Source: Polytrichum commune (lineage: Eukaryota; Streptophyta; Polytrichopsida; Polytrichales; Polytrichaceae). Taken from it: a stretch of 64,000 nt of DNA. The stretch lies in the NCBI GenBank assembly GCA_950295325.1, contig OX485804.1:62898533-62962532 (forward strand), given 5' to 3'. Below are positions 1 to 64,000 of the stretch, in pieces (positions within the stretch are counted from its first letter, which is position 1; every line of letters starts with the position of its first letter). Both the position numbers and the translations under genes were made by a program. Under the pieces are notes generated by a model, which made no database searches, was not told the DNA's origin, and saw nothing but the letters and a program-made list of their open reading frames with translations.

Positions 1-2501
1 ACATCACGCACGACCTCCCAGAGTAGACCGACAAAAAAATCCCAGATTCTCAATAATAGCATCCAACAACTATCAGCCAGTGAGTGTTGTGATAGGGAGT
101 GCACTAGATATTTTCCCAGGGAAGAGGCACTTGCGCTACGAACTGAGTTTTACACTTGTTCTCCACGGATGAGACATGCTAAACAACTCGAGGTCCATGG
201 CCAATTACATGTACTACCTGGATGCTCAACGAAGGTCGTTACCTTGTGTGGTCGCAATGTGTGTGAAAAAGCATGGAGACACATATTTGCCGTCTCCAAA
301 ACGACGTTCTATAGGAACCGTTCAGAATTCAAGAGCGGTATGCGTCCACGCGATCATGGGAACCTAAACATGAAACGGAATCGAATATCCACCCAACAAG
401 CTACTGCAACACTTTCGACTTTATTGGAAGACAAAGCAGATATGATGCCTCACAAGGCTCGCACATTGCCAAATGGCACACGTGTTGTTGAAATGGTATT
501 GCCTCGCGGAACAAAATGGAAGAAGTTTCTGGTTACAATCAATGAGGTAAGCATTCGATATGACCCAATTATCCGCTTTGTATGTGTCGGTCAACCACGA
601 GGTGTGTTTGTGGGTATTTAATAGACACGAATGGGTAATCATTAACATATCATATACGATATGGATCGAGAAGCATGTGAAGTATTATTAATGTTAAGTT
701 ATTTCTATATGTGCAGGTTAATAAGAAATGTGGTGTGCTCCCAATCTCTCTTTCAACTTTGAGCAAAATTCGGAATACCTACTTTAAGCACTACATAAAG
801 AAGAGGGTTGGTGACAATTTTGCTCGTTGTGGGAAGTGTGATTCGTTTTCCGCAATTATACTTCAACATGTGAAAGGTTCAGCTGCACACACAGGGTTTT
901 CGAAACAATTGGAGAAGCACCAAGCGCAGCAAGAATCAGCTCGCAATGCATACCGTTGCATGAGGGCTCTTTCAATTGAGCATCCCCGAAAAGTGTTGAC
1001 GATTATTCACGACAAAATGGATCATGGTAAAACCGCATCTCCTTGTTTTGCCTCCAAGAACAAAGATATTGATATGTTTACAAAGCTACCACTTTATGTA
1101 ACAGGCATGATGGCACATGGACATGGAGATGAGAGATATGCCCACTATGCACTTGACATATACCCTGGAGATTGCAACCATACTGTAGGATCATTCGTGA
1201 GACTTCTACGTGATTTGGAGGAACCACCAATGTCATCATCCCGGAGTCTTTTTCATGGTGCTGGGCGGTCACCTCTTTATCGTGTTGTTCTTCATGGGAG
1301 CGAAATATGTTTGCAAGGGTTACGAGTCCCACCCACGGAGCCCATACCGGCAATTCCTCTTCCACCCATTCTGCACGTTCAGCTTGATAATTGCTGGAAG
1401 GACAACAAGTGTAGGTTCGTAAAGGCATTCTGGTCTATGCTCACGGCGAAAGAAATATTCACGGAGGTACATGTGTCTTATCTATTGGTTGGCCACACCC
1501 ATGACGACATCGATGCATCATTTGGAAGATGGAGTATGGACCTGCGCGAACACGACTACCCCACTATCCCCCTTCTCATGAAATCATACATGGATATGGA
1601 AAAGGTTCCTGTCATTCCACACATGATAGAGGAACTTCCAGATTGGAGATCATACGTTAGGGAGCATATCCCAAGTGGTAAGGAGAAACTCATTGGGCAC
1701 ACAAAGGCTCAACAGTTCAAATTCTATGTCCGAGATGATGGTTGGCATGTTATGCAATACAAAGTGCTTAGCACGCATGAGGAGTGGTTGCCCAAAGACG
1801 GTGTGAAGATGTGGAAATCCAATATAAAAGGGGAGCCCTATCTTCCATCCGGGGACCCCTTTCCTGCACCACCGCGCGGTATGGCAAAACTGGAGGAAGT
1901 GGTTGTGGGACTGCAAGGGTTCATTGACTATTGGCAATCAATATGTGACCATGACACGACAGGAGCATATATGGGTTCACACATGCATATTTTGCAGTAC
2001 TGGATAGGGGTGAAGGAGGCATTAGAGACACCTCTCAGAAACGTATACACTGCTGGGCATGCATTATGGGAGGGATTCTGGCCACGGAGTAGGGTCGAAG
2101 CAGATGCACATCCATTCATGCAGAATGGAGAGCTTCGGGAAGAGCACCAACCGGACGACCATTATGTTGGTCCAGCAAACCTTCGTCCTGCAGCTGCTTT
2201 CCGCATTGCGGATAATGTGCACGAGGGGCATATGCTAATATTGCGTCCCCAAGAACAAGATATAGGTAGACCCATTTGGGTTTGCCGTGTTTTGTCTGGA
2301 CCGAACTTGGCGGTCACGGGAGAGCATCCACGTCAAATACTTGTACAATGGTTCACTCCCACTTCAACCGCCAGAGACCTATCAAAGAAATGGAATGGCT
2401 GGGACTCAAATCCTAACTTCAAGTGGAAACGTGATTTGAAGTACTCCGTTCCCGACTGGCAGCCAATCGATTGCATTTTGGCAGCTTGGCCTCTGCCATA
2501 A
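1..2501 (+). CDS. DUF7869-type transposase-like protein, 5' end outside the window
   Basis: The frame is open from base 1. Exon 1 ends at 546 on a GAG|GTAAGC donor, a phase-0 intron follows (547-716, acceptor GTGCAG), and exon 2 runs 717-2501 with TAA at 2499. The N-terminal part has a CCDREC cysteine cluster followed by the helical stretch that usually precedes DUF7869. The core carries three acidic blocks typical of the family: HDKMDHGK near 1008, QLDNCWKDNK near 1380 and GHTHDDIDASF near 1492. These resemble the acidic residues of an RNase H-fold (DDE/D) nuclease, so a transposase origin is likely, but no activity is shown for the family as far as I know. No terminal repeats were found because the left end lies outside. 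The same frame stays open after the stop to 2699, so this copy may be slightly truncated. Family assignment is firm; function is inference. Confidence 0.8.
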
Positions 2502-2699
2502 CATGAAGATGTGGAGCCCTTAAAGGTTACAATCCCAATAGAGCAAATTGGATTTGCCAAAGATAATCTTCGACGTTGTTCAACAGCTGAGCGTGGGAAC
2601 ATGGTGGGTGGGGTGGACGTCAAGGAGTCTAGTGGGCAACAGGGAGGCCGTGGACATGGAACTGGTAGACGTAAGTCTGGGGGACGCGCATCCCGGTGA
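2502..2699 (+). other. In-frame continuation after the TAA stop
   Basis: The frame of the DUF7869 gene continues for 65 codons after TAA at 2499-2501 and closes at TGA 2697-2699. The translated tail is basic and Gly/Arg-rich near its end (GRRKSGGRASR). A single nonsense change in a once longer protein would explain it. It could also be chance, because a strong GTAAGT donor lies at about 2671. Confidence 0.4.
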
Positions 2700-3085
2700 T
2701 CAAAGCCACCGGAATCCAAGGGCATACGGAATTAGAGGAGCAAGTGTGAAGATCCTAGTGTTTTGTGGTAGGTGATAGGGCGGTCCTTTTTGAACCGAAC
2801 GAAGGATTTATTTGTTGATACTTGCAATATTGCTATATGTGCACATTGCAACCAATGACATACCTCCATGTGTGGTGTACACGCATTAATGTAATGTATA
2901 CAAACCACAATGTAGGGCTTTTGAACATTAATTTCCTCGCATTTTCGAGAATGTGTCATGCCCCAAGCTACATATGTGATGTGTAATGTTGTACTTTGCC
3001 AACTAATAATGAATATTGTGAGTATTGTGTGTAAGCGGTGTACAATAGTCAACGTTATGTCCCAAACACGGGCATTTGTACGAAG
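2700..3085. other. Downstream sequence, no gene seen
   Basis: AT-rich flank of the DUF7869 gene. No coding potential or RNA gene recognised; it may hold the 3' UTR. Confidence 0.5.
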
Positions 3086-3280
3086 AAGTTCCCGATGAAC
3101 GTTCCCACGTTCATCACGTTCCCAACTGAGTTCACACACACGTTCCCATGTTCCCAATCTAGTTCCCTGCACGTTCCCATGTTCCCACTGAAGTTCCCAT
3201 AAACGTTCCTATGTTCCCACTCAAGTTCCCATGAACGTTCCCGGGGTCCAGATGGTGTTCACATACACGTTCCCACGTTG
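3086..3280. repeat. Imperfect minisatellite, about 31-bp unit rich in GTTCCC
   Basis: Five to six degenerate copies built around ACGTTCCCATGTTCCCA followed by a variable half ending in AGTTCCC. The best copies lie at about 3130-3235 and the array fades at both ends. It sits just downstream of the DUF7869 gene. Confidence 0.7.
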
Positions 3281-3570
3281 AATTTTGGTCAAACTTCACG
3301 TGTTTTGCAATTTTGGGACTCCCAAAAGTGCCATAATGTTTAATATCATGTTATAGGTGATTTAGGTAGTGCAAAGTCAAAATCAAATAATATTGGTATA
3401 TTTTAGAATTTATGATTTGTGTTTTTATTGCGTTATATTTGGATAGCTACACTATTTATAAATTTTATATGAATATTGACATGTACCATGGAGGGGGGCA
3501 CTAAAATTTGTAACCTACATGTTCACTTTAAGGAATCATTTTCATAATAACAATAATGAAATGTTGAATA

Positions 3571-3810
3571 AGGTAGAGAGGTCTTAAATGGGTTATTTTA
3601 TGACTAGCCCACTTCTCCTAGGATATGAAACATGTGATTAGGACGATATGGTTAGCAAGCCTAAACTGAGACCGTAGCAACTATCCTCATAATTTTGGAG
3701 CTCAATATATATATATATATATATATATATTGGAGATTCCCATACTCATGAAATGGTCATATACAGTAGGCCCCTTGATAATATTGCCTATTGAGGTTAG
3801 AGCCTCTCTC
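3571..3810 (+). repeat. Dispersed repeat family A, copy 1
   Basis: Starts with GGTAGAGAGGTCTTAAATGG and shares long blocks (GACTAGCCC, CTTCTCCTAGGATATGAAAC, TTTGGAGCTCA) with copies at 23811-24185 (+), 19780-20060 (-) and 27040-27440 (-). A TA microsatellite at about 3704-3730 interrupts it. No coding capacity. Confidence 0.75.
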
Positions 3811-4008
3811 CACTCCTAGGGGATGGACTCTTCATACCACATATGAACTAACATGAGTGTTAGAAGGGGTATTATTTGAGGCATTAGATGTACAAAAGGC
3901 GGCCCTCATGTGTTCAGATTAGCATAGCAACCAATGTGTTAGTTTCATCCAATTCACACTTTCATACATTTTTTGGTCGTATGGGTAATACTCCTCAATG
4001 GCTACTAT

Positions 4009-5214
4009 GGGCCAAGTTCCATGTGCCGGTCCCGGTCCGTTTTTTTTAAATAAATGGGTGGGCTGGTGAAAAGAGGGTGGTGCCATGTGCCCATCCTTCT
4101 CACCCAAGGACCAGTACCCCCCATGGATGGGTGTCCCACATTTTGTGTTGTGCAAAAACAGGTGCCAAAGGACTGGCGGTCCTAACGGTCACAAGAAGGA
4201 CATGTGCCGGTTAGAAAGCTCTGGTGACCGAATTGGCCGGTCACTTAGGGTACACCCTTGGATACTAAAAGCCACTTTGTTCTTCAAGTCCTTTCTTTTG
4301 AGGAGTACTCTTAGGGAACGTGTATTTTATGATGTTTTTAGAATCTAGATCTTAACTATGTATATATATAAGGCAAACAAAGCAAAGGAAACACTCATGA
4401 AATATTTAAAAGACTATTTTGGTATCATTTAGGTGTCACAGTTTAGTTTTATTAAAACAAACACATGATTATTTCACTTTATGTAGTGGTTACATTGACT
4501 ATTAGATTATCAATTAGGGATATAAACTTAAAAAAATTCCCTATGTATCAGTACATGCAATGTTGACAACCACTCGCCTCATACCAATTACCCGAACAAC
4601 AATCCGGCAGTGAGTAGGCCATTTACTTACCAAAACTAGGGGCACTTGGGTATAGTCCACACTCTTGCATTTATTTTTTTTTAAATTAGTGTAACTTGAA
4701 ATTTACAATGTACTCAACATTAATCAAAATTGTTGACATTCTTAGATTAATTATGATATAAATATAGGTTGTCCTACTATAGCCTTTTACTCAATCTTGG
4801 CCAAGGTAATCATAATATTCATGGATAGGGTCAATAAGCTAAATCACATATTGACAATCACATTAGGAATCTCTCCTCTATAATAATTTGTATTTCCATA
4901 GATGACAATATTACCAACCTACGCATATCAACAACACATAATTTGGAATTCATTCAATAAATGTATGGAAATTGATGTGCAAATCAAATATGAAAACTGA
5001 AATGATGATGACCTCCATTGCTGGTGACCTTCATAAAGTGTCGTGTCTTATCACTCACCAAATTTAGTTAGAAAGTAGGAAATCGAATTAAACCGGCACC
5101 CCACATAGAAGTACCCCTCCATAAGATGGGTGACATTACCCATTTTTTGAATGATGTCACCCATTTCTCATGCATTTAAAAAACGAACCGGGACCAACAC
5201 ATGGAACTTGGCCC
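4009..5214. mobile_element. Non-autonomous inverted-repeat DNA element, 1206 bp
   Basis: The left end starts GGGCCAAGTTCCATGTG and the right end is its inverted copy, ending CACATGGAACTTGGCCC. The inverted similarity extends about 45 bp with few differences, through GGTCCCGGT and the poly-T/poly-A next to it. TAT flanks both ends (4006-4008 and 5215-5217), which fits a 3-bp target duplication. GGGCC-type ends with a 3-bp duplication suggest the PIF/Harbinger group, although TAT is not its usual TTA/TAA. No transposase ORF is present inside. Confidence 0.75.
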
Positions 5215-5219
5215 TATGT

Positions 5220-5500
5220 CCATTCTTGTTACGGTTTGCATTTTGGCACACTAAATATCATATATTAGTGTAATGCAATACCAAGGCAACACTCGTGAGT
5301 CCACCTCCTCATTGTCCATGCAATTTTTGATCCAAGCACTGCTCTTGAACTTTGTGTCAATACTTGGCGTTTGGATGAACTAAAAGTAGGTTGAAAGCAA
5401 TACTTGTAAACTTAATCATAAGAAGTGCCACTGTAAAAGTTACCACGTGGACATAAAATACCATATGACACTAAATACAATATTTAGTGTAGACAACAAC
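5220..5500 (-). repeat. Dispersed repeat family B, degraded copy 1
   Basis: The block at 5418-5490, with GTGGACATAAAATACCATA and TGACACTAAATACAAT, matches the plus-strand text of the copy at 29690-30075 and the reverse complement of the copy at 20480-21050. Boundaries are approximate. Confidence 0.55.
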
Positions 5501-6954
5501 CGTGTTTTTTTTAACAAATGTGGACAAGGATCGCCAACAACATGCAACAACTTGATAGATATTTGGGACCCGATACAACATTTACGCATCCGATGATGTA
5601 GACGAGATAATTATCAATCAATGATGCTCGAGATCACATAGACATTGATCTAGCCAACATTACATTCGAGCATTTGTGTACGCTTGCACATGACCCTCTT
5701 GGAAATGCCAATATCATTATATGATGGACTAACTATTTCAGAATCGAGCTATTTAACCCCTAATGTCACATGAGACCATAATTTGGTCATGCATAATTCG
5801 TTATGACCTCTTTGACATCAGTTTAGATGATTTTTGGATTGTTTCAACTACTCTTGTTCATGTGTGGGTCTGCTATGTCCTATGACGTGGATAAATTTGA
5901 TTCGACATAGTTAGTTATTTTTTTGGAGTAATTTGAATGTGGGAGTGTGTTCTCAATTGGTTTATAGTGGAGCTAGTTCATGAACGCCTAGGGGCAACAT
6001 ATCGTAAACATGTTTTTGTGTTGATCCTTATGTGCAAAATGATTCCCAATTGATATGAAAATGTGCATGACACTCAAACGCAACATATTCTAAACATCTA
6101 TCATTGGAATGTTTAGTTGGACATGTGCCGGTGAGTGTCAATCCATGTGGAAGGTGCGCGATTGTGGCACCTCTCAAGACCACTATTGACATTCCTATTA
6201 TAATCTCCTACATAACAAAACTTCAATGTTTAAAATTCGGACTATGAGTAGTCACCTCTAACTTGTAAACATCTCTATGGTTGGATTTTCTTTGTGAATG
6301 CATCAAAGAGCTAAGTCTAAGCATATGCCTTAAAGCTTTAGTTTTTATTTTTTGTATTTCTAAAACTAATAAATAAAGCAGTGTCAACTTCAATTTCATG
6401 TCAAGCATAAATTATGTAATTGATGTCTTTTCCTTGTAACCACACACTCTAAACTTCATAATATCCACCTCCTTAATGTCACTCCTTCTCTTATATTTTG
6501 AAGCCTTAGGGAACGGATGTTCTCAATTTCAATCTCACTCCTTGTTGTCATGTTTCCCTCCCGTATATCACGGTTGTTTGACATTAAAATGAATCACCAA
6601 AGAATTCAAACCACACGCTTGCACGCATCACATTGCCATCATTGTAGTCATTGTCATTATTACAATGTTGACTTTGTGTTATTTCCTTAATGTCACATGC
6701 TACACCGATTCTCTTCTATCACACATCCATGTTACCACTACAAAACTCCTTAATATCAAATGTTTGCCACAAGCGTGATATTATGGGGATTCAAGTGTGG
6801 TAGGAGGTCCAACAATAGGCTCAAGTTCATACGAAACTACTATTTATCTCAATCAAACTATGTTATTCTTATAAGTCGATTTTTTTTTCTGCCATACGTA
6901 ACTTAGTGTCAATGTTAGTAAGTTTTCCGAGGGACACTTCTTGCAATGAAATCA
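5501..6954. other. AT-rich intergenic DNA, no gene seen
   Basis: No long frame, RNA gene or clear repeat boundary recognised. The short ORF at 6223-6408 (-) lies in AT-rich sequence without domain similarity. Confidence 0.5.
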
Positions 6955-7173
6955 GGGAATTGTTAAATCGCGACCACGTAGTTTCGTTAAAAATAAAAAT
7001 GACCATAGAGACGTGTCACCCGGTCACATGACCTGTCAAAATTTGATTTCTCATGGCACACATAAAGAGGAGTGATTGAATGAATAAACATGGCCAACGT
7101 GGATGACAAAATCAAAGCCTAACATATTGAATGTGGTCTTTTTAACCAATGTGTGGTCAATTTAACAATCCCC
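6955..7173 (-). mobile_element. MITE family C, copy 1, about 219 bp
   Basis: Ends are inverted: GGGAATTGTTAAATCGCGACCAC on the left and GTGGTCAATTTAACAATCCCC on the right. The reverse complement aligns over its whole length with 31471-31707, including CAAATTTTGACAGG and GGTTAAAA blocks. There is no coding capacity and the target duplication is not obvious. Confidence 0.75.
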
Positions 7174-7350
7174 TAAAGTTAAACTGGTTCCATCTATACA
7201 CCGACGACATTCATCCACCCTCGAAGGCGCGAAGCATCCGTCCTTTCTGCGGCGCCGCATAGCCATCTCCAATTAGGGTTCAGGGTTTTAGGGTTTAGGA
7301 ATTGGAGCCCTTGTTTGTTCGCCATATATTGGTCGAACAAGGCCGTGGAG
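7174..7350 (+). promoter_or_regulatory. Possible transcript leader with telo-box and splice donor
   Basis: GC-richer than its surroundings. It contains TTTTAGGGTTTAGG, a telo-box-like motif (TTAGGGTTT) common in plant 5' leaders, followed by a strong donor GGAG|GTAAGT at about 7350. No ATG-initiated frame of note follows, so any transcript would be non-coding or begin translation in a later exon that I could not find. Confidence 0.3.
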
Positions 7351-9468
7351 GTAAGTCAGTGCAATGTGTTTTCAGTTGTGTTGTGTCCGTGTTCAGTAGT
7401 CTCTCATGTTTTGTATTGGGTTATCGCCCTCTGTTCCTGTTTGTTTTGTTGTGTTTTTGGATGAGTAGGGTTCGCTGTCCGTGTTTTTAGATTACAGCAG
7501 GGGTGATGACTTCAATTAGATGTATGAGGTGGTTCACCATCGCTGATCTTAACCCATTGAGGCATAATCCATTCTAAACTGACCTGCTATAGTTGTAAGT
7601 TTCCTGTTTGTAGGGTTGTTGTTCTGGGATGGTAAGAAAGAGGTTGCGGTATCATATGATGACGAAAATACTGCAACAAAATGAAGCTACTGCTTTGGAT
7701 TACTAATATTTAAGTCTCTGATGATACTGTTCCCCTTGACATTTCAAGTTGAAGTTGAAACATCTGTGCAATGATTTGAAAAAATTCCTCGTACTGAATG
7801 CCGAAGGCATGACAGACTACTATACACCCATAGAATATGAGCACATTTAGGGTTTCTGGCTCTTGCTGGAGATGATGATCGCAATTGGTCCGTGTTTCTG
7901 AATGTGCTTTCCAGCCGAATGAAGTCACACCAGCGAGTTTTGCCTTCTGATCCCTATATTACATCCGAAAAGGGACCTAAAAGTTTGACTTCTCAGTTGA
8001 TTTTAAGTGCTGTGGAGATGAATTCGGTTCCCAACAATAATAGATTCAACACTTTATCATTTGGCAACTTACTCGCCACTTGATCATTATTGGATTTTAC
8101 ATTTTATTACCACTATGCTAAAATGTGCCAAAAACATAATATGGAACTTTGAGACACTATGGAAATATAGCTCAATGTGAATGGATTTTCTGGACCTCCC
8201 TGCAGTTGTGAACCATAATATTTATCCATATTTCGCAACCGGAGAGATATAATCCATGTCCTGCTCATTTGGAAATGACACTGTTCTAAAAGTTGCAAAA
8301 TAATGAATTAGTAGCAATGCGGACTACAATGTGCACGGTTTCATATCCGCAGTGCCGATTTGGCGCGACAGATCGTTTTATTTCGTCTACGTACTCTTGA
8401 TTTGGTGTATGGTTTGCTCCTGTGGATACTCTTTGAATGTGCTTCACTATGCTTTGGTTTCATGTTAGTGGATGCCTGTGTGGGTTTTGTATGCACTAAG
8501 GAGTACGAGAGGTTTTTCATTGTGGTCAACATCAATTGGCTATGGTAATGGATCACGTCACTATTTGAATTCACAGATCACGCCAACTTTGGAAAATCAA
8601 ACTTCATGTAATCAATGGATGGGACACCGTGGCACGAATCTGAATGTGAAGAACATTCAACTTCTGAAACAAGTTTTTGGTGACCAGATTGAGAAGGCGT
8701 TTCCGAAAAGTTTCATACGAAGGTGGTATGAATGATTATTGAAGTACCAGTAACCATGGTGCATCAGTACCAACAGTGAATTGGACCACTCAAAAGAAAG
8801 AACCTAAAGAACCGGAATTGTGATGCAAAGATGCATATTTCCTGGATTTCACAGTTTGTAATCGTAGTCTAGACTGTAACTCGCACAACTAATTTGCCTG
8901 TACAGTTTGGCAAGCACAACGGCTACGATTCCTAACGCGAACCAGTGTGTTCAAATATGAATTCGAGGATTTATACTGAAGGTATCGTAAGACTTTTTCA
9001 CTGTTACGAATAGTGAAGTAAACAATGAGTTGATGTCGTACCCTATCACCTCTAAAAGAATGTGATGTCTTGTGGTAAGGAGAATGTAAGTATCTGCAAT
9101 GTCATTTACAGTTTCGAATACCCAAGCACTGAACACAGATTAATTAGGTCTTTACACGATGAGAAAATGCGGAGAGTTTCTGGAGCTCTGGTATTGAGAT
9201 TTGACTGACGGTTATATTTCTCATTTAATGCTGTAGAGGGGTGCTCTATTCGATTTCAGAGTGTGGAATGCAAGTCTACATGGAATTTAAAGGCCTCAGC
9301 TAGTGTAGGACTCACACATGGCAGTAAAGTGGGGATTTTAAATGTAACTAGCGTTCTATACGGGATAGAAAAACGGACACTGACATATTCCGAAACAGAA
9401 CAAGGTTGCAGTGCAAGAGGCTGTAAGGTTCAAGGGGATACCTGGTTACGGTATGTAGCAGAAAACTA
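7351..9468. other. Low-repeat DNA, no gene recognised
   Basis: Balanced composition and few recognisable repeats. Several frames of 60-90 codons occur (for example 8472-8735 +), but none shows a known domain or convincing splice-linked neighbours. It could be the body of an unannotated non-coding transcript. Confidence 0.4.
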
Positions 9469-10436
9469 CAGTCAAGACTCTAAATCTCACAGGTCGGGAG
9501 TAGCAAAAAAATAGCATATATAGAATTATGACAAGTAACACTTATAGAATTCATACTGATGATTCATAATATTTATAGAAATAAGACTTAAAATTTCCGA
9601 AAATGAAGAACAAAACAGTTTATAAACATAAAAAGTGATAATACATAACAACTAGACTAATTGAAAGAAATAATCTATATAGTAGTAACTTGACGAGATT
9701 CTTCCAACTAAACTAACCAAAAGAAAGAGTCTATAGTAGTATGATGAGAAGCTTCCAAATGATGAGATGAAACTTCCTTCTCAAGTCCTTGAATGCTCAT
9801 GATGTGTGATAGGGCATCATTTGGTCTTTGTACAAAGTATTTCTTCAAAGTCTCTAGAGAACGCTGAGCAATACTAAATCCTACAACTTCTTCTACCACA
9901 TCAACCGTAACCTCATCAACATCAATTTCTTGATGTATAGAGGAATACATATCCAAAAACTCCTCATTGGTAGGTTCATAGGGGTTGTTTAAATCAAATT
10001 CCATCTCATAATTGAGGTATTCATGAGCATTCATCACGTCACCCACCTCACTATCAGATGACAACAACGTCAGTTGATGAAGTAGAGTAGCAACTTCATC
10101 AACCTCTACCAAGCGCCTAGCTTCCTCTATCTCCCTCTCAATAGAGATCGAAAGAACACCCGTGTGCCTCCAACAATTTTGAATTGTTCGCAAAGAATAT
10201 GGGATAAATGTGATTACATGTTTAAAATGTATGCTCTCATATATTATTACCTTGATTTTCTTAGAATTAACACTTATAGAGGTGTAATTAACAAAGAAGG
10301 GAGTAGAGCATGTTATAACACTTTACACATAACACTCACTAGTCTTACCAATTGTGTTTTTGTAGGGGAGTAAAATTTTCTTAACATATATGAAATTATA
10401 ACGCTTATAGGGGTAACACTTATAGAGTCTTGACTG
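9469..10436. mobile_element. Internally deleted pogo/Tigger-like Tc1-mariner element, 968 bp
   Basis: Ends are CAGTCAAGACTCTA (left) and its inverse TAGAGTCTTGACTG (right), each flanked by TA at 9467-9468 and 10437-10438, the Tc1/mariner target duplication. Shared subterminal motifs ACACTTATAGA lie inside both ends. It encloses the 3' end of a Tigger-type transposase gene on the minus strand but lacks the DNA-binding and most of the catalytic part. Confidence 0.85.
9708..10193 (-). pseudogene. C-terminal fragment of Tigger/pogo transposase
   Basis: The 161-codon frame begins with TIQNCWRHTG, matching the helix just after the DDE domain in Tigger/CENP-B-like proteins (xIxNCWxxTG). An acidic tail follows, ending FFWLV. 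The CENP-B/HTH N-terminus and the DDE core are missing, so it cannot act as a transposase. It fills most of the 968-bp element and therefore looks like the residue of an internal deletion, not a separate gene. Confidence 0.75.
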
Positions 10437-10438
10437 TA

Positions 10439-11948
10439 TCAAGTTCGCTATCTCAGTTACTATTCCTGCTGGATTCCCAAAATTCTATCTGACTAAACTA
10501 GGAAAACCTTGAAATTACTATTATACATCTTTCATCAGATTTCACAGCGATGAACCACAGTAGTTCGCATCAAAGTCAAAATTAATTTGCTCCCTCACGA
10601 CATAGTTCATCACTAAGCTTTTTACATAAGTAAGTAATTGCTGAAACCGCATTTGGTCTGGATTCTGGAAAACGTCAATTGCAATACAAATTGTAAGTTT
10701 TGATGATTGAGATCATTGTGACTTTACATCATTCAGGTTAAACTGGTTAAAAGAATACATACAATCTAAATCTACTGTATTCCTACAGTAATAAACAAGG
10801 AGAGATAACTTTATCGACAGGCACGATGAGATAACTAGAAACCTCAAAGAGCACGCTCTCAAGATAACCGTGACCAACATCAAAGGACCAACAATTACAT
10901 ACATTCGGCACTACTTGATTGAACAGATTTCAGAACCGAAAACCCATTCTCTTTATGGCTAATAATGATTACACCCAAAAAAGGAGTAACTGGAATCCAT
11001 TCCACTTTGAGCCCAACTGCCAGTGTTAACAACCCAGCTGCAACCGAGAGATAGATTCACTGGTTTGAACTCTGGGTTGAAAAATAGGTCTGTGTACACA
11101 CATAATCGAGATTCGACAGGCTGGAGGAAAGCTTGGCGGCGCTCCGCAATAGCAAGAATATAGTTCTGTATAACCCTTCCTTCAACACCCTCTTGATCCT
11201 CTCTGGTCTCTCGCATTCGAATTTCGAATGCCCTTCGCAATTGTCGAGGTCACCACTTTTTCTTTCCTAACTTCCCACACCACGAAGATTTAAGTACCTG
11301 ATCTCTGCAGGGTTAACATCTCGTTAGCCTTCGTCCCTGCACTGTTGCCCTGCAAGTTTCACTGTTGGATCACGCTATGTTAGGTAGAGTTGTTTGCATT
11401 GTTGCATTAAGTGCGAGTTTAGTGATCGACTTGCAGGGAAAACATACGGAGCGGCTACTTCGCATACATGTGCCCTACAGCTCAGCCCAAACAGATAATC
11501 TTGTAGCAGTATGGTGCAAATCCTTCTCGTTCTTACGTGATGGTGACTTTTGGTCTTGAGAGCGTTTGTTAGGCCAGAGCGGAATATGATGTTCTTGTTC
11601 TCGGAATATCATTGTTCTACTAGTTGCCAGTTTCGGTGTTGCATCGTAGGATAGCGCTGTCGGCATTGAAAATAGTACTGAAAGTATAGTGATCGGCTTC
11701 GAAAAGCATTCGGAGACAGTGGTTAGTCTGTGTGATGGTGGATTTTGACCTTGAGAGGGTTCGTTGGGTTATGGAGCAGTGATCGGAGCATATGATCTCC
11801 TTCTTGTTTGAGGTCCATGTTGCGAGAGAGGAATTATTTTTTTGAGGCAGCGATGCACCGGGGATGCAGTTTTCTTAGTGAGGTTGTATATTAAGAAATT
11901 TTTGAATGCTATAAGCTTGACGAGGTCGAAGGAAGGGAAGTAGTGTTG
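10439..11948. other. Low-repeat DNA, no gene recognised
   Basis: No domain-bearing frame. The 93-codon minus frame at 10959-11240 and the 64-codon plus frame at 11365-11559 have no family resemblance. The composition becomes GC-richer toward the ORF at 11949. Confidence 0.4.
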
Positions 11949-12575
11949 ATGAAGGTGGCGATGGCGGAGTTGCAACACAACATCCCGCAAAGCTTGCAGC
12001 GAAGCACATCAGCTACACATCCTCGACTAAATGGAAGACGTCGCGTGTTTTCACATAAACTGGCAACCTTGCAGAAGATGAAGGATCGATGTCCCCACCC
12101 AGCGTCATCGAGCTTCCTCCCAGGCTTCCATGTTCGAGTTGCGCGAGTCCGGGTGACTTGCACCTATCTTCTTAGCGGCTACGACAGGTTGGAGTCACCC
12201 GAACTATGCGACGCTCAATTGGCAGATCAGAGTCGCCACCAGATCGCCCAGAAGAAGATCGCCGCAAAACTGAAGCAGGCCGATCGACCGGCGCAACGTC
12301 GAAAGCTGTTCAACCGAGCTTCTCGTCGAAGTGGTCGGTTCCGGTGGCAAGGGCTTAAAGACTCAGTGAACTTGTCACCGATCATTTCTTGTTTCAAGTC
12401 GTGGTTGCAACAGCCATTTGTGCATTTGGCTCGCATGGCCTCCCTGTCTGCTGCGAAAGTTGATATGCACAGGGATTACTTGAGGAGCTCATGGAGGGAC
12501 GATGATCATGAGTACCGAGAGATTGGCTATCTCTCCGAAGGCACCGGCACCGTATCTCTCCTCACTTCATACTGA
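11949..12575 (+). CDS. Orphan basic protein, 208 residues
   Basis: ATG at 11949 opens a frame closed by TGA at 12573-12575; the frame is already open from 11895. The product is Arg/Lys/Ser-rich (QKKIAAKLKQADRPAQRRK, RRSGRFRWQ) with an acidic patch WRDDDHEYRE near the C-terminus. It has no signal peptide or membrane segment, and I recognise no domain. The local GC is clearly higher than the flanks, which is the main reason to believe in coding. A spliced gene using part of this frame, or chance, are real alternatives. Confidence 0.35.
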   Translation: MKVAMAELQHNIPQSLQRSTSATHPRLNGRRRVFSHKLATLQKMKDRCPHPASSSFLPGFHVRVARVRVTCTYLLSGYDRLESPELCDAQLADQSRHQIAQKKIAAKLKQADRPAQRRKLFNRASRRSGRFRWQGLKDSVNLSPIISCFKSWLQQPFVHLARMASLSAAKVDMHRDYLRSSWRDDDHEYREIGYLSEGTGTVSLLTSY

Positions 12576-13800
12576 CGATGAATCTTTCTTCGAATTCAGA
12601 AATGTTTGCACACTGTTCCACTTACAATAACACATGACGTGATGATTAAGATTTATATCAGTCATTGCATCAATTAGCTGAGACGGCCATTTTCGTGCTT
12701 GCACTGATCATGTAAACGTAGAGAACATTACATAGCCCTGGCCTGGCCTACAAGGATGATGATCTCTTGATAATCTGCCCCCTGATACTCGCAAATGCAA
12801 ATGTGAATAATAAAGATGTGGTGCAAATTAATGGAACTCATCAATGCTTCCATCCTGTCAAGATTATGCAACTGATCATTACTTATACGCTGGTGTGTTA
12901 CCATCTGGCCTTCCACCATGTTCTGTCATGTTGGAGGTTCTGATAATTCACAGTGCTCATGTCCTCACCAGGTTTGATTGATTGATTGAAGTATCAGATG
13001 AATGGGTGACCTTCAAATGTAGCTGCAGGGAAGATCTTGACGCCAGTCTGGCTCGTTTCCTGTTTCAAGCATTCCATTGTACCGAGTTTTTCCTCCAGGA
13101 TCAGGAATTGGAAGTTGCTACTGTGTCAACAGTCGGCAGTGTCACATTCTTACAACCGAAACCAGATACCTGTTGGGCATCTTCGATGTAATTTGAAACT
13201 ATCTGGATGAATCTCTGCTGTTCGTGATACCACATACAATATGGAATACCGTGTCAGACTGAGCCCTACTATATAATAACCGAGATTGAAGTAGCGAAAG
13301 AGTGCTGTGAAGTTTTTGGGCATAGTCGGTCAAGATCCTAGTGATTCTAAATCCAACCGGTTACATGTTGACATCTTCCGGGTTTGCTCTATTCATTTGA
13401 AGTAACTTCTATAGATTCCTCTAAAATGATCGGTGTTTCTCCTGAAGTCTCAAACTTCAACCTTCCCAAATTCAACCGGTTCATCTGTAACTAGCTGTCA
13501 ATTCTCCACGGACAATGTTACGAAACCGTAACTTGTAACACATTCAAATCAACACAATTCAAGCTGCCATAATTAACACATTCAAGCCGCCTGCCTGCAG
13601 CACATGGCAGAAAAGAAAATGTTTCGCGTGCTCTGACAGATCCGATGAATGTGTGACCATATATAGAGTAATGCAAATCGCTGCCATTACATGGCCAGAG
13701 CTACACCGATTATGGAATTGAGTGTCACGTCCGCTATTTGAGAAGGGCCTCAACTAGACGCCTCGAGGTCTGAGAGTGTCATGCCAATATGATACTATTT
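12576..13800. other. Intergenic, no gene seen
   Basis: Nothing recognisable beyond short frames without domains. Confidence 0.5.
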
Positions 13801-16300
13801 GCCAACACAAGTAACTTCTTGAAGTGGAAAAATATGTACTTTGTGAAATTAAAGTAGCACATTGGGATACATTGGACGATGGTCTTTCATTTTGTATGCA
13901 GGAGGAAAATGCTTTTGAGCATACGAATGGCAAGTGTCATGTGTTTACATTTCAGAATACAAGAATAAGGTATTCTTCAACTTACAAATGGTAAGTGTCA
14001 TTTGTGTACACTTTAGTCAACATGTAGATCATCATGTAACATAAGGATGCACCTCATAACATTATTAGGCAATTTTCATGCCAAGATATTAGTAAGCGCA
14101 CTTGAATGCCAAGTGTCATGTGTCATGAGGTGACACTTAAGGTGAAGTTGTTAATCATCGGTGTAACTTAAAATATGTCTCAAAAATAGGGTAATTGACA
14201 TTGTTACCCATGTGACACTAAACACCATAAATGGTGTACCACTATTACTATTGTACCAATCACTACCACAATTACATGAGGTGAATACACAATTACATGA
14301 GCAATTTGAATGGAGCTTAGTTTAGGTAAGCGCTTTTGAGTTGGTACATTAGATGCCTTTGTCCCCTCTTAAATATTGTGAAGCATTTGTTATTTTGTAA
14401 ATAGCAAAAAAGTGGGAAGTGGCCATGATGTAGCTTTGGATACTTTAGGCCTATATTCTAACCTCCCACGAACTGTCACCAAAGCCAAATGTGGCATTGG
14501 AATTCATGTAGCTATTTTGAATAATGACGTAGGTGTCCACATGTGGCAAGCATGTCAATATGATGTATTTTCATAGCGAAAATAAATTTTTATTATTGAA
14601 ATTACTTATTTTTCACATACAAATATTCAAAATATTCATGATATCTTTAACAAAAAAATAGATTGAGATAAGAATTAATTATAAAAAATTATCAGAATAT
14701 GTTTTATATTTACATCGTTGAAGCATTTTGATAGAACATAAATATAATTAACAAAAAGTTTAAAATGTTTTAAAATTTGAACTTACAAATCTTATCTCAT
14801 GACATGCATCATGATCATCCCATTAAATACTTCTAGTAATTCAATGTGACGGATCATGTTATCAAAGGTTCATGGATAGGATATATTACAAAATTAATAT
14901 TTCGATGATACCATATATATATAGGATATGGTAATCAACATGCTTAGGATAGGCTATAGAAATAAAATTACAAAAAAAACATTTTTGTAACTCATGAGAG
15001 TAGCAAAGATGGGTAATCACATTAAATACATAAATAGAAAATAATGCTTGATACTTCTAAAGTTTTATTCCACAAATGTCAATGTCAATATATTAGGATA
15101 AGATATAGTCAAGAAATGATTTGTAAAAAACCATGTTTGCTACTCATGAGAGTAGCAAAAATGATTAATTTTTTTGAGTGCATTTAAATGAAAGAAGTAT
15201 CATGATTATTTGCCAATGACAAATTCTAGGAACAAAATGTGATTGTCTAGGAGAGAAGAAATCAAATGCAATCCCCCCAAAATAAAATTCAAATGTCATA
15301 TTAGAAGGACAACGAGCATTGATGATTTTAAGAAACAAGAAGAAATGAGTGATTTCAAGAAAGAAGATGATCAATGTGATCTTAGTGATGAACTAACTAT
15401 CAGAATAATTGAAACAAGTTGATCTCACAAATTATGAGAAGTAATAAAAAAATTAAAATGAAGAGAAGCAAACAAAATATTATGGAACGTGAGGAGTGAA
15501 GAAATTTCAAAAAGATGATCATGCACACATGATGAACATAATAAGGGATTGCAAACGAAGAAGAAAACCAAGGTGATCTCAAAGAAATAAAAATTTCTCC
15601 AAAAAAAAATGAATGTCTAGACAATGTGAAATAAAACATACATTGAAGAAGATCTCATAAGGGAAAAAAACAATAAAAGAATGGAGCAAAGCTTGGGCAT
15701 GGCGATTACAAAGAGGAAGGGAAGCAAGGCAAAACCTTAATTAGTAGTTGTGTGGCATGTGAAGGGGCAATGATGATGTGGGTCCCACATGGCCTCAAGT
15801 TGGCAAAATGGCAAAGTCAACAACCTAGTGTGCTAGCTCATGTTTCCTTAGAAATTGCCAACATTCATGTATTATTATCGTGCACAATACATGAGGCCAT
15901 CTTATTGCTTATTGCTTAATTGCCTGTAATAAAATCGTCATTATCATTGATGAGATGAAAGCGAATAAAGAACACTCTAGCTATGAAAATACTTAAGTGC
16001 CACAAAACCCCAGCCCTTATGGGACAATATCGACCCCTCAGGGGGAGAGGGAATTATCGTATACAAGCGTACCTCTCATTCATTCAACATAAAAACCTTG
16101 AAATGACATGCAGTTTGGAGGTTACTTTTTAAAGTTGATTTGACACAAGAATTAGCTTTGAGAACCCCAAATTGAGTTTATTTGAGATCTTTGAGATGAA
16201 TTGGCAACAAACTTACAGGAGGTCAAGTTCTATGTTGGATGCATGAAAGACATGCTCGTATACAATATTTCCTTCTCTCCACTCATATAGGGTGTGGTAG
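13801..16300. other. AT-rich repeat-derived DNA
   Basis: It contains several short related blocks around AAGTGTCATGTG (13929, 13989, 14107) resembling repeat family B, and a degraded two-unit direct repeat. ACTCATGAGAGTAGCAAAGATG near 14991 recurs as ACTCATGAGAGTAGCAAAAATG near 15144. A purine-rich stretch lies at 15180-15740. No gene. Confidence 0.5.
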
Positions 16301-16304
16301 AGCA

Positions 16305-16490
16305 TCAATGAACGGGGAGAATTGACTGCTAGTTACAAATGAACCGGTTGAAGTTCAAGACTTCAGGAAAACCACAATACTGTTCATTGTAGAAGAATCT
16401 ATGCAGTATACCGCAATTCAATTAATATAAACCGAGAGATTACAACATGTATGTAACTGGTTGGAGTTGGAAACACTAGGATTTTGACTG
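16305..16490 (+). repeat. Dispersed repeat family D, copy 1
   Basis: Shares CTAGTTACAAATGAACC and GGAAACACTAGGATT, in the same order and at comparable distance, with 31371-31760. That second copy carries a MITE between the two blocks. Confidence 0.65.
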
Positions 16491-17163
16491 ATTATGCCCC
16501 AAAAATATCCTTGGACACTGAGGTAGAGGATGAAGTTCATCAGTGTAATATGTGCGTGTGACCACATCCACATTCTTTTTTTCTATCTTAATGAAGCCTA
16601 GCTCTGCGCCATGTAACTTATGCCCCCTTCTCACCTAACTTTACCAAATAACCAAAGTATTTCCTGAAAACTGGGTAAAGCTCCCTTGGTTATAGCGGAG
16701 GCATCCGGCTATCCCAATGCACCTACAAGAATTTGCTCCAAAGATTTTCAAGTAGGTTTTAGTTAAGTAGCTTTCACACATGTTCACTGTTTTATCTACC
16801 AAGCAACGAATGTTGGGTAGTTTTGGTCCCATCCCCAAATGCCTTACTACTCACTTATCTTACCATTGGTTTTTGTTGATGGAGCTCCTCGTGCCCTCAT
16901 AGCTAAGACTAAAAAGCAACCAATCACAAGGGCAGGAGACGACACTTTTAAAGGTCCTATATTCTTGCCTTATGTTTAGATACCAATTGATGGGAGGGTC
17001 AGTGCTTGAGACTTAAAACCTCCACTTTTAAGCCATGCCACATCATTTGCCAACTAGGCTTGGCACTAGATAATGGTGTGAAGGCCGGGTTGTTAGAACC
17101 AACTTTTAGTCTTAGTTAAAGTCAGGTGGGAAGGGGGCATTAGTCCTCCTACCTTCTCTGAGG

Positions 17164-17680
17164 TGTAACTGAGGGCCACTTCACACACGAGCCAAGAGCT
17201 GTAACCATGAAATTGTGAGAGCCCAAAGGAAAGGGTCCAAAGGCCGTCCCAACACACCTCCACAATCATGTAGTGTGGTTAGGGACCCTCAAGTGTAGTG
17301 TGAAGTCATATGTGACTGGGCCCTCAACCAAATGCTATTTTAATGAATTCCTATTCATGTGGGTCCTCACACATGATAAATTAGAATAGGTCAACAATCA
17401 TAAGCGTCCGGAGTGCCATGGTCTCCCGGTTTTTGTGTTAGGCCTACCTCCAAAAGGTGGTTTTTGAAAAACAATCAAAGTGACCATGAAACATGATCCA
17501 TTCTATGCCATGTAGGAACCCATGTAAACTTTGCATGCATCTTGCATTCATATACTCCGTTGGTCCCTCAAGCGTAGTGTGAAGTAGCGAACTTGGACCG
17601 GCTCCGCCTTTTCCACCAATGAGAGTGCTTGAAGTGTAATGGTCACGGGCTCTCAGTCTCGTGTGTGAAGTGGACGTTAC
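17164..17680. repeat. Inverted-repeat element, about 517 bp
   Basis: The left arm (17164-17207, with CCACTTCACACACGAG) is inverted at 17637-17680 (CTCGTGTGTGAAGTGG). The arms are roughly 43 bp and about 80 percent alike by eye. A CCCTCAAGTGTAGTGTGAAG block also occurs twice inside (about 17288 and 17567). No target duplication is clear; probably an old non-autonomous DNA element. Confidence 0.5.
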
Positions 17681-19779
17681 TTACTTTCTAAGCTGGGCTG
17701 TGTATGAGATTCAAATTTCAAACCTAACTTGTCTTCATCTTCTGTCGAAGGTTCCTATTTTCCAAACTTCATTTACTAGCTTTAGTAGTGCCCTTCTACC
17801 ATTATGCCAAAAAAATTTATGGTCACCACACTAGACTGTGCTATTATTAGTGTGGTTCATAGTAATCTCATAGTTCACATTAGTGTGGGTCACATTAATT
17901 GATGATGTAGAGAATTGATGAGGATGGATATTTTGCTCTATACTATTTTTGTGCTTGAACTATGTTACCGTGAAACTTTATCTTTTTGGTTGGAAGTCCA
18001 TCAAGACTATAAGGCAAAATAGACTAGAAGATTAGAGTGGCCCACATTCCTTTTCACTCCATAGTCATAGGGAAATTAAATATATTTAATTTTGACCCCT
18101 ACAGGTTCTTGCTTGAATTGAAAATGGCTTGAACTAAATTAAACATGAGAAGCTAGTGTTGGTTTTGGATATACCTATAATCAATATTTTGAAACTATAT
18201 ATAGATTATTCATAAGGTGTTTAGAGATTACATGCTGAGATGTGCTGGAATCCTCTTTCAATTACCAACAAGACCCCCCCCCCCCAAAAAAAGGAAATCA
18301 ACTCATAATATTTTTGTTCGAATGTTTCAAATGCCATTGATAGGTATAGTTGACATAGCAAAAATAAGATAAACAAGGGCATTATCATCATGACAAAAAA
18401 TATTGTATTTCCTAAGCACATGGCTTGACAAATGAAAAGTTGCGACTGCATAAGTTGCAAAGGAGAAGTCCTCTTAAAGAAGAATGCTTTGAGGTATATG
18501 TGAATATAATTATCATCCATTTCACAAGCACGTTCACAAGCATCAAAGTGACTAACTGAGGACTAACCTAATAGCAGGCCACCAGTGAACGGTTCCTACC
18601 CACACTGGTTACATCTAGTGGCTCTCACTAGCTAAACTGCCTCTAAAAGTGACCCTTGCTAGTAGGAGTTGTTCGTTGCTTGCCCACACTTGGAAGTGTT
18701 TGCATGCTATAACTTATTTGCGTGTCATTTTTCCAACTCACTATGAGCAACTATCCACATGTTGAGTTTACTTCAACCATGGAGTCGTGTTTCCGCCCCA
18801 TGGTTAAATGAACCAACAATTCCATTTATAGGCTTTTTAATTATTTTTTTGGTTATCAATCTAAGATTTATGGGCCTTATGTCTAGTGAGTAATTCTCCA
18901 ACCCAAGCAACATAAGTTGAAGATCTTTCAAACTCTATTGGGAGTAGGGTGACTATTTTAATTCATGGAAGTTGTCAGTCAAAGTTGTTGAGATAGATGG
19001 AGGGGAAGACTCAAGGTCTTGAACCTACGTTATTTCCACCCGAACTAGAGTGGCCTATGCTAATTATTTACACACTAAAAGGACTATATTTAGTTTACCT
19101 TAAACCCCCAAAACCCCATTGATGCCCAATATTGAAACAATACCATATCCACCGTCCTACCTAGGTGGCTCTGATGGAAATTATATTATTTCATAACATA
19201 CCAAAATTCACCAAATCTTGATTTTAGAAAACACATGTTCGGTACACCTACAACCTCCAAAGCTCAAGTTTAGTGGAATCCATGTAAATTCATCTATTGC
19301 GGATGAAAAGGGCTTTAATAACCCCTAAAAACAAGCACCCATAAGTTGAGGGCTACTTTCACTCTGTATAAACCTTTAATTGAGCCTAGACCACTTCAAT
19401 GTCTTTGATGTAGTTTTTGGAGTCAAATGAGTTGAGAGAGAAATCGAGAAGAAAGAAAGAAAAGAAACGAAAAAAGAACGTCATAGTCTTTTACCCTGAC
19501 ATGCGATGTCCGTTCACTGCCTCCCTCTCATGTCCATGTGAGTCGTGGGAGTGGGGGCGGCTTAGTGCCTATTTTCATAGGTGGACCGTGTGGTTAGTGT
19601 TAGGGCTCTGTGTTCTATTTTAGTTTTGGGTTTTAGTGTTAGTACGTGTGTTTAGTCAAGTGGGACTAGGGCTTGTTTCCAATTTCCTTTTGTTTAGGAT
19701 TAATTATGTTAGGTACCTTTTAACAATTTGGGAGAAATTTGAGACAAGAAAATGACCACCTTCCCAATGAATAAGTTCA
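17681..19779. other. Intergenic, no gene seen
   Basis: Includes a run of 12 C followed by 7 A at 18274-18292. No domain-bearing frame or RNA gene recognised. Confidence 0.5.
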
Positions 19780-20060
19780 CCTAAGGTTTGTGGGCCTAAT
19801 TCATGTACTCATCTTAAACGGACACCTATATTTGAATGATATGTGGGTTATGTGTGGGTCTAAGAATAAACATCATTGAAATGACACGTGTTTAAAAAGA
19901 TAGTAATGTATTACATGCTCAAAGTTTGTTGACCATTGTAAGTTCAAAGGTTAACATAATTGGGAGGACCTATATGGTCATATAGCGAGGAAAAGAATCG
20001 TTGTGATAATGAACAAAATATTCATATGAGATCCAACTATATGAGGCATATGGTTACTTG
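19780..20060 (-). repeat. Dispersed repeat family A, copy 4 (inverted)
   Basis: Parallel to the minus-oriented copy at 27040-27440. Shared text includes CGGACACCTATATTTG, TTTAAAAAGA and ACCTATATGGTCAT at matching spacing. Degraded. Confidence 0.6.
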
Positions 20061-20479
20061 CATGATTTGGAGTTCCTTATCATCTTGCATTGATTTTGTC
20101 TTTCATATTCTACAAGAAGTGGGTGCAGAGCTACAAGTGCATGTTGAAGACCTGCTTAGCTTAAACACCGCAACTAAAGCTCTAACCAACCTCAAAAACC
20201 ACCCAAATATTGATGGTCTAGAGAACCAACGAGAGGAGAGTGGATTTAGATGTGTTGCAAGAGTGGCGAGTCATCCAATAACTACTCGAGCTGATTTTTA
20301 GTCATAACTAATCAACTCAAGGACCAAATTTAGGATCATGAATGATATCATTCCCATAAAAAAGAAACATTATGAAGAGACATGATAACTCTCTTGCTCT
20401 TGGATGTGCGATCAATTGTATAAACAACAAGAGCATAGTGGATGACAAGCCGTGGAAGTAGCACACCATCCACGTACTC

Positions 20480-21050
20480 GAACTACACTAACTATTGCAT
20501 TTAGTGTCATGTGGTACTTCATGTGGTACTTCATGTGATTGCGGTAACTTTTTTGATGACACTTTCTATGAACAAGTTTACAAATACTGTCATCCCAACC
20601 TACTTTCGATTCATCCAAATGCCAATTATTGAAACAAAGTTTGGTGTAATTTGCATCCTAACAATATATGTGATGAAATATTGTCATGGATGATTGGAAC
20701 TTGGATGAAAAACCACTTAGTAAGTGACAATAATTGCAACACTGTATATCTATAGTGCCCAAAATTTGTCACAAAGAATGACAAATGTTGGTAAGTGTAC
20801 ATTTAGTGTTGGTGACACTGCATGTGCATTTTACAATAACTTTTGAACAAGACATAACATTATTCAGATCCATAACAATGTTTTGTGAGACTAACAATAT
20901 TTCATATAATATTCCTCACATTCATACTAAATGTGAAGAATATTCCATGGAATACTATTAGTCTCATAGAACATTGTTATGGATCTGAATAATGTCATGT
21001 AGAATTGGTGACACGGAATAAAAAATTTAATGTAGTTTCTAGATATAACC
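20480..21050 (+). repeat. Dispersed repeat family B, copy 2, with a nested hairpin
   Basis: Aligns with the reverse complement of 29690-30075: TGACACTTTCT, ATATTGTCATGGATGATTG, AGTAAGTGA and TTTAGTGTTGGTGACACT. The alignment is interrupted by a 139-bp foldback at 20857-20995 that is absent from the other copy. Confidence 0.65.
20857..20995. mobile_element. Palindromic foldback MITE inserted in repeat B
   Basis: Two arms of about 70 bp, inverted, starting ACATTATTCAGATCCATAAC and ending in its inverse, with roughly ten mismatches and almost no loop. CAT lies close to the left end (20853-20855, one base away) and directly after the right end (20996-20998). The related repeat at 29690-30075 has an uninterrupted empty site, which shows this is an insertion. 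The transcript would fold into a long near-perfect hairpin. Confidence 0.75.
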
Positions 21051-21289
21051 AATCAACTCGTGGACAAAATCTTGGAATTATGGATGACATCTCACCCACA
21101 TGGATGAAACATTGGGACGAGTGATGAGCGATCGGAGGTGGCATGAGCACATGGGGATCAGAAACTCATCCGCCACTCTTCATCCATCCCCCATGGGACG
21201 GGCTCTTCTTTCTTAAAATGGGAGTGAAAACTTGCCCCCCCCCGCCACCATCGACGTCACTCAAAAGTGGCACTTTTGGGCTTCCGGAG

Positions 21290-21511
21290 TGCGAAGTGCC
21301 CTTGTTGTTCTTCTTCGTCTTCTTCTTCCTGATCTTCTTCTTCTTCTTTCATCATTTCGGAATCTCTGACGCTGCTGCGGGCGTTCATTGAACGTTTATG
21401 TATGTGAGGGTTGTATGAGTCGGGTGTAAAGAAAGAAAGCAAGGGTATAGAGTAAGGAAGTAAGTGGGCCTTGATTGCTTGTTGATTGTTCCAGTGAGCC
21501 GTTTAGTTGCC
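21290..21511 (+). promoter_or_regulatory. CT/TTC-rich leader of the renalase-like gene
   Basis: A TTC-rich microsatellite at about 21304-21350 lies some 160-210 bp upstream of the ATG at 21512. Pyrimidine-rich tracts of this kind are common near plant transcription starts. No defined TATA box was picked out. Confidence 0.35.
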
Positions 21512-24500
21512 ATGCTGCATCGCTCCCTCCACCTCTCCTGCTCGCCGCTGCTCCTGCAACGATCCTGCTCGAACAGCTTCCGCAAGCTACGCTTCCCTCC
21601 CTTATGTCAACCTTTATCGCAACCTGAACTACCAACAGCAGGAGGAGGAAGAAGAAGAAGAACAACAGCACAGGGCTTTGCAACAATAGCATTAGCTATG
21701 GATGACTCCACCAAAGGCAGAGTGGCTGTCATCGGAGCTGGAGGTGCCTACATACATACCATTCTTTGTCAATTTAAACCTTCACCCAATTTAAACATCG
21801 AAGCGGATCCCTCTTTAGTCGAACAGATTAATTCGCACTCAGGGATTCATAAAGCTAGGCTAGGCTAGGCTAGGCTGGCAACTTAGTTTTCGAAAATTCC
21901 CCGTCCCAATGTGAAGACAGAGAGTGTGGAGTACCCATTTACCCTTCTTGCCTGTTTCGTATGGTCACGTTGTTGTATGGCATTTTCAATCTCAATGGGA
22001 TGTCATCGGTCAATGTTAGCATAAGTTATGCAATTCGGAGCTGGCAACTGGTGTTTGGATTGTGAAGCGCAAATTGGGAATTGCTGGATTACCCTAATTC
22101 ACGACAAACTTCATAGGGGTTGTTGGATACAAGAAAATAAGAAGATGGAAATTGAAGAATGTCACACCTTCAAGTACAGCAGGGGAGTCATTCTGTCTTC
22201 AAATTGGGCGATAATAAACACCATGTTTCTGGATTGGGAGTTCTTATGTGCGTGTGGATTGAGGAATGGAGTGTCAACTCTAACTGGACCCAGATTTGGG
22301 TTGCATAATGTGAAGGAGTTTTTTCAGAATGAGAGCACTATTTTGAAATGGCATGATAGCTTCAATCTGATGACGGCCTTCAAAGGAATTTGAGCTAACT
22401 TGCTCTGGAAGATACAAAATCTCAAGTCTTGTTGGAGTCCTGTGTTATTTGTCTCTCTGAAGGTAAGGTCTGTTGTTTTTGGTTTACAGTGGCAGGTGCA
22501 GTTTGCGCATCAACTTTGGCCTTGAAAGGTTTGGCTGTCAATATTTTCGAAACAGGGCGGGGCCCAGGCGGCCGCATGTCCCAACGAAGGTATTTTGCGT
22601 AATTATGGCTCTTGCGTAGTTGAATTACCCACAGAAAGGAGTTCCTTTGAGTCATTCTTGCTCTTGTTGCACTTTCCTTGACGCCGAATTGCAGACTGGT
22701 CATAATTGAATGCATTTGAGTATTATATCACATGTTTACAAATTCCAGCATTTGATAAGTCATTTGACGAGAATGTATATCTCTGATAAAGAGACTGCAT
22801 ATTTGACAGGTATACTATTTTTTGGGGGACAGGGAAACAATTGAGGATGGATCAGAGCTTATGTTCGACCATGGAGCTCAATACTTCACAATCAAATCTC
22901 CGGAAGTGCAACAACTTGTCGACCATTGGGAGGCATCAGGACTTGTGTCTGAATGGAAGGGTAAATTCGGCACTGTGAACGTTGCAACTGGAACTCTTGT
23001 AGAAGATAAGGTCAGTTTTGTCTTTGCATTTTTAAAGTTGGTGTGTGTTATCTCTGGCTACCTGCATCACAAGAAGGAAGTTAGGTATATATGTTTGTTT
23101 CCTTGCCTTGTAGCTGACAGCAGGATAGAGGTGATATAGGTTGATGTGTTTTTATGCCAAGACATAGTAATAAAAACACGATGCCAAACAAGGATTCCAT
23201 ACTCTCTAAGATTACACCAACAAGGATTCCATGGCTGGTTTGCTCAAAATATTTGGGAATGTGTGGTGAACAGGCATCTAAAAAGAGATATGTAGGTGTT
23301 CCAGGCATGAACTCTATTTGCAAGGCCCTTGCATCCTCGCCTGGTATTACTTCTTTTATTTGCCACCTGGTCGCAGCAGTGAACAATTGCAATGTATGTA
23401 TTCAGATGATGAAGGGGCACTGATAAATGAAAATTGAATTCTGGTAGCCTTTTTGCCTCCTTGCCTGCATTTTGACACTGTTGTCAACGGCTACAATTGG
23501 CATTGCAGTTGTTTGTTGCTAACTCACTGTGTAATTCTTTGCGCAATATTTTCCCCTCAAACCCTGACATAATCTCTCATACAAGTGACACCATAGACTT
23601 TACTTAGTGATTATACCCAGAGCAAGACATGTGTTTGAAGGTCTGATCAGTTTTATGTGTTTACATTCAGGTACCTTTTTGTTGTGTCAAATGCGTTTCA
23701 TGTTATCTTGATCGTTTTACGTGTGAAATTATGAGGTCGACCCAATCATTGTGGGGACACCATGTCCACCGGTCATCTTACAAAGTTGTGGGTACCGAGG
23801 GGCTCGGTGAGTTCAAGGTAGACGGGTCTTAAATGGTTAGTTTTTTCGACTAGCCCCCTTCTCCTAGGATATGAAACAAGCAATTAGTACAAGATGTTAG
23901 CAAATCCAAATCGAGGCTGTAGCCACTTTCCTCCTAATCTTTGGAGCTCATATGAATATCTTATTTCTCATGAAAGTGAAGATTCAATGTGCACATCAAA
24001 TAGTCACATAGGTCCCCCCAATTATGCTGGCTATTGAGCCTAGAATGGATATTATATGTTGAGCACACAGTCCAATCTCTTTTAAACACATGGCTTTCTG
24101 GTATCTGTTCTTGGAGCCACAACCAAACTACATACCACTCCAATATATGTGTCCTGATACAAAAACAATGAGAGATCAAGTTGCCCCTGTTACTGGCTTT
24201 AGAAATGAGTCCACCTCTTAATTGAGACTCTATAATTCATGCTAAGTGCTGGCAAACATAGGCGGCATCCATTCTTTCTTCCTTTCTGTCATTCTTGTTT
24301 GCCAATTTTTAACCCTGTATTCACTACATTAATGTTGAACTCCTCATCTGAATTGCAGGAGTATCTGCAAAGTATGGTGTCCAGGTTGTGGGCCTTGAAT
24401 GGACAGAATCGGACGGTTCAGGCAAATGGCAATTGAAGGACAAGAATGGAGAGAGCTTGGGAATATTCAATGCTGTGGTTGTGGCTGACAAAGGCCTCGC

Positions 24501-27500
24501 ATCATCTCGTTTTTCAGCACAGACTGGTCTTCCCCCTCCGTTAGGTACCAATATCCAGACACGAGCGCAATTCCTACTACAGTTGTAGTGATTGGATAGC
24601 CTTCCAAGAAATGAACCGCCCCACAATTTTTTTAATCGTCTTTTGTATCTCAATCAAGATGGTGGTTGGACCTCCAACAAGGCATGCTTAAGTTTACTGG
24701 TACCCCTGGTCTTTATCCCAATCATCTTGCTCTTGCAATGCTGCTGCTACAGAAATTTCTGTCGAATAGTAGAGTTAAGTGTAAAGTCTTGGCTAAAATG
24801 TGACTTTAAGAGCATATTCATAAAGTCACCCAAGTTTATTCAAGGTTTAAATTAACATGCTCAAAAGAGTGGTGTCAGGCTATTCAAAACCGGCTTTCTA
24901 GCTTGTCATACTGCGATGGGTGGGCCAAGGTAGCCTTGCATAGGTAGATGGAGATTTCGGGTGATGGGTCCCATGGGCAAGACCCTATTTAAGATCTTCA
25001 ATTTCCCTAAAAAATTTTGGGATGGCATGAAGAGGTCCAAGGAGTCCTCAACCAACTTTCAAAATTAGGCTCCGACACACGACGAGCTAATGAGCTCTCA
25101 ACAGATAATTTTGGCTTAAAACCAACAGTCCCTTTATGCATAACTTTCTTTGACTTTCTAAGTTAGCCTAGAGCTATGCTAGTTTTAGAAACATATTTCT
25201 AATTCTAGTGTTTTTCTAGGGTCAAGAATCTGCATGGGGAATATGAAGTATTAAAGCATTGGATGTGTGCGTTGAGTGCAGAAGGAGCTGGACTTCCAGA
25301 GCTAAGTAAGAGAGTAGCAGCTGTGACTACAGCTCCTTGCTTTGCAGTCATGCTGGCATTCTCTTCGCCTCTCACTTTGGTGAGGGTTCTCTAGGCAGGT
25401 GGCGGATTCCAAGTGGCGATTGTTGTATGGTGCATCTGTGTTGCTTGGACTCATGAAAACAATGAATGTCACTAGTTAGACATAATAGAGGTATCCTTTA
25501 ACTCAACAGGATTTTGGTCGGGAAGTGGCCAGTTTGCACACATTAGAGTTATCCTTGAGGTCTTTCAAATACTTGTGGTTTGGTAGGAAGTTTTGGCCCA
25601 CATTTGACATTTTATTATGTTCAAGGAGTATTTGAGTGGTGTTGGAATCCTCAAGTTTAGTGAAATGAAGGGGAGGCTTTTGACTTTGGTCAAAAGATGG
25701 TTATATAAAAATGAAATCTCATGACAAACCTTTGAAGGCACCTCAAAAGATGTTCTCAAAAGTTAGGTAAGGAGTTTGTTTTAATATGGCCGTCTTTTGG
25801 CCAAAGTCAAACCCCTCTCCTTCATCTTACTAAAATTGAGGGCTCTGACTCCACTTGGAACACTCCTTAAACATCATAAAATTTCAAAAGTGGACCAACA
25901 CTCCCTACCAAAGCATAAATTTTTGAGGGCCTTCTAAAGGATACCTCTAATACCTTCCATGTCAGGTAAGTTCTCAGTGCATGGTTGGAGGTTTGAACAA
26001 AGGACATTCTAGTATCTCTTCATTGAGGGTCAAACTCATTTTGGAATGTGAAGAGGTGCTCAAATGAGTTTGGCCCTCAATGAACTTCACCAAATAGTTT
26101 GTCCTTCGTTCAATTTCAAGCATGCACCACAAGTGGAAAGAAATTATCAATTTTGTATGCAAAAACAATCAATGGGAAATCATAGGGACCAGCTCCTGAC
26201 AAAAAGTCCCATAGAGTTTATCAGCATAACTCTAGTAGCTTTTACACAGCAACCTCTCTTGTTATGTCCATCTTGTGCACGAGGTGGGTGATGCAGCATT
26301 ACGAAAAGTCATGTGACATGTCGCATGTTTATGGAATATCTCATATATTTGATGAATTTTCTTGGAATGTACTTAATTTATTATCAAAATAAATTTCTAG
26401 TACCCTATATTTATGCTCATTGTTTTAGAATACATTCTACACCTTCAGATTGTACTTCACCCTATATTTTTACCTTACAAAGAGTGACCTCCCCGGATGA
26501 TTGTACCAAAAGAAGTGTTGGATGTTCTTTCAGTGAAGTTGATGTTTAAGTTGGTTTTGTCACAGATACCATTTGATGGAGTCCTTGTAGAGGGATCAAA
26601 GATAGTGTCATGGGCAGCTCGTGACAGCAGTAAGCCAGGTCGAAAAACTGGTTCAAGGTGATCACTTACCCACAAAGTTTGTTCTTTCTCCTTGAGCTCA
26701 GGACTTGCAATTTAGGGTGCATGTGGTTGAATTAATGCCTACTTATATACGGCTCTCACAGGAATGCCTTCCAACATGAAATAGCGAGCTACACATAATT
26801 AATGTTCTTGTTTTTAGGCCATGGTGACCATCTGAATTTGGTCACCTCATATTCGAAGAAGCTCATGCAATGGTGACCATCCCACTTTGGTCACCTTCAT
26901 ATTTGAAGAAGCTCATTCGATGGTGACCATCTCACTTTGGTCACCTTCGTATTCGAAGAAGCTCATTTGATGGTGACCATCTCACTTTGGTCACCTTCAA
27001 ATTCGAAGAAGCTCATTCGATGGTGCCCAACTTGAAATGGTTAACATGGGCCAAAAACAAGAAGACATAAACATTAATCTCGTGTTGGTTGCCATGTTGA
27101 ATTGGCAAGCCCTCCTGTGTGAGTCCATCAAGGTAGATGTGCCTAATTCGGTTACTTATCTTGATCGGACACCTGTATTTGTGTGGTAAGTGGTAAGTGG
27201 TTTGGTGTGGTTCCAAGAATAGATCCCAACAAAAAATGTGTTAAAAAGAGATTGGACTGCATGCTCACAATATGTTATCCATTCTAGGCTCAATAGTGAA
27301 CATTATTGGTGGGATCTATATGACCATCTAAGGAGCACAAGAATCTTCACTTTGATAATCAATAAGGTATTTTTATGAGCTATGGAAAGTGGCTATGGCC
27401 TTGATTTGGATTTGCTAAGAATCTTGCACTAGTAGGAAAAAGTACCCAGGTAAGGCTCATCTACCTAATTACTTGTGTATCTAATCTGGTTGCAGTTTTT

Positions 27501-28649
27501 TGGTTTTTTGTGTCAAACAGGGAGTGTTGGGTGGTGCACTCGACTGAAGAGTACGCAAATGGAATTATCAATCAAGCAGGCTTGGGAAAGCCTTCAAGCG
27601 AGTTGCTCAATGCAGTGGCTAATGATTTGTTGACAGGCTTTCATACTGTGGTCCCAAATCTCCCTTCACCCAGCTACATGAAAGCACACCGCTGGTACGG
27701 AACCAATCTTCTTTCATTTCTTTTCTGCGTTAACCCTTTAAAGGTCAGATGATGTCCTCTGAAAACTGTGATGACTTAAAATGAAAGATTTGAATGCTCA
27801 GATGTTGTTGACATCAGAAGGGATGTGACTACAAATCACTCAAAAGTTTACATCCATACAGTTGGAAGCTAGATTGAACATATTGACATATTATCATGTA
27901 CGATATTTTGATTGTAAACATCTGTAATAAAAATTCATAGAAATGTGTGATTTAATGCAATTGTGTCCCCATGCTTAGAACTAATTTCTGCACAATATGC
28001 TTTGAAAGCAAGAAAAAAATACAATCATCATAGAAATGGCGGCTAAAAACACTAGGGGTTGCATAGAATTATACAGTGGCATTTCTACAAAGACTTGATT
28101 GTATTTGCATCCCAACTTTTAACTTATTTTTGTGTTAGGGAAATCTCAGCAGAAATGCTATGTTATTTCAATAAGGGTTATTTCTCTAAGAAGTGACCAA
28201 AAATGAAGTCACCAACCTACAAAACCTCAATCTCTTTGTCTCCAAAACCCGGTCAGGTCTTTTTGGATGTGTTAAGTATTACGAATCATTGGTTTTCTCA
28301 TAGGAAATGTCTAGCTACATTATCAACCTGCACCTCTATCCTGAGCCCTTGATTGCAAAGTCCTTGATAAAAAGCCCCTATCGAGGGTATTGTTGGTGAA
28401 TAAGAAGGGAAAAGCTTCACATGTAGAATTCCCCCACATCCAACTTGTAAAACACCTGAAATCTGCTCTTCTGGTTTTTTTTGCAGGGGTGGAGCTTTTC
28501 CAACAACTGCGATTGCACCTACAGAGAAGTGTATTGTGGATGATGAGAGGCGGATTGCTGTGTGCGGTGATTTCTGCGTGTCACCGCGCGTAGAGGGTGC
28601 AATACTGAGTGGGTTAGCTGCTGCTCATAGACTAGCCCACTTGTTGTAG
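21512..28649 (+). CDS. FAD/NAD(P)-binding oxidoreductase, renalase-like (amine-oxidase fold)
   Basis: Nine exons: 21512-21743, 22490-22589, 22833-23010, 23274-23343, 24359-24544, 25282-25379, 26566-26657, 27521-27694 and 28487-28649. All introns are GT-AG, the phases agree, and the sum is 1293 nt (430 residues). An N-terminal extension of about 60 residues rich in Ser, Arg and Pro looks like an organellar transit peptide. The Rossmann FAD motif VIGAGVAG spans the exon 1/2 junction. Next come FETGRGPGGRMSQR (the second FAD contact), FDHGAQYFT, KKRYVGVPGMNSICKAL, and near the C-terminus CGDFCVSPRVEGAILSG, the typical closing FAD-binding block of renalase-type flavoproteins. Plants have plastid-predicted relatives of this family; the substrate is not established. 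Introns 4 and 7 hold repeat copies. The protein looks intact. Confidence 0.92.
21852..21875. repeat. TAGGC pentamer microsatellite
   Basis: Four to five copies of GCTAG in intron 1 of the renalase-like gene. Confidence 0.7.
23811..24185 (+). repeat. Dispersed repeat family A, copy 2 (intron 4 of the renalase-like gene)
   Basis: Starts GGTAGACGGGTCTTAAATGG and matches copy 1 at 3571 over the first 170 bp. It then matches the inverted copy at 27040-27440 through TATTGAGCCTAGAATGGATA and CCAATCTCTTTT to GGAGCCACAACCAAACTACA. Confidence 0.75.
26821..27035. repeat. 50-bp tandem repeat, four units plus a partial, each with an 8-bp palindrome
   Basis: Units start at 26821, 26870, 26920, 26970 and 27020 (period 49-50). 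Each of the four full units contains GGTGACCA, eight bases, then TGGTCACC, followed by CGAAGAAGCTCAT (TGAAGAAGCTCAT in unit 2). The array lies in intron 7 of the renalase-like gene. Units 2-4 are nearly identical, so the expansion looks recent compared with the surrounding decayed repeats. Confidence 0.9.
27040..27440 (-). repeat. Dispersed repeat family A, copy 3 (inverted, intron 7 of the renalase-like gene)
   Basis: The reverse complement aligns with 23811-24185: AGCAAATCCAAATC, TAGCCACTTTCC, AAGTGAAGATTC and TTGAGCCTAGAATGGATA. With copy 2 it forms a widely spaced inverted pair inside one transcript. Confidence 0.75.
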
Positions 28650-29149
28650 AGATGAACTATTTACTTCTGTTATCCATCACTTCAACCAATTTGTAAACAG
28701 ACAAATTGGGGAACAATTCTCGCTTTTCTGATGTACCTTTGTGGGGACCATTCTGTGTCGATTGGAGAAGGATGTGTTCACAAGAAATTATGCAGCTGAG
28801 AGTTTGTCTGATATATAGGTGAATCCATGGTATCAATACTCATCAAACATCAATAAATGGTATGAAAATAACCTACCCGTGGGTATCAAAATTGTAATAC
28901 CCCTCAAAATATTGATATTTGGTGGGTATGTCAAGTGGGCGAATCTTTGTATGCCCGAGTTATCGTTTGGGTGGATACTATTCTCAACCATATGCATGCT
29001 AGGCCGATTTTTACCTATGTATGAAGGTCCTTGCATGTTATTGGAAACGAAAATACTGTCAAGTACCCATCAAAAAATGGTATCAAAGAAATGTGAAATT
29101 CTCTCCATGGATACCCGAATTGAATTAAAAAAAATGATACCAGTCCAAC
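28650..29149. other. 3' flank of the renalase-like gene
   Basis: Probably the 3' UTR followed by unique-looking AT-rich DNA. No gene recognised. Confidence 0.4.
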
Positions 29150-29525
29150 ACTAGTCTGTACCTCCCTTGGGACCTTGTCAAGAGTGAAGTTTGCTACCAC
29201 AACCAAAGTTTATGACAATGGGAGTCAACTGTCTCGAAGAATCAGTGTTGATGTCACCACTCTGCAGAAATTTGCAAGTGGAACTCATGATTTCCGTTCT
29301 GATAGCAGGAGCCACTAGATGATTATCTCCAGATAAAGTAAATTGACATCCACCTACTTTTTCATGAAAATTATTTCCAAAAGGCAAATACCATTCATCC
29401 TCTTTTTTAAGCTTGACGGATGGCAAAACATTGCAAACGGCAAGTGGCTGCATATACAACTGAGGGATTTCGAAAATCAAGACTATATTTGTATGTGGAG
29501 AGAAACTTAACCTCGCTATCACCAT
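29150..29525 (-). pseudogene. Possible relic of a pepsin-type (A1) aspartic protease
   Basis: The minus frame ends NFGCG-SKLHS, then a stop, then QGPKGGTD and another stop. Plant A1 proteases have an FGCG motif followed after a short Gly-containing stretch by DGxxGLG. The order and spacing here resemble that with glycine codons replaced by stops. The upstream part (CKFLQSGDINTDSS) is compatible but weak. No catalytic DTG/DSG is present in this fragment. This is a tentative call. Confidence 0.3.
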
Positions 29526-29689
29526 AGGAGACTCCTTGAATTGAAGCTCCTACATCAATCTGAAAGTTATTTCGAATGGTTGTATAACTTAAGTATGTCT
29601 TGATGGATTGGAACCCACAGAACTTTGACCATAAAGGTTTTGACTTGCCAAACTATCCTCGACATCTGAGCGAAGCTATGGCCAGTCAC

Positions 29690-30075
29690 TCAAGTCACTA
29701 GCACTATACCAAATATTGTATGTAGTGGCACCAATTCTATTTGTCTTGCTCAATATTAACTGTAAGTCACCCATGTAGTGTCACTAACACTAAATCTAAA
29801 CCTAACATTATTTTTCATTCCTTGTAAAAAAAGAAATTGGGCATTATAGGTTAACAACACTGTAATTACTATCACTTACTGTGTAATATTTTAATCCAAA
29901 CTTCAATCATCCATGACAATATTCTACTACGACGTTAGGGTGCAAAATACATCATAGTTATGAAGTTGGGTTGGCAATATTCAAAAGAAAGTGTCATTAG
30001 AAAAGTTATCACATTGACATAAAATACCATATGACAATGAATACAATCTTGAGTATGTAGAATTCCAACTGATAG
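29690..30075 (-). repeat. Dispersed repeat family B, copy 3
   Basis: Reverse complement of the 20480-21050 copy without the hairpin insertion. The ends read CACTAGCACTAT on the left and ATAGCACTAGT on the right and could be degraded inverted termini. Confidence 0.6.
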
Positions 30076-31370
30076 CACTAGTAAGTTGCTACCAATATTG
30101 TTATGCACTTGAGGACGTTTCTCCACTCAAACAATCTCTCATGGAAATAACAAAACGTAACATTAGTTAGATACATAGCAGTGTGAAGTGTGAAGGATTT
30201 TTTGAGGGTTTGGAAGTGCTTGATTTGGGGGGGCGGGGGGGGGGGTGCTCCCATGAGCCACCCACTGGGTGCCAAAATCCCAAAGTTTAGGAAAATGTCT
30301 ATGAAATTTGTTGACTCATGGCAGTAAATGAAGGTTTCACAAGTTTGGGGTGATGATTTCATGCCACTTTGCTCCGCCAATTCAATGTAGTGATAATAAA
30401 AAATTGGGTGTGCGAAATTGCAAAGTTTGCTAGTGAGGCGCCACCCAAAGCTTGTTGGTGTTGAAGTTGGAGGCAGGAGAGGTTGGTGTTGAAATTGGTG
30501 GTGGGAGAGGCCGGCGTGAAGGCCGTAGTTTCTACTAGCTAGCCGGCACCTTCAATGGCGGGAGGTGGGTTTGTTGGGCCCCATTATGGGGGTATCTAGC
30601 TCACTAGCTCGCTCCCTCACCCTAGCCTCGTTGGGTCCACCACATGTGGTAGGTCCACCCCGCCCTGGTTGCGCTCCGCCCACCCCTTGTGGGGTAGCCT
30701 TAAAAACCCATTATTTTGGCAATAGGGTTATTAGCTCATGAGAGCTATGAACATTAATGATATGATTTCAACATATAAGTCATCGAGGGAATAGGTAGCG
30801 TCCTCATCATCTTAGTGATGCAAATTGGAGGTTTATAGTCTAATACTTTCAAGCTTTCATTCTAGTGAATCCACTACTTGGTTCTTGTATTTGAATCACT
30901 TTACTTCATAGACCAACAATTTTGTGTTTGAGTTTGGATTACCAAAATGTATATATAAGCTATAGTTTCCAACATGTAAGAGCTTTACTTTAGTACATTT
31001 GCAAACTTTCAAACTTTTGAGTTGTTTCTATGTGCAAGATTCTAAATATGATTGAATTGTGATAGGGACGATAGAGGGCTCCAAAATAGATGGTGTAGAC
31101 AACAATGTTTGAGCGGGTGACAATTGTTGATGTTCGATCTTGGAGATTAGTTTGTAGTTCACAAAGAAGATTCTACTACCCTACTACGAATTAAAGTGCA
31201 AAGAGCCCAACCTTCCTTCAGGTCAAAGAATGATATGGTTGATTGGTTCTTGGTCTATTCACACAAGTGCATATTTTGTGAGTTAAATCAAGAGTTCTTA
31301 CCCTTGGATATGATTATTGAACATCTCTGCCAATTGCACTAGCATGCTACAACCAACAGATGTGGTCCAA
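30076..31370. other. Intergenic, no gene seen
   Basis: Holds a G-rich run broken by one C at about 30227-30245 (a possible quadruplex on the plus strand) and a GC-richer patch at 30430-30700 with no frame of note. Confidence 0.5.
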
Positions 31371-31760
31371 TGAATGGGGAGAAATGATTGCTAGTTACAA
31401 ATGAACCATTTGAGTTTGAGAAGTATCTAGGTGAAACTATGGAACATATCTCAAATTAGATAATAAAGAAAGAAAATTGTTAAATAGACCACACACTGGT
31501 TAAAATGACCACAGTCAATATGAAAGATGTCCACTAAGCTTTGACTTTGTCGTCCAAATTGGCCAAGTTTATTAATTCTAACACAAAGTTGATGCCTTGC
31601 TCCTCTTCATATGTGTGATGCAAAATCAAATTTTGACAGGCATGTGATCGCAAAACACTTCTATGTGGACATTTTAACAAATTACATGATCAATTTAACA
31701 ATTTTCTAAAAAAAACAAAAAGTTCACAATGTGTATATGGTTGGACTTGGAAACACTAGG
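31371..31760 (+). repeat. Dispersed repeat family D, copy 2, split by a MITE
   Basis: Shares its two outer blocks with 16305-16490. The middle is occupied by MITE family C at 31471-31707, so family D is older than that insertion. Confidence 0.65.
31471..31707 (+). mobile_element. MITE family C, copy 2, 237 bp, nested
   Basis: Ends AGAAAATTGTTAAAT and ATTTAACAATTTTCT are inverted copies. The whole length aligns with the reverse complement of 6955-7173 (GACCACACACTGGTTAAAA, AGCTTTGACTTTGTCGTCCA, CAAATTTTGACAGG). No ORF. Confidence 0.8.
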
Positions 31761-34254
31761 ATTCAAAGAACACTAACATTTATTTCCATAATTAGTCAAA
31801 AATCACCCCAAAATCACTAAACACTACATACTAAACACCACAACTAGAAATTTTCCTAAATACTCATGTAATCATTCAAAGACCATTCAAATACATTGAT
31901 GTAATCATTCCCTCGTGGATTTTTAGTGCATGGAGTTACATTAGCAAATTGGACATGATCATACAAGGAGGTTGTTGCAATACAAGTTAAGACAAGGCCT
32001 TCAACACAAACTTCCAAATTGTAGCTATGGAGCCAACTATTGCTCTATCATTATTCAAATCTATTCTAGAGATAAATGCCACTATTAAAGAGGAAGACAA
32101 CAACATCACATACCAAAATGAAGTACATCCATCTGTATCCAACATTATGCTCTAATAAGTTGACGAATCTAGTATTGCTCAAACACTCAAGACTATCAAG
32201 ATGAAGCAACTAATACGAAAACCCATGTATTTAGCACAAAAATCCAAACCTGGTGGCAAGGCACACGTGGGGTTTTGTGCTTGGCTCACATGTCTATTAA
32301 TGGATTTTAGGTCAACATGAGTTTAGGAACTAATAGAATTTTTTGTTGGTATGCTTTTATTTTTTGATCGAGATTAGTGCATGTGCTTAGTTGCAAATTG
32401 ACATGCCAACAAGACTTGCCCAAGGCACGTTCTCTCTCATGTTTATCTTTTTATGGACACAAGTGAGTTGCGTACTCATTTCTTATTTCTCTTGATTTCG
32501 GCTTTGCATAATATCACTATCTAAAATTCAACGTATCCCTTTGTATTTACCAACACTTTCGTGTCACATGCCTTGAAAGTTTTTAATCTTCACTCCCTCA
32601 CAATTTGAATTATTCACTAATGAAATAGAGAGCCATGTACAGTAATATCATGGAGAATGCTTCACCCGAGCTTATTAGGGTGAATTTGTTGGTAAGAGAG
32701 AATAAGCAATGTATAGTTCAAAACTTATCCAACTTCTTGACCCCACCCAACCTGCAATGACCGTTGAATAATGTTATATACCCCGCTAAATTTTCATCTA
32801 CATTTGTCCTTATTTCCACCATAGTCTCAAGGGCGAGTAGCATGCATGGGAACTCACCCTTAGTGAGTTAGGTTCCATGCTTGGTACAACCATAGTTTCC
32901 AATCCCTTCTCTAGTAAATATTATTGTACCAACATGAATGGTTTTCACAATGGTTCTAGAAGTGTCGGAATAGATGAGTGTCAAACGAGATGAGATTGTG
33001 GCTAAAAGCTTGCAAGCGCATGCTGCACTACTGCAAAAAAATTTGTTCTGCTATGACACAAGATGAGTAGTGCAAGAAAGCCTTTAGATCAACTCAAAAT
33101 CCAACAAAATGTAGTATCCCTACTCTGGTTGCATCTAACTTAAAGCACATCATCTTTCAGAATGGGATGGAAACCTAACATATGCGGCAACTCTGACATA
33201 AATTTACAAAGAGAGAATGAGAGATATTATATTTTCTTCTTGCCCTGTCAACTGCAAAGTGATAATATATGCTACAGATGATTGGAATGATTTGAAGATA
33301 TGCATGTTTGAGTCATCCATCCATGAGGCTCACTCCACCTTTTACAGAAAATTAAGGATCTGCTAGAAATTGGAAATGGTATGTGACATGAATCAATCAA
33401 AGCAAGAATACGAAGTTATTTATATGTTAATCTTGAGCTCAATTTAACAGCTCGAACTTGCAATTTTCAGGAGTTCTATACTTGGAGTTGCCAAGCTTTC
33501 ATCCAGAGCTTGAACTCCGAAAATAGTTTGAGCAAGTGTAAAGTGGCCTTGCTCAAAGTGAGATATCGAGGGGGGCACAATATGAGATGAAGGAACATTC
33601 TTGACAAGCCAAAGATTGCTGCAATGTCCATTGGCTTAAGGCCCAGAAAAGGAGAACACGAGCTCTCGACAATTCCTAAAGTACCTCCATGAGGGTTTTG
33701 ACCAAGCACTAGGCGTAGTCATTCCACATGCAATCCATCAACACACTTTTGGAAGCCCGGTAAGAAGTTCAAGAACTCACATTGAGAGCTCATACGTATA
33801 TAGATTTGAGCAAACAAGCATGCGTACGAGACTCCCAAACCATGAGAAGCTCCTTTCTTCGAGCTCTACTGTAAAGGGGCCTCAGGTTTCAATGCATCAG
33901 ACCTTTGAAGAGATGAAGTAGGGCAGTGTAGACACTGGAGGCATTTTATTTAATGATTCAACAACTATTTGGATGTTTTTATTGCTTCAAAGGCATGAGC
34001 CATCTGTGGCATCACAGGAAATCCCATACCAAGCACACACATCAGATCGCCTGAAGAGACTACTAATTCACATCACATCTCTGAAATTAAATTTCAGTTG
34101 AAGGGGCAAACTCCACTGCAAACCCAAATCGCTTCAATGCTGTGCCCCAAGATGGACAAAATTTGTACATTCTTATGTTCTCTCATTTGACTGTCTATTT
34201 ATAAAAGGAATTGCAAACTCAAGAATGGTGATCTTGAGTCACTCTACCTGAATT
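31761..34254. other. Intergenic plus RPN9 3' flank, no further gene seen
   Basis: The right portion (roughly 33.9-34.25 kb) probably includes the RPN9 3' UTR. The 77-codon minus frame at 33476-33709 has no recognisable domain. Confidence 0.45.
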
Positions 34255-37200
34255 CTAAGCAGCTATGAGATCTGGTGTTTCTGCTTCAACAGCTAACAAT
34301 GTTGTATGCACCTTCTGCAGCCAATTGTCTAGCCTGTCTTTCAACGCAGTAATCTGAGGAATCCCCAAAACTCGTGGCTGTACCCATGACACACGGACAG
34401 TTCCATCAACTTGATCAATCACCCCCTCGATGAGATGTACCTGCAATACCAAAGCATCCTCTATTAAAAATGAATGTCTATTTAAGACATGAACTTGAAG
34501 ATCAATGATAGACCTTGCAATACAAAAGAAAACATGCTGAGAGTAGAATCATACAGATAGACTTTTGATGAGCAGATGCTCCACTTCGTCCATAGAGAGC
34601 TGTGTCTTTTCAGCAATCAAACTGAGAGAAATAGTTCTCTCCTCAGATGGGCGGCTGCAAATCAATCAGTAAATCAGTGATAGTGAGCAAGGTGAACTGA
34701 TAAAATAACAGAAAGACGAATTTAGATGTATGGAGAAGGCAAAAAGGGTATTGAGAAGTTGTTGGGGAAAGTTTCAGAACAACATTTAAATAGATAAACT
34801 ACCTAGTGCAAATCAAAATAACTTACATATCTTGCAGACCTCCCAAGTAAAAAGGTCATCATTTGAAGAACATCTCTTCATCAAATTAATTGCTCATTGA
34901 TCATTTTAGATGTTTGTGGAACTTTACCTGAATATCAATTCCATAAGACACAGAATGTTGATCTTCTCCCAGAGTTTCTTCTCATTCTCAATAAGTGCAG
35001 GTTGAGCTGTCAGTTGAGCTTGATATTTACTACAGAGCTCTTTATACTTGGCTAGATCTCCAGCATTGAAAGCTTGCAAGATGAAGTACAACCATTCAAC
35101 ATTTGTCCCCATCAAACTCTTAACCTGCACATCACACAGTAATAGAACCACATGTAAGCAACCAAACAAAAGCAATGTATCATCTAAAAAATGACACAAT
35201 TCAATATTGATAGTATTTAAATACATCCTTGCAATAGCCAACAACATTCAGAAGAGGGGAAGAACATGCTCTTAAGAGCCATTAAAGATCCACCTAAATC
35301 AAAACACTACTATCCCATGCCTCCTACCATAGACCATTCCTGAATCCTTAAACTACATACACAGAACACAAACCAGGAAGATGTACCAGATGGCCCATAG
35401 AGGAGCAAATCAACCTACAATATAAGAATTTTCTGCTCCCACACCCTAAACAGATTCCTTAACATTAAATCAGAAGTCTCATGGGACACCACGCATATAA
35501 CACTTATAACAAAGCCCAGTTGCGTTGATGATAATAATGACCACGTTAAACAGAAGCTCCAGAGGAGAGGTGGGTGGCAAATGACACCCAGAATACCAGC
35601 AATACAGTGTGCAGATGAGGCAAGATGTATTACAATAGGGTGAGCAAGAAGCTCTCCAAAGTTGTAGATGTTCTCCCCCAACAAAGCTGCCAATGAAAGA
35701 TCAAATGCAATATCCTGAAACATGACAGGTCACACATTAGTATATGACACACAAAAATATTTCTACAAGCTACTTTCTATATAAAATACAAAATTTAGGT
35801 CTGAGAAACTCCTCACACAATACAATATTTAGATATTCCTGATCATCCAGCATTGTAAAGAACATGTCCTGACCCGTTCAGTTATAGTGCATACACTGCC
35901 TACTCTTTTGTATGAAATATTCACTTGTGAAGCGTCATGACCGGGCTCAATCAAGAGCATGAATGACTTCCTTAGTAGAATTTAGGTTTTCAGCTGATCC
36001 TTCCTCTCCACCAGGCATGAATGAGGTCATAATAAATCCAGTCCGATCTAATCTCTAAGGTGAAGTGATCAAACAAAGAGAAAATGGAGGTCAGAGTATG
36101 TCAGAAGAAAAATAATCGTGAGGAAAGAGATTAGTCCGGAATAGGGGAAGAGTGACAGGAGAGAATGACCAGTTTGAAGTCTTCTGACAAAGTCTCCACC
36201 GAGGTATAAGCTAAATATAGCAATGCGCTCTTGTAGAACTCGGCAAATTCTTGTCGGGACTTGTGGTACTGTGAGGAGACCCAATGCACACTCCCATGAA
36301 CTGATGGATCAACATCAGTCATGTTATCCAATGTGGTTCTCCCTTCTTCTAACAATTTTTTGCATTCCTGTTGCTCCCCACACTGCAGCTTCAATGCAGC
36401 AATCTGCATTTTCACATAAACTATGGGCTCTTCCACACGTCTCTCCCCTGAGCTCCGAAGCTTGTCAATGACATCCTCCAGATACTTAATGGCAGCATCC
36501 TTCTCAGGATACTGCTTGGATATTATGACAGCAAAGTGCGCCAGCTTCAAAAGATTGATCTTGGTCTCAAAGTCTCGAATGAAGTTGTGGTAAAGCTGTA
36601 CAAGAGCATCTCCAGCCTACAGACAAACAATCGCATATGCCCAATCAATTCCGCAAATTTCTTCTCAAACCCCGCACACAAATAGCAACCAATTTGCACC
36701 AAAAACCTAAACTCCAATTCTCACCAAGTAGCTCACCCGCACATCCAGTATGATTCTTCATCATTGTAAGACTACTCCGGCCACGCTACTGTTCATAATG
36801 CTGATTACCAACTCCACATGAAATAACAGAACGCAACATGCAGAATGGGATATGACATACTCCTTCTCAAAGCCCAAGCAATAACCCTAAGTACACAAAT
36901 GGCGATCAATTTGCACCAAAACCTAAACTCCAATTCTCCACCAAGTAGCTCCCCCGCACATCCAGTATGATTCTTCAACATCGCAAGACTAATCCAACCA
37001 TGATGCATCCAGAGAGGGCTCGATATAATTAACTATAAATCCAAGCTACTGTTGATGATGATGCTGATTACGAACTCCACATCAAACCGTGGCACGGCAA
37101 GGATGGGAAACGGGAAAGTGACATACTTCTTTTCAAACCCCGAACACTAACCCTAGGTACACAAATAGCAATCAATTTGCACCAAAAATCTAAACTCCGA

Positions 37201-37550
37201 TTCTCGCACCAAGTAGCTCCCACGCACACCTAATATGATTATTGTTCATCGTCATCACAAGACTACTCCAACCATGATGCTTCCAGAGAGGATTCAATAT
37301 GGTTAACCCTAAATCCAAGCTACCGTCGATGATGATGATTACGAACTCCACACAAATTAAAACCGCGGCACGGCAAGCATGGAAAAGGGATATGGCATAC
37401 CTGGAAGACGGCGAGAGCCACAAACTGATCAAGCTTCTGCGTGAGCTGGTGCCACAGCTTGCGCTCGTACAAATCTGCCATGCTGCTATACCAGTCGGCG
37501 AGCTCGGGGTGCGCCACCCTCTGACTCTCCAAGTACCTCAATGCCGCCAT
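34255..37550 (-). CDS. RPN9: 26S proteasome regulatory particle non-ATPase subunit RPN9 (PSMD13)
   Basis: Six exons on the minus strand: 37550-37401, 36616-36170, 35714-35634, 35124-34928, 34654-34555 and 34440-34255. All introns are GT-AG and phases agree, giving 1161 nt and 386 residues, which I recall as the size of the Arabidopsis protein. The start MAALRYLESQR and ELADWYSSMADLYERKLWHQLT are hallmark plant RPN9 text. The middle is helical repeat, and SEERTISLSLIAEKTQLSMDEVEHLLIKSL is the winged-helix PCI domain. The C-terminus DGTVRVSWVQPRVL is the conserved PCI tail. RPN9 is a lid subunit that stabilises assembly of the 19S regulatory particle with RPN10 nearby. All parts look intact; introns are 92-553 bp except the first (784 bp). 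Confidence 0.97.
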
Positions 37551-38034
37551 GGCTGCTGCTCAGCTATTCACTGCACCTTGTTACGCAACCCTAGCGATGG
37601 TGATGGTGATGATGATGCTACGTTGGGCCCGATTGATTGATGCTCACAAACACAAACCAAACCCTAGCTGCTGCCGGTGAAGAGCGCTCCGGTGTGCATA
37701 GCCATGGAATGAGCTTGCGAGCAAACCCTTGTTGCTTCCTTCCTTGCTTGTCTTCGTCTCCTTTGCGTCGGCTTCCAAGTCCTCCGCCCTGCCCTTCCAA
37801 CTTCTCGTTCCCTCTTTCCGTCGCCTTTCGTCCAAAAGCTTTCGTACTAATAACCCAGACCCCTGCCCTTGCCAAAAACCATGCCCCTACAGCTTAGCTT
37901 TGTTGCTGATTCATCCTAATTTAATTCAACCTCGGTATGTGCACGGTATTGTCACAATGGTCGACATTTTCACCCTCTCTCTTGTACGTGTTGTGAACAT
38001 TTATCCCACGTCAATGTTGTGAGCTTTTTACTAA
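37551..38034 (-). promoter_or_regulatory. Upstream region of RPN9
   Basis: GC-richer than the intergenic background near the ATG (37550). The first 350 bp contain overlapping frames on both strands without domain similarity, as expected of a leader/promoter region. No specific element could be fixed. Confidence 0.4.
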
Positions 38035-38040
38035 ATCAAT

Positions 38041-38242
38041 TATCCCAATTAGTGTGTGTCACTATTCAAAGTTACGCAACGCAATAATGTCTTCCTCGGG
38101 AGCTCAATTTTTACTACTGAAAGTCCAATAGGTTGTTCTGACGTCATAAAACATAAATGACCTTGCTTGGTAAAATATTACATCCTCGATAAAAACATAT
38201 AGTGTTGCGTATCGCAAATAGTAACACGCACTAATTGGGATA
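38041..38242. mobile_element. 202-bp MITE with 6-bp target duplication
   Basis: Starts TATCCCAATTAGTGTGTG and ends with the inverse CACGCACTAATTGGGATA; inverted similarity continues through GTTACGCAACGC / GCGTATCGCAAATAGTAAC. It is flanked by identical ATCAAT at 38035-38040 and 38243-38248. No ORF. It lies about 490 bp upstream of the RPN9 start codon. Six base pairs is not the classical duplication length of the main plant superfamilies, so its family is open. Confidence 0.85.
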
Positions 38243-38248
38243 ATCAAT

Positions 38249-39500
38249 GTAGTGAATCCGATCGTTAGCTTCATTCCATCGTACCTTACAAGCCTACCAC
38301 ATTAGGCTTTAGTTCTTCTTCTTTGTTAATAGTTAATTTTCTTAGAAATTGCAAACTAAGCTTGTTAATTTTGGATTATTGTTTGGAACTAAACAAGTAT
38401 CTATTAAATGAACAAATAAACTCATCGAATAATGTTTGGAGTCTAGAATAAAGAAAGAAAGATGACTCCGATGTTGCCACCGACATGACATATGGTGTTG
38501 CTTCGTCTTTGAGTGGTTTAAGTCTATACGTAACCCCAAATCGAGCATCACGAGAATTAATGTAACGCCCCTTATTGGAGTGGCATGGCATGACGCTTGG
38601 GGAAGTGCAACTTGGGGTGACACTCAAGTCCTACCAAGGAGCGGGCGAAGGCCATCTGAATGGAAGTGTGGCAATGGCCATATGAATGGAAGGGTTGCTA
38701 GGTGTGTGAGTGGCGCCAAGGAACCACACAAAGCCTCGCAAGAGGCTAAATTTGTTGTCTCGAACAGAACCACATGTTGCCTCCTAGGATCCGCATCACT
38801 CTTTTGGGCACAACTTTTTGAGATCTTATTTGACTGTGACGAATAAAATTTCTTTAGGTAGTTTTCCAACAATATTAAAATGTCTTGATTGAACAAGGAA
38901 TGCGCCTGCAAGCCCACCAAAGTTTGTTGACCACATTTGGTGGATATTCCATTCTTTGACAGTTAGGTAGGGGCCTTGCACAAATGACCAAAGGTTATTA
39001 TGAGAGGAGGAAGAGTAGTGAAGTTTGGAGTGGTGTCTCGAGACTTCCCCCCATGCTTGGAGCTAGGGCAACTAATTTCAATGGGGATATTTGGCCTCCT
39101 TTGCTATGCGCAACAATAAGGACGTGTCCCAATCTCCCAAATAAAGTATCTTAAGAGTTGGGAGTCCAAAGTGGTAACGGTGAGCTACATGAGTTGGGGA
39201 CATGTCCCTAGAATTAAAGGTTGGCTAGCTCCCAAACCTAAACTACGTTCAACAAAAGGGTCTACGTATGTCTTGCACGCCATCCTTTGAATATAATAGG
39301 AGTTTGGGTTAATGTTTGCATGACTCTTGATTACATGAGGTTGGTGAAACCATGAATCCATTGAGTTCCACTAGACGGCCGCCATTGGTACACAACATGC
39401 CACCTTTGAACTAAATGCAAGTTTGGGTTACAATATTTGAAGAGTCCTCTTGGACCATTGCTTGTTGTAAACGAGCTCACTGTAGATTATCTTTGTGTTG
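38249..39500. other. Intergenic, no gene seen
   Basis: GTAACGCCCCTTATTGGAG at about 38561 resembles the start of some plant LTRs, but no partner LTR was found. Frames at 38580-38846 and 38624-38920 have no domain. Confidence 0.4.
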
Positions 39501-42500
39501 CATTTGTTGCTGATAGACTTTAACATATGTTAACTTTGTTTGATGGTGTAGTTTTTTCTTGATTCTCAAGATCTTCAATTTGTAATGACTCGAAACTTTG
39601 AATTTGATGATTGTTGTGCTCATAATCAACACTTCAACACTATGATTTTTATTTTATTTTTTAGAAGAAAAACAATCCATAATGATTGTATTACATAAAA
39701 AAACCAAGGCATCTTTCAAGCTTGTCCTTTCCATATTTTATAATTCCGCCCTAATAGCTATATTATCACTACTCATTACTACTACTCATTACTGCTCCAC
39801 TATATGTATGAATGTTCCTTGACGATACTCGTTTACTGCTAACCCTTCGACGTTGGTTTTTTCAGCTTTTGTTTTTCTATGCTTGGCCATTCTCTTGTCT
39901 TCTCTATAGTTTTATTGCCATCTTCCTTGGCATTGTTTGAAGGTCTCTAATGGTTGCTAACATTTTACCATCCCCCCTGTCTATAGATCATGTCCTCATG
40001 ATCTCTTTGCATTCTTCCATTGTCGTGGATCTAGTGCAAGAAATTTCGAAACAATGTGGATGCAATATTCTCCCTTTGCTATTGTTGTCTCGAAGTTACG
40101 TAAGGTATTGTTTACATGACATTGAATATTTATTTCAAAAATCTTCGAAAGAAAATAGTCGATGTAATACCTCTTAAGCCACTGGTGACATTTCACTACT
40201 TTTGCAAACACTGATAAGTCTTCTGTTGTAAATTATTCTTTTGATTCCGCAAACTTCTCTTTGTTTTCATCTATTACTGTTTGTATTCATTCAATCTTCC
40301 TTTGGGTGTACTGATAAGTTGTAGGTAACTCTTATCGGTTCTTTGCATTACTGAAAAATCCTTGGTGGTCCGTTATCTATATCATGGCTTTGATGGAATA
40401 CCTTGACACATAGAATGTTTGGTTAATTGCTATCAATTCAAAAACCCCTAAGGGAGCGCTTAACTTTTCCAACGCCCACATGAATGCGAGTGCATCGCGA
40501 CTGTTGGGCCCTGACCTCCTCCTTATTTATGCATCAACATAAACTCTGTCCTTCCGTTGATATGCTTTGATGCATGTTTCTAACTCATTGACTTTAATAT
40601 GGGATAATTCTAGCTAGTTTTGTTGGTTTTAATATTTTTCTCACAATTCCAGGTTAAGTTGTTATAAATCTTCTTCATGTTGTTTGTAAAGGATGGTGTT
40701 GGTCTTTACAGTGTCCTTCAGATCCATTGCTTCTTTTTGTAAGTTTTCTTTCTCTTTATGTTGTCTAGAGACTAGGTTTTCAAGCTTTACATTCTCCTCC
40801 GCTAGTCTAGTTCGTTTTTGCAGGCTCTTGTAAAGTTTTTCTAGGGCCGCCTCTGCCTACACCTGGTTAAATTCTTCTTGCAACCGAGCATATCTCATTT
40901 TTATGTCCTTTAGTTGTTTCTCTAGATATGTTATGCTACCCTGCAAATAGGCTTGCGTTTTTTTCCCTCATTTTCCTTACTTGGAGTCATTTCACTGCCC
41001 TTTAATTCATTTTTGTTCCACCATTTTTCTTTCCAATTTGTCCATCAATTGGGTTGATCCTAAAGTGACTATATAATTAACTAGATCCCCGTATCTTTTC
41101 ACTACCAAATGTAATAATTGTCGTATGGAACCAGGGACATTTTTCAATATTTTCCCAATCATTGTTTGTTGTTGTTTGGTTGATTATGAAGTGTTACAAG
41201 CCTCTAGAATTTTTGATCCTATCATGGGTCCAATGAGGAGTTGGTTTGATGGTGAATCCTTCTTTTTAATAAAATTTGGAGCTATTATTATACATACTGC
41301 TATCTCATATAAGATTTTTAGTACCCCTCTTGTTTCCTTTTGAACTGGCACATCTCTTTCCCTTATATTTTCATTTTGACTTTTATGGGAATTTTTGGCA
41401 AGTTTTATAACTAATTATGATATTTTCCCTTGTGGTTCAGTTTTTTCCTCGCACTGCTGCCCTTAAGGGATCCTATCTTGGCTCGCTTCTGTTGTTGATC
41501 TTCCTCTTCCAGAATTCAAAACGGATTCCATATTTTTGCTTTTATTTCTTGTTTTACTATCATATGGCCTTGCACGGCTAGTAGTATGACCACATATGGT
41601 CCGATCATGGTTTTATTTTGTGGGTCTCTATCTTGAATAAAGATTAATGCAGGATGAATAATTCTACTCGTAAGTTGTCATACAATTATTCTGTCCAATC
41701 TACCTTGTCTCCATTGAATACATCCACTAACTTTTGCACAAATTTAGGTGAAATGGAAGAATTATTGGTTCTCAACAAAAATAACGAATTCAATGATCTA
41801 AATGGTTTCTTTTATCATACGAGTTTGCAATAACAAAATTTCAAATTCTATGGTTTTTTCTTTAAATCTTTAATGTTAGGAAATATTTTCTGAAGGTTTG
41901 TTGGATCCGAGGAGTCCACCGCATTCAGGTTTTTCTGGTGAGAGGTGAGATAAAACACTGACTGCATTTGAACCTTCTAATATGTACTAAATATTTGGAC
42001 CATACTGCCATTTAATTGTATCTCGAATGTACTCATCACAAGATTTTCCACTACCTTTATCATTACCTTGGGGTTGTTTACTCCCCATGTGATCACAAAC
42101 GAAAACCTATCAAATTCTAATTGTTGTACCAAACATTCTTTTTCGGGGGAGAAATTTTATTTGATTGCTCTCAATTCCCTATGATATGTTATGTCTAAAA
42201 CAAACTTTACTTTTCTTGACCTTGATATTCATAATGTCACATCATTGCATCTCTCTTGTATCTGCTACCACAAATAAATCTTAACACTAATCAAATTATA
42301 TTATTTTCCTCTATTGGTGCAAAACAAAAGCTCACTCCTCAATTTGTCATTCATTGCTCTCGGTATTTTTCTGTGTGTTGCGACAACGATTCATAAGCGA
42401 GATGACATTGTTATGTCTTGGTTGAACTTAAATATACGTTTTGTACTTCTTGAGCAACCATGAGAACGACTTCAACTGAACTCGTTTTGATGATTCCCAA

Positions 42501-43377
42501 TGGTTCCATATAACCGACCCAGTTGAACAATTTTTTGATCATCATGTTTTTTGGGGTTTAGTACTAATTATTCTTAGTGATAAGTGTGGTGCATATTTTA
42601 GGTGGTTGGCCCATTATCCTTGGTAAAAAAATCCGGATAACACCGTTGATCTTCGCCTTTCTAGGAATCTAATTCATCGGGCCCTCTAATAAAATCCAAA
42701 TTGGAAATTATTTTTATAGAATTTTATGAAATACGTAACTCATCCTTAAAGATATTATTTCTGGAACTCTCTTCATTTCATATTTCATCTACTAATTATG
42801 ACATTTTTCATTTTCATAAATTTTTATTCATAATAACTTTCATTCACCGTAATTTCATTCACTGAAATTTTCATGCACTATATTTTTCATCCACTGCAAT
42901 TCTCATTCACTGCGTTTCTTCATCGGTTCCATGGGTTTTATACCATTTCCTTAAGTTTGTTCATCACTTAAACATTTATTCAAATCATTATATTTTCTTT
43001 GGTAAATTTCCCTTAAGTATGTTCACCTCAATTCTAAGTATTTTCAACTTCAAATATACTTTCAACTTCAAATCTTCCAGCATGCCCTAGTCCTTTAATT
43101 CTTAATTTCTTTAATTTTAACAATTTTGTTAGCCTATTTTCTTGTTTGATACCCAAGTGTTCGTCCTAACATTTTCATAATTATTAAATTTATTCTCAAT
43201 TTATGAAAACTAAATTAGACCTAATTTTTTTGGTTATCTAATTTCTTTATATATTTTAAAATAGTAATATTAAAATTTTCTTAATTAATACCCTATATCC
43301 GCGTGGTACTTTCAAGGCTCAGTTGGTGGTTGAACCGTCTTAAATTCATCTCAGACACTTATCTTTAGCAAGAGTGA

Positions 43378-43668
43378 CTACTCCAATAATTTCTTGAGGA
43401 TTAAAAAAATTTCTTCTTCACTGGTTGCCTCAAAACATTCTCTTGTAATTAAATGACACGTATTTTTTTCCAAAAGGTTGTTGTGAGGTTTTAACGTCAA
43501 ATCTTCTTCAATTGATCCCATTGGTGAGATTTCTTTATCCTCGGTTGCTTCTTTTGGTTCTTTCATAATTGTCACCTTGAAGACTATCATCAAATAACAC
43601 TCCATCATTATTTGGTGTATCTCCGAGTCTTCTTGTTTTTTATTACTTAGCAAATTATGGTCTACCAT
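43378..43668 (-). other. Acidic frame downstream of integrase, unknown
   Basis: A 96-codon Glu/Lys-rich minus frame lying beyond the integrase in element orientation. It may be a leftover of an additional retroelement ORF; nothing specific is recognised. Confidence 0.2.
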
Positions 43669-43933
43669 AGTTTGTTTAGGTTTTTGTGTTCGTTCATTTT
43701 ATGAGTGTATTTCTCATTATACTCCTTTACTAGGGTCATCATTTTTTTCCCTTGTGGGTTGACTAATTCTACTTGATGTTCACGGATTTCGTTTACCATA
43801 GGAGATCTTTTCTATTCATTATTTCCCTTTCTCATGATTTTTTGACCATGATAAAATTCTTGCGTGGTTCTTCCTTTATCCGTTGTCGATTTCACGCCAC
43901 GTGCATTCCTTTTGAGATGCAATAATATTTTTG

Positions 43934-45692
43934 CTATCTTAAGTTTTTTTCTCTTTCATCCGATTCTTCTTCGGAAAGGTGACATAATAGTGTTCCTAGG
44001 GCAAATGTTTTGGCCGTTTCTGGCTCATGATATGCCTTGATTTTACTCATGCTTATACTTCCTAACTTTTGGTGTCCAAGAGTGGTGACATCTACTATGT
44101 CATTGTCATAAACCTTATTAATTAGATAAGGCCCTGTCCATCTAATTTTGAACTTCCCTTGTCCTGAATTCTTTTGTTTCAAGTACCATAGAATACATTG
44201 ACCAAGATAGAATGTGGGTAATTTCTCTTTTTTATTTTCTCCCATATTCTTTGTCATGTGATTTTTTGCAATATGTGCATTTCTTTTTCTTCAGCCCTTT
44301 ATTGTGCCTATATTTTCTTAATGATTGCAAATGCTCTATGTTATCTTCTGTTTCTTTCCATATCAAATATAGAATCCAGAGTTGCTCCATTCATTTCTCC
44401 AAAGCCAGGTATAATTCATAAGACGACTTTTTTTTTTTTTTTTTTCCCTTCTACATACGCTATGGGAAGTAAAGCCTCCATTCCAAATACCAACGAGAAG
44501 GGGGTGTGGTGATTTTGTATGCACTATGATAAGCCCACAATGAAGTGTGAAGCTTATATCCCAAACTACACGATTGGCATTCACCATCTTCGTTAATATG
44601 GTCTTAAGTACCTTGTTGGTACTCTATGTTTGCCCATTGGCTTGAGGGTAATAGGTTGTGGACCGCCTATGTAGAATCATGAATTTTTTTGTCAATATTC
44701 TAATGTTATCGTTGATGAAATTACCTCCTTCATCACTTACTAACTCCACCGGGCATCCAATTTTTTTGATGATTTCCTCATATAAGAACTTGGTTGTAGA
44801 TTTCGTAGTGTTATCTTTTAAAGCTCTAGCTTCTACCCATTTGGTAGGGGCGGTAATGATGTAACAATTTCTAATATGTCTTGCCAGAGGTTCGATAGGC
44901 CCCATAAAGTCCAAACCCCGTCGTTGGAAGACTTATGTTTGCATGAAGGGATTAATTGGGTGTACACTTTTTGATATCTTGGGTCCTATCATCTAACATA
45001 TGTCGCATTGCTTGCAATATAAGTAGATATTTTTCTTCATCGTTGGCCACCAATATAGTGTTGTAAGAATTTTGTGTATGATAAGGTTGGTGGAGAAATG
45101 TCCTCCCACAACTCCTTCATGTGTTTATGCTATGAGTGCGGTGGTAAGTGGTCATGTCACGCACTTCCTTTGGATGTCATCCGGTCATTCCTTCATTAAG
45201 ATCTTGTCTTCTTTTAATAAGTGTGGTCTACTTCTAACCGCGATTTGCTATCTTTTTGTCACCGTGGTTTCTCCATTTAGTCTTCCATTCTCTAAGTATT
45301 TTATATAAGGTAACATTCAGTCTCCATGATCCATTGCTTCTGTGGCTAATACCGGGATGACACAACTTACACCTCTCTGTTCATTGTGACGTTGTTGTTT
45401 GCATAAATGGTATTTGATGTCACATGAAAATATATACATTTGTCTGGATGGTAGGCCACCAATAAGGACCGATGAGCTCTAGTTGCCATGTTAGATCCAT
45501 ACTTAAATGTTTTCCTTGGTGATCATGTAATATTCTAACTAAGGTTTTTATTTCTTCTCCGTTGATACATATGTTTACTTCCTCATTTGGCATTATTTCC
45601 TTTAATTCTCGTTCTTCCATGAAGAACGTCCTACTCCAATAGGTCATTCTTTGTAATTCTTTCTTGGACGCTATTCCAAAGCTTTGAAACAA
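43934..45692 (-). pseudogene. Gypsy integrase remnant, broken into several frames
   Basis: The 45420-45692 frame ends ILHDHQGKHLSMDLTWQ followed by YWWPTI, corresponding to the His-His-Cys-Cys zinc region. The core frame starts LDFMGPIEP-like text with the first catalytic Asp and contains LVSDEGGNF with the second. It runs 35 residues to PQANGQT, where the third catalytic residue (Glu) codon is TAG at 44624-44626. Sequence resumes in frame with STNKVLKTIL. At 43934-44257 comes KFKIRWTGPYLINKVYDN, the post-integrase barrel. Stops and frameshifts make it non-functional. Confidence 0.75.
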
Positions 45693-47089
45693 TCTTGATT
45701 TGTAATTCTTCCGGTAACTCTAAAATTCTTTTATCCAACTCCGATCTATATCTAAATCATACGGCTCTAGCCTTGATTTGTTGTCACGTTCTTTCTTCAT
45801 AAAATTTGTTCATTGACACCATCAACTCTAAGAATCTATAAGTGTTTCATCATGTTCTATCCATGTGAGTTTCCTTGTTGTACTTAGGATATTCCCATGG
45901 CCAACGATCTGCCTCTTTGGTGATCACAATATCATCTCCATAATCTACTTGTACGAACAAACCCTTCAAGTTTAATTTTTCAATCGTCCATTGGATCTCT
46001 TGATCTTTTTGAGATATATTCCTCGGTCCTATGAAACACTTCATGTCAATTGCTTCTCTATTCAATACTCGTAGTATTTTTGCCACAGTCATTATAGATT
46101 AATATTCATCACTTTCTTCATACATAGGTATCATAACCTTTTCATAGTATATGTCGTAAAGGAATCCTTCTTGGTTGTAGTGGTAGCCGGTTTGTCTTAT
46201 CGTCCCGGGCATGCACTCCTACAAGGTAATTTTTCCTTCGTTCCACACCTTAGCAATTATAATTGCTTATAGTTCTTCTAGTAGTTCTTTTAGTTTTTGT
46301 TCAAACTTTGATCTATAAGTAAAACTAATTTTCTTCTCTTCAAATTCTTTCCAAGCTCATTCATTGTATACTCTATTCATATTCTTCACTAGAGTTTGAA
46401 ACTTGTTTGCATTTGTCCATGTTCAATGGTTGTTGTTGTTGGTGCTATATGCCAGATGTTCCCACCGCCAAAATGGATTCAATGTGATTTCCTTCTCTTC
46501 TCTCTTAATCTCTCGTTGGAGTTGCCTGTAAGTTTCTTTAGCGTTACGTCTAGTTTGCTCACTCATCATTGAATCTTCTCTTCATTCTTTAATTATTATA
46601 ATCTTTTATTATCTCTAAGTCACGTTGAAATCCCCAGCATGGTCGCGAAAAATGTAGAGCTCAACTACCTCCACTTTGTTCCTAGGGTTGACCGTATCGT
46701 AGTGACTTAGAGTGTCGTCCGGTTTATAATAACTAAACTACCTAATTTCCTCGTCATGCATTGTTATCATCTCTCTGTTGTCCTTTCTTTTACATTTGGT
46801 AGGTGTCTTCTTTTAAAATTTCCTCTACCTTGTATTGAACAAGATGGATTTTTAAGTAACTTAAAAGTCCTCTTCCACTTCTTTTCTTGATGATATATCT
46901 TTGAGTAATTTTGTTCGTCCAAATGTTGCTTCTATTCTATCCACTCGTTTGTTTGTAACTTTCTTCTGGTGTCAAATTCCTTCATGTGCCGCAATTGTCT
47001 TTTTAAGCTCAAATGTTACTTCTAAGTCTAGATCTTGTTCACTTCTCCTCGTATTTTGTAGTGTCATAACGGTGCTTCACTTCTTTTCT

Positions 47090-49060
47090 AAGAGGGGGGC
47101 CACACCCGGGGTGTCCATGGCGGATATGGTGTTGTAACCGGTGGGGAGCCACTAACTGGCACCGCACTGGGGGTTCCAGAAACGGGGCGGTTAGCGCGTT
47201 GTCAGAAGTTGTCCCCTCGTCCTTCCTGCCGGAAAGGGTTCCAAAGATGCTGAAATAACCACTACCTTACCGGCGGGAAATTCCAAAGTTCTGATCAAGG
47301 TCTCGGATGAAGTGGATGAAACACATGAATTTGCGATGAAAGTCATCCTCTGCTGCAGATGCCTTGCAGCAGAAGCCGGGTTTGGGGTTCGGGAAGCAGT
47401 CTGTGCAGGCGGGTTGCGGCTGGTCGACGCGAACAACGTGGCACTTCGGCGATTTCGATAGCCTTGATGTTGGCCACATGTGAGCGTTTTCCTGCACGCG
47501 ATCCTCCGCAAAGACCACGCATTACAGTCGCATGCAGAGACGAATCCAAAAATTGGAGAGTGAGGACAAGGGCGTAGCATGGATTGTGACAAGTTGATCT
47601 ATGGTGGCTGCGGCATGTGACCTTCTTGTATGGTTGCATTTGCAATTTGGAGATGGGGCGTTCGTCTTTCCTGCATCGATGCCAATGTGACATCCACCTG
47701 CTGCATTTCTTTCATGGGCGACCCTGGCCCTTGTAGTAAGCACTGTGAGTACTGTCTACAACCCTCTCCTTTGCAGCTCCTGTTGTTTCGTCCTCAATGT
47801 CTGCGGTGGGTTAGGGTTCGTGCAACGCAAGTTTGTAATGTCGCAGGTGTTCACGGTGGTCGTTGCAGTCCTATGCGCTGGGGTCGTTGTGGATTTGTGT
47901 GAGGGGGGTATCTGGGCAAGCGGAACAGTGCGTGCGGCTGGTGGTTGTGTGTCGTGCCGCATGTGGTTTTGCAGCATAGGGGGGTTTTGTGGATGACCCC
48001 AACCATGGGCTCCATTCATGTAGAATTGGGCGGTGTTTTGGGGCAGATTTGCGCATGTGGCGGAGCTATTCTGTGATAACCCTCTTCCCGCACACTGGGG
48101 GCCCGTTTCCATTCTGTGGGCTTCCTGGGCAGCGGAAATCGACGATTCCAAAGCGCGGCTCGGGCAGAGTTGCAGGTATGGTCACTCACATTTCCCACAC
48201 AAATAGTTGTCCCCCGCATTCAGTCGCGCTTGCATGTCTTCTCCGCTCTCGCATTCGTTGAGGGGGTGTTCATTGGGGGGTGGCTCTGTGCTCTACGGTC
48301 TCCAGCGTCTGAATGACTGCTGTCAAGGGTGGTTTCCCTGTGCCACTCTGTGTGTGCCCGCCAAGTCATAACTTTATTCATGTTTGCCATGACTTTGTAA
48401 ATCAAGTTTGGCATGGAATCACAATCACCATCGTGGGTTTTGATGTCCTCCCAGGACGCGCTCGTTGCACGTTCTTGCGTCTGGGTATAGGGGTTGCTCG
48501 TGTGGGTTCGGCTTTGCGCATTTTAGCACGGCGTTCCAGAATCCCGTCGCATTCCTCTGTTTGTCCCAAGCGTTGGCCAGCCCTGGTTGCCTCGACTGTA
48601 ATTCGCACTCTGGTCTCCTCTTCCCCAACTTGATTTCTCAATTGCCACTGCCCCTTGTGTGAGTAGCATTCCTTTTCCCCTCTCATAGGTTCCCTGTGTC
48701 CATAAGGCTCTATCGTTGTCAACCCACCTGCAATATGTGTTGTGCAGGTTTGACAAAAAAAATTGCCTACTGCTGCAAGGCCCTCCGGTGAAATTGATTT
48801 TGGATGCTAGGAGATACATGTGGACGTGACATTGGCCGCATTGTGCAGGTGCACGCGGCCATCAGTTGTCCACTTCTTCTTGGAGGTCTGCAGCAAATCA
48901 AAATGGTTTCAATATGGAACAGTTGTATTGCGCAACACCGTCCCCTTCCCTTTCGCAATAGTTTGTTTTAAGTATGAGAGCCCTCACACTTTGTTGCCCA
49001 TAGACTAGTGCCATGCTTAAATATGGTCCTCACGCAGTGAAACTCCACCTCTCCGCGACA
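47090..49060. other. GC-rich island without recognised gene
   Basis: Sharp rise in GC against the T-rich retroelement on the left and AT-rich DNA on the right. Many overlapping frames of 60-130 codons occur on both strands. The most gene-like is minus 47267-47518, whose product contains CTDCFPNPKPGFCC and CFIHFIRDLDQ and ends next to a CCG|GTAAGG donor. No domain recognised. It could be a small unannotated gene, an element fragment or a promoter island. Confidence 0.35.
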
Positions 49061-50053
49061 GCGCAAAGTTCAAACAATTCTGCTCAATCCCATGTGGGGA
49101 AAGTTAGTATGCGAGCGGAGAGCGGAAAACACAATTTGAGACATGAATTGAGAGGAAAAATGCACCTATATCCGCGGGATTTAGGGAATATATTTGAACT
49201 ATTTTTAGAAAAAATTAGGATTAAGGTACTCTATTACCGTGGAGATAGGCCAACATTTTCCCATTCATAACGTTTATAGGTTTTGAAACATAGAAATATT
49301 TTAATGAAATACAAAATTAGGGCTTACATCAGCATGACGTTATCAATACAATATCCAATCACGTGTACTAACATTCAAAAAACATAGTAACTTCAGAAAA
49401 CATAGTGATTTCAGAATACATTAAAAAACTATATAGAGGGTAGGGCACCTCAATAAACACAATGCCTATGGTCATAATCAGAAAGTAAAGAGAATAACCT
49501 TGAATAGGGGCCTCTTGAGGTGGCCACTTAACTGGTGAATAACCCTAAAAGGTTGTTGATTTAGTTAAAATATTAATATTGTGGCATGTACGCTAGCTCG
49601 CATGATGAAATACGTACTGAAACTAATCAAAATCCACACTTAATTGATATATGGAAAGAATTTAATTCTAGAGATCACAATGCTATTGCATTATATATGC
49701 AATTCTATCAATGAAGTAATTAGGTTAAATTATGAATTATGATAACGTTGCAATTACTTTAACTATCCGATTAGATTAATCCCTTCGTTTACATTAACAC
49801 TGTAATATGTTTAACAATGAATGTGGTGTCACTCTCTAAGTGGATTACTTGAACTTTGTATTTAGTTGGATCGTGCATTTAAATTCGTTTAAATGGACGA
49901 CATCAGATTATACAATGATTATCTTCAATTTGGGTGTTTTAATAAAAACGGTGCCTCGTATTTAATAATCATGTGCCATCATCTTAAATAAACTAGATTC
50001 AAATGCAAAGGAGTACATATCATAGAATAATAAAATCCAATACAAAATGGAGG
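49061..50053. other. AT-rich intergenic, downstream of the methyltransferase-like gene
   Basis: No frame, RNA gene or repeat recognised; the right end probably includes the 3' UTR of the minus-strand gene ending at 50054. Confidence 0.5.
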
Positions 50054-51241
50054 TCAGGGAATAAACTCATCCTCACTCTCCGAAGCACTCTGATCTATGA
50101 ATCTGAGTACTCTAGGATCGTATCTCAGACGTGGACTAGAAGAGGCACTAGAACTAGGGGAGGAGTTATTGGCATAAGCTACTGCCATATCCTCTGCATA
50201 ACAAGAAAGTCGCATGCTAGAACTAGGAGGTGAACCGTAGTCTAGTGAGCGTCGGCCTTGAACCATCAGACTGCACCAACAGAGGACAAATGACGATTGT
50301 TAGAATCCTTCAAATTAAATGCAACATATTCGAAAGATAAGTTTAAAATGACAAAAAACTTACTCACATAGATTAACTGCACCCTGTTGAGGGAGGGTAT
50401 CGTCGTCATCGTCAAGGTCTACAAAGTGGGTTGGATCGACCCCCTGAGAGTCCGACCCTGCGACCTGGAGTGGCTGCAAGAGTTCTTCGTACAATTCCTT
50501 GTCTCCCTCAAGTGCCACTATTGCCCTGTTAGAAGATTGTGCTGCAAGAATCGAGGCACCTACAAAGACCAAAATAAATGAATTAGTCGCATGTGATTGA
50601 ATTGCCTAAGTCTTGAGAGATAAGAATGTTGAACAAAATACTCATACCAGTTTCAGCAGTGAGGTCACATATAATCCCCCCTGGAGGGCTAAGGCCACTG
50701 ATTAGAAGCTGAAGCAAGGACATTGCCTTCTCTTTAGGGCCCCTCCAGAATTTGTCACCGTCCTTGCGCTTGAGTGCAATATCAGCGGTGACAATGTTGA
50801 AAAGAACGTCATCACTTGCAAGGTCAACATCCTCAAACTCGTCACTAGAAGAAATGACAAACTCCTTCGGTTGCCTAACCAAAGGTGTGGAGAAAGACCG
50901 AACCAGCACAATCGCTTTGAATTTCAGAGTCTGGACAACAACCATATGCCTGAATTGTTAGCAATGTGATTCTAGTCATGAAGGACTGAGAACTTGAAGA
51001 GCAAATTCACATCAATATACAGTCTAACCTCAAATCAAAAACCACAATATTTGCCCCTAATCTAAGGTTGCCTTCCCCTTAACTCAGCACATTCACATAC
51101 ATATGCTGCCGAAGCACATATTAGAAACCACAACATCTGCCCCTAATATATGGCTGCCTTAACAAAACCCAACAAATACACATACATATGCTGAAAATGG
51201 TTAAAATTACGGACCCGCTTGGAGTTATGCATAGGGTGAGT

Positions 51242-51244
51242 GAG
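51242..51244. repeat. Left target-site duplication GAG
   Basis: Identical to the trinucleotide at 62436-62438 directly after the other CACTA terminus. Confidence 0.9.
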
Positions 51245-51289
51245 CACTATAAGAAAATCCTGTTTTTTGTGACGTAAAAAAAAACGGGA

Positions 51290-51800
51290 GTGCGCGTTCA
51301 CTTTGACATGGAGGTTCTTCTCTTGGACGTCACCTAAAATCCGTCATGTCAGACAGGAGAAAAACGCGTCGTGGACATGCGAAAACATGGGGAATTTCAG
51401 CACGTTTTTATGTGACGTCACATAAAACATGGTGTTCCATAGTGTCCACGTGAAGACACGTGGACGCCACCGGCATGCCACGCAAGCATGTTTTTTGCGG
51501 GCAGTGCCACGTCGGCACGCTTTTTTTTCCGCCCCCTCGGTGACGTGGATGGCCTCATGGACCCTCTTGAGATGACGTCGAATGCAATTAAAAACTGACG
51601 TGGCATTCGCTGTTGCTGACGTGGACATTGCATTACGTGGCGATGTGTGCTGTTACCGACGTCCTCTGCGACACGAAAATGTCACATGAGACATTTTCCT
51701 CGACGTATGCATGTATTTTTTGGGTGTTTTCGAGGTGACTTTTAGTTTTCTTGGATATCCTTTTTGACAGTGGGATGTTATGTGTGACATCAAATGGGGC
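51290..51800. promoter_or_regulatory. CACTA left subterminal repeat cluster
   Basis: Around ten copies of TGACGT(G/C), GGACGTC or close variants in either orientation (for example 51328, 51415, 51541, 51573, 51597, 51619, 51658). In En/Spm elements such clusters are the binding sites of the TnpA-type protein that pairs the ends. A smaller cluster lies near the other terminus (62190-62400). Confidence 0.65.
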
Positions 51801-54800
51801 ATTACAAATTATGGGGATGTCCTCTGGCCAAAACCATAGCTTGTTTGGGAGTGATGATGTCGTTTTCAAGCTTAGCCCGCCTTGACGTGGCTGATTGCCT
51901 CAAATTCTCAAACACATTACTGACATCAAGTTGTTTGGCTATTAGCATGACCAAATGTCAAATGCACGTCACTTATGCCATCTACGAGAACAAACACCGA
52001 CATCAACTGTTCCACCAGACAGTCGGAACAGACACAAAGAACGCGTGGAACAAATGTACACCAATGCTTTCCAATTCCGTAAATGCAACGTTTTCATTGA
52101 TACAACATATTGCAACCAATAGGCTGCATTTACACATCAATCGCTAGTTGCCCAAAAACTTAAACATTGTCCATGATCGAGGCATCCATGTCTATAGTCG
52201 CGAGTCTACACCTCCACGACTAAGTGGATAATTCATGAGCACTCGAATGGAGAGCCGCGTCGTTATTGAGAACGTCCACTTATTTCTTCTTTTGTGTCTG
52301 TGCCTTCGTACTAGTCCCCACCTGCCCCATTCCACCACCATTCACAAAACCGCATGAATTACATTAATGGTCATCCGAACATGAAATGGACTCACACGAA
52401 CGACGTGACTATATTCGAGTGCTCCACACTCCTCCTGCAATCATGCAAGCAATGTAGGCATGCAAACACTAGTTCTCTTACCTTCGCAAGATTTTGGGGA
52501 GGTTTAGGCAAACCAACCGCTTTTGGTGCACCGAGTTTGGCCATTGAGGATTTCGCTTGTGCGCTTCTACCCGCACGGCGGGGTCGGCCACCTGACTCCT
52601 CCGATACGGGCACCTCATCCTGTAATAACATTCCGCATTAGTACTCGGAGGTTTCAAATTATGGTTGTTCTGTTCTGCGATAATTCAAACTGTCAAGGCA
52701 AACGTCCAGCCTAATGTACATGTTGACATCCTCAATGACACCACGAAGAACATGCCAGACAAATACATGAAGGTATAATTTTTTAAACGACGATGAGAGG
52801 GTTTCCAGTATGTCTAATATGGGTGGGTGTTACTTGATGTTACCTGATCCAAAGATGCAATCTCTTCAGGCACGTCCGCATTGCCGGATATCTCAGGGTG
52901 TCCTTCCTCGACGTCCTCCATAGCTTGCACTGGCACTTCCTCGTTGGTGGGTTCTACAGGGTCATCAATTACAGGTGTCTGTGTCGTTTTTTTCGGCACT
53001 TCAAGAATGTCCTCAATTATAGACGCGATAATGGTTTCAGAGCTGGGAGGCACTGCTTCTACGTCTGTGACTGCATCAGTCGCAGCATCCTCGGAGACGT
53101 CGCTCGGGACAGGAATCGCGGACGCCACACGCATGTCCGCACCGCCCACCGCGCTGATAACTGGGGTGGGAGCTTGTTTCTGTGCCACCATCACCAGATC
53201 CTCCGTCGTTGACGTCAATGCCGAAATATCGAGCATCTTCGCAGACGATGAAGGCTCCGTCATGCTATCAATGTTAGTCGGATGTTTCTGACTTTGATTC
53301 TGAAGAATCATTCGTATCATGTCCTCCATGCGCTTGTTTGAGGCTGCCACATTCTCTCCAAGGCGTGTGACGCTGCCCTCCAAATCCGTCACTCAAGTGC
53401 GCATCGACTCCATTTCCGAGCCATGATCGGGACGCGCTCGGCGCTTTTCCTCCTGTATGCGTTGGTACTCTTTGGCAACCTCGGCGTCAACCTCCGCATC
53501 GTACGGTGCCCTGTTCTTCAACATCGCCTGCATGGCACATTAAAGTCATTACGGATGAAAGGGGACGTCGACAACAATGCGTTCCAACAGGTGCAGGTCC
53601 CGTGACGTCTTTGGAAGTGCCATGATTAACATCGAACATCTACTCAAACAACTAGAGTTACATTGCCGGCTCATCGGACGTCTAAGTAAACGTGTTGGAT
53701 GACATCTGTTGTCGACATTGACATTGTAGGGGATAAGGGCCATCACAGATTTATAAAGAGAATTGCAACATTGTCAGCCATGTCAACATAGACATAGTGG
53801 CACTCTTACCAGACGGGAGACGACCTCCCTTTCAATAGCTTTCAGTTGAGCTGTGGTCGATCCTTTCCCTTTTGAAATTGAGCGCATGTGCTGAGACTTC
53901 AAATGCGCAGCCTCGGTGGCGCGCATACCTACAAGTGTTTTCCAATGCTCTGCATCCACATCGGCTGGTTTACCCGCATTGTTGTCTATGAGCTGGTTTA
54001 ACCTCCACCGGGTGTTGATGAGTACCTTTGTTATAATAGGCCGCATCCACTTCTCGCACACTTTGTCACAATGCCCGCACATCTCCCAGTCTGCATGCCG
54101 GACACACACGTCAATGCCATCACATTCACTTCACAAGCGACCAACACTGGGTGCCCACACTACACCCACGTTAGAAAGGGTACAAACCGGTATGTCACCA
54201 CAAGAGAGAAAATTGATATCATCGACGTCCCTATGGACGTCGATAGCGATTGTCGAGCGTTTCAGTACACATGTCCACAAAAACGCACGGACGTCCTGTT
54301 CGGCATCCACTCACAAATTGTCAGCATGACACTCTGTGCTAAATACATGTCCACCCTGACGTCAGCAAGAATGTCATGCCTGCCTACATAGACATACACC
54401 CTATTGCTCATGTCCAGAATGATGTTTGGTTGCATTTAAAATGTCAGATTCGGGTTTCACATCGCAAATTAACGCGACACATGCATGCCAAAAAATTGAT
54501 GTGCAAACCTTACCTGTGTATAGGCGTTTGAATAATCGCTTCCTCTCGTGCCGTGGCTGGCCTTCCCATCCCGTCGTGGGATCCAGGTCCTTTGCATACT
54601 TCTTGATGTCGGCGCACAGGACAGCCTTCATGGCGCCAAAAGGCTGCCCTTGCGCATCCAGCTCCACACGTTTCTTCAAGGCAGTGCTCCCCCCTCCCTT
54701 ACGTGTTGGTAGTGGATGTGATGTTTCAATCCCATCACTGTTCTCCTGATCGCCGTCTGATTCCGTGCCCGAGTTGGTTGCGTATCCTCGGCTACAACAA

Positions 54801-55163
54801 CCACATTCCACAATCAAGGAATCTCCAGGTGCACACATATGCGACTACCCACTGAGCTTGAGCAGCCACATTGCAACCAGTTACTGCCCCTATGAATCAT
54901 ACACGCAGTCAAGAGCATGGTCGAGCAACTTCAGAGTTCAGGAAGATTACCAATCACGATGTTCAAGCTGGTTGAGTGTGAGAAATGGCCATCTGAGGGT
55001 TCAGAGTACAAAAAAACTACCCGTCACACGTGAATTGGTTGAGTGAAAGAAATAACAACCTGGATGTTGAGACTTTCTATTGTCACCCATTAATATATGG
55101 ACCACAACAACATGGTCTAATGTTTGAGTCGTCCTACCTAAACCATCTTGAAATGGGTTCTTA

Positions 55164-55330
55164 AAGACTGCAGATTTGTTTTCTTGGTTTTCCAGCTGCA
55201 ATTTCAAGACTTTGGGGGCATGTTATATACCGCTGGAAAGATATTTTCAATACCTTTCCAACGGTATATAACATGCCCCCAAATTCTTAAAATTTCAGCT
55301 GTAAAACCCACAAAACAAATCTGCAGTCTT
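55164..55330. mobile_element. Foldback MITE with TTA target duplication, nested in the CACTA element
   Basis: Two arms of about 77 bp starting AAGACTGCAGATTTGTTTT and ending in its inverse, with only about seven mismatches, share the block TTTGGGGGCATGTTATATAC. The apex is only a few bases. TTA precedes (55161-55163) and follows (55331-55333), the duplication expected of Tourist/Harbinger-type MITEs. It lies in an intron of the TnpA-like gene and its transcript would form a long hairpin. Confidence 0.85.
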
Positions 55331-55450
55331 TTAGTGACTGCAGATCAGGGTGGTCAAAAGCTCATGGTCCCATAACCGTCGTCAAAACCCCAAGTTGCAG
55401 GTATAAAGGAAAAAATTCATGGAGCTCCAGGGAGCTGGAGCGTGGCGTGG

Positions 55451-55475
55451 TCTGTGTCTGTGTCTGTGTCTGTGC
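55451..55475. repeat. TCTGTG hexamer microsatellite
   Basis: Four uninterrupted TCTGTG units inside the TnpA-like gene region. Confidence 0.8.
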
Positions 55476-56481
55476 GTTGCTACATTGATCCAAAATTGTG
55501 CATTCTTCTGCCCAATTGAACTGGTCGAACAGGCGCGGACATCGCGACGATGAAGACTGGTTGTGCTCTACGCTAGCATCAACACCAGGAAGAGGTCAGG
55601 AAAGGAGGAGAAAGACCCACTTACCTCCATGATTGCTCCGGCACGTCCTCAGCCGCATCCTCCTCCTCCGATGATACCTCGATTATGCGGCGGCGTCTTG
55701 CTGGGGGTGAGCCACGCCTCCCAGCCACATGCCGCGGGTCCTCTCTGGCCTTGGATCGCCGCTCTCTAGCTGCGCGCCTGTGTTCTACCAATGTTGCTGG
55801 AGACATCTCCTTACGCTTCCTAGTGCGATCCCGTGTCCGCAACATCTTGGACACCCAAAAGCAACACAAGGGCGTGGGAAGGCAGCGCAGCGCCGTAGGG
55901 AAAGCAACACATCGGTGTTGCAGCAGACACCACAATGGAGACTAGCGGACGTAGGTAAGAGGATCTATGCACCTCGGCATCGGAGAAGACCTATGGCCGA
56001 CTGTGACCCTATGCCCAACCCACTGGAGGCCGTACAGGCACCTAAAACCGGGGGCTGCCGCGTGTCCGCATGCGGGCTTCCCAGTGCCAGTGGCCGAGAG
56101 CGGCGAAAAATTTCGTCGCACAGCAAAATTTGAACTTGACCGTGACCTGAATTGTGATGCATGCATATGAGATGGAAGATTTACCTATTTTGGAACTGGG
56201 TTGATAGCGATGCTCGATGACTCAGTGGGTGTTGTGAAATTTTCACTCCCAAAGAAGTTGAGCAAGCGTGAGCGGCGGCGACGGTGTGCACGTTGGGTTC
56301 TTTGAATTGTATTGGGTTTTTGGGATGGCATCATTGCATTCTTCTCTTCGCATTCAAACACCAAAGTGGACAACACTGCAGCGGCCTCGGAGTCATCCGC
56401 ATCCACCCTTTGCGGATGTTGTGATGTGTCTATAAAATGAACAACCCTACCAGGCTTTCGTGCTGAACGCGACACCGCCAT

Positions 56482-57088
56482 GCTGCTAAGGGATGTTCAA
56501 GCAATGAGCGTATAAAGGTGAAGCTGCAACACTTAGGGTTTAGAGAATGTCGGCGAGCCTTCTCAGGGTCCTCTGGGGCATCCACTGCCTGGAATACCCT
56601 CTGGGACACGTGGGAAAAGGTCAGTTACATTGTTTTTTTACTGGTGTCGTAGATACCAGTGTTTTCTTGGACGTCATGTAAGACACCCAATGCGACATGT
56701 GCTTAATTCGAACACTGTGCACTCCCCATTGTGTGCGGGAATGAAAGATCCAGGTCATCGACGTGACCATTGTGGTTTTGATGTTCTGCAGCAGTCAAAT
56801 CCCTCACGTGGGTGTGTATGGAACACATTGCCGTGTAGTGTGTGACCTTCATTTTGGTGTCCAGGAAGATGTCACAATTGACGCCGACAGATCAACAGCA
56901 ATGTCCCCATGGACATTCTCAGTGACATCCACCCTGGAAGAGACACTCCGCATAGTGTCAACGAATGGTGTCCTCTGTTTATATCAATGCTCATGCGCAA
57001 CACGACCACGCGGAGACCTTGCGGAAGCGTTGCAGGGTGTGTAACATCGGCCCAGTGAGGTAACATCTTCCAATTCGGGACACGCAAC
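56482..57088. promoter_or_regulatory. Divergent spacer between the two CACTA genes
   Basis: This 607-bp stretch separates the TnpA-like ATG (minus) from the transposase ATG (plus). It contains further ACGT/GACATC motifs like those near the termini (for example 56670, 56757, 56869). Presumably a bidirectional promoter; no TATA box assigned. Confidence 0.45.
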
Positions 57089-60000
57089 ATGGGTTCGGCT
57101 GTGCGTCGTGGTGCAACCATTCGTTTGACGGACGATGGACGCACACTTCGTCACGTGCCAATAGGGGATTTGATACTTCACACGGAGCTCCGCGTGGCGA
57201 CAGAGAACAATGTGCACACATTTAGATGTCCTTGCAAAGATTGCAAGGGTGGACGCAGAAAAACCATACAAGTTATACGGCAACACCACGCGGCAGTTGG
57301 CCGTGATCCATTTCTAACCAAGTCTTTACTAGGCGGTGACCCCGTCGATGGATACCCACCGTCTGGAATGTGGGTGGAGGACGTCTGTTGTGACAACGAC
57401 GTTGTAGAAGACATCCCTTCGAACACATTACCTGAACCCGTGGACGCCGACAACGGGGCACTTCCCCCACCCCTCCTGGATGAATTCCATGAAGTTGAAC
57501 GTCAGGTGCTGGAGGCACTGGGCAGAGGGGATGCACTCCACGAAGAGGCCGTAGCTAAAGGACGTTTGCATATGGAGAACGAGGAAGACGGCGACATCGA
57601 AGATGAATTGGATGGTTTGTATACGGAAGCCACGACTTCAGTGTACCCGGGTTCAAAAATGAGTGTTGTGTCCGCCACGATCATCATAATGAACATGTGC
57701 TCGGTGTTCCGTGTGAGCAATACATTTACCGATGAGTTGTTCCGATTTTTGTCTGGAGACTTGTCACCAATGCCCAACAAGTTGCCCAAAACTCATTATG
57801 CGGCTCGGAAGAGTATCCGTCGACTTGGATTGACCTACAACAATATCCATGCATGCCCCAATGGTTGTATTCTATATGACGAAGAATATGCAAATCATGA
57901 TTTATGTCCCAAATGCACGGCGCGACGATGGCTGGATGGCAGCAACAACATTCCCGCAAGAGTAATCCGTCACTTTCCCCTAATTCCTAGGTTGAAACGG
58001 ATGTGGCGCTCGTCTGAGATAGCGCGTCTATTGACAGGTCACACCAAACACGTCAGCAGTGATGACATCATGCGTTCTGTGGTTGACAGCCCTGCATGGA
58101 ACACATCAACAATGACGTCGCGTTTGGCAACTTTGGGCGTGACGATAGGAACATGAGACTGGCTCTCGCTTTGGACAAAGTGAATCCTTTTAAACTAAAC
58201 AACACCAACTGGTCGACGTGGCCGGTATTGATTTTGATTTACAATTTCGAGCCATGGTTGGTGACCAAAAAGTTTTTTATCTCGTTGTGAATATTGATTT
58301 CCGGGAAGAAGTTGCCGTCCTCTTCAAACATTGATGTGTTTATACGACCGCTTTTGAAGGAGCTACAAGGGCTTTGGTATGGTGTTGAGGCTTTAGATTT
58401 CTCCCAACCACAAGGGAGTCGCACTTTCACTTTGCGTGCCATACTTATGTGGACCATTTCCGATTTTCCCGCTTTCGGCCTCATTTCTGGTCTTACTTGT
58501 AAGAGCTACAAGGGGTGCCCTTGTTGTGGACCAAACACTGATGCGAGGATGGCAAAAACCGGAGACATGCTTCCAAATCGGAGCATTAGGGGCACCAAAA
58601 TTGTTTACGGCGACATTCGTCGTTATTTACCCCGTCACCACCCGTATCGCCGGAATAGGAGATTCAATGGGGAGGAAGAGGAACGTCCTAGGCCAAAACC
58701 GATGTCGGGGGATGATATCATTCGATACGCAGCTTGGCGCGATTCATACCTACAGATGGGCGGGAGAGAGAACGGACCCAACGATCCTGTGCATGTCACA
58801 GGCGTCAAAAGACTTAGTGCGTTGTTCGAGCTGGAATACTGGTAGGTGATTCCCGTATAACAATTAATGTTTGCACATCCTGTCCACAGATGTTGAAGTG
58901 GACATCGCGACGTCCGTCTTAGTCACGTAGTTTGTAATGATGTCCACCAAGACATCTGACCTGACGCTTCAGGCCATGATGATTACCAGCTTTGCTCATA
59001 CGGATAGACGAGGCATGCATGTGTCCATGAAAGTGCTGGCAATGTGTCTGAAATTGCCCATGTGTCTTGTGCAGCACCTGCTAGAGCGTCACATCCTCGA
59101 TGTTATGCATTGTGAGAAGAATTTGTGCGAGAACTTGTTGAAGACATTGTTTGGAATGAATGATAGTCCTGGAAGCAGGGTCGACGCGGAGGACCTGGGA
59201 ATACGCGAAGAGATATGGTTGCAACCCCCACGGCGGCCAATGATGGGTACTATATGCCGCACGCTCCCTATGTTTTTAGGCCACATGAACGCGCGGAGTT
59301 TGTTGCAATCGTCTCCAATATTCACACCCCCACAAACTACGTGGGTAGCATTCACAAGCGCCTAGCGGATGGGAAATTGCAGTACATGAAAACGCACGAC
59401 TACCATGTTCTCATGCAATAGGCAAGTCAAGAAGGACACCCTCGGGGATGTCAATGTTGTAATACAATGTATCAATGTGTCATAGGAGTATAGGCACACA
59501 CCGCATGATGTCTACTGAGACCTCATTCCAAACATGGTTAACGCGTCAACATCCTGGGGGACGTTATCCTCAAACTGTTTTCGCACTCCATGTTCTTCAT
59601 GACGCTCCTAGATGTTCTGTCTGATGTCCAAGGGGGCGCGACACAATCGTTCTCTGACTTTCTAAATACATGTCTTCCAGATTCTTCCAGTGGCTATACG
59701 CAACCTATTGGATGAAAGCGTGCGCGTAGCTATTATCAAACTGAGTAGAGTGTTTCAGAGACTATGCGCCAAGGAGGTGAAGAGAGGCGACAAGGAGGGC
59801 ACAATGTTGGATGTGGTGATGGTGACGTGCGTCATGGAGAAGGAGTTCCCTCCCACATTTATGAATGTCATGACGCATCTTCCCGTCCATTTGGTGGAGC
59901 AGTTGTACACGTGCGGTCCAGTGCATTGTCGATGGATGTATCCCATAGAACGGTACATGAAAACGTTGAAAGATTACGTTCGAACATTTGCACATCCGGA

Positions 60001-61342
60001 GGGTAGCATAGCGGAAGGTTATCAAATGGACGACACGCTTGGTTTTTGCACGGAGTACATGCATTAGTACAGAGGAACTACACATCGTGTATGGGACGCT
60101 GAAGAGGATGCAACCATGAACGATGAGATTCTCCGTTGCAACTCACAACAAAAGCGAAAGATGTCCGACGAATTCCGCAACTATGCGCACGCTTTTGTTT
60201 TGGACAATACGTCGTCATTGGAGCGTTGCAGAGAGTTAGTGGAACCCATATTTACTTTACTTCAAGCCTCGATGATATATACTGTCACCCAATGCAAAAT
60301 ACCTGTGCCATGTCAACTGTGACATGCAGCAGTGCATGAGGATGTGTTGGACATGATGTCCCAAATGACATTCTTTCTGAGATATACGCGTCACATGTGA
60401 TATTGCAGATGATGGCCATCACACTTTTGCATCACCTTTATATACATGCAAGGGCCATTTCTAACCACAATTTAATGGCATACAACCTTGTACAGGGAGT
60501 TTATGGCAGCTAGAGTTTCGCGTTGGAAAGAGAGGGAGGCCTTTCGGAAAATGTGTCGCCGCCGGCATCCAACTTTGGCAGTGTGGTATCCGTTGGAACT
60601 ACACGATCTTCCTCCCTTTGCAACATGGTTGACGTCGCGTCTGTCATGTCAGCATTCCTCCGGCGAAGTTGTGGACGTCGATGTTGCGCAATACGCGCAA
60701 CCTCCCGAGCGATATGCAATCTCACACCGGAAAATGTATGCGTTTGGCATGCACTTCTGAGTACGAGGTGATGAGGGTGGCCTCGTCACGCGCGATTCAT
60801 GTGTGGTGGCCTCATTTACACGACAAATACCATGGGGCTTGAGAAATGGGCGACCCATAGAGACAACCGAGGAGTATATGGGCTACATTGAAGAGATCTT
60901 GGAGCTAGACTACCGAAATCATTGCACCACTGTGCTAGTGTGCGATTGGGTTCGCCCAAGTGTAGATCCTCGACACCCTAACATCACACGGGATCAATAT
61001 GGTTTCACCGTTGCGAACTTCAACCGCATGGATGGCAAAGTGCACTCAAACTCTTTTGCATTTCCATTGCATTGTCAACAAGTTTTTTTCTCCAATGACC
61101 CGACGAGGCCAGGATGGAAGGTTGTATGTCGCACGGACGTGAGGGGTAGACGTGGGCAACTACAAACCAACCAGACCTTACCGCGCATAATCGATGTCGG
61201 CCACGATGCTGACTTTGTGGGTTTACAACCACAAATGCAAGATGTAGAGCCCACTAGAGAGCCCGCAACGGACGGCGGCATGCACATCCCAGCCTCGTTG
61301 GATGTTCGTGGGGAAGAAGAAAACGAAGGAACACAGTATTAG
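57089..61342 (+). pseudogene. CACTA Tnp2-type transposase with DUF4218 and DUF4216, degenerate
   Basis: ATG 57089. The first exon has FRCPCKDCKGGRRK (transposase-associated domain), then HACPNGCILYDEEYANHD and CPKCTARRW. A 1-nt frameshift near 58100 leads into RNMRLALALDKVNPF and STWPVL; TGA at 58288 interrupts, then TISDFPAFG and CPCCGPNTDAR follow to a donor at 58842. The next exon from 59075 has HILDVMHCEKNLCENLL. A second frameshift near 59230 precedes GYYMPHAPYVF and KTHDYHVLMQ, then TAG and a GC donor. The exon from about 59680 begins ILPVAIRNLL and includes the DUF4218 signature GPVHCRWMYPIERYM and EGSIAEGY, with TAG at 60065. The last exon, from 60496, has TGA at 60758 and then DUF4216 (ILELDYRNH, DQYGFTVANFNR, QQVFFSNDP) to TAG 61340. 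All pieces are in family order, but at least six lesions abolish function. Confidence 0.88.
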
Positions 61343-62184
61343 TGGTTACAACCCAAAGCACCTACAGCAACGTCACATCACACATGGCATGCAATGTATA
61401 AGGTTGCGTCACAAGGGACGCCTTGCTGGAGAGGAACCGACTGTCAAGGCTGATGTCTACTCGGGTGTCCGCGGAGACGTCCTTTGTGTTCAAACAGACG
61501 GATGGTCATAATTTTCTAAGCACTAAGATTTTCCAGTAGCAGTTGCTTGTCTATATGTGGAATGTGGCCACGAGATCCAACGTGGGCACTCCCACGTTTG
61601 GCGCATGTATTTTTGGAATTGTGAGAGCAATGAAGTGCCATATTTTGCTTGCAAAAGTCTTCCCTTGATTTCCTCGTGTCTAAATGTACAAATATATAAC
61701 CTTTGAAATCCTTTGAAATCAAAATCAACATATGACAAACTAAATTATAAACAAGTGAATGAGAAAACATTCATTTTGTAGCAAAACTTGAAATTTCATA
61801 ATTTTTCTATTTTAATCCAAAGGGCATTTTTCCACTTTAATTAATTATTCGGCTAACATGTGTTGAACCAGCTATATATGAACCTACGGTATGCAATTGT
61901 GGTCCTGCATGTCTACCTTATGGCAATTAGAGAATGACTCAACCATCCCCGTGTTTTTTGGCTCATCCGCTACAAATATTTGAACGGAATTCGGGAGAAT
62001 AACATGCATGCCAAGAACCATATTGATGCACCGTGAGAAATTTATGTGGCATTCCCTCAAATTTTTGGGAACAAGTTTGTCTTTTATAGCCAACCACACA
62101 TAGTTGAACATTCTCCAACCTTTTTTCCCGGGCAGCACTTTAAGTCTGCCCGCCGCAACTTTATACATGCCGTGGATAGACCTG
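61343..62184. other. CACTA 3' non-coding part
   Basis: Between the transposase stop and the right subterminal cluster. AT-rich; the frame at 61884-62240 (-) has no domain. Confidence 0.5.
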
Positions 62185-62400
62185 TGGGGATGACGTGGCG
62201 TTAGCGGCCTTACAAACGGCCCGACGCAGGACGTCAGCATGTTTTAAATGACATCCACAAGAACATGGCTATCCTTCCTGACATCGTCATGTCCTGGCCC
62301 ATGATCTGTCATGTTTCACGCAACGTCCACTAAAATCTGCAATTCTGTGGGCGTTTATTGCCGAACATAGTGACATCTCAGAAGACATCACTCGTTTCCC
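62185..62400. promoter_or_regulatory. CACTA right subterminal repeat cluster
   Basis: Motifs GATGACGTGG, AGGACGTCAG, TGACATCCAC, TGACATCGTC, AACGTCCAC and AGACATCAC match the left cluster in type; some show TGACATC, the form expected after CG decay of TGACGTC-like sites. Confidence 0.55.
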
Positions 62401-62435
62401 CAAAACGACCCCAAAAACGCGGGTTTCTTATAGTG

Positions 62436-62438
62436 GAG
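62436..62438. repeat. Right target-site duplication GAG
   Basis: Pairs with 51242-51244. It is also the last bases of the host coding exon before the element, read CTC on the minus strand. Confidence 0.9.
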
Positions 62439-64000
62439 GTGGAGAGAATTAACGACGGTCCATTCTTCCTTGACCTCTAGATTGTTGTTGTAGAGATAAA
62501 AGCTCAAGACCTCCTTCTTGATTTGCACGCTGTCAGGATAAAATAGAAGTAGAGCCCCGTTGTCATGAAGATAGCCTTGACAAAACCCAATGATGAACTT
62601 GATGAAGTTTGGAACCTGCTTATTCCAATTTGGAACTTGCCGTGGGAATTCGGAAACGCCAGGGACAGTCAAACCATCGGGATACTTTGCAATAATGAGG
62701 TCCACCGCACCCTTCTGCACCACCTTGCCTGAAAAGAAGAATTCCATGGATGCTCCAACCTTTGTTTCAAAACAACCATAGCGTTTAGTAGAGAATTAAT
62801 TGGTGATTAGGGGCATGCTAGCTAAATTGAATGGGAATGAAGCTGGATATGTACCTCACTCAGAAAAGCAACCATGTCATCGTACGTGGAAGGGAATTTG
62901 TTGTTTTTTGCCTTATAATCCAACATTCCGTGGAACGAGTCATTGAGTATGAGAACCCGAGGAGAAGCAGAGGAGGAGGTCCACACCTGGGAGGACAACA
63001 TTGCCTTCACCGCAGGTGGGATAAACCTGATCGTCTTGGCTTGACTAGGAGCTCCGAGGTGAATACGCTTCGGAGCATGTGCACGTGGAGGATGAGAGCT
63101 GAGAGGCTCTGCAAGTTCAACATTTGGAACACCGATATCACTACCTGTTGCACGAATATCTTCATCCATTGGCTCCTCAACCAACTCAACAACCTTCCGC
63201 TTGAATCCCCGAGGCCTACTCCCTTTAGTGGCCGTTTTGCTTCTGGAGGAGCCACCTTTGGGGGGTGTGGGAGACTGTGACGCTGGAACTGAGGCAGCGG
63301 GAGAAGGTAAGAGAGGTTGGATTGAGTCCCTCAGTGCAATGTCAAAGGGAGGAGGTTTTTTCAACGGGCAGTCCAAATACCACCCGCATTGGTGAAAGTG
63401 AATTGGATCCCATGTTTTTAGAATTGCAGGAGTGAACATGGAATCTGGACTTTGGATATCCATGTTGTTAGGGAAAAATGTGGTACCTTAGAGATGGCCT
63501 TCATGGGTAGGAGAACGTACCGAAAATACCTGTAAAGAACCCTGCGGACAACCTGAACAAAAAAATGTTGTTTCTTCGGGGGGTTGTTCTTGTGAGCACC
63601 GTTATCTCCACCCAACTCAATGAAGAAGGCAAACTCCCAAAGCTGACACCTCATCGCTTCGACGTAATCGAAGATCGTAAAGATCGGATCTTCGCCATCG
63701 GGATTGTAGTCAATAATTTCCCCAAGGTCAGTGATAACACCTGAAAAGAGCTCCTCAACCTCCACTGCTATCTGAGGCCATGCACACAAAAATGTTGTCT
63801 TATTGGTTGCAATCAAATGAGCTCATTAAGGGTCAATCAAATGACAACATGAAATGTGAGATGAATATTAACTTACGCCCACCATGTTGTCCGATTGAGC
63901 CAGTCCGGAAACTTGGAGTTGGCGAAGCTAGCCTTCGGAAAGCGATGCGCACCCCGAATTGCCGCAAAGGAGTTCCACCTTTGGAGCCACTTCACCATCA

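What the first reader, a model, noticed from the sequence alone, without database searches (positions are those of the whole stretch)
50054..64000. 11-kb CACTA element inserted within an exon of a DNA amino-methyltransferase-like gene
The element ends are exact (12-bp inverted repeats, GAG duplication). They lie inside the coding exon just after residues EEWTVVNSLHL. Skipping from 62436 to 51241 keeps the frame open for 18 more codons and ends on a strong GTATGT donor in the phase the next exon needs. So the allele was intact before insertion, and an empty site is predicted elsewhere. A silencing target sitting in a gene that may itself belong to a DNA-methylation family is a notable combination.
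Basis: seen in the sequence. Interest (0 to 1): 0.75.

Follow-up and report, generated by a model that had tools for sequence, protein, structure and literature searches.

The report
CACTA transposon nested inside another transposon
The interrupted "gene" is not a host gene but the cargo of a second jumping element; the nesting is ordinary, but that cargo descends from DNA methylases, has been kept by selection and has lost the usual catalytic motif, which makes it worth a follow-up.

Summary
The CACTA element is real: window 51245-62435, 11,191 bp, 12/12-bp inverted ends, GAG duplication. It lies in an exon. Six of six paralogous copies first read show the exact empty site, so the two halves belong together. 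The interrupted "gene", however, is the second gene of a Mutator-like DNA transposon with conserved ends (64 exact left ends) and 10-bp target duplications (exact in 10 of 13 end pairs that I chose). The window copy spans about 56.8 kb, beyond the window. The cargo lies divergent from a transposase at 43 of 96 listed places, against 0.4 expected. Between subfamilies its dN/dS is 0.08-0.34, and 13 copies encode an identical 203-residue stretch. A profile of seven cargo groups matches the adenine methylase CcrM (E=1.5e-05). Canonical [D/N/S]PP[Y/F/W] was seen in no cargo copy read. Likely function, inferred: a transposon-borne, catalytically altered DNA-binding accessory factor, possibly anti-silencing.

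The parts
51245..62435 (+). CACTA (En/Spm-type) element, 11,191 bp; young family
   Evidence: 12/12 inverted ends; family copies at 97-99%
51242..51244 (.). GAG target duplication, left copy
   Evidence: empty site in L002-L007
62436..62438 (.). GAG target duplication, right copy
58291..61342 (+). CACTA transposase pieces: PF02992 (58291-58845, profile 76-208 only), DUF4218 (59666-60067), DUF4216 (60761-61342)
   Evidence: a copy at C6:25156193 whose DNA is 99% identical over 801 bases has PF02992 1-208 in a 600-aa frame
49096..64000 (.). part inside the window of the Mutator-like element that holds the CACTA; it continues to C2:63004469 (about 56.8 kb in all)
   Evidence: left end, right end and 10-bp duplication AATCCCATGT at both; a transposase match at C2:63000551, 93%, one TAG
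49086..49095 (.). 10-bp target duplication of the Mutator-like element (right copy at C2:63004470-63004479)
49096..49125 (+). left terminal sequence of the Mutator-like element
   Evidence: 64 exact copies of the 29-mer 49097-49125 genome-wide, reversed control 0
62436..62795 (-). cargo exon A, 5' part, with motif IV (window KYPDGL, most relatives EYPDGL); 5' boundary of the exon not established
51215..51241 (-). cargo exon A, last 9 codons before the conserved donor position; donor here GTCCGT (51209-51214)
50646..50930 (-). cargo exon B with motifs X and I (window CDLTAETG; L002-L004 CDLTAGTG)
50366..50557 (-). cargo exon C (coding match)
50057..50260 (-). cargo last exon D, runs to a stop; 5' boundary not established
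62855..63636 (-). cargo exon U1, frameshifted near 63,480 in this copy
63885..63998 (-). cargo exon U2 (3' part, continues outside the window); the exon with the DGNHRLQAW motif lies at L001 574-1029

Best explanation
A young CACTA element jumped into the cargo gene of an older Mutator-like DNA transposon. SHOWN: the cargo belongs to the transposon (ends, duplications, a preferred divergent arrangement with a transposase, dispersed copies); it is related to beta-class (permuted) DNA amino-methyltransferases; the canonical catalytic [D/N/S]PP[Y/F/W] was found in no cargo copy read; the gene changed under purifying selection between subfamilies; the youngest subfamily carries a very different version beside a similar transposase. 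INFERRED: the protein no longer methylates in the usual way and serves the transposon as a sequence-specific DNA-binding accessory factor, most likely anti-silencing (as VANC does in Vandal elements), or else assisting transposition. The CACTA insertion disrupts one of many copies, a copy that today also has other lesions, so no effect on the host is expected.
For: Empty sites in 6 of 6 copies. Ends: 64 exact left ends, 122 right ends within 1 mismatch, reversed controls 0. Exact 10-bp duplications in 10 of 13 chosen pairs, one 8/10. Opposite-strand transposase 5' of the cargo within 25 kb at 43 of 96 listed places; random placement mean 0.39, maximum 3; other arrangements 4, 2 and 1. The same arrangement in more distant cargo groups: 24 of 54, 8 of 68, 5 of 7 and 4 of 7, random means 0.01-0.32. 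Pairwise dN/dS 0.09-0.24 (methylase exons) and 0.08-0.34 (upstream exons) between subfamilies, window row and saturated pairs left out. PF01555 in 8 of 9 composites, best 4e-06. Seven-group profile: CcrM 1.5e-05, DpnA 5e-04. 13 copies with an identical 203-aa stretch. Transposase dS 0.51-0.52 but cargo dS saturated between the young element and the window's subfamily.
Against: No functional data of any kind. The transposase is not found by PF10551 (none of the 150 listed PF10551 places lies within 3 kb of the 137 listed transposase places); SWIM is below its cut-off; the profile comparison with MULE domains has a probability of only 1.4%. The window's own composite scores 14.6 bits for PF01555, far below the cut-off. 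The group with the best PF01555 scores (L048-L050) was not linked to this transposase (1 of 8 PF01555 rows), and one of its three reads has DIPY, close to canonical. 53 of 96 cargo places had no transposase hit within 25 kb (cut lists, insertions, decay). 2 of 13 end pairs had no duplication. 10 of 17 rows had stops in the exons read, and the window's own subfamily shows pairwise dN/dS from 0.44 to 3.9. The ParB-like exon was found in 14 of 19 copies; that it and the methylase exons form one transcript is inferred from order.
Confidence: 0.72

Rival explanations
1. The cargo is still an active DNA amino-methyltransferase (4mC or 6mA) with a non-canonical motif IV, marking transposon DNA for its own benefit.
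For: Selection preserves the domain; motif I is kept in most relatives read; L048 reads DIPY; PF01555 above cut-off in L048 and L049.
Against: Second Pro and aromatic residue are replaced in all groups but for the Tyr of L048. In rotifer N4CMT, changing SPPY to APPA abolished activity (PMC8885841, passages).
Confidence: 0.15
2. The cargo is a passenger host-gene fragment, as in Pack-MULEs, with no role for the element.
For: Mutator-like elements often capture genes (PMC6446971, PMC13317346, passages); many copies have stops; within subfamilies dN/dS ranges from 0.36 to 3.9.
Against: Low dN/dS between subfamilies, presence in several divergent groups and in the young identical set, and co-residence with a transposase.
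Confidence: 0.08
3. One reading: a host methyltransferase-like gene, intact until the CACTA insertion.
For: Exons join and an empty site exists.
Against: 50 other listed places of the same gene, inside a transposon with its own duplications; other lesions in the window copy.
Confidence: 0.03

Closest known systems
CACTA (En/Spm) superfamily
   Same: Termini, 3-bp duplication, TNP2 transposase, DUF4216/DUF4218
   Different: Nothing notable; ordinary member
Mutator-like elements, especially Vandal/Hiun with VANC (PMC6446971 and PMC13317346, passages seen)
   Same: Target duplication length (10 bp here, 8-11 in the family); transposase plus accessory gene in one element
   Different: Cargo is methylase-derived; PF10551 not detected; homology to VANC not tested
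Beta-class DNA amino-methyltransferases (CcrM, DpnA, RsrI; PF01555)
   Same: Homology across the domain; permuted order with motif IV before X and I
   Different: Catalytic motif altered; intron-bearing; carried by a plant transposon
Bdelloid rotifer N4CMT (PMC8885841, passages seen)
   Same: PF01555 domain in a eukaryote; that paper states that the rotifer enzyme has no eukaryotic homologs
   Different: N4CMT has catalytic SPPY, shown activity and a chromodomain; not described as transposon-borne in the passages seen
ParB-methylase fusion on small contig C12 (L047), probably a bacterial or phage contaminant
   Same: ParB-type domain (by eye) upstream of a PF01555 methylase
   Different: DPPY intact; similarity to the cargo only over motifs X-I (E=0.01, probability 4%; E=6.8e-05, probability 63.5%)

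Membership tests
CACTA | CACTA/TAGTG inverted ends | tested here: met
   12/12
CACTA | 3-bp target duplication | tested here: met
   GAG, and empty sites
CACTA | TNP2 transposase | tested here: met
   PF02992 118.2 bits, cut-off 28.6
Mutator-like elements | 8-11 bp target duplication | tested here: met
   10 bp, exact in 10 of 13 chosen pairs
Mutator-like elements | terminal inverted repeats (often long; some members lack them) | tested here: inconclusive
   short imperfect ends sharing TATG[C/T]GAGCGG
Mutator-like elements | PF10551 MULE transposase domain | tested here: not met
   no hit on the transposase pieces scanned; none of 150 listed PF10551 places near the 137 listed transposase places. 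Hence called Mutator-like, not filed as a member
Mutator-like elements | second catalytic Asp followed by CxxH (motif recalled) | tested here: inconclusive
   hhalign E=0.035, probability 1.4%, in the expected register; unrelated control E=0.2, 0.3%
Mutator-like elements | SWIM zinc finger | tested here: inconclusive
   PF04434 16.7 bits (E=0.0055) and 14.1 bits (0.036), cut-off 19.6
Beta-class DNA amino-methyltransferase | PF01555 homology | tested here: met
   L049 35.3 and L048 32.4 bits, cut-off 26.7; nearest listed relative of the window copy 24.6 bits; window composite itself 14.6 bits
Beta-class DNA amino-methyltransferase | catalytic [D/N/S]PP[Y/F/W] | tested here: not met
   EYPD, EYHD, DYPD, DLPE, DIPE, DIPD, one DIPY
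Beta-class DNA amino-methyltransferase | methyl transfer to DNA | not testable with these tools
   no assay or methylation data
ParB N-terminal domain | Pfam or solved-structure match | tested here: not met
   no ParB match; only DGNHR..A by eye
VANC anti-silencing factors | loss of methylation on related elements | not testable with these tools
   needs methylation data
VANC anti-silencing factors | sequence homology to VANC | not tested
   no VANC sequence was compared
Pack-MULE | captured fragment without transposase, not selected for the element | tested here: not met

The most novel reading that the evidence does not exclude
A plant lineage harbours a large Mutator-like transposon family that turned a DNA amino-methylase into a self-serving, sequence-specific anti-silencing factor whose specificity is swapped between elements by module exchange; the replaced catalytic motif would mark a reader or blocker of DNA modification in place of a writer, or a new chemistry.
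Probability: 0.3. Interest if true: 0.85.

Novelty: new variant of a known kind. Interest (0 to 1): 0.55.

Why it matters
The nesting itself is routine. The cargo matters because it offers a conserved, recently mobile, testable case of a methylase-derived gene working for a transposon. If anti-silencing is right, it would extend transposon counter-defence beyond VANC to a different kind of protein, and would show one fate of amino-methyltransferases in eukaryotes. It also warns that PF01555 genes annotated in such genomes may be transposon genes without the usual catalysis.

Tried and rejected
Host-gene reading: rejected by copy number, ends and duplications. Phage collection: two records of one phage, Tsukamurella phage TIN2, at E=0.2 over 25% of the query. 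Viral contigs: one match, 31% over 59 residues, E=9e-6 relative to the candidates only, not read further. Prokaryote genomes: one degenerate pattern, 60 stretches, none a relative. ParB membership: no match. PF10551: no match. Single-sequence AlphaFold of exon A: mean pLDDT 40, unusable. Transposase profile against solved structures: one hit at E=0.24, an unrelated hydrolase. I saw listings, plus passages of PMC6446971, PMC13317346, PMC8885841 and PMC12454661; nothing seen describes this cargo, but the library lacks most subscription papers. Species: not identified. It is a plant's genome (34 chlorophyll-binding matches; about 408 Mb, of which seven contigs over 42 Mb make up some 406 Mb); that it could be a moss is recall from chromosome number, not a result.

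Full report
THE INSERTION. The CACTA element lies at window 51245-62435 (11,191 bp), with identical 12-bp inverted ends and GAG on both sides. It has Transposase_21, DUF4218 and DUF4216 pieces on the + strand. PF02992 covers only profile positions 76-208 in one frame here, while a copy whose DNA is 99% identical over 801 bases has positions 1-208 in a 600-aa frame, so this copy's frame is probably interrupted. The family is young: 32 of 40 scored left ends and 31 of 40 scored transposase stretches, the window's own included, are at least 97% identical.

THE EMPTY SITE. A protein joined across the insertion finds 51 places at 77-98% identity for exon A, the window included, in a cut listing. 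The first six copies fetched (L002-L007) run through the site uninterrupted; their alignments to the two window flanks overlap by exactly the 3 duplicated bases. The two halves are one gene.

THE HOST IS A TRANSPOSON. Copies end abruptly at GGGGAAAGTTAGTATGCGAGCGGAGAGCGG. The 29-mer from its second G occurs 64 times in the genome, its reversed control 0 times. The other end, GGACGA[C/G]ACTTGTATGTGAGCGG, was searched by its inner 20 bases: 122 places within one mismatch, control 0; many of these belong to related subfamilies. I chose 13 pairs of ends: 10 have exact 10-bp target duplications, one 8 of 10 bases (L005/L008), two none (L023/L024, L002/L040). For the window copy the duplication is AATCCCATGT at window 49086-49095 and at C2:63004470-63004479, so the element spans about 56.8 kb, the CACTA included. 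A transposase match lies near its right end at C2:63000551 (93% identity, one TAG).

SUPERFAMILY. The transposase has a SWIM-like zinc finger below the Pfam cut-off (16.7 and 14.1 bits against 19.6) and no PF10551 match; none of 150 listed PF10551 places lies within 3 kb of the 137 listed transposase places. A profile comparison with MULE domains of the same genome aligns the expected Asp and CxxH, but at E=0.035 and a probability of 1.4%, against 0.2 and 0.3% for an unrelated control. Mutator elements have 8-11 bp duplications (PMC6446971, passages seen). I call it Mutator-like and do not file it as a member.

THE CARGO. Nineteen copies, the window included, were compared exon by exon. Exons A and B are present in all 19. 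The exon with DGNHRLQAW was found in 14, exon U2 in 17 and U1 in 18; where found, they keep one order. Some fetches are too short to show absence, others (L006, L012, L013) may lack exons. The gene lies divergent from the transposase. Of 96 listed cargo places, 43 have an opposite-strand transposase hit 5' of them within 25 kb; random placement gives a mean of 0.39 and a maximum of 3 in 500 draws, and the three other arrangements give 4, 2 and 1. For more distant cargo groups the counts are 24 of 54, 8 of 68, 5 of 7 and 4 of 7, against random means of 0.01-0.32. The group of the 577-aa copies was not linked (1 of 8 PF01555 rows), so its transposon status is untested. The window's own transposase is missed by the 25-kb limit. 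Tandem repeats of about 180 bp lie on the 5' side of the DGNHRLQAW exon (L001 1164-2053; also seen among L002-L005).

WHAT IT ENCODES. PF01555 (N6_N4_Mtase) matches 8 of 9 composites, best E=4e-06; the first member has 24.6 bits against a cut-off of 26.7, and the window's own composite only 14.6 (E=0.032). Two 577-aa copies exceed the cut-off (L049 35.3, L048 32.4 bits). A profile of seven cargo groups, one sequence each, matches the solved adenine methylases CcrM (E=1.5e-05, from just after the DxP of motif IV to motif I) and DpnA (5e-04), and weakly RsrI (0.072). In the DpnA alignment motif IV falls on DPPY, but that piece alone is not significant (2.4). The motif reads EYPD in most copies of the window's and nearby subfamilies (KYPD in the window, EYHD in L006 and L017, a stop in place of the Glu in L005), and DYPD, DLPE, DIPE or DIPD elsewhere; one of three 577-aa copies read has DIPY. 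No cargo copy read has [D/N/S]PP[Y/F/W]. In rotifer N4CMT, SPPY to APPA abolished activity (PMC8885841, passages seen). The ParB resemblance of the upstream exon is by eye only; Pfam and solved-structure searches gave no ParB match.

SELECTION AND ACTIVITY. By simple pairwise counts (no test of significance), dN/dS between subfamilies is 0.09-0.24 for the methylase exons and 0.08-0.34 for the upstream exons. Left out of these ranges: the window row (0.14-0.22 and 0.17-0.46 against other subfamilies; it has a frameshift), pairs with the 50%-identity group (dS saturated or nearly so), and loci L006 and L020, which were not in the table. Within subfamilies the ratio is 0.36-3.9, as in decaying copies; 10 of 17 rows have stops in the exons read. 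The youngest subfamily has 13 copies whose 203-aa cargo stretch is identical. One of them, read from end to end, has a 762-aa transposase frame and a 416-aa cargo frame; its SWIM part lies in other frames with a stop between, so I do not claim that it is intact. Its transposase differs from the window's subfamily by dS 0.51-0.52, while the cargo is saturated and 35-40% identical. That points to exchange of the cargo module between element lineages; very fast cargo evolution is not excluded.

The GTATGT donor lies in an intron expansion of the window's subfamily. The donor in other subfamilies is 9 codons after the insertion point; in the window and L002-L005 it reads GTCCGT. The window copy has further lesions: a frameshift in U1, Gly-to-Glu in motif I, Glu-to-Lys in motif IV. 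Whether they came before or after the CACTA cannot be told.

MECHANISM. Shown: a transposon-borne, methylase-derived gene with low dN/dS between subfamilies and an altered catalytic motif. Inferred: it serves the transposon. Vandal elements of Arabidopsis offer the closest working model, with an accessory protein, VANC, that causes hypomethylation of related elements (PMC6446971, PMC13317346, passages seen). I put the accessory or anti-silencing reading first, an active methylase second and passenger DNA third. None of this was tested functionally.

VERDICT. The reported combination is an ordinary nested transposon. The object underneath, a methylase-derived gene conserved within a Mutator-like family, is a new variant of a known kind as far as the literature listings could show.

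Noticed in passing
window 681-2498 (+): 606-aa open frame with DUF7869 (PF25273, E=5.2e-41), probably part of another mobile element; a 206-aa frame lies just before it.
   Followed up: no
window 36134-36616 (-): Part of a proteasome subunit gene (PSD13_N, E=1.2e-39), a likely ordinary host gene.
   Followed up: no
L047 646-2148 (contig C12), L046 1453-2196 (contig C10): Small contigs of the assembly encode methylases with intact DPPY; L047 fuses a ParB-type domain (by eye) to a PF01555 methylase. Probably bacterial or phage contaminants.
   Followed up: partly
L048-L050 (C1:9662150, C4:44111740, C7:16294677): A separate group of long, apparently single-exon relatives of the cargo (577 aa in two of three) with the best PF01555 scores; one reads DIPY. 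Not linked to the transposase studied here.
   Followed up: partly
C3:33921831-33972058: Two cargo copies with identical search scores in inverted orientation about 45 kb apart: segmental duplication or assembly artefact.
   Followed up: no
C5:1751760-1846160: Cluster of 14 chlorophyll-binding protein matches with identical scores.
   Followed up: no
C3:13620721, C3:58495019, C3:12063849: Three transposase relatives at 65-66% identity lie in open frames of 2390-2527 aa, far longer than the 762 aa of the young subfamily.
   Followed up: no
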